Of a stretch of 64,000 nucleotides of DNA, positions 1-64,000 are shown in pieces (within the stretch, counting starts at the first letter, position 1; each line of letters opens with the position of its first letter). Origin of the DNA: Synechococcus sp. CS-1331 (GTDB lineage: Bacteria > Cyanobacteriota > Cyanobacteriia > PCC-6307 > Cyanobiaceae); contig JAHLYQ010000040.1 in NCBI GenBank assembly GCA_025127975.1, forward strand, positions 19,694-83,693. Reading direction: 5' to 3'. The position numbers and the translations under genes are program-made. The notes beneath the pieces were generated by a model that saw nothing but the letters and a program-made list of their open reading frames with translations, made no database searches and was not told the DNA's origin.

Positions 1-398
1 TGTTTGCCCCCCTGGAGGGTGGGGCCGAGACCCGCCTGCTGCGGCGGCTGCGGGCCGCGGGCTACCGGGCCCAGCTCAGCTCAGCTCGAGGATTGGGCGA
101 TCCGGAGGTCTTCCTGTTTCAGCTCCACGGCGTACGCCCACCCCATCTGGGTCACCAGAGCGTGGGGAGGGGGGCCGCGGTGGGTGAGGTCCAGAGGGTG
201 ATGCCCCAGTTGGGGGCCCTGCTGGAGGGCAGCCAGCCGATCTTGCTTTGGCTGCTTGAGGGTCAGGTGCTCTCCCAGGCGGAGCTCGGCTCCCTGGTGG
301 CGCTTTGCCGGCGGGAGCCGCGGCTGAAGTTGGTGGTGGAGATGGGGGGCGCTCGGGCCCTGCGCTGGCAGCCCCTTGAGCAATTGCTTGGTGCCTGA
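1..398 (+). CDS. ndhN: NAD(P)H-quinone oxidoreductase subunit N, 5' truncated
   Basis: Partial gene cut by the left window edge; the frame is open from base 3. NdhN is a cyanobacterial/plastid-specific subunit of the thylakoid NDH-1 complex, which works in cyclic electron flow and respiration. Visible residues follow the family closely: a start region with [18 protein letters not shown], then [20 protein letters not shown], a WLLEGQVLS segment, and a C-terminal [17 protein letters not shown] block. The first ~20 residues are missing. The stop overlaps the start of ldpA by a few bases, suggesting translational coupling. Family recognition is from memory of conserved sequence; confident. Confidence 0.93.
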
Positions 399-1428
399 AG
401 GCCTGGAGCCGGAAGCGGCCCTGGCCCGGGGCCACTGGGTCAAGCTGATTTGCGGCGCCAGCAACCAGGATCTGGCGGCCATAGAGGATCTCAGCGGCAT
501 CTTTGCCCTGGCCGGGGTTCATTGCATCGATGCGGCCGCCGACCCTGCCGTGGTGGCGGCCATCCGTCGCGGCTTGGCCTGGGCTGGGGCCAGGGGCTCT
601 GGACGGCCCTGGTTGATGCTGAGCCTCAGTGATGGGGCCGATCCCCATTTCCGCAAGGCCTGGTTCGATCCCCGTCGCTGCCCGAAAACCTGTTCCCGCC
701 CCTGCGAACGGGTCTGTCCAGCCCTTGCCATTGGGGTGGCGGCCACCGGGGAACCTGGGGTGCTGGCCGAGCGCTGCTACGGCTGCGGCAGGTGTCTACC
801 GGCCTGTCCCCATCACTTGATCGAGGAGCGGGGGCAGGTGTTGGCTGGGGAGGGGGTGGCGCCCCTGCTGGCCCAGCTGCGGCCCGATGCGGTGGAGCTC
901 CACACCCAGCCGGGTCGGGGGGTGGCCTTTGCTGAGCGGGTGGCCCAGTTGGTTGCCAGCGGGGTTCCCTTGCGGCGGGTGGCGGTGAGCGCTGGTCTGG
1001 AGGGCACGGCCCAGTCGTCGCGCCAGCTGGCTGCGGAGCTCTGGCAACGGTTCGGCGTGCTGCGCAGGGAGGGCATGCTCCCTCTCTGGCAGCTTGATGG
1101 CCGGCCGATGAGTGGCGACGTGGGGGCAGGCACGGCCGCTGCGGCCGTCGGCCTGGCCGCGGCCGTGCTGCCCCTGGCACCGCCTGGCCCGGTGCAGTTG
1201 GCGGGGGGAACCAATGCCCATACGCTCCTCCAATTGGCGGCCAGGGCCCCATTGCGGCGCCAGATCGCCGGGGTGGCCTTTGGGGGGGTGGCCCGTCGGC
1301 TGCTGCAACCGCTGCTGCTGGAAGCCCAGCACCGGGGCCGGTCCCTGCTGGCCGATGGGCTGCTCTGGCCCCAGGCCTTGCGGCTGGCCCAGGGCCTGGT
1401 CAATCCCTGGTTAGAACGGGTGGAGTGA
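391..1428 (+). CDS. ldpA: Light-dependent period protein LdpA (Fe-S protein)
   Basis: LdpA is an iron-sulfur protein that senses redox state and adjusts the circadian clock to light in Synechococcus. Two cysteine clusters are visible near residues 97-109 ([13 protein letters not shown]) and 129-139 ([11 protein letters not shown]), the latter a ferredoxin-type 4Fe-4S binding motif. The remaining ~200 residues form the LdpA C-terminal domain. I chose the GTG at 391, which overlaps the ndhN stop by 8 bases; an in-frame TTG at 376 would add five residues. Its stop overlaps the next start (GTGA), so ndhN-ldpA-ATPase looks like one operon. Confidence 0.85.
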
Positions 1429-3122
1429 ACCGGCCCCAGCGCGTCACCGACGATCTCGATCGCCTGCTGGAGGTGCTGCCCCAGGTGGTGCAGACCTGCC
1501 TGGCCAGCGAGGCTGCGCGGGATCAGCTGATCGAGGTGGTGCTGGATCTGGGCCGGGTGCCAGAGGCGCGCTACCCCGCCCGGGCGGTCAGCTTGGGGGC
1601 GGAGCCCCTGGGTCGGCTCGAGTTGGCAGCAGTGGTGGAGAGGGTTGGGGCCTTCGGCGGTGACAACCGCGCCGGCATCGAGCGCACCCTGCATCGGATC
1701 AGTGCGATCCGCAACCGCAGTGGGGAGATCGTCGGCCTCACCTGCCGAGTGGGCCGCTCCGTGTTCGGCACGGTGGCGATGGTGCGCGATCTGCTCGATG
1801 GGGGCGACTCCCTGCTGTTGATGGGTCGCCCTGGTGTGGGCAAAACCACCGCTCTGCGGGAGATCGCCCGGGTGCTGGCCGACGACCTGGGCAAGCGGGT
1901 CGTGGTGATTGACACCAGCAACGAGATCGCCGGCGACGGTGACATCCCCCACCCAGCCATTGGTCGGGCCAGGCGCATGCAGGTGGCAAGGCCCGAGCTG
2001 CAGCACCAGGTGATGATCGAGGCGGTGGAAAATCACATGCCCGAAGTCATCGTGATTGATGAGATCGGCACCGAATTGGAGGCCCAGGCGGCCCGCACGA
2101 TCGCCGAGCGGGGCGTGATGCTCGTGGCCACTGCCCACGGCAATGAGCTGACCAACCTGATCAAAAATCCCACCCTCTGCGACCTGGTGGGCGGCATCCA
2201 GTCGGTGACCCTGGGGGATGAGGAGGCGCGCCGGCGCCGCACCCAGAAAACAGTGCTGGAAAGGGCGGCTGATCCCACCTTCCCCTTGGCGGTGGAGATG
2301 CACAGCCGCCACCGCTGGCTCGTGCATCGCGATGTGGCTCGCACGGTCGATCTGTTGCTGCGGGGCCAGAGCGCCCGCCCCGAAATCCGAGAGCTTGGGG
2401 CGGGCGGAGAGTTGCGGTTGCAGGAGAGCCCATCGCCATCTGCGTCGCCATCCCCATCTGCATCGCCATCTTTATCGCCATTGCGATCCCCATCTAGATC
2501 CCCATCCCCATCTAGATCCCCCGGCCTGGCTCCCCGACCCCTGAGTCGGCCCGAGGCTCCCTCCAGCCCCCCGGTTGGCGTCGAGCCAGCCTGTTCCAGC
2601 CCCGCCCCTGCTGCGCCGCCCCTGCTGCGCCTGTACGGGGTGGGAATCGGCCGCAGCCTGCTGGAGCAGGTCGGGCGGGCCCGCCAGTTGGCTGTGGAGG
2701 TGGTGGGCAGCGTGGAGTTGGCCGATGCGGTGCTCAGCTTGCGCCATGAGCTCGGCCGTGATCCCCGTGTGCGCCGGCAGGCCCAGGAGCTTGGCCTGCC
2801 GATCCTGGTGTTGAAATCTGCGGCCCAGCCCCAGCTGCAGCGGGCCATGGAGCGGTTGCTCGAGCGGCACCGCCAGCAGCACGCCGATCCGGATTCAACC
2901 GCTGCGCCGCCCTGTCTTCAGGGTGACGATGCCCACGCTGGCCTGGAGGAATGTCGGCTGGCGGTGGAGCGGGTGGTGCTGCCCCATGGCCAGCCCGTCG
3001 AGCTGTTGCCCCGCAGCCCTCGGGTGCGCCTGTTGCAGGCCGAACTGGCCGGCCGCTATCGGTTGCGCACCGCCGAGTTTGGTCGAGGGGGGGAGCAACG
3101 GCTGCGGGTGTTTCCGGCTTGA
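1425..3122 (+). CDS. P-loop ATPase with C-terminal R3H-type domain (Ycf45-like)
   Basis: 565-residue AAA-type ATPase of the single-stranded nucleic-acid binding R3H/Ycf45 family found in cyanobacteria and plastids; cellular role not established. Walker A is GRPGVGKTT at residues 134-142, Walker B VIVIDEIG near 208-215, followed by a sensor-like TAHGN. Residues ~335-370 are a low-complexity Ser-Pro-Arg tract encoded by near-repeats of ccatctgcatcg. The C-terminal ~160 residues carry the substrate-binding module ending in an R3H-like region. Start GTG overlaps the ldpA stop. The Ser-Pro tract is probably a lineage-specific flexible spacer between ATPase and C-terminal modules. Confidence 0.82.
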   Translation: MNRPQRVTDDLDRLLEVLPQVVQTCLASEAARDQLIEVVLDLGRVPEARYPARAVSLGAEPLGRLELAAVVERVGAFGGDNRAGIERTLHRISAIRNRSGEIVGLTCRVGRSVFGTVAMVRDLLDGGDSLLLMGRPGVGKTTALREIARVLADDLGKRVVVIDTSNEIAGDGDIPHPAIGRARRMQVARPELQHQVMIEAVENHMPEVIVIDEIGTELEAQAARTIAERGVMLVATAHGNELTNLIKNPTLCDLVGGIQSVTLGDEEARRRRTQKTVLERAADPTFPLAVEMHSRHRWLVHRDVARTVDLLLRGQSARPEIRELGAGGELRLQESPSPSASPSPSASPSLSPLRSPSRSPSPSRSPGLAPRPLSRPEAPSSPPVGVEPACSSPAPAAPPLLRLYGVGIGRSLLEQVGRARQLAVEVVGSVELADAVLSLRHELGRDPRVRRQAQELGLPILVLKSAAQPQLQRAMERLLERHRQQHADPDSTAAPPCLQGDDAHAGLEECRLAVERVVLPHGQPVELLPRSPRVRLLQAELAGRYRLRTAEFGRGGEQRLRVFPA

Positions 3123-3204
3123 TTTCCCTGTCTGCCCGGGTCGCGGTTGACGAAGGACCGGCCGCTATGGGTAACTATCTAGGCACCGGCCCGGCCGGAT
3201 GCAT

Positions 3205-3276
3205 TGGGTCGTCGCCAAGTGGTAAGGCAGCGGGTTTTGGTCCCGCCATTCCTAGGTTCGAATCCTAGCGACCCAG
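3205..3276 (+). tRNA. tRNA-Gln(TTG)
   Basis: A 72-base cloverleaf: acceptor arms TGGGTCG and CGACCCA pair perfectly with discriminator G, the anticodon loop TTTTGGT gives anticodon TTG, and the T arm is CTAGGTTCGAATCCTAG. No encoded CCA. It lies between the ATPase gene and the HAD hydrolase gene. Confidence 0.96.
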
Positions 3277-3288
3277 TTTTGAGGCCCC

Positions 3289-4053
3289 ATGCCGCCGGCA
3301 TTCGATTCCCCTACCCCCTTGGTCGTCTTTGACTTCGACGGCGTGCTGGTGGATGGCATGCCCGAATACTGGTGGGCCGCCAGGACTGCGGCGCTGCAGC
3401 TGGCCCCCAGGCTGCAGCTCCCAGAATCGGCGCCTGCTGCCTTTGGGCGCTTGCGGCCCCTGATCCACAAGGGCTGGGAGATGGTCCTGATGGCCGCAGA
3501 GCTGGGCCGGGACGAGCTCGACATAGAACACCTATTGAACGATTACCCAGCTGCCCTGGCCTCTGCCCTGGCTCGCTGGAATTGGCCCGCTGGCCTGCTG
3601 CAGCAGCAGCTGGAGCAGGTGCGAGCTGGCGCCATTGGCATCGATGAAGCGGGCTGGTTGGCCCGCCACCGGTTTTACCCCGGGGTTAAACAGCGGCTGG
3701 TGCGTTTGGCCGAGGACGGGGCGGCCTGGGCCGTGCTCACCACCAAGGGTGCCCTATTCGCCGCCAGGCTCCTGGAGGCTGCGGGGCTCAGGCCTGAAGC
3801 TCTTTTTGGCCACGAGCAGGGGAGCAAGGTCGAGGTGCTGCGGCATCTCCAGACCCAAGGGCGTCCCCTCTGGTTCGTCGAGGACCGTCGCCCGACGCTG
3901 GAGGCGGTGCGGGCTGATCCGGAGCTGGCCATGGTGCGCTGTTTCCTGGTGAGTTGGGGCTACCTGGTCCCGGGGGATGGCCAGGACCTGCCGCCCACCA
4001 TTGGCTGGCTCACTCCGGAGGCCTTTTCAGCCCCCCTGGCGCAATGGCCCTAG
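3289..4053 (+). CDS. HAD-superfamily hydrolase (phosphatase-like)
   Basis: 254-residue haloacid-dehalogenase-type protein. Motif I is [12 protein letters not shown] near residues 12-23 with the nucleophile Asp; a helical cap follows; motif II is VLTTKGA near residue 148 (Thr position); a Lys lies near 180 in GSKVEVL, and motif III is [12 protein letters not shown] near 202-213. Substrate cannot be told from sequence. It starts 12 bases after tRNA-Gln and is followed by the recA regulatory region. Conserved in picocyanobacteria beside recA, but a functional link to DNA repair is not shown. Confidence 0.8.
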
Positions 4054-4061
4054 TCGGTTAG

Positions 4062-4075
4062 AGTACGCCCGTACT
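4062..4075. promoter_or_regulatory. Putative LexA (SOS) box upstream of recA
   Basis: The palindrome AGTACGCCCGTACT lies 155 bases before the recA start. It matches the cyanobacterial LexA consensus RGTAC-N3-D-GTWCB at all but one position (C in the D position). A further GGTAC half site lies at 4086-4090. It fits damage-inducible control of recA; binding is inferred. Confidence 0.6.
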
Positions 4076-4229
4076 ATGAGCAATTGGTACGCCGGCCCTT
4101 TTTGGTGGCACTTGCTCTCTAGGGGGCGCAGGATTGATTCCTGAGCCCGTCCCCCCTCTCTGCTGGTCTTTTCTGCCCAGTTTCTGACCAGCTTTCCGCC
4201 CCGTTTCCGCCCCGTTTCCAATTGTCGCC

Positions 4230-5426
4230 ATGGCTGCCGATCCCCGCTCCAATTCCCTTTCCTCCCCTTCCTCCAGTTCGTCCGTGTCTTCCTCCTCTTC
4301 CGCTTCTCGCCCGTCTGCCGGTGCTGCCGCTGAGCGTGAGAAGGCCCTGGGGCTGGTGCTCAACCAGATCGAGCGCAATTTCGGCAAGGGTTCGATCATG
4401 CGATTGGGGGATGCTTCCCGCATGAGGGTGGAAACCATCTCCACCGGGGCGCTCACCCTTGATCTGGCCCTGGGTGGCGGCTACCCCAAGGGTCGGGTGG
4501 TGGAGGTTTACGGGCCGGAGAGCTCTGGTAAGACCACCCTCACCTTGCATGCCATTGCCGAGGTGCAGAAGCGCGGCGGTGTGGCCGCTTTTGTGGACGC
4601 GGAGCATGCCCTCGACCCCGTCTATGCAGCGGCCTTAGGCGTTGACATTGAAAATCTGCTGGTCTCCCAACCGGATACCGGTGAGATGGCCCTGGAGATC
4701 GTCGACCAGCTGGTGCGCTCAGGAGCGGTTGACATCGTGGTGATCGATTCGGTGGCGGCCTTGACCCCCCGCGCTGAAATTGAAGGCGAAATGGGCGACC
4801 TGGCTGTGGGTGCCCAGGCTCGCCTGATGAGCCAGGCCATGCGCAAGATCACTGGCAACATTGGCAAGTCAGGCTGCACGGTGATTTTTCTCAACCAGTT
4901 GCGCCAGAAGATTGGCGTTACCTACGGCAATCCGGAAACCACCACCGGCGGCAACGCCCTCAAGTTTTATGCCTCTGTGCGCCTCGACATCCGCCGGATT
5001 CAGACCCTCAAGCGGGGCACCGAGGAGTACGGCATCCGCGCCAAGGTGAAGGTGGCCAAGAACAAGGTGGCGCCTCCCTTCCGCATTGCTGAGTTCGACA
5101 TCCTGTTTGGCCGCGGCATCAGCACCCTGGGCTGCCTGCTGGATCTGGCCGAGGAAACCGGTGTGGTGGTCCGCAAGGGGGCCTGGTATAGCTACGAGGG
5201 CGACAACATTGGCCAGGGCCGGGACAACACGATCATCTGGCTGGAGCAGAACCCCAAGCAGGCTGAGCTGATCGAGCAGCTCACCCGCCAGAAACTCAAG
5301 GAAGGCTCCGAAGTGACATCTAACTCGATGAAGCCCCTGGCGGCAGCGGCCAAATCAGCCGCAGCAACTGGCTCCGTAAAGGAGGATTCGGCGACGGAGC
5401 TGGCCGATCTGCCGGTGGCGAGTTGA
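4230..5426 (+). CDS. recA: Recombinase RecA
   Basis: 398-residue RecA, the DNA strand-exchange ATPase of homologous recombination and co-protease for LexA. Walker [11 protein letters not shown] is near residue 95, Walker [10 protein letters not shown] near 170, and the L2 region [12 protein letters not shown] near 215. Compared with typical RecA (~350 residues), it has a Ser-rich N-terminal extension of about 30 residues encoded by repeated tcc codons, and an Ala-rich tail. The ATG at 4230 is the first start downstream of the SOS-type palindrome; the core would fit a start near residue 33 as well, but no other start is better supported. Confidence 0.97.
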
Positions 5427-5459
5427 GCAAGTCAGCTCAGCCCCCGGCCAATCCAGGCC

Positions 5460-5858
5460 TCAGGGGCGGCTGAAAGCGCCCTTGGATCGGCCAGGGAGCC
5501 CCGGGGATGGAGCTGACTTGCTCGGGGCGTTGGGGCTCTGCAGCACCTGGGCCAGGCGCTGAAGCTCCTGGATGGCTTCGGCCCCCTCCAGCTTGACCAA
5601 TTCGTGGCCGTCGTGGGATTCGACCCAGCTGATGCCGAAATCGGACACCAGAAAACGCACCATGTGCCTGGTGTCCAGGTTGGCCACAAAAGAGGCGCCG
5701 TGGCCGTCACGGCCATCACCGCAGATGTAGCAGGTAGCAGCGATGCCGCGTTCCTGCAGGCTTTTGGCCAGGGCCTGGAGGCTCATCACCAGGTCTTGAA
5801 CTACCGACCGGTATTGCTCGGCAAGGCGTGGAAACACGGCAGCGACCCCAGTGGCCAC
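5460..5858 (-). CDS. DUF1815 family protein
   Basis: 132-residue member of the cyanobacteria-specific DUF1815 family, function unknown. The family signature is the stretch RLAEQYRSVVQDLVMSLQAL followed by LVSDFGISWVE and KLEGAEAI. A cysteine pair (CYIC) lies near residue 44. The C-terminal ~25 residues are Pro/Ser-rich and outside the conserved core. It follows the DUF2839 gene by 32 bases on the same strand, probably in one operon with it and the helicase-like gene, and ends convergently with recA. Confidence 0.82.
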   Translation of the reverse strand: MATGVAAVFPRLAEQYRSVVQDLVMSLQALAKSLQERGIAATCYICGDGRDGHGASFVANLDTRHMVRFLVSDFGISWVESHDGHELVKLEGAEAIQELQRLAQVLQSPNAPSKSAPSPGLPGRSKGAFSRP

Positions 5859-5890
5859 CCATCATAATGTTTTCTTCAGAATCTGGCGAA

Positions 5891-6139
5891 TCAGCCGTCG
5901 GCCAACGTCCACCAGCCCGCGGCGGGCCCGATGAAACGAACCGCCACCCAGAAGAGCACCAGGGCTCCGATGCCCACCCAGGCCGCCTTGGTGGTGAGTT
6001 TTACGAAGCGATCCGCCTGGTTGCGGCTGAGGGGTAGCCAGGCAACGATGCGCGGCGAAGTATCGGCTGGCCTGGCGCCTGATGACTTGATTCCCTTCGG
6101 TGGCAGGCCCTGGCTGCTGCGGCGCTTTGCTTCCCCCAT
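5891..6139 (-). CDS. DUF2839 family small membrane protein
   Basis: 82-residue cyanobacterial DUF2839 protein. It begins MGEAKRRSSQG, has an LPWLP-like segment (VAWLPLSRNQADRF), and one C-terminal transmembrane helix (about residues 53-71) ending FIGPAAGWW, all typical of the family. Function unknown. I chose the ATG at 6139 because the conserved MGEAKRR start lies there; the frame is open far upstream but overlaps the helicase-like gene. It sits between that gene and the DUF1815 gene. Confidence 0.8.
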   Translation of the reverse strand: MGEAKRRSSQGLPPKGIKSSGARPADTSPRIVAWLPLSRNQADRFVKLTTKAAWVGIGALVLFWVAVRFIGPAAGWWTLADG

Positions 6140-6177
6140 TGCTTCAGCGTCTCCTTTGGTGCGGTGAGCAATTAAAG

Positions 6178-7617
6178 CTAGTGAGGCAGCAGGCGTCTGA
6201 GGCTCACCCAGGGTTCCAGAGCGAGTAAGACCTGGCGCCCCCAGCTCCGCCCGCGCAGGCGGCCATCCAGAATCGCGAGCCTGCCCCCTTGGCGACGCAG
6301 GCCGGCAACCCCCAGTTCCAGTCGATTGAGGCCATCGGGGAGCAGGAATTCCCGAAACCAGTCTTGCCCTGACTGACGCATGGCCAGCACCCGGGCGGCG
6401 GTGAGGGGATCTTCCAGGCTGGCGATCGGCAGTAAGGCCACCACGATCTGGCCGGGTAGCGGTAGCCGTTGCTGCTGGTTGAGCCACCAGTCCCAGCGGG
6501 CACAGATCACCCCATTGCTCTCGGGAGCGGTGTGCTCGTGAACCACCCGACTGCCGAATTCAGCAGCCAGCCCACTTGTGAGGTTGAGGCGCAGGGCTTC
6601 GTCATCGATCAGCACCACCGTTACCCCCCCTTGGCCAAGCACCAGCCTGCGAGCGTGGTCCAGCAGGTGCTGGCCGTAATGGGGGCTGTTGGGCAGGGGT
6701 TGGCGAAGGGGGGCATAGAGGGGCAGGGGGTCGGCCAGGGGCGGATCTCCCAGGTTCACGGTCACGTTGGGCTGCAGGCCCAGCTCCACAGAGGGCCCCC
6801 TGGACAATTGGCCCAGCACCACCGCACCGCGCCGGATCAGCAGGCCCTTCAGGGCCGCCAGGGGGTCCAGCGGTTGGCGATGTAATTGCCATTGCAGCAG
6901 CTGGGGATTGACCTGGGCCCAGCTGGTCCAACCGCTTCCCCTGGCGGCCAGCCAGGCTGGCCAGGGGGCGGGCAGGGGTTCGAGTATCTGCAGCAGGTGA
7001 CGCAGGGGTGCTTCGTCTTCAGGCGCCAGTCCCACCAGCTGGTTGGGGTGAGCAGGATGGCTGAGGATGAGCCGGTTGAGGCGCTCGTGCAGGCTCAGCA
7101 GGCTCGCTTCTGCCGTGGGCTGGGCCCGGCGTAACTGGTCCCAGTGCTGGGGCGTCAGCACCACCTCCAGGGCCTCCCTGAGCAGGTTGTCGAGATGTTC
7201 GGCCTCTGGCAGCACCAGTTGCCTCTCCCCGAGCCAGCCCTGCTGCCAGGCCCCCACCAGCTGCCGGTGATTCAAAAGCCAGACGCGGCCATCGGCAGGT
7301 GGATGGTCCCCCTCAAAACAGGCCATAGCCAGGCTCGGGTCGGCCCTCCCCAGCCGGGGCAGTTCTACCTGCAGCAAGCGTTGGCGGGTGCCATCGCTAA
7401 CCACCAGGGCCAGGGGGCATTCACTCAGGGCCAGGGGCACCAACAGGCTGATCCACCAGCTGGGATCGCAGCCCGGGGCAAGCCGCACAAAGGTGTGGTC
7501 GCTACGGCGCAGGCTGCGGGCCACCAGGCGACTGAGGCTCAGGTGGTGGGGCCAGGGTTCGCACCCTTCCCGTGCAAGCAGGGCCTTGAGTTGGTGGTGG
7601 GCGCGGGCTTCGAGCAT
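6178..7617 (-). CDS. Helicase-like protein, possibly DinG-related
   Basis: 479-residue protein that I associate with a picocyanobacterial family annotated as DinG-like ATP-dependent helicase. A helicase-like C-terminal part contains VTVVLIDDEAL and PGQIVVALLPIASLEDPLTA, and a short HANQ-like segment LLNHRQLVG lies near residue 120. I see no clear Walker A GxGKT, so ATPase activity is doubtful. The ATG at 7617 is chosen since upstream in-frame sequence would run into tyrA on the other strand. It is divergent from tyrA and upstream of the DUF2839 and DUF1815 genes. Confidence 0.55.
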   Translation of the reverse strand: MLEARAHHQLKALLAREGCEPWPHHLSLSRLVARSLRRSDHTFVRLAPGCDPSWWISLLVPLALSECPLALVVSDGTRQRLLQVELPRLGRADPSLAMACFEGDHPPADGRVWLLNHRQLVGAWQQGWLGERQLVLPEAEHLDNLLREALEVVLTPQHWDQLRRAQPTAEASLLSLHERLNRLILSHPAHPNQLVGLAPEDEAPLRHLLQILEPLPAPWPAWLAARGSGWTSWAQVNPQLLQWQLHRQPLDPLAALKGLLIRRGAVVLGQLSRGPSVELGLQPNVTVNLGDPPLADPLPLYAPLRQPLPNSPHYGQHLLDHARRLVLGQGGVTVVLIDDEALRLNLTSGLAAEFGSRVVHEHTAPESNGVICARWDWWLNQQQRLPLPGQIVVALLPIASLEDPLTAARVLAMRQSGQDWFREFLLPDGLNRLELGVAGLRRQGGRLAILDGRLRGRSWGRQVLLALEPWVSLRRLLPH

Positions 7618-7683
7618 TCCCAGGCGGCCAACAGGATCGGATCGTAGGAAGCTGGCTACACGATTCCTGTCTGTGGATGCTCG

Positions 7684-8607
7684 ATGGCGTCTGTTTCCCT
7701 GCCCGATAGCAGCGATGGCCTGGCGCCGGATCCCTGGCGCCAGCAACCCGTGGGTGTGGTGGGCCTGGGGTTGATCGGCGGTTCCCTGGGATTGGATCTG
7801 CAGCGGCTTGGCATTGGGGTTCGGGGCCTGGTACATCGCGCCACCACCGCCGAGCGCGCCCGCCAGAGGGGCCTGGCAACGGAGGTGAGCACCGATCCCG
7901 CCGTGCTGGCTCCCTGTGGCCTGGTGGTGCTGGCCCTGCCCCTTGATCAACTGTTGGACCCCGATCCCGGCCTGCTGGCGGCCCTGCCGCCCCAGGCGGT
8001 GATCACTGATGTGGGCTCGGTGAAGGAGCCGGTGCTGGAGCGCTGGCGGGCTCTGCATCCGCGATTTGTGGCCAGCCATCCCATGGCGGGTAACGCTGAG
8101 GCGGGAGTGGAGGCAGGGGTGGTGGGCCTGTTTCGCCAGCGCCCCTGGGTGGCCACGCCGGAGGCTGGCACCGACCTGGAAGCCCTGGGGGTGGTGCGGA
8201 ATCTGGCGGAGCTCGTGGGGGCCCGCTGGCTCACCTGCCCAGCTGGGGACCATGACCAGGCGGTGGCAATGATTTCCCATCTGCCCGTGCTGTTGGGGGC
8301 GGCCCTGTTGCGGGCAGCAGATTCAGGCGTGGCCCCGCCGAAGCTGGTGCGCCAGCTGGCTTCGAGTGGATTTGCCGACACCACGCGGGTGGGGGGGGGC
8401 AACCCGCAGCTGGGCTCCCTGATGGCTCGCTGCAATCGTGATGCCCTGTTGGCAGCCCTCGCCGCCTATCGCCAGCAACTTGGCGAGTTGGAGGATTTGC
8501 TGCAGCGGGGTGATTGGGCTGCGCTGCAGCGGCAACTGGAGGGCTGCCACCAGTTGCGGCCCCAGTTTGTGGGCCCGAGCCCCCCTGCAGAAACAGGTAG
8601 CTCCTAA
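7684..8607 (+). CDS. tyrA: Prephenate/arogenate dehydrogenase
   Basis: 307-residue TyrA-type dehydrogenase for the last oxidative step of tyrosine synthesis; cyanobacterial members usually prefer arogenate and NADP. The nucleotide-binding motif GLGLIGGSLGLDL is near residues 26-38, VITDVGSVKEPV near 102-113, and the catalytic-region motif SHPMAGNAEAGV near 127-138, with a later ISHLPVLLGAAL helix. It stands alone on the plus strand, divergent from the helicase-like gene and convergent with crtD 28 bases downstream. Confidence 0.92.
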   Translation: MASVSLPDSSDGLAPDPWRQQPVGVVGLGLIGGSLGLDLQRLGIGVRGLVHRATTAERARQRGLATEVSTDPAVLAPCGLVVLALPLDQLLDPDPGLLAALPPQAVITDVGSVKEPVLERWRALHPRFVASHPMAGNAEAGVEAGVVGLFRQRPWVATPEAGTDLEALGVVRNLAELVGARWLTCPAGDHDQAVAMISHLPVLLGAALLRAADSGVAPPKLVRQLASSGFADTTRVGGGNPQLGSLMARCNRDALLAALAAYRQQLGELEDLLQRGDWAALQRQLEGCHQLRPQFVGPSPPAETGSS

Positions 8608-8635
8608 ACTGAGCGCCGGAACCGAGCTCCAGAAC

Positions 8636-10150
8636 TCAGCGCCCGAACTCAGCAGCGGTGCCCAGGGTCAGTACCTGGCCCCGCCGCGCCAGCAACTGGC
8701 GGCAGGCCATCAGGGCTGAGAGCGCCACGCCGGCGGTGCCTTCGCCGGGGTGAATCGAGTCGCCGCACAGCCACAGGCCTGGCAGGGGGGTGCGGCTGGC
8801 CAGGCCGAAGGGCCCGAAGCGACTGGGATGCTGGCCGAGTCCCCCCACAAAGCCGAAGGGGCGGCCCGTCCAGCGGGCGAAACCTCGCGGGGTGGCCAGC
8901 TCGCCGTGGCGCCATTGGTTGGGGGCAATTCCCAGCTGCCTTTGCAGCCCCCGTTGGATGCCTGCCAGGGCTTCGGCTTTGGCCTGGCCATAGGCCTGGC
9001 GGCTGAGGGCAAACCAGGGGCGCGCCGGGGTGAACACGCTGGCGATCACGGTGGCCTGGCCGGCCGGGGCCCGGCCATCGCCCTCGCGGCTCACCGACAC
9101 AAACAGGGAGCCCGGCTCGTCCCAGTCGAGCTGCAGGTGGGCGGGACAGTCGCTCTGCAGCAGGCTCCGGTCCACGGCCCCGTAGAACACCACTGCTCCG
9201 GAGGGATCGGGGAGGCTCGCCAGCCGGCGCCGATAGCCCCCAGGTAGCTGGCCTGGGAGCAGGTCGGGCAAACTCTGCACCGGCAGGGCCAGCACCACAT
9301 CGGTAGCTGCCAGCGCAAAGGGCTGCGGCTGCTCGCCATGGACAACCCAGCCCGCGCCTTTGCGCTCGAGCTGCGTCACCCGGTGCCCCAGCCGCAGCTG
9401 GCCGCCGGCGGCCGCCAGGGCCTGCTCCAACTGCTGGCTGAGTACCTGCATTGAGCTCTCCAGATGCCATAGGCCCAGGGGTTCCTGACCCATGGCCAGC
9501 ACGGTGGCTCCATAGAGGGCGGCGGTGCGATCAGCTGGCTCCTGGGAGTAGAGCCGCAGTTGCAGATCGAGAAAGCGGCGCAGACGCGGATCGCCGCCGC
9601 AGCCCGTGAGCATCAGCAGATCGGCCACGGTGGCGGTGATCAGCAGGCCACTGGCCAGGTTGGCGAGACGCAGGGTCGGCAGAAGTTGGGCCAGATCCCA
9701 GGGGCTGCGGGGGGGCAGCACGGGATCCCGGCCGGCGAAGGCCCAGTTGGCCTGGTGCAGGGCGGCGCAGAGTTGCCAGAAGCGGCCGCTGCCTGGAAAT
9801 TGCTGCTCCCGCTCTGTGGCCCAGCGGGCTGGATCGCGCCAGATCCGCACCGGTGGTCGGCCATCGCCCAGGTCCACCACGCAGGCCGGATCCAGGGGTG
9901 TTGCGGCCGGCAGTGGCAGCTGGAAGTGCTCGAGCAGGCGCCGATGGCTGCCGCCGGGTTCCAGGCCCGCCACCTGGGTCGCGCCCACGTCGAAGGTGTA
10001 GTGCCCGCGGCGGAAGGTGCCGGCGCAGCCGCCGCTCTGGTGGTGGGCTTCAAGCAGATGAACCCCCAGACCGGCCTTGGCCAGCAGGGCCGCCGCGCTG
10101 AGACCGGCGATGCCGGCTCCCACAACCACCACATCAGGGTGCGTCTGCAT
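8636..10150 (-). CDS. crtD: C-3',4' desaturase CrtD (carotenoid/phytoene-desaturase family)
   Basis: 504-residue FAD-dependent carotenoid oxidoreductase. The Rossmann motif VVVGAGIAGLSAAALLAKAG occupies residues 7-26, GGCAGTFRRGHYTFDVGATQ follows, and the C-terminal FAD motif is LWLCGDSIHPGEGTAGVALS. Best match is cyanobacterial CrtD, acting in myxoxanthophyll-type carotenoid synthesis; a CrtH/CRTISO isomerase is the main alternative since the families are close. The ATG at 10150 lies next to the conserved GxGxxG motif; an upstream ATG at 10189 is also possible but would overlap the divergent gene start. Confidence 0.75.
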   Translation of the reverse strand: MQTHPDVVVVGAGIAGLSAAALLAKAGLGVHLLEAHHQSGGCAGTFRRGHYTFDVGATQVAGLEPGGSHRRLLEHFQLPLPAATPLDPACVVDLGDGRPPVRIWRDPARWATEREQQFPGSGRFWQLCAALHQANWAFAGRDPVLPPRSPWDLAQLLPTLRLANLASGLLITATVADLLMLTGCGGDPRLRRFLDLQLRLYSQEPADRTAALYGATVLAMGQEPLGLWHLESSMQVLSQQLEQALAAAGGQLRLGHRVTQLERKGAGWVVHGEQPQPFALAATDVVLALPVQSLPDLLPGQLPGGYRRRLASLPDPSGAVVFYGAVDRSLLQSDCPAHLQLDWDEPGSLFVSVSREGDGRAPAGQATVIASVFTPARPWFALSRQAYGQAKAEALAGIQRGLQRQLGIAPNQWRHGELATPRGFARWTGRPFGFVGGLGQHPSRFGPFGLASRTPLPGLWLCGDSIHPGEGTAGVALSALMACRQLLARRGQVLTLGTAAEFGR

Positions 10151-10187
10151 GGGGGCATGCTGGCAGCTGACTCCCCGCCACGGCGCC

Positions 10188-11156
10188 ATGGCTGCCGCGC
10201 CCGCCGATCCCCTCACCGCCTGGCTAACGGATCGACTCGGCCGCCGCCTGGTGGCGCGCACGGAGGTGGGCGGGGGCTGCATCCACCGGGCCTGGCGGCT
10301 CCAGTTTGCCGACGGGGGCGTGTTGTTTGCCAAAACCAACAGGGCCGCCGCCCTGCCCCTGCTTGGGGCGGAAGTGGAGGGACTCCTGGCGTTGGCGGCC
10401 CACGCGCCAGCCGGCCTGGTGGTTCCCGAGCCCCTGGCCTGGGGGACGGCCGCTGATCAGGCCGTGCTGGTGATGCCCTGGCTGGACCTCGACGGGATTG
10501 GTGGGGGCTCGGGCGACACCGCTGCGGTGTTTCGATTGGGCCAAAGCCTGGCGGATTTGCACCGGGCCAGCGCCGCCAGCTCGTCGGGCCAGGGCTATGG
10601 CTGGCCGGCCGCCAACTTCATCGGTTCGGCCCCCCAAGCCAATGGTTGGCGATCCAGCTGGGGCCAGTTTTTCGTCGAGTGCCGGCTGGCCCCCCAGCTC
10701 GCCTGGGTCGCAAGAAGGAGCAGGCCGCTGCAGGGAGCTGCGGCCCTGCTGGAGCTCGTGCCGCAATGGTTGGCAGGTCACCCTGCCGAGCCGGTGCTCG
10801 TGCACGGCGATCTCTGGTGTGGCAATGCGGCCTTGCTCAGCGATGGCAGTGGGGTCATCTTTGACCCTGCCTGCTACTGGGGGGATCGGGAGGTGGATCT
10901 GGCGATGGCCCAGTTGTTTGGCGGCTTTTCGCCCAGCTTCTTTGAGGGCTATTCAAGTGGCTGGCCCCTTGCGCCCGGGGCCAGCGGGCGGGTGGCCCTC
11001 TACAACCTCTATCACTTGCTCAACCACGCCAACCTCTTTGGTGGCAGCTACGGGCAAAGGGCCCAAGCCTCCATCCTCGAACTGCTCAGCCGAGGTATTC
11101 CTGGCGGAGGTTCTGCAGCTTCGACACCACAGCACCGCGTTTCTCACTGGTTGTGA
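10188..11156 (+). CDS. Fructosamine kinase family protein
   Basis: 322-residue protein of the fructosamine/ketosamine-3-kinase family, which phosphorylates sugar adducts on glycated amines to repair proteins. Motifs: catalytic loop VLVHGDLWCGNAAL near residue 205, the metal-binding DPACYWGDREVDLAMAQLFGG near 228-248, and FFEGY. Family members usually end around the ILELL helix; here the frame runs about 20 residues further (GGGSAASTPQHRVSHWL), overlapping the convergent CAAD gene by 71 bases. That tail probably reflects loss of an earlier stop. Physiological substrate in cyanobacteria is unknown. Confidence 0.85.
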   Translation: MAAAPADPLTAWLTDRLGRRLVARTEVGGGCIHRAWRLQFADGGVLFAKTNRAAALPLLGAEVEGLLALAAHAPAGLVVPEPLAWGTAADQAVLVMPWLDLDGIGGGSGDTAAVFRLGQSLADLHRASAASSSGQGYGWPAANFIGSAPQANGWRSSWGQFFVECRLAPQLAWVARRSRPLQGAAALLELVPQWLAGHPAEPVLVHGDLWCGNAALLSDGSGVIFDPACYWGDREVDLAMAQLFGGFSPSFFEGYSSGWPLAPGASGRVALYNLYHLLNHANLFGGSYGQRAQASILELLSRGIPGGGSAASTPQHRVSHWL

Positions 11157-11526
11157 GGTTCTGCCAGCTCCAATTGCCCACTACCACCAGGCCAAGCAGT
11201 TCAAGCAGGCCTGGCACCACGGGCAGAAGGTTGATGGTGTCGAGCACTCCCTTGATCAGGATCTGGGCCACGATCACCGCCAGGATCACCCCGGTGGACT
11301 TGCCGATCCGGCCCATCTGGCTCCAGTCCACCTTGTCGAGGGTGGCGTTCACCTTGGTCAGGATCTCGCTGTAGCGCTCTGTGAAGCTGACCTCGGATTT
11401 GGCGTCGGCATCGGAAGTGGCTTCTGAGCCGGTTGCTGAGCCTGTTTCGGATCCAGTGGTGGCAGCGCCTGGCTCCACTCCAGTGGCAGTTTCCTGCTCA
11501 ACTGCTTCGGGGGTGGTGTCACTCAT
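11086..11526 (-). CDS. CAAD-domain thylakoid membrane protein
   Basis: 146-residue protein with an acidic, Thr/Gly/Glu-rich N terminus (about 45 residues) and a C-terminal CAAD domain, the cyanobacterial aminoacyl-tRNA-synthetase appended domain related to plant CURT1 thylakoid-curvature proteins. Two hydrophobic helices are visible (STGVILAVIVAQILIKGVL and a following INLLPVVPGLLELLGLVVVG) flanked by amphipathic helices ending NLTTSEKRGAVVSKLQNLR. Start ATG at 11526 reads MSDTTPEA. It overlaps the 3' end of the fructosamine kinase gene on the opposite strand. Confidence 0.86.
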   Translation of the reverse strand: MSDTTPEAVEQETATGVEPGAATTGSETGSATGSEATSDADAKSEVSFTERYSEILTKVNATLDKVDWSQMGRIGKSTGVILAVIVAQILIKGVLDTINLLPVVPGLLELLGLVVVGNWSWQNLTTSEKRGAVVSKLQNLRQEYLG

Positions 11527-11571
11527 GGACCGGATGGTGGGCAAGGTTGGACTGGTTCACAAGGTATCGGT

Positions 11572-12045
11572 GTGTGTTTGCAAGCGCCAGCTCATCTCAG
11601 GGCAGATTTGCAGCTGCTCACCGTTCTGAGCCGGATTTTGGCAGTGGCCCAACCCGAGGAGGGTTGTGCCTTGCTGCTGGGCCAGAGGCAGAGCGATGGT
11701 TGGCAACTGCGTCGGATCTGGCCTTGCTGCAACGTCTGGCCCCAGCCTGGGGCGCGCAACCACCGCTTCGCGATTGATCCCCGCGAGCAACTGCTGGCCC
11801 AGAAGTGGGCAAGGGAGCGGGGGCTGGAGCTGCTGGGCTCGGCCCACAGCCACCCCGTCACGGCCCCAGTGCCCTCCACCACCGACTGCAGGCTCTGCGT
11901 CTGGCCAGCATTGATGGTGATCATGGGCGCGGTAGGCAGTGGCGATGGGAGTCAGGGTCAAGGTCAGGGCCAGGAGCTGGTGGGGTGGTGGATCTGCCAG
12001 CCCCCGGCCCCGCCCCAGCGCCTGCCGTGGAGAATGGAAAGCTGA
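11572..12045 (+). CDS. M67 family (JAMM/Mov34-MPN) metallopeptidase
   Basis: 157-residue JAB1/MPN-type protein. The metal-binding JAMM motif is HSHPVTAPVPSTTD near residues 92-105, with the upstream Glu in a PEEGCALLLG stretch. Bacterial members next to MoeB/ThiF E1-like enzymes trim ubiquitin-like sulfur carriers, and here moeB follows after 11 bases, which supports that role. The GTG at 11572 gives the longest form; TTG at 11578 is an alternative. The C terminus is Gly/Gln-rich (GSQGQGQGQE) before a short WW-containing strand. Confidence 0.82.
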   Translation: MCLQAPAHLRADLQLLTVLSRILAVAQPEEGCALLLGQRQSDGWQLRRIWPCCNVWPQPGARNHRFAIDPREQLLAQKWARERGLELLGSAHSHPVTAPVPSTTDCRLCVWPALMVIMGAVGSGDGSQGQGQGQELVGWWICQPPAPPQRLPWRMES

Positions 12046-12056
12046 TCCCAGCGGCC

Positions 12057-13229
12057 ATGCTTCCTCCCGACACCAGCGGCGTCCAGCTCAGCCCCGATGA
12101 GGTGGCCCGCTACGGCCGGCACTTAATCCTGCCCGAGATTGGCATGGAGGGCCAGAAGCGGCTCAAGGCCGCCTCGGTGCTTTGTGTCGGCACAGGAGGG
12201 CTGGGTTCGCCGCTGCTGCTCTATCTAGCCGCTGCCGGGGTGGGCCGCCTCGGCATCGTCGATTTCGACGTGGTCGACCACTCCAACCTGCAGCGCCAGG
12301 TGATCCACGGCACCAGCTGGGTGGGCAAGCCCAAGATCGAATCGGCCAAGGCGCGCATCCTCGAGATCAACCCCCACTGCCAGGTGGATCTCTACCCAAC
12401 GGCGCTGACCAGCGAGAACGCTCTCGAGATCATCCGGCCCTACGACATCGTCTGCGACGGCACCGACAACTTCCCCACCCGCTACCTGGTGAACGACGCC
12501 TGCGTGCTGCTGGGTAAGCCCAATGTCTACGGCTCGATCTTTCGCTTCGAGGGCCAGGCCACGGTGTTCAATCTGGATGCGGAAAGCCCCAACTACCGCG
12601 ACCTGTTCCCCGAGCCACCGCCGCCGGGCATGGTGCCCTCCTGCGCCGAGGGCGGAGTGGTGGGGGTGCTACCCGGCATCATCGGCCTGATCCAGGCAAC
12701 CGAAGCCGTGAAGATCATTGCTGGCATCGGCACCAGCCTCAGCGGCCGCCTGTTGTTATTTGATGCCCTGGGCATGAAGTTCCGCGAGCTCAAACTTCGG
12801 CCCAACCCCGAGCGCCCGGTGATCGACAAACTTATTGATTATCAGGAGTTCTGCGGGGTGGGCGGCAGTGCTCCGGGCCAGGAGGAGGCCGGCGCGGTGG
12901 AAAGCATCAGTGTTACCGAACTCAAAACCCTGCTCGATGGCGACACCAGTGGCCTGGTGCTGGTGGATGTGCGCAATCCCCCCGAGGCCGACATAGCCGT
13001 GATCGCCGGAGCCACCCTCATCCCCCTCGACCAGATCGAGAGCGGCGTGGCGATTGATCAGATCCGCGACCTGGCGGCCGGCAAGAAGCTTTACGTGCAC
13101 TGCAAGCTGGGCGGCCGCAGCGCCAAAGCGCTGATCGCCCTGGGGCGCCATGGCATCGAGGGGATCAATGTCTCAGGCGGCATCGACGCCTGGAGCCAGG
13201 AGGTGGATCCATCCGTGCCGCGCTACTGA
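12057..13229 (+). CDS. moeB: MoeB/ThiF-type adenylyltransferase fused to rhodanese domain
   Basis: 390-residue E1-like enzyme that adenylates a ubiquitin-like sulfur carrier (MoaD/ThiS type). N-terminal ThiF domain (1-260): ATP site GTGGLGSPLLLYLAAAGVG near residue 43, DFDVVDHSNLQRQ, and SCAEGGVVGVLPG with the family Cys. C-terminal rhodanese domain (285-390) has the active-site loop HCKLGGRS with Cys present, so sulfur transfer is plausible. The fusion resembles eukaryotic MOCS3. ATG at 12057 chosen for the LSPDEVARYGRHLILPE start region. Probably co-transcribed with the M67 peptidase. Confidence 0.92.
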   Translation: MLPPDTSGVQLSPDEVARYGRHLILPEIGMEGQKRLKAASVLCVGTGGLGSPLLLYLAAAGVGRLGIVDFDVVDHSNLQRQVIHGTSWVGKPKIESAKARILEINPHCQVDLYPTALTSENALEIIRPYDIVCDGTDNFPTRYLVNDACVLLGKPNVYGSIFRFEGQATVFNLDAESPNYRDLFPEPPPPGMVPSCAEGGVVGVLPGIIGLIQATEAVKIIAGIGTSLSGRLLLFDALGMKFRELKLRPNPERPVIDKLIDYQEFCGVGGSAPGQEEAGAVESISVTELKTLLDGDTSGLVLVDVRNPPEADIAVIAGATLIPLDQIESGVAIDQIRDLAAGKKLYVHCKLGGRSAKALIALGRHGIEGINVSGGIDAWSQEVDPSVPRY

Positions 13230-13238
13230 GCTCCGAGC

Positions 13239-14387
13239 TCAGTAATCCACGCCCCGCTTGAGATCCACGCCCCGCTCTGCGTAGTGCTTGTGGCACACCA
13301 TCTCTGAGTAAACGCTGGCCAGGTCGAAGTAGGCGGGTCGGTTTTTGCAGCGGCCGGTGAGGATCACTTCCGTTTCGGCGGGCTTGCGCAACAGGGTCTG
13401 CACGATCGGCTCCACCGGCAGTAGCTCGAGATCCACCGTGGGGTTGATCTCATCGAGGATCACGGTTTTGTAGAGGCCGCTGGAGATGGCTGCCCTGGCG
13501 ATCTCCCAGGCCCGCTCGGCCTCCACGTAGTCGATCGGCTGCTGCTGGCCGCGCCAGACAATCGCATCGCGGCCAGAGCGCAGGTGATCCACCAGGTGGG
13601 GATAGCTCTCGCGCAGGGCGGCAATCGCCGCATCCTCGGTGTAGCCGCTGCCGCCCTTGAGCCACTGCAGGATCAGCACCCGGTGGCTTTTGTCTTGGCT
13701 GATACCCCGGCCGATGGCCTGTAGGCCCTTGCCGAGGGCGCTGGTGGATTTGCCCTTGCCCTCGCCGGTGTAGATCTCGACCCCATCGAGACCTCCGGGC
13801 CCCTGGTGGGCCCGCATTTCCGAGTGGAGGTCTGCCAGTTGCACCAGCTTGTGGGGGGCACCGCGCCCCGTGCAGATAACCTCCATGCCGCCTGGCTTGG
13901 CCGCCAGGGTGCGGGCCACGTCGTCGATGTCCAGCAGGCCCAGATCCAGCACGGGGTTGAGCTCATCGAGCACCACCACCGAGTAGAGGTCGCTGGCGAT
14001 GGCGCCCTTGGCAATGTCCCAGCCGCGCTGGGCCTCCTGCCGGTCGAATTTGGTCGCCTCCTCGGCGCTGAAGAATTCGCCCCGGCCCGTGCGCACCTGG
14101 TCGATCAGGTGGGGGAAGCCCTGCTGCAGGGCTTCGATGGCGGCATCTTCGTCGTAGGCCCGGCCCGGCCCCTTGAGGAAGCGCAGCAGCAACACCCTGG
14201 TGCGTTTCTGCTCGCAGATGCCCAGGCCGATCGTGCGCAGCACCACCCCGAGGGCGGCCTGGCTCTTGCCCTTGCCGTCGCCGTCATACACATGCAGCTG
14301 GCCGTGGGCCCGCTCATCGCTGCCGGCGGCAGTGCGGATGCCGATGCCCCGGCCCGTGCCCCGCTGCGGCGTCTGGGTGCTGCTCAT
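13239..14387 (-). CDS. Tandem-domain cob(I)alamin adenosyltransferase-like protein (CobO/BtuR type)
   Basis: 382 residues, twice the usual CobA/CobO length (~190). Two homologous halves each carry a P-loop: GDGKGKSQAALG near residues 36-47 and GEGKGKSTSALG near 208-219. Each is followed by RVLLLRFLKG / RVLILQWLKG, an acidic EDAAI.AL segment, then VVVLDELNPVLDL / TVILDEINPTVDL and VICTGRGAP / VILTGRCKN. CobO enzymes transfer adenosyl to the cobalt of corrinoids. Both P-loops appear intact, so both halves may be active. Start ATG MSSTQTPQRG; divergent from larE. Confidence 0.85.
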   Translation of the reverse strand: MSSTQTPQRGTGRGIGIRTAAGSDERAHGQLHVYDGDGKGKSQAALGVVLRTIGLGICEQKRTRVLLLRFLKGPGRAYDEDAAIEALQQGFPHLIDQVRTGRGEFFSAEEATKFDRQEAQRGWDIAKGAIASDLYSVVVLDELNPVLDLGLLDIDDVARTLAAKPGGMEVICTGRGAPHKLVQLADLHSEMRAHQGPGGLDGVEIYTGEGKGKSTSALGKGLQAIGRGISQDKSHRVLILQWLKGGSGYTEDAAIAALRESYPHLVDHLRSGRDAIVWRGQQQPIDYVEAERAWEIARAAISSGLYKTVILDEINPTVDLELLPVEPIVQTLLRKPAETEVILTGRCKNRPAYFDLASVYSEMVCHKHYAERGVDLKRGVDY

Positions 14388-14450
14388 GGCGAGATGTTAC
14401 CGGCGCCTTTGGCTTGGGGTTGGCAGGATCGGGTCAGGATTGGGGCCCGG

Positions 14451-15338
14451 ATGCACTTTTCTCTTTTAGAACCTCTGCCACCGGCCCTGGCGGGGGCCTT
14501 GACCGAACTGCGTGGCCAGCTGGCAGCCCTCAACCCGGTGGTGGTGGCCTACTCCGGCGGGGTGGACAGTGCCCTGGTAGCGGCTATCGCCCTCGAGCAG
14601 TGTGGGCAGGGGGCCCTGGCGATCACCGGGGTTTCACCGGCCCTGGCGCCCCACCTGCGTCAGGAAGCCCGCATCCAGGCCGGCTGGCTTGGCATTCGCC
14701 ACCGGGAAATCCCCACCTCGGAGCTGGCCGACCCTGCCTACGCCAGCAATCCTGAGCAGCGCTGCTATGCCTGTAAGCGGGAGTTGCACCGCCTGCTGGC
14801 GCCGATTGCGGCGGCGGCGAGGGGAGCCAGCGTGGTCGATGGCGTCAATGCCGATGACCTTGGCGACCATCGCCCGGGCATCCGGGCTGCCCGGGAATTC
14901 GGCGTGCGTTCTCCCCTGGCTGCGGTTGGCCTGACTAAAGCTGAGGTGCGCCAGCTTTCGAGGGCGCTGGGTTTGCCCTGGTGGGACAAGCCCGCCCAGC
15001 CCTGCCTGGCGTCCCGCTTTGCCTACGGGGAGCCGATCACGGCTGAACGGCTGCAACGGGTGGCGGCGGCGGAGGCCTGGTTGTTGGCCGCCGGCTGGGC
15101 CCAGGTGCGGGTGCGCTGCCAGGGCCAGACGGCCCGCATCGAGCTCCCGGCCGAGCAACTCGAACGGGCCCTTGGCCGCTGGGCCCAGAGCGAGCCCAGG
15201 CAGGCCCTGGTGGCGGCCTTCCTCGCCCTTGGCTTCACGGCCGTGGGTCTGGACCTGGAGGGACTGGTGAGCGGCAAGCTCAACCGGGAGCTTGCGGCCA
15301 GTCCGCTTCCCGCGCTCAGCGGCTCAGGGCAGCAGTAA
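14451..15338 (+). CDS. larE: ATP-dependent sacrificial sulfur transferase LarE-like
   Basis: 295-residue PP-loop protein of the LarE family, which in lactobacilli donates its own cysteine sulfur to the nickel-pincer cofactor of lactate racemase. The PP-loop is [11 protein letters not shown] near residues 34-44; [10 protein letters not shown] near 103-112 and [13 protein letters not shown] near 183-195 are family motifs, the latter holding the candidate sacrificial Cys. No larB/larC in this window, so substrate is uncertain. Start [12 protein letters not shown]. The last 23 bases overlap speD on the other strand. Confidence 0.84.
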
Positions 15339-15822
15339 ACGGCTGCCCATGCAGGGGCTCCCGCAGATTGCTGTGGATGCAGGAGGGGGTTTCGCGGCGG
15401 AAGCTCGTGAGCTTGTGGGTGTCAGCCAACAGCTCATCGACAAGCACGGCACAGGCCTTTTCCGGCATGGTGTGGTCCCCGCAGGTGAACACATCCACCG
15501 CTGCATAGCCCGATTCGGGCCAGGTGTGGATGGAGATGTGCGATTCGGCCAGCAGGGCCAGCCCCGTGACGCCCTGGGGTTCGAAACGGTGGGTGATCAG
15601 GTTGAGCAGGGTGGCACCGGCACGCTTTGCTGCTGCGGTGATGGTGGCCCTGAGGAAAAGTTCGTCGTCGAGCTTGGTGCCGTCGCAACCGTAGAGCTCG
15701 AGAATGCAGTGTTTCCCGACGGTGTCGGAAACCTGGTGGGGGAGGGGGGCAGCTGGGTGGATCGCTGCGGGGGCCTCGGTCCATCCCGGGTTCGGGTGGA
15801 GGCAGGGCAGGGTCTGGGTCAT
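15316..15822 (-). CDS. speD: S-adenosylmethionine decarboxylase proenzyme
   Basis: 168-residue prokaryotic-type SpeD, forming decarboxylated SAM for polyamine synthesis. The self-cleavage site is the Glu93-Ser94 bond in [12 protein letters not shown], making the pyruvoyl group from Ser94; His99 and Cys114 (VFTCGDHT) are the other conserved catalytic residues. The N-terminal ~33 residues are a Pro/Ala-rich extension before the conserved [13 protein letters not shown] start. It overlaps larE convergently by 23 bases. Confidence 0.92.
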
Positions 15823-15844
15823 CGAAGTTGACCGAACAAGCCAA

Positions 15845-16987
15845 TCACCATAGATGGTTATGAGCGCTGATTTGGCCGGCGTGCATGTGCACCAGCTGGC
15901 TCTGGGCCTGCCAGCCGCCGCTAAAGGCCCCCAGGTGGGTGGCGCTCACCAGGCACTGGTGGCCTTCGCCCACCGCCTCGAGCAGCAGTTGTTGCCGTTC
16001 CGGATCGAGCTCGGCCAGCACGTCGTCGAGCAGCAGCAGGGGCGGCTCCCCCAGCACCGTGCCCACCAGCTCCAACTCGGCCAGCTTGAGGGCCAGCACC
16101 AGGGTGCGCTGCTGGCCCGCCGAGCCGTAGCGCCGAGCCCCCTGCCCGGCCAGGATCAAGCCCAGCTCGTCGCGGTGGGGCCCCACCGTGCACTGCCCGA
16201 GCCGCAGTTCTTCGCCCCGCTGCTGCTGCAGTTGGGCCAGCAGGGCCTCCCGCCAGGGATCTTCGGCATCTTCGCCACCCACCTGGGCGCCGCCCTGATA
16301 CTCGAGCTCCAGGCATTCCCGGCCGCCGCTGAGCCTTGCCTGCCAGGCGGCCGCCAGGGGCTCCAGCCTGCGGATGGCCCGCGACCGACGGCGCTGCAGC
16401 CGGGTGCCGATCACAGCCATCTGCAGATCAAAGGCATCGAGCAGGCCCTGCAGATCGCCGCCGCCGAGGCCCCGCCGCAGCAGCTGGCTGCGCTGGCGCA
16501 GGAGCCGGCCGTAGCGGCTGAGCAGGTCGCCATAGACAGGTTCGAGCTGCAGCACCACCCGGTCGAGCCATTGGCGCCGGCCAGCGGGCTCGCCCCGCAC
16601 CAATTCGAGGTCGAGGGCGCTGAAACCCACGCAGCGCAGCGATCCCAGCAGGTCGAGCTGGCGATCCAGCACCTTGCCGTTGCGCTGGGCCATGCGCCCG
16701 CCGCTGCGGCGCAGGTGGAGCGCCAGCTGATCACCGCTGCCGGTTGAGGCCCGCACCTGGCAGCTGCTCTGCCCGTGCTGGATCAGGTCGCGATCGCTGG
16801 CGGTGCGGTGGGAACGCAGGCACCCCAGCAATTCCACCGATTCCAGCAGGTTTGATTTGCCCTCGCCATTGGCGCCAATCACCAGCAGCCGGGGGGCCTC
16901 CAGGGCCAGCTCCAGATGGCTGATATTGCGAAAGTTCAGCAGCTCCAGGCGGTGCAGCCGGATGGCTCTGACGCGACGGGAGGTTAA
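15845..16987 (-). CDS. recF: DNA replication/repair protein RecF, start codon unclear
   Basis: RecF loads RecA at gapped DNA. Visible: Walker [19 protein letters not shown], a long coiled-coil middle, signature region GPHRDEL and Walker [13 protein letters not shown] with downstream LVSATHL. The expected N terminus ([16 protein letters not shown]) is encoded in frame upstream of the first usual start, a GTG at 16882 that would remove the beta-strands before the P-loop. Between an upstream in-frame TAA near 17026 and 16882 there is no ATG, GTG or TTG. A good GGAGGA lies six bases before a TTA codon at 16987; ATT at 16993 and ATC at 16963 are other candidates. I set the end at 16987. Confidence 0.85.
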
Positions 16988-17031
16988 GGTAATTCCTCCG
17001 GAGCTCTGCTCCGGCCATGGGCCTTAGCCAT

Positions 17032-17105
17032 GGGCATGTAGCTCAGTTGGATAGAGCATCAGATTCCGGTTCTGAGGGTCGGGGGTTCGAGTCCCTCCAT
17101 GCTCG
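17032..17105 (+). tRNA. tRNA-Arg(CCG)
   Basis: 74 bases. Acceptor arms GGGCATG and CATGCTC pair with one G-U, discriminator G; D arm TAGCTCAGTTGGATAGA; anticodon loop TTCCGGT gives anticodon CCG; T arm GGGGGTTCGAGTCCCTC. No encoded CCA. It lies in the divergent gap upstream of recF. Confidence 0.95.
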
Positions 17106-17200
17106 CTACTTATCAGGTCAGTACTGATCAGGTCAGTTGGCTCAGCGGGCCAACTCAGTAAGGGGATCAACCCAGGAAGCGAATCAACCCAGTAAGCGAA

Positions 17201-17659
17201 TCAACCAAGCAGGTTGAGGCCCATCGCCCGAATGCCGCCGGGATCGACGGAAAATCCATAGCGATCCAGGGCGGCCAGGGCCTCAGGCGGGGCCGAGAGC
17301 GAAATGCTGCATCCGGCTAACTCCCTGCGCAGCTTGCCCAGGGAGCCATGCACCAGCACCGCCAGGATGTCGCCCTGGTGCGGATCCCCAGGATCGGCGC
17401 AGAGGTCCCAGAGGTTGGCATTGAGGGCCAGATCGCTGGTGGCCCGCACGAAACCCACCAATTTGCCCTCGGGGGATTGCACCCCCAGGTGCCAGAGGCT
17501 GTTTTCCAGCACCCGCTGCCAGCGGTCCGGGTTGCGGCTGCGATCGCCGCTGGCCAGCAGCAGCCGATTGAGCTCGTCGGGGCTGGGAAGGCTGTTGGCG
17601 AGCAGCGCATAGCCCTCCCGCAGACGCGGGGCTTGGGGCTGGCTGCGGAAAGGGATCAA
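17201..17659 (-). CDS. GNAT-type N-acetyltransferase, cyanobacterial
   Basis: About 152 residues resembling a small GNAT-fold family seen beside ppc in picocyanobacteria. Conserved stretches: LWHLGVQSPEGKLVGFVRAT, LNANLWDLCADP, ILAVLVHGSLGKLRRELAGC and a C-terminal YGFSVDPGGIRAMGLNLLG, matching acetyl-CoA-binding and alpha4-beta5 elements. Substrate unknown. The start is uncertain: there is no ATG near the conserved N terminus; TTG at 17659 is used, which places it 58 bases after the ppc stop. Upstream in-frame sequence belongs to ppc. Confidence 0.65.
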   Translation of the reverse strand: MIPFRSQPQAPRLREGYALLANSLPSPDELNRLLLASGDRSRNPDRWQRVLENSLWHLGVQSPEGKLVGFVRATSDLALNANLWDLCADPGDPHQGDILAVLVHGSLGKLRRELAGCSISLSAPPEALAALDRYGFSVDPGGIRAMGLNLLG

Positions 17660-17717
17660 GAGGGAATCCAGTGCTGGGCGGAGCTGGGATGGCTCAGGGG
17701 AGGGTCTGGGGGGCTGG

Positions 17718-20708
17718 TTAGCCCGTGTTGCGCATGCCCGCGGCGATGCCATTGATGGTGAGCAGGGCCCCGCGCAGCAGCTCGCTGCGGCTGTAGGTGC
17801 GGCCATCGTCGCTGGAGCTGGCCAGCGCTTCACTCATCGGTGGTTGGCGGTTCTGGTCGCGCAGGCGCCGCAGTAGGGCCACCTGCAGGAAGCCAAGGGG
17901 AATGATCGTGCGGTTGCGCAGGTCGACCGATAGCTGCAGGGCAGGATCCCCATCCAGCAAGCGGCTGTGGCCCGTGATCGCCAGCACCAGATCGCGGGTG
18001 AGCTCGAATTCGGCGGCGATGGCCTGGAAGATCTGCTCGAAGGCCTCCCGGTTCTCGCTGCGGCCCAGGGCCTGCACGTAGTGGTGGGCCAGGTCGAGGT
18101 CGACTTTCGAGAGGGTCATCTCCACCTTCGAGATCAGCATGCGGAAGAACGGCCAGCGTTGGTGGAGCAGGCGCAGCAACTCGAGTTGTTCGGGGTCCTG
18201 GGTGAGTTCCTCCTGCAGGGCTGCCCCCACCCCGAACCAACTGGGCAGCAGGAAGCGGCTCTGGGTCCAGCCAAATACCCAGGGGATGGCCCGCAGGCTG
18301 GAGAGGTCCTTGGCGCCACTTTTACGGCGGGCCGGGCGACTGGAGATCTGCAGCTTGCTGATCTCTTCGATCGGGGTCACCTGCTGGAAGAAGGCCACCA
18401 GGTCAGGGTTGTCGTGCACCAGGGCCCGGTAGTGGTCCCGGGAGCGGGCCGCCAGCCGCCCCATCAGGTCATTCCAGCTGGGGGTGTCGTCTACGGGGGC
18501 ACTCACCAGGCTGTTCTGCAACACGGCGGTTGTCACCGTTTCCAGGTTGTAGAGGGCCAGTTCGGGCAGGGAATACTTCGAGGCCAGCACCTCTCCCTGT
18601 TCGGTGATCTTGATGCGGCCGCTGAGGGTGCCGCTTGGCTGGGCCAGGATCGCCTGGTAGGCAGGGCCCCCACCCCGGCCCACGGAGCCGCCGCGGCCAT
18701 GGAAGATCCGCAGGGCCACCCCGTGCTCGATGGCCAGACGCTGGAGGGCAATCTGGGCTTTATGGATCTCCCAGTTGCTGGAGAGGAAGCCGGAATCCTT
18801 GTTGCTGTCTGAGTAGCCCAGCATGACTTCCTGGAGTGGCTGGCCGCCGTCACTGGCCAGCAGGGCCCGGTAGAAGGGGTGGCGAAACAAGGTGGCCATC
18901 ACCGCCGGGGCCCCTTGGAGGTCTTCCACCGTTTCGAACAGCGGCACCACCAGCAGGCCGGCACGCTGGGCCTTTGGATCCACCAGGCCGGCCTCCTTGG
19001 CCAACAGCAACACCTCCAGCAGGTCGGACACCGTGTGACTCATGGAGATCACGTAGGTGCGGCAGATGCGGGAGCCAAATTCCTGCTGCAGGCGCTGCAG
19101 CATGCGGAATACGGCGAAGGTCTCCGTGGTTGCGGCACTCCAGCGGGCCGCCGGGGGCAGCAGGGGGCGGCGGGTTTGCAGCTCCTCCAGCAGCCACTCC
19201 ACCCGCTGGGTTTCCCCCATCTCCCCGTAGGGAAGTGGGAGCTGGAGGTAGCGGCTGAGCTCGTCGAGGGCGTCGCTGTGGCGGGTGCTCTCCTGGCGGA
19301 TGTCGAGGCTGGCCAGGCAGAAGGCGAAGATCTGGGCCTGGCTGATCAGGTGCTGGAGCGACTCACAGCTCAGTCCCGTGGCTTTGAGGCTGTCCTGGAT
19401 CAGTTCCAGGTCGTAGCGGAATTCATCAACCGTGCTGTAGTGCAATTCCTGGGTGGGAGGGGCCGCCAGGCTTCCCCCCATCGGCGGGGGCGGGGCACTG
19501 CCGTCACAGGGGGATTCCCAGCCGGCATCGCTGAGGCTTTGGTTGCGCTGATGGGTGAGCTGCAACCGCTCCAGGGTGTAGCTGAGCTTCAGCCGGTAGG
19601 GCTCCAGGCGGTAGCGGGCGGCCCGCTCCTCATAGATCTCCGGAAAGCGCAGCCGGTCCATCTCCAGCGACTCCAGCAGGGCCGGGCTGACCTGACTCCA
19701 CTGCATCGAAATGCTGAGCTGGTCGCGCAGCTCGGCCACCGACTTGAGATATCGCTCCAGCATCAGCTTGCGCTGGTAGCAGGCCGTTCGCCAGGTGATG
19801 TCCGGGGTCACCGAAGGGTTGCCATCCCGATCTGAGCCCACCCAGGAGCCGAAGGTGCAGAAGGAATCCCGGGGCGGTTCCACATCTGGGTAGCTCCCTT
19901 TCAGGGCGGTGCGGATGCGGTCCCGCAGCTGGGGCATGGCATCGAAGAGCACCTGCTGGAAGAAGTGCAGGGCGTAGTCGACCTCATCGAGCACCGTTGG
20001 TTTGAACTGGTGCAGTTCATCGGTACGCCACCAGAGCCTGATTTCCTCCTCCAGCTGGAGCCTCAGGCTGTGGCGCTCGACGGAATTGAGGCTGGCGCCC
20101 TGCTCCAGCTGCTGAATCAGGCAGGCCACCCGCCGCTGCTTGTGGCGCACCGTGTGGCGCACGATTTCGGTGGGATGGGCCGTGAACACCAGCCGTAGAT
20201 CCAGGGTGCGCAGCAGTTTTTCCAGTTGGGCTGGGGGTACGTTCAGGCTCCTGAGCCGCTCAAACAGCTGGCGAAAGGTGGCCGGGTCGCTCTGGTTGGC
20301 CAACGGCGGCAGGAAGGGATCGCTGGGGCTGCTGCGCTGGTTTTTGAGGCTGTCGAGGTAGCTGTCCTCCTCGATGTGCTGCTCGAGGATGTTTACCAGC
20401 TGGAAATAGAGCGAGAAGGCCCGGGCCGCGGCGATTGCCTCGGCCAGATCCATCTCCCGGATCAGTTGCACGATCGCGGTGGTGGCATCCTCCTCGCTGG
20501 GGTCGCTCAGGTGCTTGAGCCGCAGCAGGCGCTCCGCCTGCCCGGCGGGACACTCGCTGTGGAGCACGGTTTCCCAGAGGTCTTCCACCAGCTCCAGACG
20601 CTCGCCCAGTAGCCGGGTGACCCGCTGGGAAGTCGGGGAGGTGAGGGTGGGGCTGGGCATTGACTCCCCCATTGGGCCTGGCTGGGCAGCAAACAGAGCC
20701 ATGATCAT
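17718..20708 (-). CDS. ppc: Phosphoenolpyruvate carboxylase
   Basis: 996-residue PEPC, the anaplerotic enzyme making oxaloacetate from PEP and bicarbonate. Catalytic motifs are all present: [13 protein letters not shown] near residue 175, [13 protein letters not shown] near 630, and [14 protein letters not shown] near 665; the C terminus ends [11 protein letters not shown] as in nearly all PEPCs. The start overlaps the gshA stop by four bases (ATGA), giving coupling. Internal Met codons ([12 protein letters not shown]) within the first 20 residues are possible alternative starts. Confidence 0.97.
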
Positions 20709-21880
20709 CCCAAAGGGAGCGGCCCGGTGTCTGTGGCGATTGCCTCCAGCAGTTCCACTTCCCGGGTTGCCATGGCAGCGATCTCCAGGGAGAGCAACTT
20801 GCTGATCGGAACCCCGGCTTGGTGGCCAGCCAGCCAGCGCATGGCCTGATTGCCCTGTTCCAGCACCTCCGGTAACGGCGCCAGCAGCTGCGTGAGCCCG
20901 AGCTCGCTGGCCAGGGGGGCCAGGGCTGCAAGCTCCTCAAGCAACCAGCTCTTTGCCAGCACCGGCTGCCCATGGCGCCAGTGGTGCAGGGTGGCTTCCA
21001 GGCTCGAGACGGCCGCGGCCTTTTCGTTGGCGTCGGCCAGGTGGGCCAACTCGCTTGGCGTCAGGCTGCTGGCCAGGAGGGGGTCGCACTGTTCCGGCTG
21101 GCGCAGCAACTGCTGCAGCCGCAGTTCGGCGAAGGCGGTGATCGCCAACAGCAGAAGCGGATCCGTCACCAGGTCGCAGATGCGGATCTCCAGCCGGTTG
21201 AGGTCGTGGGGCCGGTTGTCCCCATTGGGCCGCACTGAGGTCCAGAGGTGGCGCACGTTCTGCATCGTGCCGAGCTCCAGCTGCTGCCCCATCCAGTTGA
21301 TGTAGTGCTGGTGGTCGAGGAACAGCGGCACCTCGGCCGGGGTGAGCGGAAACTGCAGCCAGCGTTGGGAGTGGGCGCCGGTGACCTCGCCGTCGAGGAA
21401 GGGGGAACTGGCGCTGAGGGCCAGCAGCAGGGCAGCCTCGCAGCGCAGCAGGCGGAGGCCGGCAAACAGGCGGTCCATTTGCCCCGGGCCCCGGTCGCTG
21501 ATGGGCCCCAGGTTGATGTGCACGCTGGCGGTCACCACCTTGGTGCCGTAGGTGGCCTCGATGTAGCTGTGGTAAGGGTTTGCGGGGTCGGAGCGTTCGA
21601 AATGGCGGCTGTCGCCCAGGCTGAGGGCGCTGCCCGGCAGCAGGGTGAGCTGGCGGCTGGCCAGCCACCGGCGCAAGCGCTGACGTGGCTCGATCAGCAG
21701 CTGTAGCTGGCGCGCGTAACTGGCATCGGGGGGCGTGATGTATTCCAGGTTGCGTTGGTCGGGTTCGGTCACGAAGCCCTCCAGGGCCGCCGCCGCCGCT
21801 GAGCAACCCACCACCGTGCCGTCGGCCCGACCGGTGTAGAGCTCCACTTCAAAGCCCTTGAGCAACAGGGGATCCTTCAT
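20705..21880 (-). CDS. gshA: Glutamate--cysteine ligase, cyanobacterial GCS2 type
   Basis: 391-residue protein of the cyanobacterial glutamate-cysteine ligase family, first step of glutathione synthesis. It starts [17 protein letters not shown], has the active-site region [10 protein letters not shown] near residue 138, and [20 protein letters not shown] near 225-244. Length matches the family (~380). It overlaps trpE by four bases and ppc by four bases, so trpE-gshA-ppc form a translationally coupled minus-strand operon. Confidence 0.9.
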
Positions 21881-23430
21881 GGCTGGGCGGGCAGCAGGCA
21901 GGCAATCGCCTTGAGCATGCCGCGGGCCTTGTTGAGGGTTTCCTGGTATTCGGCAGCAGCGTTGGAATCGGCCACCACCCCGGCGCCGGCCTGCACCTGC
22001 ACCCGCCAGCCCCCCTCTGGATGGGGCAGCACCACCATGGTGCGAATGGTGATGGCGGTGTTGAGGGCGCCGCCCAGGTCAACTCCGCCGTACACCCCGG
22101 AGTAGGGGCCCCGGGCATCGGGCTCCAGGGCATGAATTAGTTGCATGGCGCGGATTTTTGGGGCGCCGCTGACGGTGCCGGCGGGGAAGGAGGCCATCAG
22201 TAGGTCCCAGACGGTTTGCCCTTCGGCCAGCAGTCCCTCCACCTGGCTGACGATATGCATCACATGGGAATAGCGCTCGATCACCATCAGCTCTCCCACC
22301 TTCACCGTGCCGGGCTGGCAGACGCGGCCCAGGTCGTTGCGGCCGAGGTCCACCAGCATCACGTGCTCGGCCCGTTCCTTGGGATCGGCCAGCAGCTCTT
22401 TTTCTAGGGCCAGGTCTTCCGCTTCGTCGCGACCGCGGGGGCGGGTGCCTGCGATCGGCCGCAGCGAGGCTTTCACTCCCCCCTCCGGGATCGGTTCGGC
22501 CTTCACCATCACCTCGGGGCTGGAGCCGATCAGATACCAGCCGCCAAAGTTGAAGAAGGCCATGTAGGGCGAAGGATTCACCATGCGCAGGCTGCGGTAG
22601 AGCTCGAAGGGATCGCGGTCAATGCGGGTTTCCAGCCGCTGGCTAAGCACCAGCTGGAATACATCCCCCGCCTCGATGTGGTGTTCGCCCTGGAGCACCG
22701 CCGCCTCGAATGCCTCCTGGCCGAAGTTGCTGCTGGTGATCAGGCTCTGGGCCATCTCAGCCGGACTGGCGTCGTGCCAGCGCAGGGGAGTCACCGAGGC
22801 CGGCAGGGGGGCTTGCATGCGCTCTTCCAGGGCGCTGATGCGGGCGGCAGCGGCGGTGTAGGCCATCTGTCGGTCTTGGCCGCCGCTGAGGTCGGCGTAG
22901 GCCACGGCGGTGATCTGGCGCTTCACCTGGTCGAACACGAGCAGGCTGTCGGCGAGCATCCAGGACCCATCCGGGGGGGAGTCCTCCCCGGGCTGGTGCA
23001 CCGGCACAATCGGCTCGATCCAGCGGATCAGTTCGTAGCCCCAGAAGCCAAACAGCTGGCCCACCGGAGGCAGCCCCGGAATCGGCGGGCTGGAGAGGGG
23101 CTCCAGGCACTCGCGCAGCAGCTCGAAGGGGTTGCCCTGCAGGGTTTGGCAGCGGCCATCGCGCCAGCGGCGCTGGGAGTGGGCACCGCGGCTGGTGAGG
23201 GTCCAGAGGGGGTCGCTGACCACGAAGCTCCAGCGCCCGATGCGCTCGCCGCCTTCCACTGACTCCAGCAGCACCCCATGGTCGCTGTCAGCTCCCACCT
23301 TCAGCCAGGTGGTGAGGGGCGTTTCCAGGTCGGCGGGCCAGCGTTTCCAGAGGGGAATGAAGTTGTGGCCGGCTGCCACCATGTCCAGAAACGCCTGCTG
23401 GGCTAAGCCATCGCGATCGGTGCTCGGCAT
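21877..23430 (-). CDS. trpE: Anthranilate synthase component I
   Basis: 517-residue TrpE, making anthranilate from chorismate with TrpG. The tryptophan feedback motif LLES is at residues 54-57 (VLLESVEGGERIG), so the enzyme is expected to be feedback-regulated. C-terminal chorismate-binding motifs: PIAGTRPRG, DLGRNDLGRV, SFPAGTVSGAPKIRAM and GPYSGVYGG. The ATG at 23430 is preferred over an upstream TTG at 23445, which falls inside the psaD terminator T-tract. Confidence 0.95.
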   Translation of the reverse strand: MPSTDRDGLAQQAFLDMVAAGHNFIPLWKRWPADLETPLTTWLKVGADSDHGVLLESVEGGERIGRWSFVVSDPLWTLTSRGAHSQRRWRDGRCQTLQGNPFELLRECLEPLSSPPIPGLPPVGQLFGFWGYELIRWIEPIVPVHQPGEDSPPDGSWMLADSLLVFDQVKRQITAVAYADLSGGQDRQMAYTAAAARISALEERMQAPLPASVTPLRWHDASPAEMAQSLITSSNFGQEAFEAAVLQGEHHIEAGDVFQLVLSQRLETRIDRDPFELYRSLRMVNPSPYMAFFNFGGWYLIGSSPEVMVKAEPIPEGGVKASLRPIAGTRPRGRDEAEDLALEKELLADPKERAEHVMLVDLGRNDLGRVCQPGTVKVGELMVIERYSHVMHIVSQVEGLLAEGQTVWDLLMASFPAGTVSGAPKIRAMQLIHALEPDARGPYSGVYGGVDLGGALNTAITIRTMVVLPHPEGGWRVQVQAGAGVVADSNAAAEYQETLNKARGMLKAIACLLPAQP

Positions 23431-23443
23431 CGGTTTGGCGGGC

Positions 23444-23469
23444 AAAAAAAACGGGGCACCCAGGCCCCG
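23444..23469 (-). terminator. Rho-independent terminator of psaD
   Basis: On the minus strand a CGGGGC/GCCCCG six-base stem with loop CTGGGT is followed by eight T residues, 27 bases after the psaD stop and just before trpE. It separates psaD from the trpE operon. Confidence 0.88.
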
Positions 23470-23495
23470 CCCTTATGGGAGTTGGTCGACGCGAT

Positions 23496-23927
23496 TCAGG
23501 CGTCGAAGCTGTTCTTGCCGGTGAACTTGAGGTTGGCCGGATTGGGGTTGGCGCCGATCCGGCGGGGGTTGTGGCCCACCATGGGGCGACCTTCGTTCAC
23601 CTTCTCCGGGAAGACGCCATCCTTGGGGTGCAGGAATTCGGTGTCCCCACCGGGATAGATCCGGTAGATCTTGTAGTCCTCGATTCTGGGTTTGAACTTG
23701 GTGCGCAGCTGGGTGCCAAGGGCTAGGCACTGCTCCTTGCGGGCGAAGTACATCAGGTTGTCGCCCTCGTTCATGTGGGCCGCCCCGCCGGTGGGCAGCT
23801 CAAACACCTGTTCCTTCGGGCTGCTCCAGGTAATTGCGTATTTCTCCTCCGTTTCGGCGGAATTCAGCAGGCCGCCGGTGCTGCCGAGGTACTTCGGGAG
23901 TTGACCGCTGAGCGCCGTAGCTGCCAT
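23496..23927 (-). CDS. psaD: Photosystem I reaction center subunit II
   Basis: 143-residue PsaD, the stromal ferredoxin-docking subunit of photosystem I. Typical features: [38 protein letters not shown]-like segment, the basic [18 protein letters not shown], and [11 protein letters not shown]. The start ATG at 23927 ([17 protein letters not shown]) is chosen; an upstream in-frame start adds only six residues. Monocistronic: own terminator downstream and a 94-base gap upstream. Confidence 0.98.
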
Positions 23928-24021
23928 GGCTTTGGAACGTTTCAACCGGAAGCTAGCACTGAGGTTTTGGCCCTTTCTGCGCTTCGCCCGCAGTCTTCAC
24001 ACCCGTCAACAAACCGGCCGC

Positions 24022-25401
24022 TCAGCACACGGGGAAAAAAACGGTCAGGCCACTGCCGCTGCGTTCGGTCAGACGACCGCCGAGGCGATGGAACAGCCGC
24101 TGGGTGGCCTGGCGGCTGAGCTGCAGGCTGCCGGTGGCGGGGTTCCAGCTCAGCACCGGCCCCACCAGCTCCCGTTGGTCGCCCTCGCCATCCAGCACCG
24201 GCTCTTCCGGGCGATGGCCCTCGCTGCTCAGTTGCAGCTTGAGCCTGGAACCTGCCGGCAGCAGGCTGACGCTGACCTGACTGCCGGCGGGAAGGCTGCG
24301 GCTGAACCGGTCGATCAGGCCGCCGAGCATGGTTTCCAGCCGGGCCGGATCGCTGAGCACGGGCGAAAGGCCAGCTGGGACCAACAATTCCAACTCCAGG
24401 CCGCGGCGGGCCAGCTGCCGTTTCCACAGTTCCTGCTGCTGAAGCAGCACCTGGCTGAGGTCGGTGCGGGCCAGATCGTTTTGGCCCAGGGGCTGGTCGT
24501 TGCCTGGCTGGCGCTGGAGCTCGGCCGCCAGAAAGATCAGGCCAAATCGATCGATTTGCTCGCTGCATTCGCCATCTATCTGCTCGAGGCGCCCGCGCAC
24601 CAGCGGCGGCAGGTCGCTGCGCCGCAGCAAGGAGCGAATCAGGGTGCGAATTGTGGCGAGGGGAGTTCGCACCTCGTGGGTGAGCGCTTCGAGCAGGGCC
24701 AGTTCGCTACTCACCTCCCGGGGGATGTCAGTGGGGGATCGGTCCCGACCCTTGCCCCCGTGCACCAGGGGTTGGAGGGTGAGGCTCGGCGCGATGGCGG
24801 CGAGCCGTTCCCCCACCCGGGGCCAGAACCGCACCCCCAGCTGCTCTTCGCTGCGCAGGGGCCCCAGCTCCTCCAGGGCGGTGCGCAGGGCCGTCGAGGC
24901 CCCGGGGTCGCTGGCCAGCAGGCGTCCGTGGATCAGGTTGAGGGCTTTGGAAAGGGCCTCCGGGTCGAATCGGGCGATCAGGCGCCGGCCCTCAGGGGGA
25001 CCATCGAGGCAGAGCGCCACCTGCAGGCGGGGGGTCATCACCAGCAGCAGCGGATCGGTGCCATCGGCCGGCTCCAGGGGCAGCCGCTGGAAACCGCTTG
25101 CGCCCGCCCCCCCGCTTGGGGAGCTGCCGGCTCCCCCCAGCAGGGGAGCGGAGCTCGTCAGCAGGTCGGCGAGTTCCCTGGGCGCCCACACCCAGCCCTG
25201 GAGTTGCTGCAACAGCACCGGCTCGTAGAGGGCAGGCAGGGGGGCCGCCAGCCACAGCCCTTTAAGGGGTTGCATCGGCAGCAGGAAGTCCTCCTGGAGG
25301 GTGGCCAGGGCCGCCCACCACTGGCGCCGCACGCTGTCTTCGCTGCTGGCGCCAGCCGGCACGCCGTCCGCCAGGGCACTCCGTAGGTCGGCCAGGCTCA
25401 C
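24022..25401 (-). CDS. Sensor histidine kinase with degenerate ATP-binding domain
   Basis: 459 residues. The H-box THEVRTPLATIRTLIRSLL has the phosphoacceptor His242, in a dimerisation helix pair. The N-terminal 235 residues form a GAF-like sensory region without membrane segments. The C-terminal HATPase part is eroded: where the N-box should contain an invariant Asn there is TMLGGLIDRFSRSL, and no DxGxG or GxGL box is seen. It may be a pseudokinase that only receives or docks. GTG at 25401 overlaps the rodA stop by four bases, so it is coupled to rodA and mrp. No response regulator adjoins it. Confidence 0.78.
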   Translation of the reverse strand: MSLADLRSALADGVPAGASSEDSVRRQWWAALATLQEDFLLPMQPLKGLWLAAPLPALYEPVLLQQLQGWVWAPRELADLLTSSAPLLGGAGSSPSGGAGASGFQRLPLEPADGTDPLLLVMTPRLQVALCLDGPPEGRRLIARFDPEALSKALNLIHGRLLASDPGASTALRTALEELGPLRSEEQLGVRFWPRVGERLAAIAPSLTLQPLVHGGKGRDRSPTDIPREVSSELALLEALTHEVRTPLATIRTLIRSLLRRSDLPPLVRGRLEQIDGECSEQIDRFGLIFLAAELQRQPGNDQPLGQNDLARTDLSQVLLQQQELWKRQLARRGLELELLVPAGLSPVLSDPARLETMLGGLIDRFSRSLPAGSQVSVSLLPAGSRLKLQLSSEGHRPEEPVLDGEGDQRELVGPVLSWNPATGSLQLSRQATQRLFHRLGGRLTERSGSGLTVFFPVC

Positions 25402-26675
25402 CAGGCTCCCTGGGCTGTTCGGCCCCGGCGGCCCACGGAGGCACACAGGCCCAGGGCGATGAAGTTGACGAGCATGGCGGAACGGCCGTAGCTCAGCCAG
25501 GGCAGGGGGATGCCGGTGATCGGTCCGAGGCCGATGGTCATATTGATATTCACCACCACCTGAAACATCAGCATCGCGCCGATTCCTACCACCACCAGGG
25601 CCTCGTAGTCGCTGCGGGCCCGGCCCGCGATCTGCAGCAGCCTGGCCATCAGCAGGGCGAAGCCCGCCACAACCAGCACCGAGCCCAGGAAACCCGTTTC
25701 CTCCCCCAGGGCGCTGAAGATGAAATCGGTGTGCTGCTCCGGTATGAAACGCAGCTTGGTGAGGGATCCCTGCATCAACCCTGTTCCCCAGATCTGTCCG
25801 GAGCCGATACCCACCGTGCTCTGCAGCAGGTGGTAGCCCCCACCGAGGGGGTCCTGGCCCGGATCGAGGAAGAGGGTCAGTCTGTCCCGCTGGTGGGGCC
25901 GCAGGCCGTGCTGCCATAACCAGGGTGTTGCCACGGCAAACAGCCCTTGCACCGCCAGGCTGATCGCCAGGGCCACCCTTTTCCAGGGAAGGCTTTTCCA
26001 GGCCATCCAGCCCACCAGAGGAATCCAGCCCAGCAGCAGCACCGGCAGGGCGCCGGCCGTGATGGCTGTCACCAGGGGCGATAGCAGCAACAGCACCCAG
26101 GCTCCGGGCATCCCCGCCCAGAACAGCATCACCAGCAGCACGGCTGCGAAGACCAGGGAACTGCCCAGGTCGGGCTGCACGAACACAAGCAGCCAGGGCA
26201 GGGAGATCAGGCCCACAGGCCGCACCAGATCTACGGGGCGATCAACCGGGTGCCGGGCCAGCACCTCGGCGAGCAGCAGGATCGCGCCGAGCTTGGCAAA
26301 TTCCGAGGGCTGGACGTAAAAACCGCCGATGTTGATCCAGCTCTGGGCCCCTAGGGCACTTGTGCCCACCAGGCGCACCGCGATCAGGCTGGCCACCATC
26401 GCGATGTAGATCGGCCACTTGAAAGGAAGCAGGCGCTCCAGGGGCAGCCTGGCCAGCAGCAGGGCCACCACCATGCCCACCACCGCCGTCACCCAGTGCT
26501 GGTACCAGTCGGCGTAATTGGCCTGGCGCTGGGTGCTGGCGATCAGGATGCCGGCCAGCGCTGCCATGGCCAAAGGAACGCCCCAGAGCACTAGGTCGAC
26601 CCTGGCCAGGGGACTGCGGTGGCCACCGCCGGCGCCGAAGACCCTCTTATTGCGCCGCCCTGACTGGCTCAGCAT
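25398..26675 (-). CDS. rodA: Rod shape-determining glycosyltransferase RodA (SEDS family)
   Basis: 425-residue polytopic membrane protein of the SEDS family, which polymerises lipid II for cell elongation with a class B PBP. Around ten hydrophobic helices are visible. Family motifs: GAQSWINIGGFYVQPSEFAKLG, WLLVFVQPDLGSSLVF, the extracellular RLTLFLDPGQDPLGGGYHLLQS, and FIFSALGEETGFLG, followed by GIPLPWLSYGRSAML. It lies between mrp and the histidine kinase on the same strand. Confidence 0.94.
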   Translation of the reverse strand: MLSQSGRRNKRVFGAGGGHRSPLARVDLVLWGVPLAMAALAGILIASTQRQANYADWYQHWVTAVVGMVVALLLARLPLERLLPFKWPIYIAMVASLIAVRLVGTSALGAQSWINIGGFYVQPSEFAKLGAILLLAEVLARHPVDRPVDLVRPVGLISLPWLLVFVQPDLGSSLVFAAVLLVMLFWAGMPGAWVLLLLSPLVTAITAGALPVLLLGWIPLVGWMAWKSLPWKRVALAISLAVQGLFAVATPWLWQHGLRPHQRDRLTLFLDPGQDPLGGGYHLLQSTVGIGSGQIWGTGLMQGSLTKLRFIPEQHTDFIFSALGEETGFLGSVLVVAGFALLMARLLQIAGRARSDYEALVVVGIGAMLMFQVVVNINMTIGLGPITGIPLPWLSYGRSAMLVNFIALGLCASVGRRGRTAQGAW

Positions 26676-26680
26676 GGCTC

Positions 26681-27778
26681 TCAGGCCGGCACCAGGTGGG
26701 CCGCGCCAATGCGCCGGGCCAGGGCCATCAGGGCCTGGGCGCTGGCGGATTCGGGATGGGAGAGCACCACCGGCCGACCGGCATCACCCCCTTCCCGCAC
26801 CGGCATTTCCAGGGGTAGTTCGGCCAGCAGTGGCACCCCAGCCTCCTCAGCGAGGCGGGCACCGCCCCCACTGCCGAAAAGTGCGTAGCGCTTCTCCGGT
26901 GCGTCAGGAGGAATGAACACGCTCATGTTCTCGACCACGCCCAGCACGCTGACGCCCATCTGCACAAACATCGCCAGGCCGCGGCGGGCATCGGCAAGCG
27001 ATACCAGCTGGGGGGTGGTGACGATGATCGCTCCGGCCATCGGCACGGCCTGGGCGATGGTGAGCTGGGCGTCGCCGGTGCCAGGGGGCAGATCCACAAT
27101 CAGCACATCCCGTTCGCCCCACTCCACCTGATACAAAAACTGGCGGATGATGCCGTTGAGCATCGGTCCGCGCCAGACCACGGGCTGGTTTTCCTGAATC
27201 AGCAGCCCCATCGACACCATGGCGATGCCGCAGCATTCGACCGGGCTGAGCACCTGGCTGGCGCCCTCGCCGCGCACCTCTGGGGTGCGATCGGCGACCC
27301 CGAGCATGGTGGGCGCATTGGGTCCGTAGATATCGGCATCGAGCAGGCCCACTTTGAGCCCGGTGGCTGCAAGGGCGCAGGCCAGGTTTACGGCCACCGT
27401 GCTCTTGCCCACGCCACCTTTGCCACTGCTCACCGCGATCACCTGCCTGACGCCTGCAATGGCTTGGCGCTGGGGGAGTTGACCGGCCCCAGGGCCAGGC
27501 GCCCCATGGCCGGCGGCACCGATGGGGGCGGCGCCTGTGGGCTGGGCCAGCTCGATCTGCACCTCGTTCACGCCGTCAATGGCCAGCAGGGCGGCCCGAG
27601 CCTCAGTGACGATCCGATCCCGCTGGGCCTGGGCAAACCCGGGCAGGGCGAGCAGGAACACGGCGCGCTCGCCGACCAGGCGGGGTTCCTGGATCCAGCC
27701 AAGCTCGATCAGGCTGCGGCCGCTGCCGGCATCGGTGACGGCCATAAGGGCGGCATGGGCCTGCTCGACTGAGGCCAT
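26681..27778 (-). CDS. mrp: Mrp/NBP35-type Fe-S cluster carrier ATPase
   Basis: 365-residue Mrp (ApbC) protein: an N-terminal MIP18/DUF59-like domain (1-90), a Gly/Ala/Pro linker, and a deviant Walker ATPase with [17 protein letters not shown] near residue 121, [23 protein letters not shown] and VVENMS. These proteins bind and transfer 4Fe-4S clusters. The ATG at 27778 is used; in-frame sequence upstream overlaps the divergent hemF start region. Only five bases separate it from rodA. Confidence 0.93.
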
Positions 27779-27927
27779 CGAGACTGCAATCAGAAACTGG
27801 GATCCTAGGGGCCATCCGCCTGAATCCGGTCGGCGCTGGCAGGGTGAGCGCCGCCCCCTGGCTCCCGGGGGGAGGGGGCTGGGCTGAAATGGTGGGACCT
27901 TTCCGGCGCCGCTTTGGCGCACTGTCC

Positions 27928-28965
27928 ATGGCCAAGGTCTTAGAAGCGCCGCCAGCCGACTCCCGCACCAGGGCAAAAGCGCTGTTGATGGGCCTTCAGG
28001 ATTCCATCTGCTCAGGCCTGGCTGAATTTGACGGCGAGGGCGATTTTGCCGAGGAGAGCTGGGTGCGGCCGGAGGGGGGCGGCGGCCGCTCGCGGGTGAT
28101 GAAGGGCGGGCGCGTCTTCGAACAGGGCGGGGTGAACTTCTCCGAGGTGGAGGGCAGCGAATTGCCTCCCTCGATCCTCAGCCAGCGGCCAGAGGCCAAG
28201 GGCCACCGCTGGTTTGCCACCGGCACTTCGATGGTGTTGCACCCGCGCAACCCATACATCCCTACTGTTCACCTCAACTACCGCTACTTCGAGGCGGGGC
28301 CGGTGTGGTGGTTTGGCGGCGGTGCCGACCTCACCCCCTACTACCCCTTCCTCAGCGATGCCCAGCATTTCCACCGCAGCCTCAAGGACGCCTGCGACAG
28401 CGTCAACCCTGCCTACTACCAGGTGTTCAAGCCCTGGTGCGATGAATACTTCTTCCTCCGCCATCGCGGCGAGACCCGCGGCGTAGGCGGGATTTTCTAC
28501 GACTACCAGGACCCCCTCGGGGTGCTCTACAAGGGCCAGGATCCCGAGGGCCCCGCGGCCGCGGTAAGCAACCGCCTCGGGGCAATCGAGCAAAACTGGG
28601 AGCAGCTGTTCGCCCTGGCGAGCGCCTGCGGCAATGCCTTCCTGCCCAGCTACCTGCCGATCGCCGAGCAGCGCCAGCCCACGGCTTACGGCGAGCGGGA
28701 GAGGGATTTCCAGCTCTACCGCCGCGGCCGCTATGTGGAGTTCAACCTGGTGTTTGATCGCGGCACGATCTTCGGCCTACAGACCAATGGCCGCACCGAA
28801 TCGATTTTGATGTCGCTGCCCCCGCTGGTGCGCTGGGAATATGGCTACCAGAGCGAGCCGGGCAGCCGGGAAGCCCTGCTCACCGACCTGTTCACTCGGC
28901 CCCAGAACTGGCTGGAGGACGGCTCGCTTGAGGCGCGCTGCGCTCCTCACCAGGCGGTGAGCTGA
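27928..28965 (+). CDS. hemF: Oxygen-dependent coproporphyrinogen III oxidase
   Basis: 345-residue HemF, converting coproporphyrinogen III to protoporphyrinogen IX with O2, in heme and chlorophyll synthesis. Motifs: [55 protein letters not shown] and [21 protein letters not shown] at 27928 chosen. The 3' end overlaps the convergent amidase gene by 74 bases, so the last ~24 residues are coded over the amidase tail. Confidence 0.96.
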
Positions 28966-29743
28966 CAGCTAGGGGCTGGGGCTGGGTAAGGGCCTGGGCG
29001 GGTTCGCGGCCCAGGCCCCTTTCGATCGCCTCCACCACCCGTAGGGCAATGGCATCGATGGTGGCCGCGCTGCGGCTGGGATCGCGCAGGGCGGCTTCGA
29101 GGGGCCCTTCGAGCTTGCCGATTTCGAGAATTGCGATGCCGCGCCGCGGCGCCCCCAGGCCATCGCGATAGTGGAGGGGATAGGGGCCAAAGGCCGCCGC
29201 CAGGCTTTCATCGAGAAGGCTGGGGGGGCGATGCAGCGGCGGGATCAGCCCCGACCCCACGCCGTCGGGCCCGTAGGCGTCGTAGTGGATCTCGAGGGCG
29301 TAGCCACCAGCTGCGGCGTGGGCTTTGCCAACGCTCCAGTTGGTGCGGGGATCATCGCCGTTGACAATCGTGCGCAGGGGCGGATCGTAAAAGCGGATCG
29401 CCAGGCCCCGCCGCTGGCCCAGGGAAACGACCGCCTGGGCGGTGAGCAGGTTCCAGTGGAGCTCGTCGCGCATGGTGGCTTGCATCGGTTTGGCCCCGCC
29501 CAGGGCCACAGCCGCCCCCGCCGTGCCGGCGCCACCGATCCCCTGGGAATCGGCATGGCCAGCCAGCACCAGAATCTCCGGTTGGCTGGCCATGGGGACC
29601 GTGCCCAGCCAGTCTTTGCTCAGGCGGCTGCGGGGCCCCGTCAGCGGATCGACGTTGGCGATCACGGGAGCTTGGGCGGTGGCGGCGGTGCCTAGGCAGA
29701 GAACCCCGATCAGGGCGGCCCCCACCCAGCGATGACGATCCAT
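28892..29743 (-). CDS. N-acetylmuramoyl-L-alanine amidase-like cell-wall hydrolase
   Basis: 283 residues with a signal peptide ([25 protein letters not shown]). The core reads as an amidase_3-like fold: [13 protein letters not shown] near residue 57 carries a metal-binding His, [18 protein letters not shown] follows, then [13 protein letters not shown] with a second His near 155, and [14 protein letters not shown] with the catalytic Glu. A Pro/Ser-rich tail ends the protein. Family assignment is from motif layout, less certain than neighbours. It likely shares an operon with ccbB, 10 bases upstream. Confidence 0.68.
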
Positions 29744-29753
29744 GGCTTTGGGG

Positions 29754-30305
29754 TCAGATGGGGGAGCTGAGCAGGTTGCCGTCGCTGAATAGGCCGAGCT
29801 GGGGCCCGAGTTCGAGCTCCAGGGCAATCAGTTCATCGCGGTGGGCGCGCAGGCGCAGGGCACTGCCGGTAGCGCTGTCGTGGCTGATCAGCCTGAGCTC
29901 GAGGGTTTCGGCTCGCCTTGCCCTGTTGCGATAGATCATGCCGGCCGCAGGCCCGAACAGGGCCAGCAGCAGGGGCCACCAGCCCAGGGAAGGCAGGAGC
30001 TGACGCAGCACCAGAGCGAGGCAGGCTGCGCCCACTGCCCCTAGCAGCGAGAGCAGAACGGCTAACCAGGGGCTGGCGGCCACCTGGGCGCGAAAGCAGA
30101 GGTGGCGTCGCTCGGGATCGCTGGATTCGGCCTGCCAGCCCCGTTGCAGGAGCCACTCGCTGAGCCGGCCCAGCACCTCCAGGGGCGGCCGTGACGAGCG
30201 CACCTCCACCACGGTGGTGCGGTCTTTGCTGGCGGCCCGCAGAAAGAAAACCAGGCCGATGGCCAGCAGCAAGGTCAGTACGAGGGTGGATCCGAGGTTG
30301 GCCAT
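29754..30305 (-). CDS. ccbB: Cofactor assembly of complex C subunit B (CCB family)
   Basis: 183-residue membrane protein matching the cyanobacterial CCB2/CCB4-like family needed to attach heme c-prime to cytochrome b6 of the b6f complex. One N-terminal helix (LVLTLLLAIGLVFFLRA), a soluble segment TTVVEVRSSRPPLEVLGRL, then two helices (WLAVLLSLLGAVGAACLALVL and LGWWPLLLALFGPAAGMIY), and a C-terminal strand region. Start MANLGST at 30305; MAAMANLG at 30314 is equally possible. Divergent from rnd. Confidence 0.75.
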   Translation of the reverse strand: MANLGSTLVLTLLLAIGLVFFLRAASKDRTTVVEVRSSRPPLEVLGRLSEWLLQRGWQAESSDPERRHLCFRAQVAASPWLAVLLSLLGAVGAACLALVLRQLLPSLGWWPLLLALFGPAAGMIYRNRARRAETLELRLISHDSATGSALRLRAHRDELIALELELGPQLGLFSDGNLLSSPI

Positions 30306-30374
30306 GGCGGCCATTCTGCCGCCGCCGGGCCGCGATGTGGCTTGGCAGCATGGGCGGGCTCCTGTCCCATTTCT

Positions 30375-31052
30375 ATGGCCGCCTCCTCCACCCCCAGCAA
30401 CCTGCCGGCACCAGCCCGGTTCGCCGTGTTTGACGGCGACCTCGATGGGGAGTGGGCAGCCCTCTATGCCGGCGCGAGGGCCCTGGCGGTGGACACCGAG
30501 GCGATGGGCCTGATCCACGGCCGCGATCGGCTCTGCCTGGTGCAGGTCTGCGACGACCACGACAACGTCTGCTGTATCCGCCTATCGCGCGGCCAGTCCG
30601 CCGCCCCCCGGCTGCAGGCCCTGATGGAAAACCCGGCGATTGAGAAGGTGTTTCACTTTGCCCGCTTTGATGTGGCGGCCCTGGCTGAAAACCTCGGCAT
30701 CACCGTGAATCCGATTTTCTGCACCAAGGTGGCCAGTCGCCTGGGGCGCACCTACAGCCCCCGCCATGGGCTCAAGGAGGTGGTGCAGGAGCTGGTGGGG
30801 GTGGAGCTCGACAAGCAGGCCCAGAGCTCTGACTGGGGTCGGGTTGAAGATCTCTCCGATGTCCAGCTCGCCTATGCGGCAGGGGACGTGCGCTACCTGT
30901 TGCCGGCTCGGGATCGGTTGGAAACCATGCTCCAGCGCGAAGAGCGCTGGGAGCTGGCCCAGCGGTGTTTTGGCTGCATCCCGGTGTTCGCCGACCTCGA
31001 CCGCCAGCGCTATCACCTGTTGTTCGAGCACTCCAGCGGCGGGAACCGCTAA
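30375..31052 (+). CDS. rnd: Ribonuclease D-type 3'-5' exonuclease
   Basis: About 225 residues, a DEDDy exonuclease domain without the HRDC domain of E. coli RNase D. Exo I is ALAVDTEAMGL (Asp, Glu), Exo II FHFARFDVAAL, and Exo III YAAGDVRYLL with the DxxxY pair. Cyanobacterial proteins of this short type are annotated as ribonuclease D; the RNA substrate is unknown. Start ATG at 30375 (MAASSTPSN). It converges on the small hypothetical gene at 31060. Confidence 0.88.
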   Translation: MAASSTPSNLPAPARFAVFDGDLDGEWAALYAGARALAVDTEAMGLIHGRDRLCLVQVCDDHDNVCCIRLSRGQSAAPRLQALMENPAIEKVFHFARFDVAALAENLGITVNPIFCTKVASRLGRTYSPRHGLKEVVQELVGVELDKQAQSSDWGRVEDLSDVQLAYAAGDVRYLLPARDRLETMLQREERWELAQRCFGCIPVFADLDRQRYHLLFEHSSGGNR

Positions 31053-31059
31053 GCATGGC

Positions 31060-31317
31060 TCAATCTTCGACCATGAAGTTTTTATCGTTGCCCACCGCCT
31101 CCAGTAGGTAGGTGAGCAGTTCTTGGTTGTTGGTGCCGCTGGATTGGGCTTCCGTCAGCATCTGCCCGGCCAGGGCCAGTTTGGCTGGGGTGTCCCGGAA
31201 GCCCTGCTGGGAGGCCTTGACGTCAACTTTGCGGCGGGCGGCCGCCAGGCTGATACCCAGCTGGCTGGCCAGCAGGCCGCAGGCGGCGTTGTAGGCCCGA
31301 TCGGGGATGCCGGCCAT
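31060..31317 (-). CDS. Conserved small hypothetical protein
   Basis: 85 residues, MAGIPDRAYNAACGLL start. It is mostly helical with an acidic C terminus (KNFMVED), and the middle SLAAARRKVDVKASQQGFRDTPAKLALAG resembles nothing I can name; it seems conserved among picocyanobacteria at this locus. The in-frame start at 31347 would overlap the upstream gene and adds a Cys-rich decapeptide, so the ATG at 31317 is preferred. Same strand as the LpxB-related gene, 26 bases downstream of it. Confidence 0.6.
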   Translation of the reverse strand: MAGIPDRAYNAACGLLASQLGISLAAARRKVDVKASQQGFRDTPAKLALAGQMLTEAQSSGTNNQELLTYLLEAVGNDKNFMVED

Positions 31318-31343
31318 GGCGACGCAAGCAAGAGATCGCCGCA

Positions 31344-32606
31344 TCATCCCAGTAGACGCTGCTCCACCAGGGCCGCCAGCTGGGCGCTGCCGCCGCTGGG
31401 GCCCATTCGGCGCCGGCCGATGGCGGCGAGTCGGGCCCGCTCGGAGGGGTCGGCGAGCAGCTGCCGCAGCCGATCGACCAGCTGCTGGGGGCTGGAGCAG
31501 GGCTGCACAGCACCGCCGAGCAGGCGGCTCTGGCGGCGGGCAAAGCCGGCCTTGAACTGGGGCCCCGGCCCCGGCAGGGAGAGGGCCGGCACCCCCAACC
31601 CCACCAGCTGTTCGGTGGCGGTGCCGGCGGTGGCCAGCCCCAGCTCGGCCCAGCTAGCCCAGCGCGTGAAGCTGTGCTGGCCCAGCAGCACGGTTAGGCG
31701 TCCCAGCCGCCAGCTGGCCGTGGCGCCGGTGGCGGCGACCTCCGCGGTTTGGGCCACCGGCCTGAAGCCCGCCTGGGCGAGCAGAACCTGCCAGGCCTGG
31801 GCCGTGGGCGTTGACCCTGAGGCCAGCAGCGCTGTGGCCGGCTGGTTTGGTTGCCAGAGCGCCAGACACTCCAGGAGCCGGCGGGCGTTGCCGAGGGCCT
31901 CGGGCAGGCGGCTGCCGGCCAGCAGGATCAGGCGCCTTTGGCTCGCCAGCCAGGCCGGCAGAGGGGCCTGGGGGAAGCCATCCAGCATCGGGTTGCCAGG
32001 GGCCAGGGCCGCCACCCCATGGCGCCGCAATCCCCTGGCGGTGAGCCGGTCGCGCACGGCCACCAGCCGGCAGCGCCGGCTGCCCATCAGGGCCCACTCC
32101 CACCGATCCCATTCACTGCCCTTGCAGCGGTGGTAGCTATCCGCCAGCGGCGTGGCGCCCCAGTTCGGCGGCCCCGTCGAGGCCCAGGTGTAATCACTTT
32201 TGGGCGTGCCGATGAAGCCGAAACGGCCGCCGCCGCTCCAGGCCAGCAGCAGGGGCAGTAGGTCGCCGACGGCCAGGAGCGGATCGCCCTGGCGCGCCCA
32301 CCGCCGTACCAGCTGCCATTGGCGCCAACTCAGCAGGGGCAGGCCGGCGGCAAGGTCGCGGACCAGACCCCGCAGGCTCTGGTTGCTGAAGCCGCCGCTG
32401 GGCAGCCGCAGCTGGGGCCCGATCCTCTGCAGCTGGCCAGCGGCTTCTGCCGCGGCGAACACCTCGCCCAAACCCACCAGGGGCAGCACCCGAATCTCCA
32501 CATCCGGGCGGCGGGCGCGCAGGGCCTGCAGGATGCGCTGGGCGATCAGATCCTCCCCATGGCCGTTGCTCAGAACCAGTAGACGGTTCAACGGCGGGGT
32601 GGGCAT
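31344..32606 (-). CDS. Lipid-A-disaccharide synthase-related glycosyltransferase
   Basis: 420-residue protein of the LpxB-related family (TIGR03492 type). It starts RLLVLSNGHGEDLIAQRIL, contains VGDLLPLLLAWSGG and FIGTPKSDY in the N-terminal Rossmann half, then LILLAGSRLPEALGNA, and a C-terminal AGTATEQLVGLGVPALSLPGPGPQ nucleotide-sugar binding region. True LpxB lies elsewhere in cyanobacteria; this paralog's acceptor is unknown. Start ATG MPTPPLNR; divergent from tRNA-Cys. Confidence 0.82.
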   Translation of the reverse strand: MPTPPLNRLLVLSNGHGEDLIAQRILQALRARRPDVEIRVLPLVGLGEVFAAAEAAGQLQRIGPQLRLPSGGFSNQSLRGLVRDLAAGLPLLSWRQWQLVRRWARQGDPLLAVGDLLPLLLAWSGGGRFGFIGTPKSDYTWASTGPPNWGATPLADSYHRCKGSEWDRWEWALMGSRRCRLVAVRDRLTARGLRRHGVAALAPGNPMLDGFPQAPLPAWLASQRRLILLAGSRLPEALGNARRLLECLALWQPNQPATALLASGSTPTAQAWQVLLAQAGFRPVAQTAEVAATGATASWRLGRLTVLLGQHSFTRWASWAELGLATAGTATEQLVGLGVPALSLPGPGPQFKAGFARRQSRLLGGAVQPCSSPQQLVDRLRQLLADPSERARLAAIGRRRMGPSGGSAQLAALVEQRLLG

Positions 32607-32650
32607 GCCATGGCTGATACGATCCGCTGCAGGGAGTTTGCTCCCAGTGC

Positions 32651-32721
32651 GGCGGCATGGCCAAGTGGTAAGGCAGAGGATTGCAAATCCTTTACCCCCA
32701 GTTCGAATCTGGGTGCCGCCT
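32651..32721 (+). tRNA. tRNA-Cys(GCA)
   Basis: 71 bases. Acceptor arms GGCGGCA and TGCCGCC pair fully, discriminator T; anticodon stem-loop AGGATTGCAAATCCT has anticodon GCA; T arm CCCAGTTCGAATCTGGG. A short T-run (cttttt) follows directly and may end the transcript. Confidence 0.96.
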
Positions 32722-32998
32722 CTTTTTGAAAGCTGCCCCCAGGCCCCCTCTGCCTCGCTTCGTGGGGTCTGAGGCTCCGGTTTTGGCAGGGTTGGGCCAG
32801 AAAAAAATCCCTGGCGTGTTCGACTCCGCCAAGGACATACTTCCCGTCGCTCATGACGACCCCCAAACGTTACTGAGTATTTATTCCTAATAGGGGCATG
32901 TCGCCCAGGGGGTGTTCATGCGAAGACACCCCGTTTGTTGCGCCCCAGCCCCCGCAGGCCATTCGATTGGGGTCACAATGGTGCAATAGGCGTCAACG
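32722..32998. other. Gene-free spacer with a hairpin
   Basis: No convincing gene on either strand. A GGGGTGT/ACACCCC inverted repeat at about 32909-32934 encloses TTCATGCGAAG and is followed by GTTTGTT; it could be a weak terminator for tRNA-Cys or a structured leader of the small gene at 32999. Nothing else is recognised. Confidence 0.4.
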
Positions 32999-33175
32999 AT
33001 GGACAACCCCCTCTGGATGATGCTGCCCTGGGCTGTCTTCGCTGTGGCAGCAGGAATCAAATTTTGGCGGCTGACCAGCCTCTTCCGCCGTCACCTGCTG
33101 GGCACGCCGACCGACACCGAACAATTCAGGCGGACCCTGGAGCGCATCTGGGCCAAAGATCAGCAGACAGCTTGA
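32999..33175 (+). CDS. Small conserved hypothetical membrane protein
   Basis: A 58-codon frame starting MDNPLWMMLPWAVFAVAAG with one hydrophobic N-terminal helix, then a basic segment (WRLTSLFRRHLLG) and a charged helix ending RTLERIWAKDQQTA. Third-position GC bias and the membrane-anchor-plus-basic pattern support it as real; I have a vague memory of similar small proteins in marine Synechococcus. Function unknown. Convergent with the 63-residue gene downstream. Confidence 0.55.
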   Translation: MDNPLWMMLPWAVFAVAAGIKFWRLTSLFRRHLLGTPTDTEQFRRTLERIWAKDQQTA

Positions 33176-33196
33176 TTTGTCTTCTGCAGGCTTGCC

Positions 33197-33388
33197 TCAG
33201 TAACCCGAATCGGCCACGCAGCTGCCCTGGCAGCTGATGCCGTTGCTGGCGGTGCGCCCGCAGTGCAGGCACAGGACGGGCTCCTGCAGGGGCTCGGAAC
33301 AAATGGCCCCCTCAGGGCCGGGGTCATTGGGCCCAGTGGGTTTTGGCAGCGGTACTTCGATTTGCTTGCCCATTTGGTCTGATCGCAT
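33197..33388 (-). CDS. Small cysteine-containing hypothetical protein
   Basis: 63 residues with a C-terminal CLHCGR(x)7CQGSCVADS cluster that could bind zinc, after a Pro-rich stretch (LPKPTGPNDPGPEG). Its ATG overlaps the stop of the upstream gene as TGATG, which argues for translational coupling and supports the start at 33388; an ATG five codons in is the alternative. Function unknown; picocyanobacterial. Confidence 0.6.
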   Translation of the reverse strand: MRSDQMGKQIEVPLPKPTGPNDPGPEGAICSEPLQEPVLCLHCGRTASNGISCQGSCVADSGY

Positions 33389-34278
33389 CAGCCCGCCGGT
33401 GGAGCGAGCTCAAAGCTGAGCACCACGGGCATTGGTTGGGAGCGCAGCACAGGGGTTTGGGGGCTGCCAGCGGTGTCTGGGTGGTTTTTTTCGGCTTCGG
33501 CTGCGGCCGCTTCCGGCCCACAGCTCGCCAATGCCTCCTGGAACAGGGAATCGAAGGTGGCAGTGGGCAGTCGATTACGGGCCAATTCCAGGAAGGCACG
33601 GGCCAGGGATTCCCCGGCCGCTGCCCGCAGCGAGGGATTACTGAGACGAAGTTGCAGCTCGTCTTCGACGGAACGAATGAACCGCTCGGTGACATCGCGC
33701 TTGGTGGAGGCCCTGATGCGGGTGTCCTGCTCTGCCTGGGAGAGAAAAGGCTGGGCTTCAAGCTCCTCCAGCCGGCGACCCAAGCTCTCCAGCACCTCGC
33801 GGGCCTCCGTGGTCACGTGGGCCAGCTGGCCGTCGGAGAGGCGCGGCAGGTCGGCGACATAAACCTTGCCGTGATCCCGCAGGGTCAAGAAGGTGGGCCT
33901 TAGGCCACCTCGCTGGGTTGGGGCTACCGGCTCCCTGGGCCGCAGGGGGCGCACAGGGGGAGTGGGGCCGGCCGAGCTGCGGCGTCGGGTGAGGCGCTGG
34001 CCCGTGCCCAGCTCAGATCCGACGATGACGGCAGGTCCTGCCCCCAGAAACCGTTTTGGGGAATTTAAAGGTTGAAGTAAAGCTGGCGGCTGCCTGGGGC
34101 TTACTGGTTGGCTTGAATTTACCGGTTGGTTAGAATTGGTTTGCTGGTTAGAGTTTATTTGCTGTTTAGAACGTATCGGTTGCTTGAAGCCTGCTGATTG
34201 CGCTGGGCCTACTGATTGCGTTGGGCTTACTGATTGAGTTGAACTTGCTGATTGTGCTGGGCTTACTGAGTTAGTCAT
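33388..34278 (-). CDS. Hypothetical protein with Ser/Gln-rich repetitive N terminus
   Basis: 296 residues. Residues 1-75 are made of imperfect repeats of SVSPAQS/STQSVSPTQS then NSNQQTNSNQPVNSSQP, encoded by a DNA-level tandem pattern. Residues 90-180 are basic and Pro-rich, and the C-terminal half is helical (EVLESLGRRLEELEAQPF ... AFLELARNRLP) with a conserved look. An RBS-like GGGAG precedes the ATG at 34278. Coupled to the 63-residue gene. Function unknown; the helical half probably defines the family. Confidence 0.6.
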   Translation of the reverse strand: MTNSVSPAQSASSTQSVSPTQSVGPAQSAGFKQPIRSKQQINSNQQTNSNQPVNSSQPVSPRQPPALLQPLNSPKRFLGAGPAVIVGSELGTGQRLTRRRSSAGPTPPVRPLRPREPVAPTQRGGLRPTFLTLRDHGKVYVADLPRLSDGQLAHVTTEAREVLESLGRRLEELEAQPFLSQAEQDTRIRASTKRDVTERFIRSVEDELQLRLSNPSLRAAAGESLARAFLELARNRLPTATFDSLFQEALASCGPEAAAAEAEKNHPDTAGSPQTPVLRSQPMPVVLSFELAPPAG

Positions 34279-34344
34279 GTAAATCTCCCTTTGATGTCTT
34301 CTGGTCTCTTCGCCCTTCCCCAAATACCCCCTACCTTCACCACC

Positions 34345-35382
34345 CTAGGCAAACGGCAAGCCTGCAAGGGGCTGGGCGCCTGCTTCGCCGCTGGCGACTT
34401 CTCCCAGCAGCCACGCCTGGTAGCCAGCCTCCTGGCACACCGCAAGGGCGGCAGCGGCGGCAGCGGCTGGCACCACCAGGCAGTAGCCCACCCCAAGGTT
34501 AAAGGTGTTCCAGAGGTCGGCCTCGGGCACCCCGCCTGCTTGCTGCAGCCAGGTGAATAGGGGTGGCCGCTCCCAGCTGCTGGGGTCTATCACCCCATGC
34601 ACCCCGGCGGGAAGGCAGCGGGGCAGGTTCTCTGGCAGCCCCCCCCCGGTGATGTGGGCCATGCCGTGGATCGGCAGGCCACTGGCCAGGAGGTGTTTCA
34701 CCAGGGCGCCGTAGAGGCGGGTGGGGGTGAGTAGGGCCTCAATCAGGGGTAGGTCGCTGCCGGGCATAAGGGTGTGCCCATCGACCCCCTGATCCTTGAG
34801 GATGGATCGCACCAGGCTGAAACCATTGCTGTGAACTCCGCTGCTGGCGACAGCGAGGATGCAATCTCCGCCCTTAACTGCACTGCCATCAATCACGGCG
34901 TCGGCCTCCACCACGGCCAGGCAGAAGCCCGCCAGGTCGTAGCTGCCTGGGCCGTAGAAGCCAGGCATTTCAGCGGTTTCACCGCCCAGCAGGGCGCAGC
35001 CGCTCTGCTGGCAAGCCGCGGCGATGCCCTCCACCACTTCGGCCATGGCTGCGGGGCTGAGCTTGCCTGTGGCTATGTAATCAAGGAAAAACAGGGGCTC
35101 TGCGCCGCTGGTGATCACGTCGTTGACGCACATCGCCACCAGGTCGATGCCCACGTCGTGGTGCCGCCCATGGGCTTGGGCCAGTTCGAGTTTGGTGCCA
35201 ACCCCATCGGTGCCTGCCACCAGCAAGGGCTGCCGCAGGCCGGCCGGCAGTCGGCAGAAGCCGCCGAAGCCTCCCAGCCCGCCCACAACTTCGGGGCGAC
35301 GGGTGGTCTCCACGCTGGCTCGAATCCGATCCACAAATGCCCTGCCTGCGGCCACGTCCACCCCTGCCGTGCGGTAATCCAT
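34345..35382 (-). CDS. purM: Phosphoribosylformylglycinamidine cyclo-ligase
   Basis: 345-residue PurM (AIR synthetase), fifth step of purine synthesis. Motifs: [13 protein letters not shown] start, [49 protein letters not shown], the Gly-rich [14 protein letters not shown], and [14 protein letters not shown]. An upstream in-frame ATG (MGLDRMDY) would add five residues. It precedes the Ser/Gln-rich gene by 66 bases and is divergent from rlpA across a ~400-base gap. Confidence 0.96.
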
Positions 35383-35778
35383 GCGATCGAGGCCCATCGG
35401 GCGCTGGTGCCTGATCCTCTTACGCCGCCCCAGCCCAGCCCGTGGACGACCCGCCGATCGGCACACGTTCCCATCAGCTGCGCTTATCATGGTCATTTGG
35501 GCTGCTGATCTCCGCACGCCTTGTCGAACCCGCTGAGCCCTGGCAGGGCCTGGGCTGGGGCATTTGATGACAAATTCTGATCGGTTTTGCGGATGGGATT
35601 CCTCAGCGAAACCGCGGCGGAATCGGGTTACCTTTTCCCCGTCCCCAATTTTCTTAAGGAACTCCGAAGGCGAATTCGCAACCCAACTCCATTCAGTTTG
35701 GGAGCGGATCCAACGCTGACGAATCACTGAATTGCCTCTGGCTGGTGATTGTTGCTTCGGCAACGGGTTTCGTTTGTT
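35383..35778. other. Divergent intergenic region purM/rlpA
   Basis: About 396 bases upstream of both purM and rlpA. No reading frame with a convincing protein. It must hold both promoters; I see no clear hairpin or known regulatory RNA. Confidence 0.4.
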
Positions 35779-36330
35779 ATGCGACGCACCTTTTCTCTCG
35801 GGGCCCTTGCCCTACTTCTTCCAGGTAGTGCCTTGGTTCCCGCCATCGCTGAATCCAGTTTCGCCGCAACCCAAAACGAGGTTGCTGTCGTTGCTGGTTC
35901 CAGCTCAGCTGCCCCTGAACCCACTCCAGAGGTAGCCATCCGGGAGGCAGGCCCTGATGTTGTGCCCGATCAAGGGATCATCAAGCAGGCTCCTCCGACC
36001 CGCCTTGCCCCGGCAGCCAAGCCAGCTCCCCGGGTTCTCCACAGCTCCAATGGGCAAGCCAGCTGGTATGGGCCAGGTTTCTACGGAAACCGCACCGCCA
36101 ACGGTGAGGTCTTCCGCCCCGGCACGATGACCGCTGCCCACCGCACCCTTCCCTTCGGCACCAAGGTGAAGGTCACCAACCTGTGGAATGGCCGCACCAC
36201 CGTGGTCCGTATCAACGATCGCGGTCCCTTCCATGGCAACCGGGTCATCGACTTGGCCCATGGCGCCGCCCACAGCCTCGGTCTCACGGCCAGCGGCATC
36301 GCCCAGGTACGTCTTGACGTACTCCAGTGA
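35779..36330 (+). CDS. rlpA: RlpA-like septal/peptidoglycan protein
   Basis: 183 residues: signal peptide ([24 protein letters not shown]), an Ala/Pro-rich spacer, and a C-terminal double-psi beta-barrel from about residue 90 with [47 protein letters not shown] and [15 protein letters not shown]. RlpA proteins cut or bind denuded glycan; the catalytic Asp of the DRGPF motif is present and Glu of NGE too. No SPOR domain. It ends at a strong terminator. Confidence 0.9.
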
Positions 36331-36358
36331 GCTGAGCTGAGCGGCCATGAGCCCCTCG

Positions 36359-36389
36359 CCCATCCGCCAATCTGGCGGGTGGGTTTTTT
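36359..36389 (+). terminator. Rho-independent terminator of rlpA
   Basis: Perfect 11-base stem CCCATCCGCCA/TGGCGGGTGGG (one T-G pair) with loop ATC and six T residues, 29 bases after the rlpA stop. The GTG at 36379 that would give the longest panC frame lies inside this hairpin, so panC should start further down. Confidence 0.93.
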
Positions 36390-36390
36390 A

Positions 36391-37968
36391 TTGCCGGTTC
36401 GCCGTCTCCCCGTGCTTTTGCTCCACACCCGCGAAGACCTTGCCGCCTGGCGGCGTCAGCAGCCTGGCCCGGTCCATTTCGTTCCCACCATGGGGGCCCT
36501 GCATGGGGGGCACCGGCAGCTGATCATCCGGGCTGCCCAGCCCCTGGCTGGCGCGGCTCCAGCGGTGCTGGTGAGCATCTTCGTCAATCCCCTTCAATTT
36601 GGCCCCGGGGAAGAATTCCAGGCCTATCCCCGCGAGCTCAGCGCCGATGCGGCCCTGGCCGCCGCAGCTGGTGCCACCGCGCTGTTTGCCCCCAGCGTGG
36701 CCGAGATCTATCCCCGGGGCGATACCGGCCTGACCCGGATCTTGCCCCCCCAGTTTCTGAGTGAGGGCCTCTGCGGCCGCCACCGGCCCCAGCACTTTGA
36801 GGGGGTGGCCACCGTGGTGGCCCGCCTGCTGAGCCTGGTGCGCCCCGATTGCCTGCTGCTCGGCGAAAAAGATTGGCAGCAACTGGTGATCCTGCGGCGG
36901 GTGGTGGCGGATCTGGGCCTACCGGTGCGGATACGGGGGTGCCCGACCGTGCGGGAGGCCGATGGACTGGCCTGCAGTTCCCGCAACCGGCGCCTTTCCC
37001 CCTCCCAGCGCCAGCAGGCCGCGGCGCTGCCGTTGGCCCTAACCGCGGCAGCGGCCCAGGTGCGCACTGGAACCCATCGGGCCCAGGCGCTGACCGCCCA
37101 GCTGATCCAGCAGCTGGAGGCGGCGGGCCTGGAGGTGGAGTATGCGGAGTTGGTGGCGCCCCATAGCCTGGAGCCACTGCAGCAAGTGCAGGGCCTGGCC
37201 CTGCTCGCCGCCGCGGTGCACTGCGGTCCCAGCCGCCTGATCGACCATTGTTTGCTGATGTCCCGTCTGCCGATCGTCGCCATTGATGGACCAGCGGGGG
37301 CGGGCAAGAGCACCGTCACCCGGGCCTTCGCCAGGCGCATGGGTCTTGTCTATCTAGATACGGGTGCGATGTATCGGGCCCTCACCTGGTGGGTGCTGCG
37401 CCAGGGTGCTGACCCGGCCAATGCGGCGGCAGTGGAGCCCCTTTTGGATGGCCTGGATCTGCAGCTCAGTGCCGGCGCCGATGGCGAGCAGCTGGTGAGC
37501 ATCAACGGCCACGACGTGACCGAGGCGATCCGCAGCCCGGAGGTCACGGCCCAGGTGTCGGCGGTGGCAGCCCATGGCTGGGTGCGCCAGGCCCTGACGG
37601 CCCAGCAGCAGGCCATGGGGCGCAAGGGGGGGCTGGTGGCCGAGGGCCGCGACATCGGCACCGCCGTTTTCCCCGCTGCGGAGCTCAAGGTGTTTCTCAC
37701 GGCCACCGTTGGTGAGCGGGCCCGCCGCCGCGCCCAAGACCTGCAGCAGCGGGGTTTTGCGGTGCCCCCGCTGGCTGAGCTGGAGGCCCAGATAGCTGCC
37801 CGCGATCACCAGGATTCGAGCCGGGAGGTGGCGCCGCTGCGTCAGGCCGAGGATGCGGTGGAGCTCGTCACGGACGGCATGGCCATCGAGGCGGTGATCC
37901 AGGCCCTGGTGGACCTGTTCCGCCAGCGGGTTCCTGAGGAGGCCTGGCCGGCCGCTGACGGCGCCTAG
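36391..37968 (+). CDS. panC/cmk: Bifunctional pantoate--beta-alanine ligase / cytidylate kinase
   Basis: About 525 residues, the usual cyanobacterial fusion. N-terminal PanC (1-285): PTMGALHGGHRQLI near residue 25, FVNPLQFGPGEEF, LLLGEKDWQQL and SSRNRRLSPSQRQ. C-terminal Cmk (from ~290): P-loop DGPAGAGKSTVTRA, LDTGAMYRALTWW, AEGRDIGTAVFP. It makes pantothenate and (d)CDP. Start uncertain: TTG at 36391 or GTG at 36412; the GTG at 36379 sits in the rlpA terminator. Confidence 0.94.
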   Translation: MPVRRLPVLLLHTREDLAAWRRQQPGPVHFVPTMGALHGGHRQLIIRAAQPLAGAAPAVLVSIFVNPLQFGPGEEFQAYPRELSADAALAAAAGATALFAPSVAEIYPRGDTGLTRILPPQFLSEGLCGRHRPQHFEGVATVVARLLSLVRPDCLLLGEKDWQQLVILRRVVADLGLPVRIRGCPTVREADGLACSSRNRRLSPSQRQQAAALPLALTAAAAQVRTGTHRAQALTAQLIQQLEAAGLEVEYAELVAPHSLEPLQQVQGLALLAAAVHCGPSRLIDHCLLMSRLPIVAIDGPAGAGKSTVTRAFARRMGLVYLDTGAMYRALTWWVLRQGADPANAAAVEPLLDGLDLQLSAGADGEQLVSINGHDVTEAIRSPEVTAQVSAVAAHGWVRQALTAQQQAMGRKGGLVAEGRDIGTAVFPAAELKVFLTATVGERARRRAQDLQQRGFAVPPLAELEAQIAARDHQDSSREVAPLRQAEDAVELVTDGMAIEAVIQALVDLFRQRVPEEAWPAADGA

Positions 37969-37980
37969 TGGTTTAGTCGC

Positions 37981-38457
37981 TTAGACGTCTAGGGCCTGCA
38001 GCAGGCCGGCGCAGGCGTCGTCCAGCAGGTCGAGCACGTGCTCAAACCCATCGGCGCCGCCGTAATAAGGATCGGGCACCTCCAGAACCTTGAATCGGCT
38101 GCAGTAGCGCACCAGGGGTTCGATGCGGGCCTGGCCCCCAGGTCCGCCCATGCGCTCCAGGGCCAGGGTTTGCACGTGGGCCAGGTTGGTGGCATCCATG
38201 GTGAGGATGTGATCAAAGCGCTCGAGGTCTGCTAGCTCCAGCTGGCGGGCCTGGCTGGTGAGGGCAATACCGCGGCGGCTGGCGGCTGCGCGCATGCGTG
38301 GATCGGCGGCCCTGCCCACATGCCAGCTCCCCGTACCGGCCGAATCCACTAGGAAACGGTCCGCCGCTCCCGCCTGGATCAGGTGGTGTACGAACACCCC
38401 TTCGGCGGCGGGGGAGCGACAGATATTGCCCAGGCAGACAAACAGCACCCGCTTCAT
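37981..38457 (-). CDS. Low-molecular-weight protein-tyrosine phosphatase
   Basis: 158 residues. The signature VLFVCLGNICRSPAAEG holds the CX5R loop (Cys, Arg, Ser) near residues 9-16; DSAGTGSWHVG and the C-terminal general-acid motif VPDPYYGG with catalytic Asp are present. It is joined to cpcF by an ATGA overlap, so it is co-translated with the cpcE-cpcF lyase genes, though it belongs to general signalling. Targets unknown. Confidence 0.92.
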   Translation of the reverse strand: MKRVLFVCLGNICRSPAAEGVFVHHLIQAGAADRFLVDSAGTGSWHVGRAADPRMRAAASRRGIALTSQARQLELADLERFDHILTMDATNLAHVQTLALERMGGPGGQARIEPLVRYCSRFKVLEVPDPYYGGADGFEHVLDLLDDACAGLLQALDV

Positions 38458-39098
38458 TGCTGCTCCAGACGCAGGAGCGCCAGGTGCGCGCGCCGTTGCA
38501 CCACCGGAGCGTTGTCTGCGGCCGCAGCCAGCAGGGTGACCAGCCCAGCTCGGGCCTGCTGCCATTCCGGTAGGTGGGGTGGAAGGCCAGCTGCCAGCAA
38601 CTCCAGCCCCACAGCCACCGCGTAGCGCACCACCCACTCGCCGTCGCTGGTGGCGGCCAGTAGGGCTCCTAGGCACTGGCGCTGGACGACCTGCTGTTGG
38701 TCAGGGGGGAGCTCGGCCAGCTGCATCTGGCCAAGTCCCTTGGCGGCAGCCCGGCGCACGCTGGCGGCTACGTCGCTGCCGAGGGCATCGAGAAGCAGCT
38801 CTAGCCCGCGCACATCGCCGATGCCGGCGAGGGCCCGCACGGCCCAGGCCCGGGCCCCGTAGTTTTCTGGGTCGAGCTGCAATAGGGCATCCACAGCCGC
38901 TGTCCCCAGGCTGATCAGCCCCTCCACGGCGGCTACTGCCGCACCGGGGTTGTTGAAGCCCAACACTTCCACCAGCACCGGCGCTGCGCTGGCATCGGCG
39001 CTAGCGGCCAGTTCCTGGGTTGCACGCAGCAGGTCTTGGGCGCTGTCGGCCTGTTGCAAGGCGGTAATCTTCTCGGCCACCGGAGATACCTGGCTCAC
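38454..39098 (-). CDS. cpcF: Phycocyanobilin lyase subunit beta
   Basis: 214 residues of HEAT-like PBS-lyase repeats (GAAVAAVEGLISLG, AVRALAGIGDVRGLELLLDAL, SVRRAAAKGLGQM). CpcF with CpcE attaches or isomerises the bilin at Cys84 of phycocyanin alpha. The gene follows cpcE with an ATGA overlap, which supports the pairing. It lies about 20 kb from cpcBA here. RpcF for R-phycocyanin is the alternative; sequence alone cannot decide. Confidence 0.83.
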   Translation of the reverse strand: MSQVSPVAEKITALQQADSAQDLLRATQELAASADASAAPVLVEVLGFNNPGAAVAAVEGLISLGTAAVDALLQLDPENYGARAWAVRALAGIGDVRGLELLLDALGSDVAASVRRAAAKGLGQMQLAELPPDQQQVVQRQCLGALLAATSDGEWVVRYAVAVGLELLAAGLPPHLPEWQQARAGLVTLLAAAADNAPVVQRRAHLALLRLEQQ

Positions 39099-39922
39099 AG
39101 CAAGGCGTCCATGCAGGCCAGCAGGGCCTCGTCGCCGGGGTCGCCGTTGCCCTGTTCCACCAGCCCCCGCAGGGCCATCAATTTCAGACTGTTCTCGGCC
39201 AGGGTGGCGGCAATGGCTTGAAATCCGGGCCGCCAGCCTGCGGCACCAAGATCCATCAGGGCTGCCCGCCGCACCTGCAGCTGGGGATGGTCAAGTAGGT
39301 CCACAAGCAGCTCCCCCCAGCGCGCCTCACCGCTCAATTGCAGCAGGGTCCGCGCCGCAGCACTGCGGATCAGGGGGCGCTCGTGTTCGAGGAAGGGTTT
39401 CACCACGGCCAGCACCCGCGGCTCGTTGACGCCGATGTCGCCCAGGGCTTCCAGCAGGGCTTCGCAGGGTTCCACCAGGCGGGGGCTGTTGGCCTGCTGG
39501 GCGCCGGCCCCGGCGGGGCCGCTGGCTAGCTTCTCGCAGAGAGCCTCAATGGCTTCGCTGGCCGCGAGTTGACCCAGGGCTCGGGCTGCCGCTTCCCGTA
39601 GTCCGTCGTCGGCATCCTGCAGGGTGTCGAGTAGGTCGGGGATGGCCGTTTGCGCTGCTGGAGCCAGTTTGCCGAGGGCGCGGGCGGCATTGCGGGCTAC
39701 CGCGTTCTCCTCCACGCCGTCTCCGCTATCCCTAGGCCGGCGTTGGCGCAGGGCTTGTTGCAACAGGGGCACCGCCTCCGGGTGCTGGCTGCGCATCCGG
39801 CCCAGCCACCAGGCTCCGTAGTACTGCTGGGAGGAGTCTTCGCTCTGGCGGAGCCGGCGCAGGGCTTCTTGTTCACTGATGGGTTCGCCTGCCTGGGGGG
39901 GGCTGGCGTCGGCGTCGACCAT
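39095..39922 (-). CDS. cpcE: Phycocyanobilin lyase subunit alpha
   Basis: 275-residue E/F-clan bilin lyase. The CpcE hallmark SSQQYYGAWWLGRMRSQHPEAV is near residues 30-50, followed by HEAT-like repeats (AARALGKLAPAAQ, GLREAAARALGQLAA, ALLEALGDIGV, VRRAALMDLGAAG). Partner of CpcF in modifying Cys84 of CpcA. The ATG at 39922 reads MVDADASP; an upstream in-frame start adds 25 residues with no family support. Confidence 0.87.
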   Translation of the reverse strand: MVDADASPPQAGEPISEQEALRRLRQSEDSSQQYYGAWWLGRMRSQHPEAVPLLQQALRQRRPRDSGDGVEENAVARNAARALGKLAPAAQTAIPDLLDTLQDADDGLREAAARALGQLAASEAIEALCEKLASGPAGAGAQQANSPRLVEPCEALLEALGDIGVNEPRVLAVVKPFLEHERPLIRSAAARTLLQLSGEARWGELLVDLLDHPQLQVRRAALMDLGAAGWRPGFQAIAATLAENSLKLMALRGLVEQGNGDPGDEALLACMDALL

Positions 39923-40220
39923 GGGTGCTGTCGCGAGACACGGGCTCCTGGTGATGTTGCCAGCCCCGGGGCTGGTTCGAAATTTCAGTTTGGGCATTAT
40001 TCCGGCAGGTCCGCTTAAGCCCGGCTCTCAATGAGTGGGAGTCAGCCAGGCAGGCACCGCAATCACATAAAAGGGACTTACAAAGCATCGACTCAGCCGC
40101 AGGACCAATGCGAATGGCGGCCCTACCAGGCCAGTCGTGAACTCTTCGCAAAGGGGCAAACCAATTCAGGGTGCCCCCACTAAGTTGCTGCCGGCACACA
40201 TGTTCTTGAGACTGGTACCT

Positions 40221-40940
40221 ATGGCTGTTGCTCTCGCCTCCCAACTGCGTGAAGGCACCAAAAAAGCCCACACGATGGCGGAGAACACCGGCTTCGTGAG
40301 CTGCTTCCTCAAGGGGGTGGTGGATAAGGCCAGCTACCGCACCCTGGTGGCCGACCTTTATTTCGTCTACTCCGCCATGGAAGAGGAGATCGGGCGCCTG
40401 CGGGCCGAGGGGCATCCGGTGGTCGGCCCGGTGGGCTTCCCGGAGCTGAACCGCTGCGAAACCCTCGAGCAGGATCTCGCCTATTACTTCGGTGAAAGCT
40501 GGCGCAGTGCAGTGAAGGCCACGCCTGCCGCCCAGGAGTATGCGGCTCGCTTGCATCAGTTGGCCAAGGAGGCCCCCGAGCTGCTGGTGGGTCACCACTA
40601 CACCCGATATATCGGCGATCTGAGCGGCGGTCAGATCCTCAAGAACATCGCCCAGAAGGCGATGAATCTGGGCGAGCACGATGGCCTGCGTTTTTATGAG
40701 TTCGACGCTATCCCCGACGAGAAGGCCTTCAAGATCAACTACCGCGCCACCCTTGATGCCCTGCCGCTCGACCAGGCCATGGCCGATCGGATTGTGGAGG
40801 AGGCCAACCACGCCTTCCATCTGAACATGAAGATGTTCCAGGAGCTGGAGGGCAGCCTTATCGCCGCCATCGGCAAGGTGCTCTTTGGCTTCCTCACTCG
40901 CCGCCAGCGGGCCGGCAGCACCGATGTGGTGGCGGCCTGA
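40221..40940 (+). CDS. ho1: Heme oxygenase (biliverdin-producing)
   Basis: 239-residue HO-1. Proximal heme ligand His17 lies in EGTKKAHTMAEN; other motifs are VADLYFVYSAMEEEI, HHYTRYIGDLSGGQILK (distal helix) and FYEFDAIPDEKAFKINYRA. It opens heme to biliverdin IX-alpha with ferredoxin, feeding PebA/PebB and PcyA. The ATG at 40221 (MAVALASQLRE) is used; upstream frame has no family similarity. Located between cpcEF and the peb genes, in keeping with bilin supply. Confidence 0.96.
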   Translation: MAVALASQLREGTKKAHTMAENTGFVSCFLKGVVDKASYRTLVADLYFVYSAMEEEIGRLRAEGHPVVGPVGFPELNRCETLEQDLAYYFGESWRSAVKATPAAQEYAARLHQLAKEAPELLVGHHYTRYIGDLSGGQILKNIAQKAMNLGEHDGLRFYEFDAIPDEKAFKINYRATLDALPLDQAMADRIVEEANHAFHLNMKMFQELEGSLIAAIGKVLFGFLTRRQRAGSTDVVAA

Positions 40941-40967
40941 AGATCAGCGGCGCCTGGTTCGGAACTA

Positions 40968-41210
40968 TCAGTCCTCGATGAGATCAACGCTCACCAGCCT
41001 GGTGAGCTCTTCTGTAGTAGCTGGGTCGATGCTGCCTGGCTTGAAGTTGACCTGAAACCACCACTGGCGACCGTCCTTGCTCCGCCGCTCCACACGGAAG
41101 TTGGCCAGTCCCTCCTCCCGCAGTGCCAGTTGCAAAGCATCCCCGCTGCAGCCGACGCAACTGACGGACAGGGGCGGTAGCCCAGGCACTTCGACGCAAT
41201 AGACGGGCAT
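40968..41210 (-). CDS. Conserved hypothetical protein
   Basis: 80 residues starting MPVYCVEVPGLPPLSVSCVG. Contains a CVGC pair near residues 18-21, then RREEGLANFRVE-like and QWWFQVNFKPGSIDPATTEEL. The compact strand/helix pattern suggests a small folded domain, but I cannot name the family. Convergent with ho1, 27 bases away. The longer frame to 41291 is rejected for lack of a sensible N terminus. Confidence 0.6.
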   Translation of the reverse strand: MPVYCVEVPGLPPLSVSCVGCSGDALQLALREEGLANFRVERRSKDGRQWWFQVNFKPGSIDPATTEELTRLVSVDLIED

Positions 41211-41344
41211 GGGCTTAAGGCGACAGTCCAGGCTCCCATAAGAACCGAACAGGAAGCCGGGGGCCCCCGATCCGTAGCCACAACAACGCAACCCCCCATC
41301 CGGCCGCCCTAAGGTTGCAAAACTTCATGGTTGGGTTTTGCAGG

Positions 41345-42262
41345 ATGACTTCTACCCCAGACCTGGCCTCCCTCTACCAGCTGCTGTCGCTCCAGGAGCG
41401 CCCCATCCTGCCCTCGGGTGAGCGTCGCGCGATCCTGGGTTGCGGCTATGTGGGCGAAGCGGTTGCCAAATCCTGGAAGCAGCAGGGGCATGCACTTTGG
41501 GGCACTACAACCCGGCGTGAACGCTTGGTAGAGCTGGCCGACCTAGTCGAGAACCCGTTGGTTTTTGATTCCACGGATCCCTTCAGCAGCCTGGATTTCG
41601 CAGCAGATCTCGAAGGCATTTTGGTGTCCTTCGCTCCGTCGAAGAGTTCCAGTGTTGAGCTGAGTCAATACGAGCAGACCTTTCTTGGCGGCCTGCAACG
41701 GCTGATCGAAACGCTAAGCAGGCGGCCTGTCGGCTCGCCCCTGCAGCTTGTGCACCTCAGCAGCTGTGGCGTGTATGGCAATCGGCAGGGAGCGCTCACA
41801 AGTGAGGGCGATCCAACCGATTCGAATCATCCCGTGAATTCCGTGCTCGTGAGGGCAGAGCAGATGGTCGCTTCGGTTCGTTCAGAGTCTATTAAGGTCT
41901 GCGTGTTGCGCCTCGGTGGCATATACGGGCCTGGCCGCGATATTCCGGGCATGTTGCTCAGTGCCGCTGGGGGCCTGGTGCAGCGCAATGGCCTGAATGT
42001 GCCGTGCTGGATTCACCGCGACGACATCGTTCGGGGCATCAACTTTGCCTTTGACCAAGGTCTGGATGACACGTATAACCTGGTCAACGACACCCAGTGC
42101 AACGGCCAGGAGCTCACAGATCGGCTGTGTGAGCGCGCTGGCCTGCCACTAGCCAAGTGGTTGACCAGAGACACCAGCGATCGAATCCTCAATGCGCGGG
42201 TTAGCAATGCGAAGCTGAAACAGCTTGGCTTCAGCTTTTCTCATCCCTGCATGTTGGGCTGA
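41345..42262 (+). CDS. NAD-dependent epimerase/dehydratase-like SDR
   Basis: 305 residues of the extended SDR (YeeZ-like) type. The nucleotide motif AILGCGYVGEAVAKSW is near residues 29-44; VHLSSCGVYGNRQG near 140 contains the Ser and Tyr of the active site with the following Lys position not conserved as YxxxK (here YGNRQ). Later motifs VLRLGGIYGPGRDIP and WIHRDDIVRGINFAFD fit sugar-nucleotide SDRs. Substrate unknown. Codon usage is less GC-biased than in the left part of the window. Confidence 0.75.
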   Translation: MTSTPDLASLYQLLSLQERPILPSGERRAILGCGYVGEAVAKSWKQQGHALWGTTTRRERLVELADLVENPLVFDSTDPFSSLDFAADLEGILVSFAPSKSSSVELSQYEQTFLGGLQRLIETLSRRPVGSPLQLVHLSSCGVYGNRQGALTSEGDPTDSNHPVNSVLVRAEQMVASVRSESIKVCVLRLGGIYGPGRDIPGMLLSAAGGLVQRNGLNVPCWIHRDDIVRGINFAFDQGLDDTYNLVNDTQCNGQELTDRLCERAGLPLAKWLTRDTSDRILNARVSNAKLKQLGFSFSHPCMLG

Positions 42263-42998
42263 TGGCGGCGCTCTATCCAGCCCAAGGGGTTGTGATTAGC
42301 GTCAAACCATGCTGCCAGCTGTGCAAAGTTTTGATGATCTGGAAAGCAGTCGAATTGGATCTTAAATGGATGCTTTGGCAGGCTTCCGGCAGGCTGCAGA
42401 TTAAATTATCTGCAAACAGTCCATCTATTCATTCTTGACAAACCATTCGCCGCAGATTGACGGTAACCGCTGATCTGATGATGCGTTTCTCCGGTACAGC
42501 AAGCGGGTTTTGTCACTGATTCCACTGATGCCAGCTCGAGACCAGTCTTGAATACGACTTCCAGCAACTGAAACCTCGCATTCGGGGTCAGGCTTAACTC
42601 GTTGGCAGCGAATTGGTGTGGTTGCGATGGCTTCCAGAGGCATTGGGCCATCGGCTGCTGCCTGGTAAAGCGCTAGCCACCAGCATCGAACGACTCCGCA
42701 CGCTGAAGAAGTTCACTTCATGTGATCAAAGGAGGCCCAGCGAAAAGTTCATGGTGGCCCGGAGGCAGCGCCCCGCTGGTGCTGGCGGAGCTGTACCAGT
42801 GGGGGCAAAACCGCCGCCAAGGCTGAGCTCCAGCCAACCCCACAGCGAGGTGGTGGTGAAAGATCCCCGGGGTGGGGGAGGGTCTTGATCCACTTCGATG
42901 TGAGGGCAGGGCCCTAAACGTTTCTTATTTAACCGAGCGAGTGCATTTGCCAGCAGTTGTAGACCTAAGGTGTCGTTTGGCCCCATGATCGCCAAGCA
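42263..42998. other. Long gene-free region upstream of hemH
   Basis: About 735 bases without a frame I trust. Short frames exist on the minus strand near 42406-42651 and 42726-42995, but they lack start context and recognisable domains. The region may hold the decayed remains of a gene between the SDR gene and hemH; it also includes the hemH promoter. Confidence 0.45.
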
Positions 42999-44174
42999 AT
43001 GGCCAAGGTAGGCGTGCTCCTGCTGAACCTCGGGGGTCCGGAGCGCATCCAGGACGTCGGCCCTTTTCTCTACAACCTGTTCTCGGATCCAGAAATCATC
43101 CGGCTACCCAACCCGGCCCTGCAGAAACCACTGGCCTGGCTGATCAGTAGCCTGCGGGCGAGTAAGTCGCAGGATGCTTATCGCTCCATTGGGGGCGGCT
43201 CACCACTGCGGCGAATCACTGGGCAGCAGGCGCGGGAGTTGCAGAGTAGCCTCCGCCTGCTTGGGATCGAGGCCACCACCTACGTGGCAATGCGCTACTG
43301 GCACCCCTTCACCGAATCGGCGGTGGCAGACATCAAAGCCGACGCCGTGGATGAGGTAGTGGTGCTGCCTCTTTACCCCCAATTCTCGATTAGCACCAGC
43401 GGCTCCAGCTTCAGGGAGCTTCAGCGTCTTCGCCAGTCTGATTCTGTTTTTGCAGCTTTGCCGATCCGATGCATCCGCAGCTATTACGATGACCGGGGCT
43501 ACATCGGCGCCATGGCCGGGCTGATAGCGCGCGAGATCCAGGCCTGCCCAGACCCTGCCAGCGCCCACGTGTTCTTCAGTGCCCACGGCGTGCCCAGGAG
43601 CTACGTGGAGGAAGCGGGAGATCCATACCAAGGGGAGATCGAGACCTGCGCACGGCTGATCATCGAGAATCTGGAGGCCACATTGGGCCACAGCAACTCT
43701 TTCACCCTTGCGTACCAGAGCAGGGTGGGCCCTGTGGAGTGGCTTAAGCCCTACACCGACGAGGCATTGGAGGAGCTGGGACAGCAGGGTGTGAAGGATC
43801 TGGTAGTTGTGCCGATCAGTTTTGTGAGCGAACACATCGAGACCCTCGAAGAGATCGACATCGAGTACCGCAAGCTGGCTTTCGAGTCGGGCATCACTAA
43901 TTTTCGCCGTGTTCCGGCGCTCGACACCAACCCTGCGTTCATCCAGGGGCTTGCGCGACTCGTTCAACATGCCCTGGAAGGGCCCGAGGTGAATCTTGAC
44001 CAGGCGGCCGCTCTGCCCAGCACTGTCAAGCTATACCCCCAAGATAAGTGGTCTTGGGGGTGGAACAACAGCTCAGAAGTGTGGAATGGCCGCTTAGCTA
44101 TGCTCGGACTCTCCGCTTTTCTAGTGGAGCTGATCAGGGGCAGTGGGCCTCTTCATGCCCTCGGCTTGCTGTGA
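42999..44174 (+). CDS. hemH: Ferrochelatase with C-terminal chlorophyll-binding-like segment
   Basis: 391-residue HemH inserting iron into protoporphyrin IX. Motifs: [67 protein letters not shown] with the catalytic His, and [16 protein letters not shown] with the conserved Glu. The last ~40 residues carry a linker then [18 protein letters not shown], the CAB (LHC-like) helix of cyanobacterial and plastid ferrochelatases, anchoring it to thylakoids. Start [13 protein letters not shown]. Confidence 0.97.
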
Positions 44175-44182
44175 TTTCCTTT

Positions 44183-46307
<2,125 letters not shown>

Positions 46308-46325
46308 TGAGAGGGGGATGGGAAG

Positions 46326-46580
46326 TTAAACCTGTTCGGACTTCTGGGCCTCAAGCTGAGCCAGAATTGCTTCTATCTTTTGCAATTCGGGATGCTGAGC
46401 CAGGGTGAATTCCACTTGCTTCTGAGGAAGCTTCAGTCTCTGACCCATTCCGATTACGTCTTTGACAAGACGATCGCGGTAGGCCGCGAGCTGATCAATC
46501 GACTCCTCCAACTCCTGGCGGCTGGGATCGGATGCGTTGATTGCAGACGTGTCGGCGCGAGCGGTGGTGCCGTCGGACAT
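46326..46580 (-). CDS. Small hypothetical protein of phycobilisome region
   Basis: 84 residues, starting MSDGTTARADTS after a possible MQP. The C-terminal two thirds is one long charged helix pattern (ELEESIDQLAAYRDRLVKDV ... FTLAQHPELQKIEAILAQLEAQ), likely a coiled coil. It precedes the CpcS-like lyase by 18 bases on the same strand. I think similar unknown proteins recur in Synechococcus rod regions, but no function is known. The longer frame upstream overlaps the transposase relic. Confidence 0.6.
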   Translation of the reverse strand: MSDGTTARADTSAINASDPSRQELEESIDQLAAYRDRLVKDVIGMGQRLKLPQKQVEFTLAQHPELQKIEAILAQLEAQKSEQV

Positions 46581-46629
46581 GGGTTGCATAGCGCGAAGCT
46601 CAGCATACGGAGTCGACCGCTGCGATCCA

Positions 46630-47072
46630 CCAAAACAGCTGCTCCGTTCACCAGGGCTGCTTGGTTGTGGCGGATCGCCCCCAGCAGAGCGGCCGGGTCG
46701 CATTGTTGCTGCAGCTTCTCGATGCGTTGGCGGCCCATGCGGCCCATGCATCCCCCATCGCACCAGCCGGTCATCGCGGCTGGGGAGCGGGACACATTTG
46801 CTCCAACCATGGGCACTCTGGTGACGATGCGCAAGCAGCGGCGCCGATGCTGACCGCCCTGGGCAAAGCGAACAGGTCGAATCTCCAGGTGACCATGGCG
46901 CTCAAGAGCCTCCACAAGCGTGGGCAACACCGCCGCGAGGCGTTTGCCGCAGCGATGGTCGCTGGCCTCCCACAGGGTCTCCAGGAGTTGCATCACTCGG
47001 GGCCATAGCGCCTCCGGCCGGCAGCAACCGCAGCCCCGATTTGCGGTGATACCCGCTCAGTGGTGCATTCAT
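46630..47072 (-). pseudogene. Degraded IS transposase (integrase-type, internal deletion and frameshift)
   Basis: Three pieces of one transposase family appear in order on the minus strand, in different frames. Near 47072-47000 a frame reads SGYHRKSGLRLL (helix-turn-helix region); from 46996 another reads LLETLWEASDHRCGKRLAAV, then LPTLVEALERHGHLEIRP; near 46726-46637 the tail reads RIEKLQQQCDPAALLGAIRH. In intact members (core like CGKRLxxxLPxLIxALERHG) the DDE catalytic domain lies between the last two pieces and is absent here. So it is a dead insertion-sequence remnant between the unknown gene and cpeB. Family naming is from memory; the IS type is not fixed. Confidence 0.6.
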
Positions 47073-47923
<851 letters not shown>

Positions 47924-47970
47924 TTCATCCGAAGAGATTGCTTTCTTCTCAACCATTACTTCTTTATTAA

Positions 47971-48480
<510 letters not shown>

Positions 48481-48512
48481 TCAGTTTCTGATTAATTGTT
48501 GAGGACAAACCA

Positions 48513-48539
48513 GGGAGGCCTTAGGGCCTCCTTTTTTTT
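48513..48539 (+). terminator. Rho-independent terminator of cpeBA
   Basis: Stem GGAGGCC/GGCCTCC with loop TTAG, followed by eight T. It lies between cpeA and cpeZ, so cpeZ must be reached by read-through or its own promoter. Confidence 0.92.
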
Positions 48540-48578
48540 AAGTAAATGAGCCCTCTCATCCCCCTCCCCTCGATAGAA

Positions 48579-49193
48579 ATGGAAGCGTTGGATATCTTGT
48601 TTGAGGACCTTGCCCACCCTAATCCTTATATTCAAAGCCAGGCCTTTATGGCTATGGTTAGGGATTGGCCCCAGCAGGCGCTTCCTCGCCTGCTGGGCTT
48701 GTTGGCCCAGCCGGACATAACTTTACGCAGGGCGTCTGTTCGGGGCATTGGCGCCTTTGGCGCGGCTGCCTTGCTGCCCTTAGCTGATCTACTCCTGGCC
48801 AGCACGGACAGCACTATCCGCGCGAGCTGCGTGAAGGCCTATGCCCAGGTGGCTTCAAACCAGCCTGGGATACATTTCCCCGATTCTGCGATGCAGGCCC
48901 TCGAGGAGGCACTTGGCGACGACTCACCGGTTGTGGCTGTAGCTACGGTGATGGCCCTTGGGCAGGTGGGTGGGCAGGCGGTGCCGCTGTTGCTGAGAGT
49001 GGTGGGCGGAGATAATCCAGCCCAGGCGGTAGCAGCTGTCAATGCGCTTGCCCAGATTGATGATCCTGCAATTGAACGGACTCTTAGAGATCTGCAGAAC
49101 CAACCACAGCTAGACAGTTATGTGCGCGAGACGCTTGAATCAGCCCTCGCTCGAATTAGGGACCTGCAAGCCCGCCAACCTCAGCCGGGCTGA
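48579..49193 (+). CDS. cpeZ: CpeZ bilin lyase/chaperone (HEAT-repeat, E/F clan)
   Basis: About 204 residues of HEAT-like repeats, such as LFEDLAHPNPYIQSQAFMAM near the start, RRASVRGIGAFGAAAL, and VVAVATVMALGQVGGQAVP. CpeZ works with CpeY on phycoerythrin alpha Cys82. The ATG at 48579 (MEALDIL) matches family starts; ATG at 48546 would add 11 residues and begins seven bases after the cpeBA terminator. No clear RBS for either. Confidence 0.82.
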   Translation: MEALDILFEDLAHPNPYIQSQAFMAMVRDWPQQALPRLLGLLAQPDITLRRASVRGIGAFGAAALLPLADLLLASTDSTIRASCVKAYAQVASNQPGIHFPDSAMQALEEALGDDSPVVAVATVMALGQVGGQAVPLLLRVVGGDNPAQAVAAVNALAQIDDPAIERTLRDLQNQPQLDSYVRETLESALARIRDLQARQPQPG

Positions 49194-49212
49194 CGCGAGA
49201 CAATTGCCAACC

Positions 49213-50103
49213 TCACTTGCTCAGCTGACTGATTGCTAATTCCAGCACTAACCTGACACCAGGTTGTTCTTCCTGCTCCACACTTGCTTTTAAGGCAGGC
49301 AATGCATCCTTGGCCCCTAGCTTCATCAGCGATAGAGCGGCGTTTTTGCGGACCTGTTCTTCCGGGTCGGTGAGCAGCGGGAGCAGGCGCGGGCATGCCC
49401 ATTCGGGCTCTTGCAGCTTGCCCATCAGTGTTGCAGCTTCTGCCCTCACCTCGGAGTCCAGGTCATCCAGCGCGGTTAGAAGCAGCTGTCTCGCCTGGTC
49501 ATCCCCCAAAGCCTGGATCTGTTCGCCGAGAGCTGCTATAGCTGCCGCTCTTACCCTGGCATCAGGTGAGCTGGCTGCTTGGCGAAGTGCCTCGGGAGCC
49601 CTGGCGCCGATAAAAGCGATCCCCCAGCTGGCTAGCCCCTGCTGCATGGCTGAGGCTTCTGGATGAACCAGCACTGAGAGGAGTGGCTCGAGAGCCTGGT
49701 CGCCGACTGCGGCCATCGCTCCGACAGCTGATCCCTGCACCACGGGATCCGAATCTGAGAGCAGGGTTTCGAGTAAAACGGGCAAGGCAGAGGGATCTGC
49801 AATCAGGGTTAGAGTTTTCGCTGCAGCGCGGCGAACGGTGACGTTCTCGTGAGACCGCAATGCACGGCAGAGTGTTGGCACTGCTGCTGAACCCACTGCT
49901 CCAAGGCTTTCGGCAAAGGTGAGCCGCATTAAGCCTCTGGTATCGCCGAGCCCAGCAACCATGCGCTCAATTGCTGGGCTATCGGAGGCGGGAACTAGCC
50001 CCTGGCGAAGTTGGGAACGAAGCTCTGCAGCCAGAATGTTGGCTTCCTCCACGCTCAGTTGCTGGTTCCCAGATGCGGGGGCAGTGGACAACTCGGTAGA
50101 CAA
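49213..50103 (-). CDS. cpeF: CpeF (MpeV-type) phycoerythrin beta lyase/chaperone
   Basis: 296-residue HEAT-repeat lyase. The stretch GLMRLTFAESLGAVGSAAVP, then VTVRRAAAKTLTLIADPSAL and VVQGSAVGAMAAVGDQAL is, as I recall, characteristic of CpeF/MpeV, which joins the doubly linked bilin on Cys50/61 of PE beta. Repeats run from residue 45 to the end. It converges on cpeZ and diverges from the DUF2656 gene. Other E/F-clan members are a lesser alternative. Confidence 0.78.
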   Translation of the reverse strand: MSTELSTAPASGNQQLSVEEANILAAELRSQLRQGLVPASDSPAIERMVAGLGDTRGLMRLTFAESLGAVGSAAVPTLCRALRSHENVTVRRAAAKTLTLIADPSALPVLLETLLSDSDPVVQGSAVGAMAAVGDQALEPLLSVLVHPEASAMQQGLASWGIAFIGARAPEALRQAASSPDARVRAAAIAALGEQIQALGDDQARQLLLTALDDLDSEVRAEAATLMGKLQEPEWACPRLLPLLTDPEEQVRKNAALSLMKLGAKDALPALKASVEQEEQPGVRLVLELAISQLSK

Positions 50104-50175
50104 GGGACCCTCCTATTAAGCAAAATTATCAGGGATAGCCACGGCTTCCTATGGTGGGCTTAACAAGACCAAGAC

Positions 50176-50604
50176 ATGACACGTTTTTTGCTCTCCCACA
50201 ACCTTCAGGTAGTTTCCGAAAACCTGAAAGGCCTGAACTCCGCCGATCTGGCGGCTGGCCTTGTTGCACACCTACCCACCGATGTCCATGTTCAGGCACT
50301 GAGCCACCCCCACTGGTTGGTTCAGGTGGAAGCGGATCTGCTGCCCATCGATCTGGCCAATGCTGTACTCCAGGCCTGGCGTCAGCTCCGCTGCTCTGCA
50401 GGCGCTGCAGATGATGCGTGCCAGCTGTTGGCCTTGGGTGGACGCAAGGACGATCAAGCCGCCTCTGGAGCTTTGCTGCAGAGGCGTGACTGGGGGGTCG
50501 ATGTGGTGGAGACCCTGAATGCTGCCGCTTTCCTTCAGTCGATCAACTGGGACCTGCTCAAGCAGGGGCGTGCTCCTGATGGTGTGTTCGAGCTCCATGG
50601 CTGA
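50176..50604 (+). CDS. DUF2656 family protein
   Basis: 142-residue protein of the DUF2656 family, known from phycobilisome-bearing cyanobacteria and often near phycobilisome genes. It starts MTRFLLSHNLQVVSENL, has LSHPHWLVQVEAD, LLALGGRKDD and DWGVDVVETLNAAAFLQSINW near the C terminus. Function unknown; phycobilisome assembly is a context guess. Divergent from cpeF, convergent with the CpcD-like gene six bases away. Confidence 0.75.
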   Translation: MTRFLLSHNLQVVSENLKGLNSADLAAGLVAHLPTDVHVQALSHPHWLVQVEADLLPIDLANAVLQAWRQLRCSAGAADDACQLLALGGRKDDQAASGALLQRRDWGVDVVETLNAAAFLQSINWDLLKQGRAPDGVFELHG

Positions 50605-50610
50605 GCTGGG

Positions 50611-50874
50611 CTACTTGCGGCGGCGGCGAGTTGATTGCTGGCCAGGCTTGGGTGGCTCGCCAGGTTCCATGGCCACTCTGGCCGCCACTCCGGAAGCCGA
50701 GGTGGCCGCCTCAAACAGGCTCACTGATGTAACAGGGATCCCGTTCTGGTGGAGTTGCTGCAAAGTGTGGCTCAGCATATGGGGCGGAACCCGGAGCTTC
50801 TGAACAGCCCTCTGGGGTGTTTCGGATTTGATGCTAGTAACAAGCAGAAGTGCACCACATTGATAGGGACCCAT
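50611..50874 (-). CDS. Small CpcD-like protein (putative minor linker)
   Basis: 87 residues. Residues 8-56 match a CpcD-type linker domain: ALLLVTSIKSETPQRAV as first strand, then VPPHMLSHTLQQLHQNGIPV and TSVSL, equivalent to the VPYxRMxxxMQxIxxxGGKIxSI consensus. The C-terminal tail is Pro/Lys/Arg-rich (KPGQQSTRRRRK). This is a weak but structured match, not a full family hit. It sits between the DUF2656 gene and cpeY in the rod region; rod-cap linker or regulator both possible. Confidence 0.5.
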   Translation of the reverse strand: MGPYQCGALLLVTSIKSETPQRAVQKLRVPPHMLSHTLQQLHQNGIPVTSVSLFEAATSASGVAARVAMEPGEPPKPGQQSTRRRRK

Positions 50875-50997
50875 TGTGCCTCTAACTTAGACAGCTTCAT
50901 GTTGATCGCTTCCTGGCTGGATTGGATCAAGACACATAACTCTTAAACTTTCAGCGGTGTTGCCCCGCCGGCTATCAGAGTTGGAATCAGCTCTTGC

Positions 50998-52383
50998 TTG
51001 AGCTCCGCAGCTTCGACTACTTTGACCTCTGAGGATAGTATTTTGGCCAGCTCCAGCAACAGTTATGACAATATTCATCCAGGCCTCAGCCACCACGGTG
51101 CGCTCGCCATTCTTGAGCAATCTCTTGACTCGCTCGATTCTGCTAGCGATTACTACATGGCGGTCGCACATCTCGTAAATTTTCCTGGCAATAAAACGGA
51201 GGAGGCTTTATTGCGGCTAATCGAGACTTCTTCGTCCGAACAGGCGGTCAATCTTGCGCGCCGCAAAGCGGTCGAAGTTTTGGGCCGGCTTGGAGTTCAA
51301 CGGGCCATCCCCAGCATTGGGCGTTGCCTAAGGAGCAATGATCACTACCTCGTTGAAAATGCCGCCTGGGCCCTTCTTCAGCTCAATTGCCAGGATGTTG
51401 AACTCCATCAGGAGATGTGCCTGCTACTCAATGATCCAGCCCAGAGCCGCAGGGTCCTTATTCAGGCTCTTTCCGGGTTAGAAGTGCACACGGCCTTGCC
51501 CGTGCTTCAATCGCTGCAAGATGAGGCGAATCCAGGGGTTCGAGGGGCTGCTTTAGCCGGGGTTGCACAGCTTAGTGGCGATAATAGTCGCCTTAAAGAG
51601 TTGGAAGACCACCTGACCCTGCCGAACCAAATGGACCGGCAGTCGGCAATTCAGGATTTAATTGACTGTCGAGCTACATATCTATTGCCCTCGATCCTCA
51701 AGGCGCCCGTGTCCCCTGTGTTCAGGTTGCGCGCTCTGCGGACACTCTGGCCGGGCCAAGACAAAGCACACGCAGGCCTCGACCTGCTTACTTGTTTGGA
51801 TTCGCTTATGTGGGATCAGCCAGAAGTTTTGGTCTTGGCGCACTGTTACGACACTGAACCCACCACGATATTTCTATTTGAGGAATTTTTTGGTACTGAC
51901 TTTAGCCGTTGCTACCTAGCATTGTCCACATTGAAGCATAGGCCAGCAGAGGAGCTTTGGCCTATTTTCTGGAAGCGATGGCAGGAGGATGCTTACAATG
52001 ATTATGGTGCACACTATTTCTTCATTCAGCTTCTTGGCAGTGTGGACGACTGGCCTTCCGCTGCCACCTCCACCATTGAGTCGCTTCTGCTGGAAGCCAT
52101 GAACAGCAAGCGACCGCAATTCAGCAAGTCAAAAGTGGCTGCTTGTCTGACACTGAATAAGCATTTTCCTGATATATGGTGCAAAAGTGTGCAGCAACTT
52201 TTGTCTTCCGATCTCACAGCAAGCTGGGAGCTGCGTTACGCTGCATTGATGGGCCTTGGTTCAATTGATTTTGGGAATAACCATGAAATATTTCAGCTCT
52301 TAAAGAACGATTTATCCGTTCAGGATCCTGATCCTTTTGTAGATCGTAGACGTCAATTGCTAATTTCCGAAAACCGTGTCTGA
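50998..52383 (+). CDS. cpeY: CpeY phycoerythrin alpha-subunit lyase
   Basis: 461 residues of HEAT-like E/F-clan repeats. The N terminus (GALAILEQSLDSLDSASDYY, then AVAHLVNFPG) and RRKAVEVLGRLGVQRAIPSI, ENAAWALLQL match CpeY, which with CpeZ attaches PEB to Cys82 of CpeA. The start is unclear: TTG at 50998 is used, no nearby ATG. The gene has lower GC than the left half of the window. The last 31 bases overlap cpeR convergently. Confidence 0.84.
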   Translation: MSSAASTTLTSEDSILASSSNSYDNIHPGLSHHGALAILEQSLDSLDSASDYYMAVAHLVNFPGNKTEEALLRLIETSSSEQAVNLARRKAVEVLGRLGVQRAIPSIGRCLRSNDHYLVENAAWALLQLNCQDVELHQEMCLLLNDPAQSRRVLIQALSGLEVHTALPVLQSLQDEANPGVRGAALAGVAQLSGDNSRLKELEDHLTLPNQMDRQSAIQDLIDCRATYLLPSILKAPVSPVFRLRALRTLWPGQDKAHAGLDLLTCLDSLMWDQPEVLVLAHCYDTEPTTIFLFEEFFGTDFSRCYLALSTLKHRPAEELWPIFWKRWQEDAYNDYGAHYFFIQLLGSVDDWPSAATSTIESLLLEAMNSKRPQFSKSKVAACLTLNKHFPDIWCKSVQQLLSSDLTASWELRYAALMGLGSIDFGNNHEIFQLLKNDLSVQDPDPFVDRRRQLLISENRV

Positions 52384-52667
52384 AAGGAACCACGTTCAGC
52401 CCAGTAGCGTTGAATTTCCAAGCCTTTGGGCCTCGGCACAGCTGCTTCAGCTCTCAGGATCTTGAATGTCCGGCGAGGCCCCATGGGCCAGTTTCCAATT
52501 GCTCTTACGGATCGCACGTGCCCATCAAGCATGTTTAGGCAGGCTTCAAAACGCTCAAGCTGACTATGGTCAATGGTCTCAAAAATAAAGTCTTGGCCTT
52601 GACAAACTAGGTGCTGCGAGCGAATCCAGCTCCGGAATTGCTGGATAGCTGGACTGTCAGCTTGCAT
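52353..52667 (-). CDS. cpeR: CpeR, activator of phycoerythrin gene expression
   Basis: 104 residues. Highly recognisable: QFRSWIRSQHLVCQGQDFIF, then FETIDHSQLERFEACLNML and GNWPMGPRRTFKILRAEA with AAVPRPKG. CpeR is required for cpe operon expression under green light in Fremyella. The ATG at 52667 is used. It overlaps cpeY at its 3' end and follows cpeT by 10 bases, giving the classic cpeS-cpeT-cpeR order. Confidence 0.9.
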   Translation of the reverse strand: MQADSPAIQQFRSWIRSQHLVCQGQDFIFETIDHSQLERFEACLNMLDGHVRSVRAIGNWPMGPRRTFKILRAEAAVPRPKGLEIQRYWAERGSFQTRFSEISN

Positions 52668-52677
52668 GCTCTTTTGT

Positions 52678-53316
52678 CTATCCAATGTGCTCAGGTTGAT
52701 CCCCCTGATCATTCGTTAGATTTCTCCACTCAGCTGTGACTTCATTCTCATAGCTAGCTATTCGTTTAAAACGAAGTGCTCCATGTTCGGAACCCCATTG
52801 TAAGGCATCTGTGGCTGGATCAAAGCCCTGATCTCTACTAATCCAGTTTTCGTGATCAACTAATACCTCACTCACTAGATAGGTAGGCCGCCCATCGCGA
52901 GGTACTAGGCATTTTTGACCAGGCTCTACCAATCCGCTGAAGCAACCCGGTGTCGTTTCGTGGAAATGCATCGCACAACCACAGCGCTGTTTAAGGCGTT
53001 TAATATGAATGAGCTTGAGGAGATCAGGCGTGAAGCCTGCCCCAGCTAATCGAATCGGTTCGTCGAATCCATAATTTTCAACAATTTGCACCTTCTCAGT
53101 TGAGATCAGTCGATGTACGCCTTGCCTGTAGGGTCGCCAAGGGTCGTGCCCATAGCTTTGCTCAGAGTAAAAGCCAGGGCCTTGAAATACTCCCCATGGC
53201 AGAGGGCGGAAATAGATGTTAATATGTGCAAAATTTACTGGGTCGTGTTGAGATTGAGCAGAATTGCTGTAATGGCCAGCCAGTATTTTTGCAAATCTCA
53301 GGGCATTATTTGGCAC
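52678..53316 (-). CDS. cpeT: CpeT phycoerythrin bilin lyase (CpcT/CpeT family)
   Basis: 212-residue T-clan lyase. Motifs: LAGHYSNSAQSQHDPVNFAHI near the start, the FRPLPWGVFQGPGFYSEQSY stretch, DPWRPYRQGVHRL and GCAMHFHETTPGCFSG. CpeT/CpcT lyases attach bilin to the beta Cys-155/165 equivalent, here Cys167 of CpeB. Lies five bases after cpeS. A second family member (cpcT) is at 62.2 kb. Confidence 0.9.
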   Translation of the reverse strand: MPNNALRFAKILAGHYSNSAQSQHDPVNFAHINIYFRPLPWGVFQGPGFYSEQSYGHDPWRPYRQGVHRLISTEKVQIVENYGFDEPIRLAGAGFTPDLLKLIHIKRLKQRCGCAMHFHETTPGCFSGLVEPGQKCLVPRDGRPTYLVSEVLVDHENWISRDQGFDPATDALQWGSEHGALRFKRIASYENEVTAEWRNLTNDQGDQPEHIG

Positions 53317-53321
53317 GGCGA

Positions 53322-53867
53322 TTACTGTTCGCTGAAGGAATCTAATCGGCGGATTTCAGATGCGAAGGAGGTTTGCAGTATCCCTGAACCTGCTGAAGTT
53401 CGTAGCACTGACGAGCGGCAGCGTACATTCTCAGATACGAACCAGATCCTTTCCTCTGCAATGGATTGGCCGTATTGGGTACTTAATATAAAAGTGTCAT
53501 CTTCTAAAAATGTGTAGTTTGAGGCTGCCTGCTCGGCTTCTGCGTATCCAACACTTCGCAGCAAGATTCCCTTTCGATTATCAGTTGGTATTGGAACTAG
53601 AATGCATGATCCTGCTGTTATTGCGCTGGGGTCATCTGGTTCCCAGTCGCTTTCGGCATTCCATTCCATTCTAAATGGATTAACAGGTTTTGCATCGCGT
53701 ATTGTGCAATCCTTGAGTAGATTAAGAACCAATGGATCTTGGGGTTCAATTGACTCTATCAAGACTGAACTGCGAACATCCTCAAATTGCTGAAAAGCAA
53801 GAGAATGCCCACTTCGCATTGATCGCCAGCGGCCCAGGCTACGAGCTACAAAGGATTCCAGCTGCAT
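53322..53867 (-). CDS. cpeS: CpeS phycoerythrin beta-82 bilin lyase
   Basis: 181-residue S/U-clan lyase. The start MQLESFVARSLGRWRSMRSG followed by HSLAFQQFEDVRSS is typical CpeS; ILLRSVGYAEAEQAASNYTFL and EERIWFVSENVRCRSSVLR fit the barrel. CpeS attaches PEB to Cys82 of phycoerythrin beta. First gene of cpeS-cpeT-cpeR; 270 bases separate it from cpeE upstream. The paralog at 45.7 kb belongs to another subgroup. Confidence 0.92.
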   Translation of the reverse strand: MQLESFVARSLGRWRSMRSGHSLAFQQFEDVRSSVLIESIEPQDPLVLNLLKDCTIRDAKPVNPFRMEWNAESDWEPDDPSAITAGSCILVPIPTDNRKGILLRSVGYAEAEQAASNYTFLEDDTFILSTQYGQSIAEERIWFVSENVRCRSSVLRTSAGSGILQTSFASEIRRLDSFSEQ

Positions 53868-54077
53868 TAAATATGCTCAGGCCTTACTACTGTAGGTGGT
53901 CCTTCCACTTGGGAGACGGCCTCCCTGCACCATGTGTACCCATGTATCGATCATCATGTTGATCGCAGGCTGGGGCTCATCAGTGCTTTGATTGGCTGGA
54001 AGCAATGGTGCTTGCCGATAGTTTGTGTTTTTTGAGATCATTGATAACAAGAGTACTGTTCGTCAATTGTGGCAATT

Positions 54078-54106
54078 GGGCGGAGACATGAATGCAATAT
54101 CCGCCC
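54078..54106. repeat. Inverted repeat between cpeE and cpeS
   Basis: GGGCGGA at 54078-54084 pairs with TCCGCCC at 54100-54106 around a 15-base loop, 30 bases after the cpeE stop on the minus strand. No T-tract follows, so it may be a 3' mRNA-stabilising hairpin of the linker transcript rather than a terminator, or an operator for cpeSTR. Confidence 0.4.
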
Positions 54107-54137
54107 AAATTCTTCTGCTATTTTAGCTGGTTTCTAT

Positions 54138-54878
54138 TTAGGATTCTGTCACTGAGGCAATGCTGCCCCCACGCCGATGGATTGATTGAATAACTGATGA
54201 GAGTGAGCTGTATGGCGCACTACTGGTCTGCACCACTCGCCGGTTTTGTCCAACAGGATTAGATGATGTCCATCGAATTGTATAACGCTGGCCATTGCGG
54301 TCTCCTGGCCCTGGAGTTCTTTGAGCAGCCCTGGGGCTTGAATTGGTGGCTATGCTAAACAGTAACTGTGATTGCTTATCACCATCAAAGCCTGCGAATC
54401 CAGAGGCTAATGCAAGTGTTCTGTTGTAAGTAATGTTCGAGTTGCCACCTATGCTTGTCGCTCCTCGATTATAGGGGACTGTATCAAAGCCGTAGATTTC
54501 TAGATATTCAGCTCCATATATATAGCTGTTGATTTCGGCTTCATATCCCTTTGTGGCCAGTATTTGAACATGCTCGCTCAGTTCAGCTTGATTTCGGGGA
54601 GCTCGACCTAAGAGATGCTTGAAGTTGAGCTCAACAAAACGATAGGGGCCATTTGCCTCAAAAAAGAGACGCCGATAGCTATCAGAAAGGGCCAGGGCAT
54701 TGATCAGCCCCTGCACTGTGAGATCGCCGTTGATGAACAGACTCTCGGCCGAGAGTGAGCGCTCATCATCAAAAAGGTGTGCATTGCCAAATACCTGGCG
54801 GTAGGCTGCCTTCAGCTGGGCTTGGGCTTCCGACTGGCGTAAATCCGAATCGGGACGGGCAAGAGTTTTGATATCCAT
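54138..54878 (-). CDS. cpeE: Phycoerythrin-associated rod linker CpeE
   Basis: 246 residues: PBS linker domain (residues 20-165: AAYRQVFGNAHLFDDERSLS, PYRFVELNFKHLLGRAP, GYEAEINSYIYGAEYLEIYG) and a C-terminal CpcD-like domain (from ~195, ending IQSIHRRGGSIASVTES). Joins phycoerythrin hexamers in the rod. Naming as CpeE follows its position and single-linker plus CpcD layout. Two further linkers lie upstream on the same strand. Confidence 0.85.
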   Translation of the reverse strand: MDIKTLARPDSDLRQSEAQAQLKAAYRQVFGNAHLFDDERSLSAESLFINGDLTVQGLINALALSDSYRRLFFEANGPYRFVELNFKHLLGRAPRNQAELSEHVQILATKGYEAEINSYIYGAEYLEIYGFDTVPYNRGATSIGGNSNITYNRTLALASGFAGFDGDKQSQLLFSIATNSSPRAAQRTPGPGDRNGQRYTIRWTSSNPVGQNRRVVQTSSAPYSSLSSVIQSIHRRGGSIASVTES

Positions 54879-54949
54879 GGCTTTTTGGTTGGCTTGTGAG
54901 AGGGAGATAAGAAGTGTATTTTTGGCCTGAAAAGATAAGGCAGTGTTTT

Positions 54950-56566
54950 CTAGGTGATTTCGGTCACAGAAATGATCCGGCCTCCGCGTCTATGGATGTA
55001 TCCCAGTTGGCTGGTAATATCACTGCCGCTTACTACGTAACTGGCGTTCGGGTTGCGTTGGCGGCCGCCTGCAGGCTGGGCATTCACCACAATACGGAAC
55101 CGCTTGGATGTGGGATCAGCTGAGCCAGAGGCCGCAGCAAGCCTGTTAATCCGTACTGTTGTATTTGTCCAGTTTGTAGGCGCAGATCTTGTTGCTACTG
55201 AATTCAGCAGGCTTGATGCACATTGAATGGTGTCACTGGCTGCATAGCCTTGAACTAGTGCTATATGGCGATTAAAGGAAACCTGTTCGCGGCCATTCTC
55301 AGTCGCCACACGCAGATAGGGAACAGTATTCTCGCCGAAGGTATTCTGATACTCTTCACTATCAACGTAGCTGTTGATTTCTGCGTCATAGCCATGTATG
55401 GCTAGCCTTTGTAGATGCTCACTCATCTCAGCCTGAGTTGCTGGCGCACGGCCCAGAATATGTTTGAAATTCAGCTCAACAAAACGGTAGGGAGCATTTG
55501 TTTCGAAAAAGCGCCGGCGATAGTCTGCAGAGAGTCCAACAGCTCTTATAAATTCGCGGGTGCTAAGCCTTCCCTCGGTAAACTGGCTTTCTGCGGTTAA
55601 GTTGCGTTCGCTCTCCATCACATGGGGATTGCCCAACACTTGGCGGTACACCGAGCGGATCAGCGCAGTAATCTGATCTGCGGAATCGCCGTTGCAGCGC
55701 TCGAACACCTCCTGCTGGCGCTGACCAAGCCCAAAGCCAACGTAGAGATCACCACGCAACGGTGTCGAGTCGCCTCCGTCTGCACTGTTCCGCTTCACAG
55801 GTTCTAGCATGCCAGCCGAACCAGTCGCCGTTCTACCCATCTGACCAAGGGAACTGGATCGGTACACCTGGGCAGGCACCTTTATTGAGAGCCTATAGCC
55901 GCTAACTAGATTCCCTAACAGCTGACTTTTGGTCCCTACTGCTGTGTCGCTACCAGCGAAGTTTTGCTCAAGCGCTGCGATCCGGTTGAACGCTGCTTGA
56001 GGCTGGCCTACTGGAGAGTTCCAGCTTGTTGGGTATGGAACAGTTTCCTCGCCAAATGACTTTAGATACTCATCGGAATCAAGATAGCTATTGATCTCGC
56101 CTGTGAAACCACTTGTGGCGATCAGTGTTACATGGCTAGCAACCTCTGCTTGATTCTGGGGGGGGCGTCCCAGCAAATGCTTGAAGTTAAGCTCAACTGC
56201 TCGATGCGGAGATACGGCATCAAAGAAGCGTGAGCGATAAAAACTGGATTGGGCCAATCTTCGTACGAATTCTCGTACGTTTATGTCGCCATTGCGTAAT
56301 CTAGATTCTGCACTGAGTAGGCGCTCGCTTTCCATCGGCTGAACATTGCCGAATACCTGCCGGTATGCAGCTCTTACTGCGATGGTAAAAGCAGCATTGT
56401 CGTTCGCGGTGAATGCTGACGGCGTATTTAGTAGTTGCTGGTTGCGAAATAGATCTTCACTTGTTGCAGTCTCTGTGTCATCAGTCCTTTGGCGAGAAAA
56501 TCTCGCTGGGGCTTCAAGAAGCTGAGTGGCTCCGAAGTCAAGCGACTTGCTTTGATTTGCTGTCAT
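54950..56566 (-). CDS. Two-domain phycoerythrin rod linker
   Basis: 538 residues with two PBS linker domains. First, about 60-210: AAYRQVFGNVQPMESERLLS, HRAVELNFKHLLGRPP, INSYLDSDEYLKSFGEETVP. Second, about 295-445: VYRQVLGNPHVMESERNLTA, PYRFVELNFKHILGRAP, INSYVDSEEYQNTFGENTVP. A CpcD-like domain ends the protein (IHRRGGRIISVTEIT). It resembles MpeE-type double linkers of marine Synechococcus but here without PE-II genes, or a fused CpeD. It should span two hexamers. Start MTANQSKSLDF. Confidence 0.85.
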   Translation of the reverse strand: MTANQSKSLDFGATQLLEAPARFSRQRTDDTETATSEDLFRNQQLLNTPSAFTANDNAAFTIAVRAAYRQVFGNVQPMESERLLSAESRLRNGDINVREFVRRLAQSSFYRSRFFDAVSPHRAVELNFKHLLGRPPQNQAEVASHVTLIATSGFTGEINSYLDSDEYLKSFGEETVPYPTSWNSPVGQPQAAFNRIAALEQNFAGSDTAVGTKSQLLGNLVSGYRLSIKVPAQVYRSSSLGQMGRTATGSAGMLEPVKRNSADGGDSTPLRGDLYVGFGLGQRQQEVFERCNGDSADQITALIRSVYRQVLGNPHVMESERNLTAESQFTEGRLSTREFIRAVGLSADYRRRFFETNAPYRFVELNFKHILGRAPATQAEMSEHLQRLAIHGYDAEINSYVDSEEYQNTFGENTVPYLRVATENGREQVSFNRHIALVQGYAASDTIQCASSLLNSVATRSAPTNWTNTTVRINRLAAASGSADPTSKRFRIVVNAQPAGGRQRNPNASYVVSGSDITSQLGYIHRRGGRIISVTEIT

Positions 56567-56699
56567 GGGAAGACGGGATTAGTGGACTTGCTTTGTTGAG
56601 TGGATTAAATGTTGCTAGATGTTTTTCAGGCATCTAATTTCTTCGATCCTCGCTGGCTTGGTAACTTACTTGTTGAGTAGGGCTGGTTGGAGCAATGGA

Positions 56700-57584
56700 T
56701 CAACTCAGGGGTGTGATGCTTGCGATCTTGCCACCCTCGCGGTGAATAAGTTGATACTGCTCTGATAGCTTGTTGAAGGGAACGAAGTATACTCTGTTAG
56801 ATTTTCTATAGCGTGATGTGGGGCGCACATTGTTGGCTCTATAGCCTGTCACCTCAACTCGATAGACTTTGCCTGTTTCGCCTGCGAGTACACCTATCCG
56901 TGTAACGGGATCTGTCAGGTTGGCGGCTGGGCGGAAGCTCCAGCCTTGGGAATCTTGTGATGAGGGAGCTACCACTGGAAGAGGGCGGTTCTGATAAGCA
57001 GCACCACCAAGACGGCTCCTGATTCCAGCTAGGTTGCCCTTTAGGCTGCTGCTGCTGTTTCCACGCAGCAACTGGAATGACCAGGTGAACTCTTGGAGCG
57101 TTGTACAGGATTCCGTTTTCCAACCACGCTGATATGGAACTGTCCACTCACCAAAGGTGTTCTGATACTCGTCAGAATTTAAGAAGCTGTCGATGTCTGC
57201 TTCGTAACCACTTGTATCTAGTCGTTCGGCATGGCCACGCATTTCCTCAAAGTCTGCTGGGGCACGTCCGAGTAGGTGGCGAAATGCTAGTTCGATATAG
57301 CGGTAGCGCGCACATGAGTCAAAAAAGCGGGTGCTGTATAGATCGCTTTTGGCGATGCGTCGTACCAGTTCTCTAACGCTGATCTCGCCAAGCTTGAATT
57401 GCGATTCTGCAACTACTTGTCTTTCGCTTTCCATTACGTAGGCATTCCCAAGCACCTGTCTATAAACTGCTCGGACTATTTCCTCTTTTGATTGGTCGTC
57501 GTCTCCCGGAACTAGCTCTCGTGGTGCCTCGCATTCTTGCGAGAAGCTTTCCACACCCAGGATGGAGGCGGGGCCAAAGGGCAT
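56700..57584 (-). CDS. cpeC: Phycoerythrin-associated rod linker CpeC
   Basis: 294 residues: linker domain (about 30-180: VYRQVLGNAYVMESERQVVA, RYRYIELAFRHLLGRAP, IDSFLNSDEYQNTFGEWTVP), a Gly/Ser-rich middle, and a C-terminal CpcD-like domain (VYRVEVTGYR ... IHREGGKIASITPLS). CpeC links the PC-proximal PE hexamer. The ATG at 57584 (MPFGPASILG) is preferred to an upstream in-frame start. Linker order on the strand: CpeC, double linker, CpeE. Confidence 0.86.
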   Translation of the reverse strand: MPFGPASILGVESFSQECEAPRELVPGDDDQSKEEIVRAVYRQVLGNAYVMESERQVVAESQFKLGEISVRELVRRIAKSDLYSTRFFDSCARYRYIELAFRHLLGRAPADFEEMRGHAERLDTSGYEADIDSFLNSDEYQNTFGEWTVPYQRGWKTESCTTLQEFTWSFQLLRGNSSSSLKGNLAGIRSRLGGAAYQNRPLPVVAPSSQDSQGWSFRPAANLTDPVTRIGVLAGETGKVYRVEVTGYRANNVRPTSRYRKSNRVYFVPFNKLSEQYQLIHREGGKIASITPLS

Positions 57585-57700
57585 GGCTGAAACTGCAATA
57601 CTCCCCAATTATCCCTGTCTTTTATTTCCCTTTCCCGGCAGCTTGACAAAGCTCAATCTTTTGTTTCAATGACTACGCTTTTTCTGCCAGTGCCAGCGCG

Positions 57701-58432
57701 CTAACCGGGCTGCATTGTCGATTCCAGCAGCGATTCCAGTGTCGCCCGGGTCGCTTGCCTAGTGAGTGGGTTCCAGCAATCCAGTTCGATGTGCGAGCGA
57801 GTTAGGAGATTTGCTAGCTGTATCTTGTCCATACCCGTAGCCTGACTGAAGTCAGCACCCTGTATACTTTCCGACCCTTCCAGGATTGCCTCTGTTAAAT
57901 CAGCAGCCCTAAAGTCAGCTTGCTGCAACTGACTGCCGTTAAAGCGTGTGCCCACGCAGCGACAGCCTTGCATCTTCGCAAACCTTAAGTCGGCACCTAC
58001 AAAACGTGCCCCGTCCAATATTGCACCACTTAGGTCACACCCGCTTAGGTAGGCACCCATAAAGTTGGTGTTTCGAAGGTCCATACCCCGGAGATCTGCA
58101 CCATTTAAAAAAGCCCCATTAAGGGCTGCTCCTGGACCCACTGCTCCTGACTTTTCCAGATTAAAACCAACGGGTACGCGAGTCTTTTTATCATAACGGG
58201 CAAGTGTTAAATTGCATCCTTCTAGTTGGCAGGCAGTTAGGTCTGTGCCTCTTATGTCCGTACGACATAGGTTTGCATTCCGTAGATCAAGTGGCTGGAG
58301 AATACGGTTGACCCAATTGGCCCCTCGCGCGTCTATGGGTAGATGCTGTGATGAAACAGGTTTGCAATCTTCAGGAGCCCTCCATTGGCTGGGGTCTTCG
58401 GGTAACAAGCAGGCTTGGTGCTTATGATTCAT
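57701..58432 (-). CDS. Pentapeptide-repeat protein of rod region
   Basis: 243 residues with A(D/N)LxX pentapeptide repeats over residues ~45-200 (LRNANLCRTDIRGTDLTACQ, NGADLRGMDLRNTNFMGAYL, QQADFRAADLTEAILEG), forming a quadrilateral beta-helix. Interrupted once by a KKTRVPVGFNL loop. The C terminus is helical (MDKIQLANLLTRSHIELDCW). Similar unknown proteins occur in Synechococcus rod gene clusters. Function unknown; scaffold or assembly role is inferred from context only. Confidence 0.75.
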   Translation of the reverse strand: MNHKHQACLLPEDPSQWRAPEDCKPVSSQHLPIDARGANWVNRILQPLDLRNANLCRTDIRGTDLTACQLEGCNLTLARYDKKTRVPVGFNLEKSGAVGPGAALNGAFLNGADLRGMDLRNTNFMGAYLSGCDLSGAILDGARFVGADLRFAKMQGCRCVGTRFNGSQLQQADFRAADLTEAILEGSESIQGADFSQATGMDKIQLANLLTRSHIELDCWNPLTRQATRATLESLLESTMQPG

Positions 58433-58516
58433 TTTACAGACAAGATGTGATCCACTGGTAATTTAGTGCAACTCTGTTTTTTTTAGCTTGCTTCGGCTGT
58501 GGGGCGTTGGGTTTGC

Positions 58517-59125
58517 TCAGCTTTTTGGCATTAGTGAATCGCTTGGTTGCAGGGCGTTAACTAGGTTATCGAAGGCCCTGTTTAGGCAGTCTATCTCGCG
58601 AAGATGTCCAGAAGCTTCAAGGATAAGTGTAGTCAGTTTACGCATTTGGGCTAAAGCGTACATCATCGCTGGAACTGGTACTTTCATTTCTTTGTATAAT
58701 AACCGCAATGCAGCCATTCCGGCGGTGTCTGTTATCTCTGCGCAATCGCATGCCACTCCGTAGATGACTACTCGTAGAAATTGTTGGCAATCTCGCCAGC
58801 AGGCTTCTGCTCTTTTCTCCGGGTATAGCTCTCCGCCTGGCAGTATCAGATTAGGTTGATGGTCTAGCAATTTTCGCCTTGCCGCATCAGTTACATTGAT
58901 CGACTCAGTAATCAGTAGGCTTACGGCATGTTCTGAGGTATTGCAACAGGCGCATACCTTTCTCAATTCATCGACGTTTAGGGGCTGTTTTAAAGTATCT
59001 GCATTTGCTATCAACCCTCTCGCTGCACTGGGGAGGCTTCTGCGTTTGGTTATGCCGCATACTTGTGCTGCCTTGGCAAGTTCGCTTATTTTCAGTTGTC
59101 GCTGAGCTTCTATAGTCAGGTTCAC
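58517..59125 (-). CDS. Divergent phycobiliprotein-like protein with conserved bilin cysteine
   Basis: 202 residues. Residues 66-190 align along the phycobiliprotein fold: AVSLLITESINVTDAAR matches the [16 protein letters not shown] helix of CpeB, PNLILPGGELYPEKRAEACW then RDCQQFLRVVIYG matches [17 protein letters not shown], and MAALRLLYKEMKVPVPAM matches [14 protein letters not shown]. Cys109 aligns with the chromophore Cys82, and Arg111 and Asp112 are also kept. The first 65 residues differ from CpcB/CpeB and have extra cysteines (VCACC). It is ATGA-coupled to the 138-residue gene. Chromophore and role unknown; AT-rich codon use. Confidence 0.6.
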   Translation of the reverse strand: MNLTIEAQRQLKISELAKAAQVCGITKRRSLPSAARGLIANADTLKQPLNVDELRKVCACCNTSEHAVSLLITESINVTDAARRKLLDHQPNLILPGGELYPEKRAEACWRDCQQFLRVVIYGVACDCAEITDTAGMAALRLLYKEMKVPVPAMMYALAQMRKLTTLILEASGHLREIDCLNRAFDNLVNALQPSDSLMPKS

Positions 59126-59538
59126 GATCCCACAGGAGTAGCAGTAAGCCAGCCATGCCTCTCCAAATGGAACGCCCAGATGGTTGCCCCGCCTAGGCCT
59201 GGGCAGTGTTCCGATGCCAGATTAACAAGCTGTTCAGACACACCGAGACTTTTGAGCAGATCTTTTGCTTCGGCCGATCCTTCAACCAGTGCAGAACGTA
59301 TTGCTGCTCCAACTACCCAGGTCAGATTTGTTTTTGACAGTTCACCGCCATTACTCTCGCATGCAAGCAGAAGATTGCTGCAGCCAGGATGTTTGGCGCG
59401 ATGGGATTTCCAAAGGTCAATGTCGTCTATTCTCAGGTCTATTCGCAAGCGGGCCTCGCCTGTTCCGTACTGAAGCTCCTGCTCCTCTCCGGCTTGTTTA
59501 ATCAGGTCTTTTATGCTTAAAACTTCTTCGTGCAACAT
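59122..59538 (-). CDS. Hypothetical protein coupled to the phycobiliprotein-like gene
   Basis: 138 residues, starting MLHEEVLSIKDLIKQAG. Sequence alternates short strands and helices (LRIDLRIDDIDLWKSHRAKH, CSNLLLACESNGGELSKTNL, WVVGAAIRSALVEGS) with a conserved-looking HCPGLGGATIWAFHLERHGW end. I recognise no family. It is the first gene of the minus-strand run and shares an ATGA overlap with the next gene, so the two proteins are likely made together. Confidence 0.6.
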   Translation of the reverse strand: MLHEEVLSIKDLIKQAGEEQELQYGTGEARLRIDLRIDDIDLWKSHRAKHPGCSNLLLACESNGGELSKTNLTWVVGAAIRSALVEGSAEAKDLLKSLGVSEQLVNLASEHCPGLGGATIWAFHLERHGWLTATPVGS

Positions 59539-59680
59539 GATGGTTGTTCTTTTGCATGGGGTTGGTTGCCCCGGGGGCTGTATATTTATCTTGCCGAGCG
59601 CTCGGGAGCGCTTAATGTTTTGTAACTAGCATTCTGATGCAGATTTTGGCCAAGGCTGTTCGTTTGTATTTTTAATCAAT

Positions 59681-59710
59681 AAAAAGAGCACCCCCGCCAA
59701 TGGGGATGCT
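59681..59710 (-). terminator. Rho-independent terminator of cpcBA
   Basis: On the minus strand AGCATCCCC/GGGGGTGCT (one T-G pair) with loop ATTGGC, then CTTTTT, 28 bases after the cpcA stop. It separates cpcBA from the unknown gene at 59.5 kb. Confidence 0.9.
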
Positions 59711-59738
59711 TTGGGTTGCATTTTGGCAAGAATCCTAA

Positions 59739-60227
59739 TCAAACAAGCGCGTTGATTGCGTAATCGAGATAATTGTTTGCTTCTGTCGATGCTTCGCCGG
59801 CAAGGCCATGGTTTGCCTTGATATAGTTAAGAGCTTCCACGTACCAAGAGGGGGAGAGCTCAAAAGCGCGATTGATCTCATCAATTCCGGCAATCAGGTA
59901 CTCATCCATGGGGCCGGTCCCACCAGCTACGAGGCAGTAGGTGACCATGCGGAGGTAGTAACCGATGTCACGGGAGCACTTTGCCTTGCCGCGGGCGTCA
60001 GCGGCATAGTTTGCACCCTGCATCTGGGTGGTGTAGGGGAACTTATTGTAAACGGCTTGGGCGGCTCCGTTTACTAGGTTGTCTGCGTTCGCTGTCAGGC
60101 CCTTAGCCGCTGCAAGAGCATTTTTGGCGCGGTCAAAGCGACCAAAAGCAGAGTTGAGTTCAGTATTGGAGAGGAAGCGACCCTGGGAATCAGCGGTGGC
60201 GACGGCTTCGGTAAGGGGAGTCTTCAT
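59739..60227 (-). CDS. cpcA: Phycocyanin alpha subunit
   Basis: 162-residue PC alpha chain with a single bilin cysteine, Cys84 in [14 protein letters not shown], the target of CpcE/CpcF (38.4-39.9 kb). Typical features: SRFLSNTE-like start region, [39 protein letters not shown], and C-terminal [11 protein letters not shown]. Codon choice differs from neighbours in the AT-rich block. Follows cpcB after 42 bases. Confidence 0.96.
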
Positions 60228-60269
60228 GGGAAGGGGGGATAGGTTGGATTGACTTTTTTAGTGAGCTGA

Positions 60270-60788
60270 TCAGCCGACGGCTGCCGCAGCGCGGTCGAAG
60301 TAGGTGCCGATTTCGCTGATTAAAGCTGAGCAGTCCCCTTGGGTGATGCCGTTGCGGTCGTTGGCAATTGCAATGGCGGCGGCCTTCATTTTGCGAACGC
60401 CTTCAGCAACGGAAGCGCCAGGCACGCCGAGGGCCAGGTAGGTTTCCCGAAGGCCGTTGAGGCAGCGGTCTTCCAGTACGGATGCATCGCCGTTGAAAAC
60501 GGCGTAGGTGATGTAACGGAGAATGATGTCCATGTCGCGCAGGCACGCAGCCATGCGGCGGCTGGTGTAGGCGTTCCCTCCAGGAGCTGTAAGCGCCGGC
60601 TGAGCCTCAAAAAGATCGCGCGCCGCATTGGTAACGATCTTTGAAGCGTTTGAGGTGATGCGGTTCACAGCATCCATACGCTTGTTGCTCTCGGCAACCA
60701 TCGCGGCAAGCGCGTCGATCTGACCGGCGTTGATGAATTCGCCACGGGCGTCGGCCTGGGCTACAACCTTGGTGAAGGCGTCGAACAT
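60270..60788 (-). CDS. cpcB: Phycocyanin beta subunit
   Basis: 172-residue PC beta chain starting [18 protein letters not shown]. Bilin cysteines Cys82 ([11 protein letters not shown]) and Cys153 ([10 protein letters not shown]) are present, as in C-PC. The Asn72-type residue precedes ([10 protein letters not shown]). The frame extends upstream to 60917 but without family support; an AGGAG-like RBS precedes the ATG at 60788. First gene of cpcBA; a terminator for the upstream CpcD-like gene lies at 60998. Confidence 0.96.
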
Positions 60789-60997
60789 TGGGAAGCTCCT
60801 AGTCGCGACGAAGAGTCGGCAGGGTGGATAAGTTGCCAGGCTGGCCAGGGCACAGGAGCTACGCATTGCCCCATGTGGGCAGGGCGCAGCTATCTGGCTG
60901 TTGTCAACTTGGTGCAACCATTGTCGGCAAGAAGCCAGCCCAGCGACGATCCGCGTAACAAACAGTCACCGCCAGCGTCGCTCCTGAGGCGCCCATC

Positions 60998-61026
60998 AAA
61001 AGCCCCCGCCTGCACAGGCGAGGGCT
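60998..61026 (-). terminator. Terminator between the CpcD-like gene and cpcB
   Basis: A near-perfect 12-base stem (AGCCCTCGCCTG/CAGGCGGGGGCT on the minus strand, loop TG) with a short TTTT tail, 75 bases after the CpcD-like stop. cpcBA therefore probably has its own promoter in the remaining ~210 bases. Confidence 0.8.
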
Positions 61027-61101
61027 GGGTCAGCGCTGGGTCGGTGCCCTGGGCGCTGGAGAGTTTTTCGTGTGGCGAGTTTGTTCAGTGTGGCCGTTTT
61101 T

Positions 61102-61368
61102 TCAGCCGGGAGCCTTTGCCGCTTTGGAAACTGTTTTCCTGCGCGCATGTAGGGCAGATGCCGAGGCGGCATCCAGGTCGCCACCACTGACGGCCACTCC
61201 GGTGATCTTGCCGCCCATGCGCATGGTTTCGTTCATGCGGGTGTAGGGCACATTCATGACCATGTCCGCCGTGCGGGAATAGTCATTGTTGGCGAGGGAG
61301 GTGACGGTGAGTGTGAGCTGTCTGCCGTTGTTGAAGCTGGTGCCTCGGGTGCCGGCTGAAAGCTTCAT
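61102..61368 (-). CDS. cpcD: CpcD-like small rod linker
   Basis: 88 residues with a CpcD domain: LTLTVTSLANNDYSRTADMV then NVPYTRMNETMRMGGKITGV ending AVSGG, matching the cap-linker consensus VPYxRMxExMxxxGGKI. A basic, Ala-rich tail follows (ALHARRKTVSKAAKAPG), unusual for CpcD. Its N terminus KLSAGTRGTSFNNGRQL is also unlike CpcD of model species. Most likely caps the phycocyanin end of the rod. Upstream of cpcBA on the same strand. Confidence 0.72.
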   Translation of the reverse strand: MKLSAGTRGTSFNNGRQLTLTVTSLANNDYSRTADMVMNVPYTRMNETMRMGGKITGVAVSGGDLDAASASALHARRKTVSKAAKAPG

Positions 61369-61777
61369 AGATGAGGGATGGTTAGGGGATTGCCATGACG
61401 TACTGGTTGCCCAGGTCTGCCCGTAAAACGCCCTGAGTCAGGGACAATCTATCGTTTGTCAGTGGCGGTTAATAAACCTTCATTTTTGCGATAATTCTGT
61501 TCAACACCTGACTCACAGGTAAGCAGCGTTGGCGAGAGTCACGGGCGTGGGGCTGAGGGAGGAAGGTGGAGCTGGTTGCCAGCTGGCTGGTGGCTAGGGC
61601 AGTGGGGGAGAAATCTCAACCCAAAGCTGCAATCGGGATCCTTTGGGTCTGTTTTGTCAGGATCCCAAGGTTTTCGGAATCGTTACAAACCATGGGCCCT
61701 GGGGGCTGGGTCCGAGCTTCCCCCTTGGCGTCTGGCGGTGGCGCCGATACCATCCGGCCATCCCACCGCCAATCAGC
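61369..61777. other. Divergent intergenic region
   Basis: About 409 bases between the CpcD-like gene and the plus-strand hypothetical gene. No gene recognised; it must contain both promoters. A frame opening near 61566 lacks any domain. Confidence 0.4.
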
Positions 61778-62182
61778 ATGGCTGTTGAGCTGTCGGTCAC
61801 AGATTGCACCCAGCGGCTGGCCGCTCAGTTGCGGGCCCTCTCCGAGGTCACCGAAACCCTGACCGTCAGGTTGCTCGAGCTGGAGGAACGGCTCCTGGCC
61901 CAGGAATCGATGCTGGAGCCCCTGATGGCGGAAGACACCGAGTTCAGGATGGCGGATACGGAAGATCGCCTTTCCCGATTGGAGGGTTTGCTTAGCGGCG
62001 GCGCGCACATGGGCTCAGATCGGTTTCGAGCGGTTCGCGAGCTACGGCCCGGGCTGGCTGCAGAAGAGATCCAGCAGGAAAGCTTCCTGGAGGTTGGATC
62101 CCAAGAGGTTGGTTTCCAGGAGGAAGGATTCCTACAGGATGACTTCCAGGAGCAGCCTTTCCTCGATGAGCTGAGTGCCTGA
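61778..62182 (+). CDS. Hypothetical coiled-coil protein with acidic repeat tail
   Basis: 134 residues from ATG at 61778 (MAVELSVTDCTQRLAAQLRA). Residues 10-65 form a heptad-like coiled coil (LSEVTETLTVRLLELEERLL). The tail, residues 95-134, repeats a VGSQEVGFQEEGFLQDDFQE pattern of alternating acidic and aromatic residues. Function unknown; small coiled-coil unknowns recur in Synechococcus rod regions. It converges with cpcT 21 bases downstream. Confidence 0.55.
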   Translation: MAVELSVTDCTQRLAAQLRALSEVTETLTVRLLELEERLLAQESMLEPLMAEDTEFRMADTEDRLSRLEGLLSGGAHMGSDRFRAVRELRPGLAAEEIQQESFLEVGSQEVGFQEEGFLQDDFQEQPFLDELSA

Positions 62183-62203
62183 GCTGGGCGACTGAGTTGA
62201 GCT

Positions 62204-62809
62204 TCAGCGCCCCAGTTGGTCTGCCCAGCTGGACGGGATCTCGTTGCTGTAGTCGTCGGTGCGGGCGAATTCAAATGGCCCCGCCAGGGATCCCCAAAGA
62301 TGTTCATGGGTTTGGGGGTCGTGGCCTCGGTCAATGGTGCGCATGCCTGTGGGATTCAGTTCCAGCCGGCTGACCAGATAGGAGGTGGCACCTTTGCGTT
62401 CCACCAGGCAGCGGCAGCCTGGCTCCACTTCGCCAATGAAACCTTCGCCCTCTTCTTGCACCAGATAGGCACAGCCCTGCAGCGGCCGCAGGTCGGAGGC
62501 CTGAATCTGACTGCGGCGTTCGGGGTCGTCGACCGCGCCCCAGAAGCGCTGGTCGTCTATCAGGGCCTGGTTGTGAATGATCAATTGGCCGGCCTGGCGC
62601 TCCGCCCGCAGCACCCGGATCCGATAGGGCGCAGCCGGGTTGATCGCGTAACTCTGCTCGAGCAGCAGGGAACCTGGCTCCAACTGGGATAAGGGGCGGA
62701 ACTTGACCAGGATGTGGGCGTAGAGGGGCGGATTCTCAAAGGCCTGATCCTGGTTGCTGAAGCCGCCGCTCAGCATCCGTACCAATCGCTCCAGGGAGCT
62801 CTCCATCAC
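62204..62809 (-). CDS. cpcT: CpcT-type bilin lyase
   Basis: 201 residues of the CpcT/CpeT family. Motifs: LVRMLSGGFSNQDQAFENPP near the start, LYAHILVKFRPLSQLEPGSL, LLEQSYAINPAAPYRIRVLR, and GCAYLVQEEGEGFIGEVEPG. CpcT attaches PCB to Cys153 of phycocyanin beta. Compared with CpeT at 52.7 kb it lacks the HFHET segment. Nearness to cpcBA supports the PC assignment. Confidence 0.84.
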   Translation of the reverse strand: MMESSLERLVRMLSGGFSNQDQAFENPPLYAHILVKFRPLSQLEPGSLLLEQSYAINPAAPYRIRVLRAERQAGQLIIHNQALIDDQRFWGAVDDPERRSQIQASDLRPLQGCAYLVQEEGEGFIGEVEPGCRCLVERKGATSYLVSRLELNPTGMRTIDRGHDPQTHEHLWGSLAGPFEFARTDDYSNEIPSSWADQLGR

Positions 62810-62840
62810 GCCCGCCCGACCAGGTTCTGCGGAGTTGAAG

Positions 62841-63089
62841 CTACAGGCTCGACCGCGTCAGTCCCAACAGCCGCAGCCGAAACCCAGCCACCTGACGGGC
62901 CAGCTCCGGTTCGTTTGCAAGGAAGGGATGGTCAGCGAGCTGTTGGAGCATCAGCTCCACCTTTGCAGCGGGATCCAGGCCATGGTGGGGATCTCGCTTC
63001 TCGTGCTGGATCCAGGCCTCATCGAAGGCCTGGGCAAAGCTGTCGGCGTTGTTGAACACCCTGTTGGGCTGTTCTGAAGACTCGCGCAT
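62841..63089 (-). CDS. Small hypothetical protein upstream of cpcT
   Basis: 82 residues: MRESSEQPNRVFNNADSFAQ then a helical FDEAWIQHEKRDPHHGLDPA and KVELMLQQLADHPFLANEPE. No family recognised. It ends 31 bases before cpcT on the same strand and may be co-transcribed with it. Confidence 0.5.
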   Translation of the reverse strand: MRESSEQPNRVFNNADSFAQAFDEAWIQHEKRDPHHGLDPAAKVELMLQQLADHPFLANEPELARQVAGFRLRLLGLTRSSL

Positions 63090-63332
63090 GGGGTTGGGGC
63101 AGCCTCCAGGCCTAGGGAAGCATTCTTGAGTTCCTAATGCCAGGACCCAGATTTGAACGAGGTCGGTGGCGGTGTAAGAGTGCTTGAACCACCATATCTG
63201 GTGTTAAGACCCCCTTAGTAACCACCAGATAGGCGGTTGGGGTTGCCACTCCCATACCGCTCCCATACCATTGAGGTCAGTTGCGGCACTTCCAGCGCCC
63301 TCCTTGGAGTTGGGTGCTGGTATGGGAACTCT
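63090..63332. other. Intergenic region with possible recombination site
   Basis: About 240 bases before the integrase fragment. Minus-strand sequence at about 63141-63162 reads GTTCAAATCTGGGTCCTGGC, similar to a tRNA 3' end but without a foldable cloverleaf. Nearby, CACCATATCTGGTG forms a small palindrome and ACCACCAGATAG follows it; CTCCCATACC is repeated twice near 63250. These may be part of an attachment site, but this is inference. Confidence 0.35.
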
Positions 63333-63917
63333 ATGGCAAGGTTGCTTCCCCAGGATTGGTTGGACGGGAGGCGGAAATCCCTTTCTGTGTCCAGAGACTT
63401 GGGTTTGAGAGGTGATTACCCCAGCACTCTCGCCATCTATGTGGTCGGCAAAACCAAGAATCTGGACTGGCGTTATCTCCCTTCTGAGCAGGAGGACCCC
63501 AGAACATTTGCAGGCAGAACTAACCAGGGCAAGGGCAAGCGCAAATACGAAACGGGGAGCACGGGCACTGATGACCCATGGGAGGCAGGCAAAGCGGCCA
63601 TCGCTGCCTCCATTGCCAGGCGGCAACAGCGTCTTTGTGAACTGGAAGGTCAGAAGGTGAATCGTGAACATGCCCTTGCTGCTTACTGGGAGACCTGGAT
63701 AGCGAGACAGGCGACAAAAACTAGACCGAATGCAACTCGTTGGTTGCGGGACAAGCGCCTGCTTTGGAACGGCACGACGGGTATCGGTCATCAGGCGTGG
63801 GCGACGCTCAAGAGTGTTGAGCACATCACCTACCAAGATTTTGATTCGTTCTTTGACATATGTCCGCCGACAATGAAGTTGGCCGGTCCGCGACAAGCTC
63901 GTTGGCCGGTGGGGTGA
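63333..63917 (+). CDS. Site-specific integrase, N-terminal part only (probable pseudogene)
   Basis: About 194 residues starting MARLLPQDWLDGRRKSLSVS. I associate the sequence with phage-type tyrosine integrases of Synechococcus islands: YVVGKTKNLDWRYLPSEQED, AAIAASIARRQQRLCELEGQ, and a core-binding-like region HALAAYWETWIARQATKTRP. After residue ~180 (FDSFFDIC) the frame ends early, with no catalytic R-H-R-Y domain. Truncation by frameshift or junction near 63860 is likely. It marks the edge of an island right of the phycobilisome region. Confidence 0.55.
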   Translation: MARLLPQDWLDGRRKSLSVSRDLGLRGDYPSTLAIYVVGKTKNLDWRYLPSEQEDPRTFAGRTNQGKGKRKYETGSTGTDDPWEAGKAAIAASIARRQQRLCELEGQKVNREHALAAYWETWIARQATKTRPNATRWLRDKRLLWNGTTGIGHQAWATLKSVEHITYQDFDSFFDICPPTMKLAGPRQARWPVG

Positions 63918-64000
63918 GTGCTGGAGACCCTGGTGCCGATGCGCAGGGACCAGGTGATGCCGGCACCACTGACAAGCCACCAACGCAATTTGTTCATGAC
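63860..64000 (+). CDS. Open frame running out of the window
   Basis: A frame from ATG at 63860 (MSADNEVGRSATSSLAGGVS) is open to the right edge, at least 47 residues, rich in Gly, Ala, Asp and Pro. It begins inside the 3' end of the integrase fragment in another frame. It may be the first codons of the next gene or the broken continuation of the integrase locus; no family can be named from so little. Confidence 0.35.
   Translation, partial: MSADNEVGRSATSSLAGGVSAGDPGADAQGPGDAGTTDKPPTQFVHD

Follow-up and report, generated by a model that had tools for sequence, protein, structure and literature searches.

An AplA phycobiliprotein gene beside the phycocyanin genes of Synechococcus sp. CS-1331 and its association with phycoerythrin

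The 64,000-nucleotide stretch of Synechococcus sp. CS-1331 DNA analysed here (the window) encodes a 202-amino-acid protein that is almost certainly AplA. We propose, with a probability of about 0.6, that AplA, which stands apart from the antenna subunits of alpha and beta type, is a free-standing bilin protein belonging to the phycoerythrin module. AplA is already known both as a kind of protein and at this genomic place, and the window protein is an ordinary member of the known family; it has been named, yet the accessible text of the literature cited here assigns it no role.

The aplA gene and its reading frame

58517–59125, minus strand: aplA, 202 amino acids, GTG start at 59125; PF00502 97.1 bits, Apl clade support 100/99, model pLDDT 83.1
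58799–58801, minus strand: codon of Cys109, the chromophore-site cysteine, present in 27/27 Apl rows and 9/9 subunits
58787–58789, minus strand: codon of Cys113, a second cysteine four residues past Cys109, present in 19/20 loci of the family and 2/40 outside it

The minus-strand frame from 59125 to 58517 was uninterrupted over 202 codons, and the same frame on the plus strand was riddled with stops. The start of aplA and the stop of the preceding gene, unk4 (59122–59538), share the four bases GTGA. No match turned up among 50,697 phage records (cut-off E 1e-5), so a phage-carried aplA was rejected.

Comparison with the phycobilisome subunits

The earlier note had assigned residues 66–190 to the phycobiliprotein fold. 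The fold was borne out by a match to PF00502 far beyond chance (97.1 bits against a gathering cut-off of 22.2, E = 1.3e-27), but this match covered residues 38–192, so that the domain begins at residue 38 and not at 66. Up to E = 1, Pfam gave PF00502 and nothing else; the GAF domain of the dual-cysteine cyanobacteriochromes was absent.

The NCBI model of ApcA scored best against AplA (60 bits), followed by ApcB (54), CpcB (54), CpeB (42) and CpeA (28). All five were far under their cut-offs (225–279 bits; 270 for ApcA), and the comparison extends to these five models, that of CpcA not being among the matches listed. Sequence matches in the PDB were headed by allophycocyanin alpha types, the top one being of the ApcD type.

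An alignment of 36 rows was made from 27 Apl proteins and nine phycobilisome subunits, eight of the latter from the same genome and one, ApcD, from elsewhere. It drew on 28 loci (L004–L031), among which L004 is the aplA of the window and L031 the ApcD row; L032 and L033 were unused. L020 (two stops), the Apl matches L023 and L025, and L030 were dropped, L008 and L012 were omitted because their genes are those of L001 and L003, L013 and L014 entered in trimmed form, and L016 was retained without an assigned start. In the resulting tree, which was unrooted and does not place Apl inside the subunits, a branch supported at 100/99 parted the 27 Apl rows from the nine subunits. The subunit scores and the tree confirm that the protein is neither the alpha nor the beta type of phycoerythrin, phycocyanin or allophycocyanin. 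A new type of antenna subunit was likewise ruled out by the sub-cut-off scores and the separate branch.

AplA resembles ApcA and ApcD in that ApcA is its best subunit model, an ApcD type tops its PDB matches and the C-x-R-D site is common to them; it differs from both in lying far under the cut-off, in the Trp that follows the Cys, in its extra N-terminus and in its separate branch. At residue 48 the Apl rows of the family lack the Tyr of ApcA, ApcB, ApcD and ApcF, as do the phycocyanin and phycoerythrin subunits; Tyr was present in 9 of the 10 other Apl rows. Asp43, Arg118 and Tyr122, which are said to be alpha-beta contact positions, matched the subunit residues in almost every Apl row. The founding set of AplA proteins reportedly has substitutions at alpha-beta contact positions, together with an N-terminal extension of 28 amino acids relative to allophycocyanin.

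N-terminus and predicted structure

Residue 38 of AplA aligned with position 7 of the ApcA model, which gives approximately 31 extra N-terminal residues. The first ~65 residues had been described as different; only about 31 are extra, and the domain starts at residue 38. Within the extension L16 was found in 27/27 and A20 in 26/27 Apl rows.

An AlphaFold2 model of AplA built from four sequences reached a pLDDT of 83.1 and a pTM of 0.80, with two of the five models below 67. A Foldseek search with this model ranked allophycocyanin first (E = 2e-5), and 6hrk_A superposed at 2.9 Å over 130 columns (TM 0.82 of the 6hrk_A length). The predicted structure thus matches the globin-like phycobiliprotein core, as the earlier note had supposed. 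6hrk_A is a far-red fluorescent biliprotein derived from an allophycocyanin F subunit; it is a derived protein of 135 residues, whereas AplA is natural, has 202 residues and bears N-terminal helices. Full-length subunits superposed on the AplA model at approximately 9 Å only (49 of 50 among the matches listed, at 8.7–9.7 Å). The model therefore shows the same core as in phycobiliproteins and, a weaker point since it was built from four sequences, N-terminal helices that are placed otherwise.

The chromophore site

Cys109, Arg111 and Asp112 aligned with the chromophore C-x-R-D of 9/9 phycobilisome subunits. The earlier note had placed a Cys-x-Arg-x(1)-Asp motif here; its alignment with the subunit site held, but the x(1) spacing was wrong because the Arg and the Asp are adjacent. 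Cys109, Trp110, Asp112, Phe116, Arg118 and Tyr122 were invariant in 27/27 Apl rows and Arg111 was present in 26/27. None of the nine subunits had an equivalent of Trp110. Flanking regions were also inspected at 60 chosen loci, of which 20 came from the 31 Apl genomes of the family and 40 from the 82 elsewhere. All 60 kept Cys109; the exceptions at the neighbouring positions were Leu for Trp110 in L088 and Asn for Arg111 in L100. The earlier description was of a phycobiliprotein that has diverged but retains its chromophore cysteine, and the conservation of Cys109 among orthologues, in every Apl row and every chosen locus, sustains it. A bilin is quite probably bound covalently to Cys109.

Genetic context in the window

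59122–59538, minus strand: unk4, conserved protein of 138 amino acids, function unknown; without a Pfam family (E up to 1)
59687–59710, minus strand: terminator-like hairpin between cpcA and unk4, a 9-pair stem and T tail; pattern match only
59739–60227, minus strand: cpcA, phycocyanin alpha; TIGR01338 294 bits, cut-off 269
60270–60788, minus strand: cpcB, phycocyanin beta; TIGR01339 316 bits, cut-off 279
57701–58432, minus strand: unk5, pentapeptide-repeat protein; PF00805 97 bits; present in 20/20 loci of the family
56700–57608, minus strand: phycobilisome rod linker; PF00427 and PF01383
54950–56566, minus strand: phycobilisome linker; two PF00427 domains
54138–54878, minus strand: phycobilisome rod linker; PF00427 and PF01383
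53322–53867, minus strand: CpeS-type bilin lyase; PF09367 190.6 bits
52678–53316, minus strand: CpeT-type bilin lyase; PF06206 193.8 bits
47363–48477, plus strand: cpeB and cpeA, phycoerythrin subunits; 68% and 73% identity to PCC 8801 plasmid genes
44195–45678, minus strand: pebA and pebB, phycoerythrobilin synthesis; 40% and 49% identity to PCC 8801 plasmid genes

The gene order of the window is cpcBA-unk4-aplA, as known for aplA. This order is in print for the Type IIB pigment clusters of picocyanobacteria (PMC6363710, PMC4139726, each in its accessible text); there, PMC6363710 already names aplA at this place and PMC4139726 gives the order cpcA-unk4 as unique to Type IIB, so the gene is the known AplA at its known place. 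The legend of a cluster figure that includes Type IIB, in the available portion of PMC6776005, names AplA as well. The name unk4 appears in the accessible text of PMC2246261 and PMC4139726, and the former defines unk4 as the gene upstream of aplA and unk5 by its pentapeptide repeats.

The window protein shares with the AplA of Fremyella diplosiphon and of marine and Type IIB Synechococcus the chromophore residues, the N-terminal extension and an upstream unk4. Among the subunit models it is nearest to allophycocyanin; the comparison with the F. diplosiphon protein itself was by description only.

Beside aplA, unk4 adjoined it in 19/20 loci of the family and was 70–78% identical in L001–L003; its structure prediction had a pLDDT of 41.7 and the model was unused. 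The hairpin between cpcA and unk4 is no more than a hint that transcription of unk4 and aplA may be separate from that of cpcBA; shuffled sequences gave 5.7 such terminator-like patterns on average, compared with the 11 found.

The gene had been described as lying in a run of phycoerythrin linkers. Phycobilisome linker genes do lie downstream, but the pair just upstream is phycocyanin cpcBA, and cpeBA lies at 47.4–48.5 kb. The CpeS-type lyase at 53322–53867 is a candidate lyase for AplA; another CpeS-type gene is located at 45.7–46.3 kb. A second CpeT/CpcT-like gene (62204–62809, minus strand; 36% to PCC 8801 CpeT) was present near cpcBA. Near cpeBA, a gene at 49213–50103 on the minus strand encodes a HEAT-repeat protein whose repeats are of the PBS-lyase kind (PF03130); we take this protein to be possibly a lyase of the CpeF/MpeV type.

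aplA loci in other genomes

Outside the family, the 40 chosen loci included relatives of a HEAT-repeat protein of PCC 7424 in 26 cases, a CpeS-type gene in 20, a pentapeptide-repeat gene in 19, and each of PebA and PebB in 13. The HEAT gene was the closest upstream match, on the opposite strand, in 19/40 of these loci (L049–L088). The HEAT protein matched PF03130, "PBS lyase HEAT-like repeat", with 31.4 bits against a cut-off of 20.9, and is for this reason a candidate lyase or partner of Apl. In PCC 8801 pebA, pebB and the Apl gene were consecutive on one strand.

In Pseudanabaena PCC 7367, Gloeothece PCC 7424 and Rippkaea PCC 8801 (L045, L046, L047), plasmids carried phycoerythrin gene sets together with an Apl gene. 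Such plasmid sets are a possible route of transfer for the whole module.

Co-occurrence with phycoerythrin

A search of 388 genomes of the class, for which a completeness of at least 90% was requested, found Apl in 113 and CpeB in 123; both were present in 101 genomes, Apl alone in 12, CpeB alone in 22 and neither in 253. The association had a Fisher p of 1.1e-56, a statistic that ignores kinship. Both cuts were chosen after viewing the data, that for Apl at a gap in the E values (2.4e-38 to 1.7e-33) and that for CpeB below 1e-80 (123 is also the count over the search cut-off), and the Apl profile was partly built from the same genomes as were counted. Co-occurrence of Apl and CpeB across cyanobacteria was found in no report of the literature searched, which covered few subscription journals and is weak evidence of absence.

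Within one genus of 24 genomes (g80), a hand count gave 11 with both, 13 with neither and none discordant, and hence Apl and CpeB vary together within a single genus. Among the 22 genomes with CpeB alone, 15 had sizes of 1.7–2.6 Mb and a single phycobiliprotein match in either search, and these are probably Prochlorococcus; the other seven, which include G014 of the same genus as the window, count against a strict rule. The 12 genomes with Apl alone, which count against it too, comprised G082 (7 contigs), G101 (1 contig) and ten drafts of 40–850 contigs. The accessible text of PMC2246261 describes aplA in all its PEII-containing marine strains and its absence from the PE-containing strain WH7805.

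Apl and CpeB lay within 30 kb of each other in 31/31 genomes of the same family and in at least 30 of 70 others, the latter being a lower bound because one CpeB place per genome was used in scoring. In the remaining 40 of the 70 the two were farther apart on one contig (11) or on different contigs (26), or no CpeB place was listed (3). The association raises the question whether loss of aplA alters phycoerythrin.

Possible role of AplA

In the role proposed here, within the phycoerythrin module but standing alone, AplA would carry its bilin covalently on Cys109, where a lyase from the same cluster, of the CpeS/CpcS or HEAT type, would have attached it. AplA would remain outside the phycobilisome and would serve the making of phycoerythrin, carrying or reporting bilin during its synthesis. 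For such a part in phycoerythrin biogenesis, rather than in light sensing, the odds seem to us a little short of even.

Somewhat behind it, though a serious contender, is a light sensor whose Cys109 bilin would be light-responsive and whose signal would pass to an unlinked partner. The accessible text of PMC2246261 assigns the AplA of F. diplosiphon to a novel photosensor class whose function is unknown, and the conserved chromophore site fits a sensor too; a covalent bilin on AplA is predicted by both roles. AplA is, however, a single domain for which Pfam found no output module. Its neighbours also point weakly away from a sensor, being phycoerythrin-making genes among the kinds of gene that were queried.

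That AplA is a minor structural component of phycobilisome rods or cores is improbable. In favour one could cite its phycobiliprotein fold, the linker genes that adjoin aplA and the agreement of residues 43, 118 and 122 with the subunit residues in almost every Apl row. Its scores far under the subunit cut-offs and its N-terminal extension argue otherwise, as does, weakly given a four-sequence model, the superposition of full-length subunits at ~9 Å only. AplA is moreover said not to have been found in phycobilisomes: a paper of 2004 reportedly described a bound chromophore and the absence of AplA from these complexes, and on the strength of that report the suggestion of a minor rod pigment is disfavoured.

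The divergent sequence and the internal stops in two distant matches (L020, G136) might be read as a functionless, decaying paralogue of an antenna subunit, which is highly improbable with residues invariant over 27 rows and dN lower than dS in all five aplA pairs tested (0.21 to 0.92, 0.21 to 0.82, 0.22 to 0.76, 0.05 to 0.13 and 0.02 to 0.04). The contrast was least clear for the two closest pairs; purifying selection acts on aplA in the five pairs.

A second cysteine in the family

Cys113 stands next to Asp112, one helical turn past Cys109. Among the 20 loci of the family the site motif was CWRDC in 18, CWNDC in one and CWRDL in one, whereas at the 40 loci outside it the residue after C-x-x-D was Phe in 34, Cys in 2, Leu in 3 and Tyr in 1. 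The aligned rows agreed, with Cys at position 113 in 15/17 rows of the family versus 1/10 of the others. The genomes G082 and G101 (L083, L084), which are of one family, 2.7–2.8 Mb in size and without CpeB over the cut, carried an Apl with CWRDC, a case of Apl in the absence of phycoerythrin.

The family-wide presence of Cys113 by the chromophore site raises the question of its contact with the bilin. On a tentative and rather unlikely reading, AplA would be a component devoted to phycoerythrin production in cyanobacteria and its picocyanobacterial form a two-cysteine bilin protein, in which Cys113 would provide a second, perhaps reversible, bilin bond or a redox switch. A two-cysteine AplA would, if true, be the phycobiliprotein-fold counterpart of the dual-cysteine cyanobacteriochromes, whose GAF domain is absent here. 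No report on Cys113 was found in the literature searched, in which few subscription journals were covered, and this is weak evidence of absence.

Cysteines were counted over the 27 Apl rows and the nine subunits. The VCACC sequence noted earlier in the N-terminal part was rejected as a conserved motif, C58 being present in 15, C60 in only 4 and C61 in 10 of the 27 Apl rows; the clade of the window protein has instead [VI]CxxC at 58–61, with C58 and C61 in 9/9 rows. This clade, set apart from most Apl outside the family by Cys113 in place of Phe, is also rich in cysteine overall, with 7–10 per protein (9 rows) versus 2–4 in 9 of the 10 Apl rows outside the family, the exception being L022 with 6.
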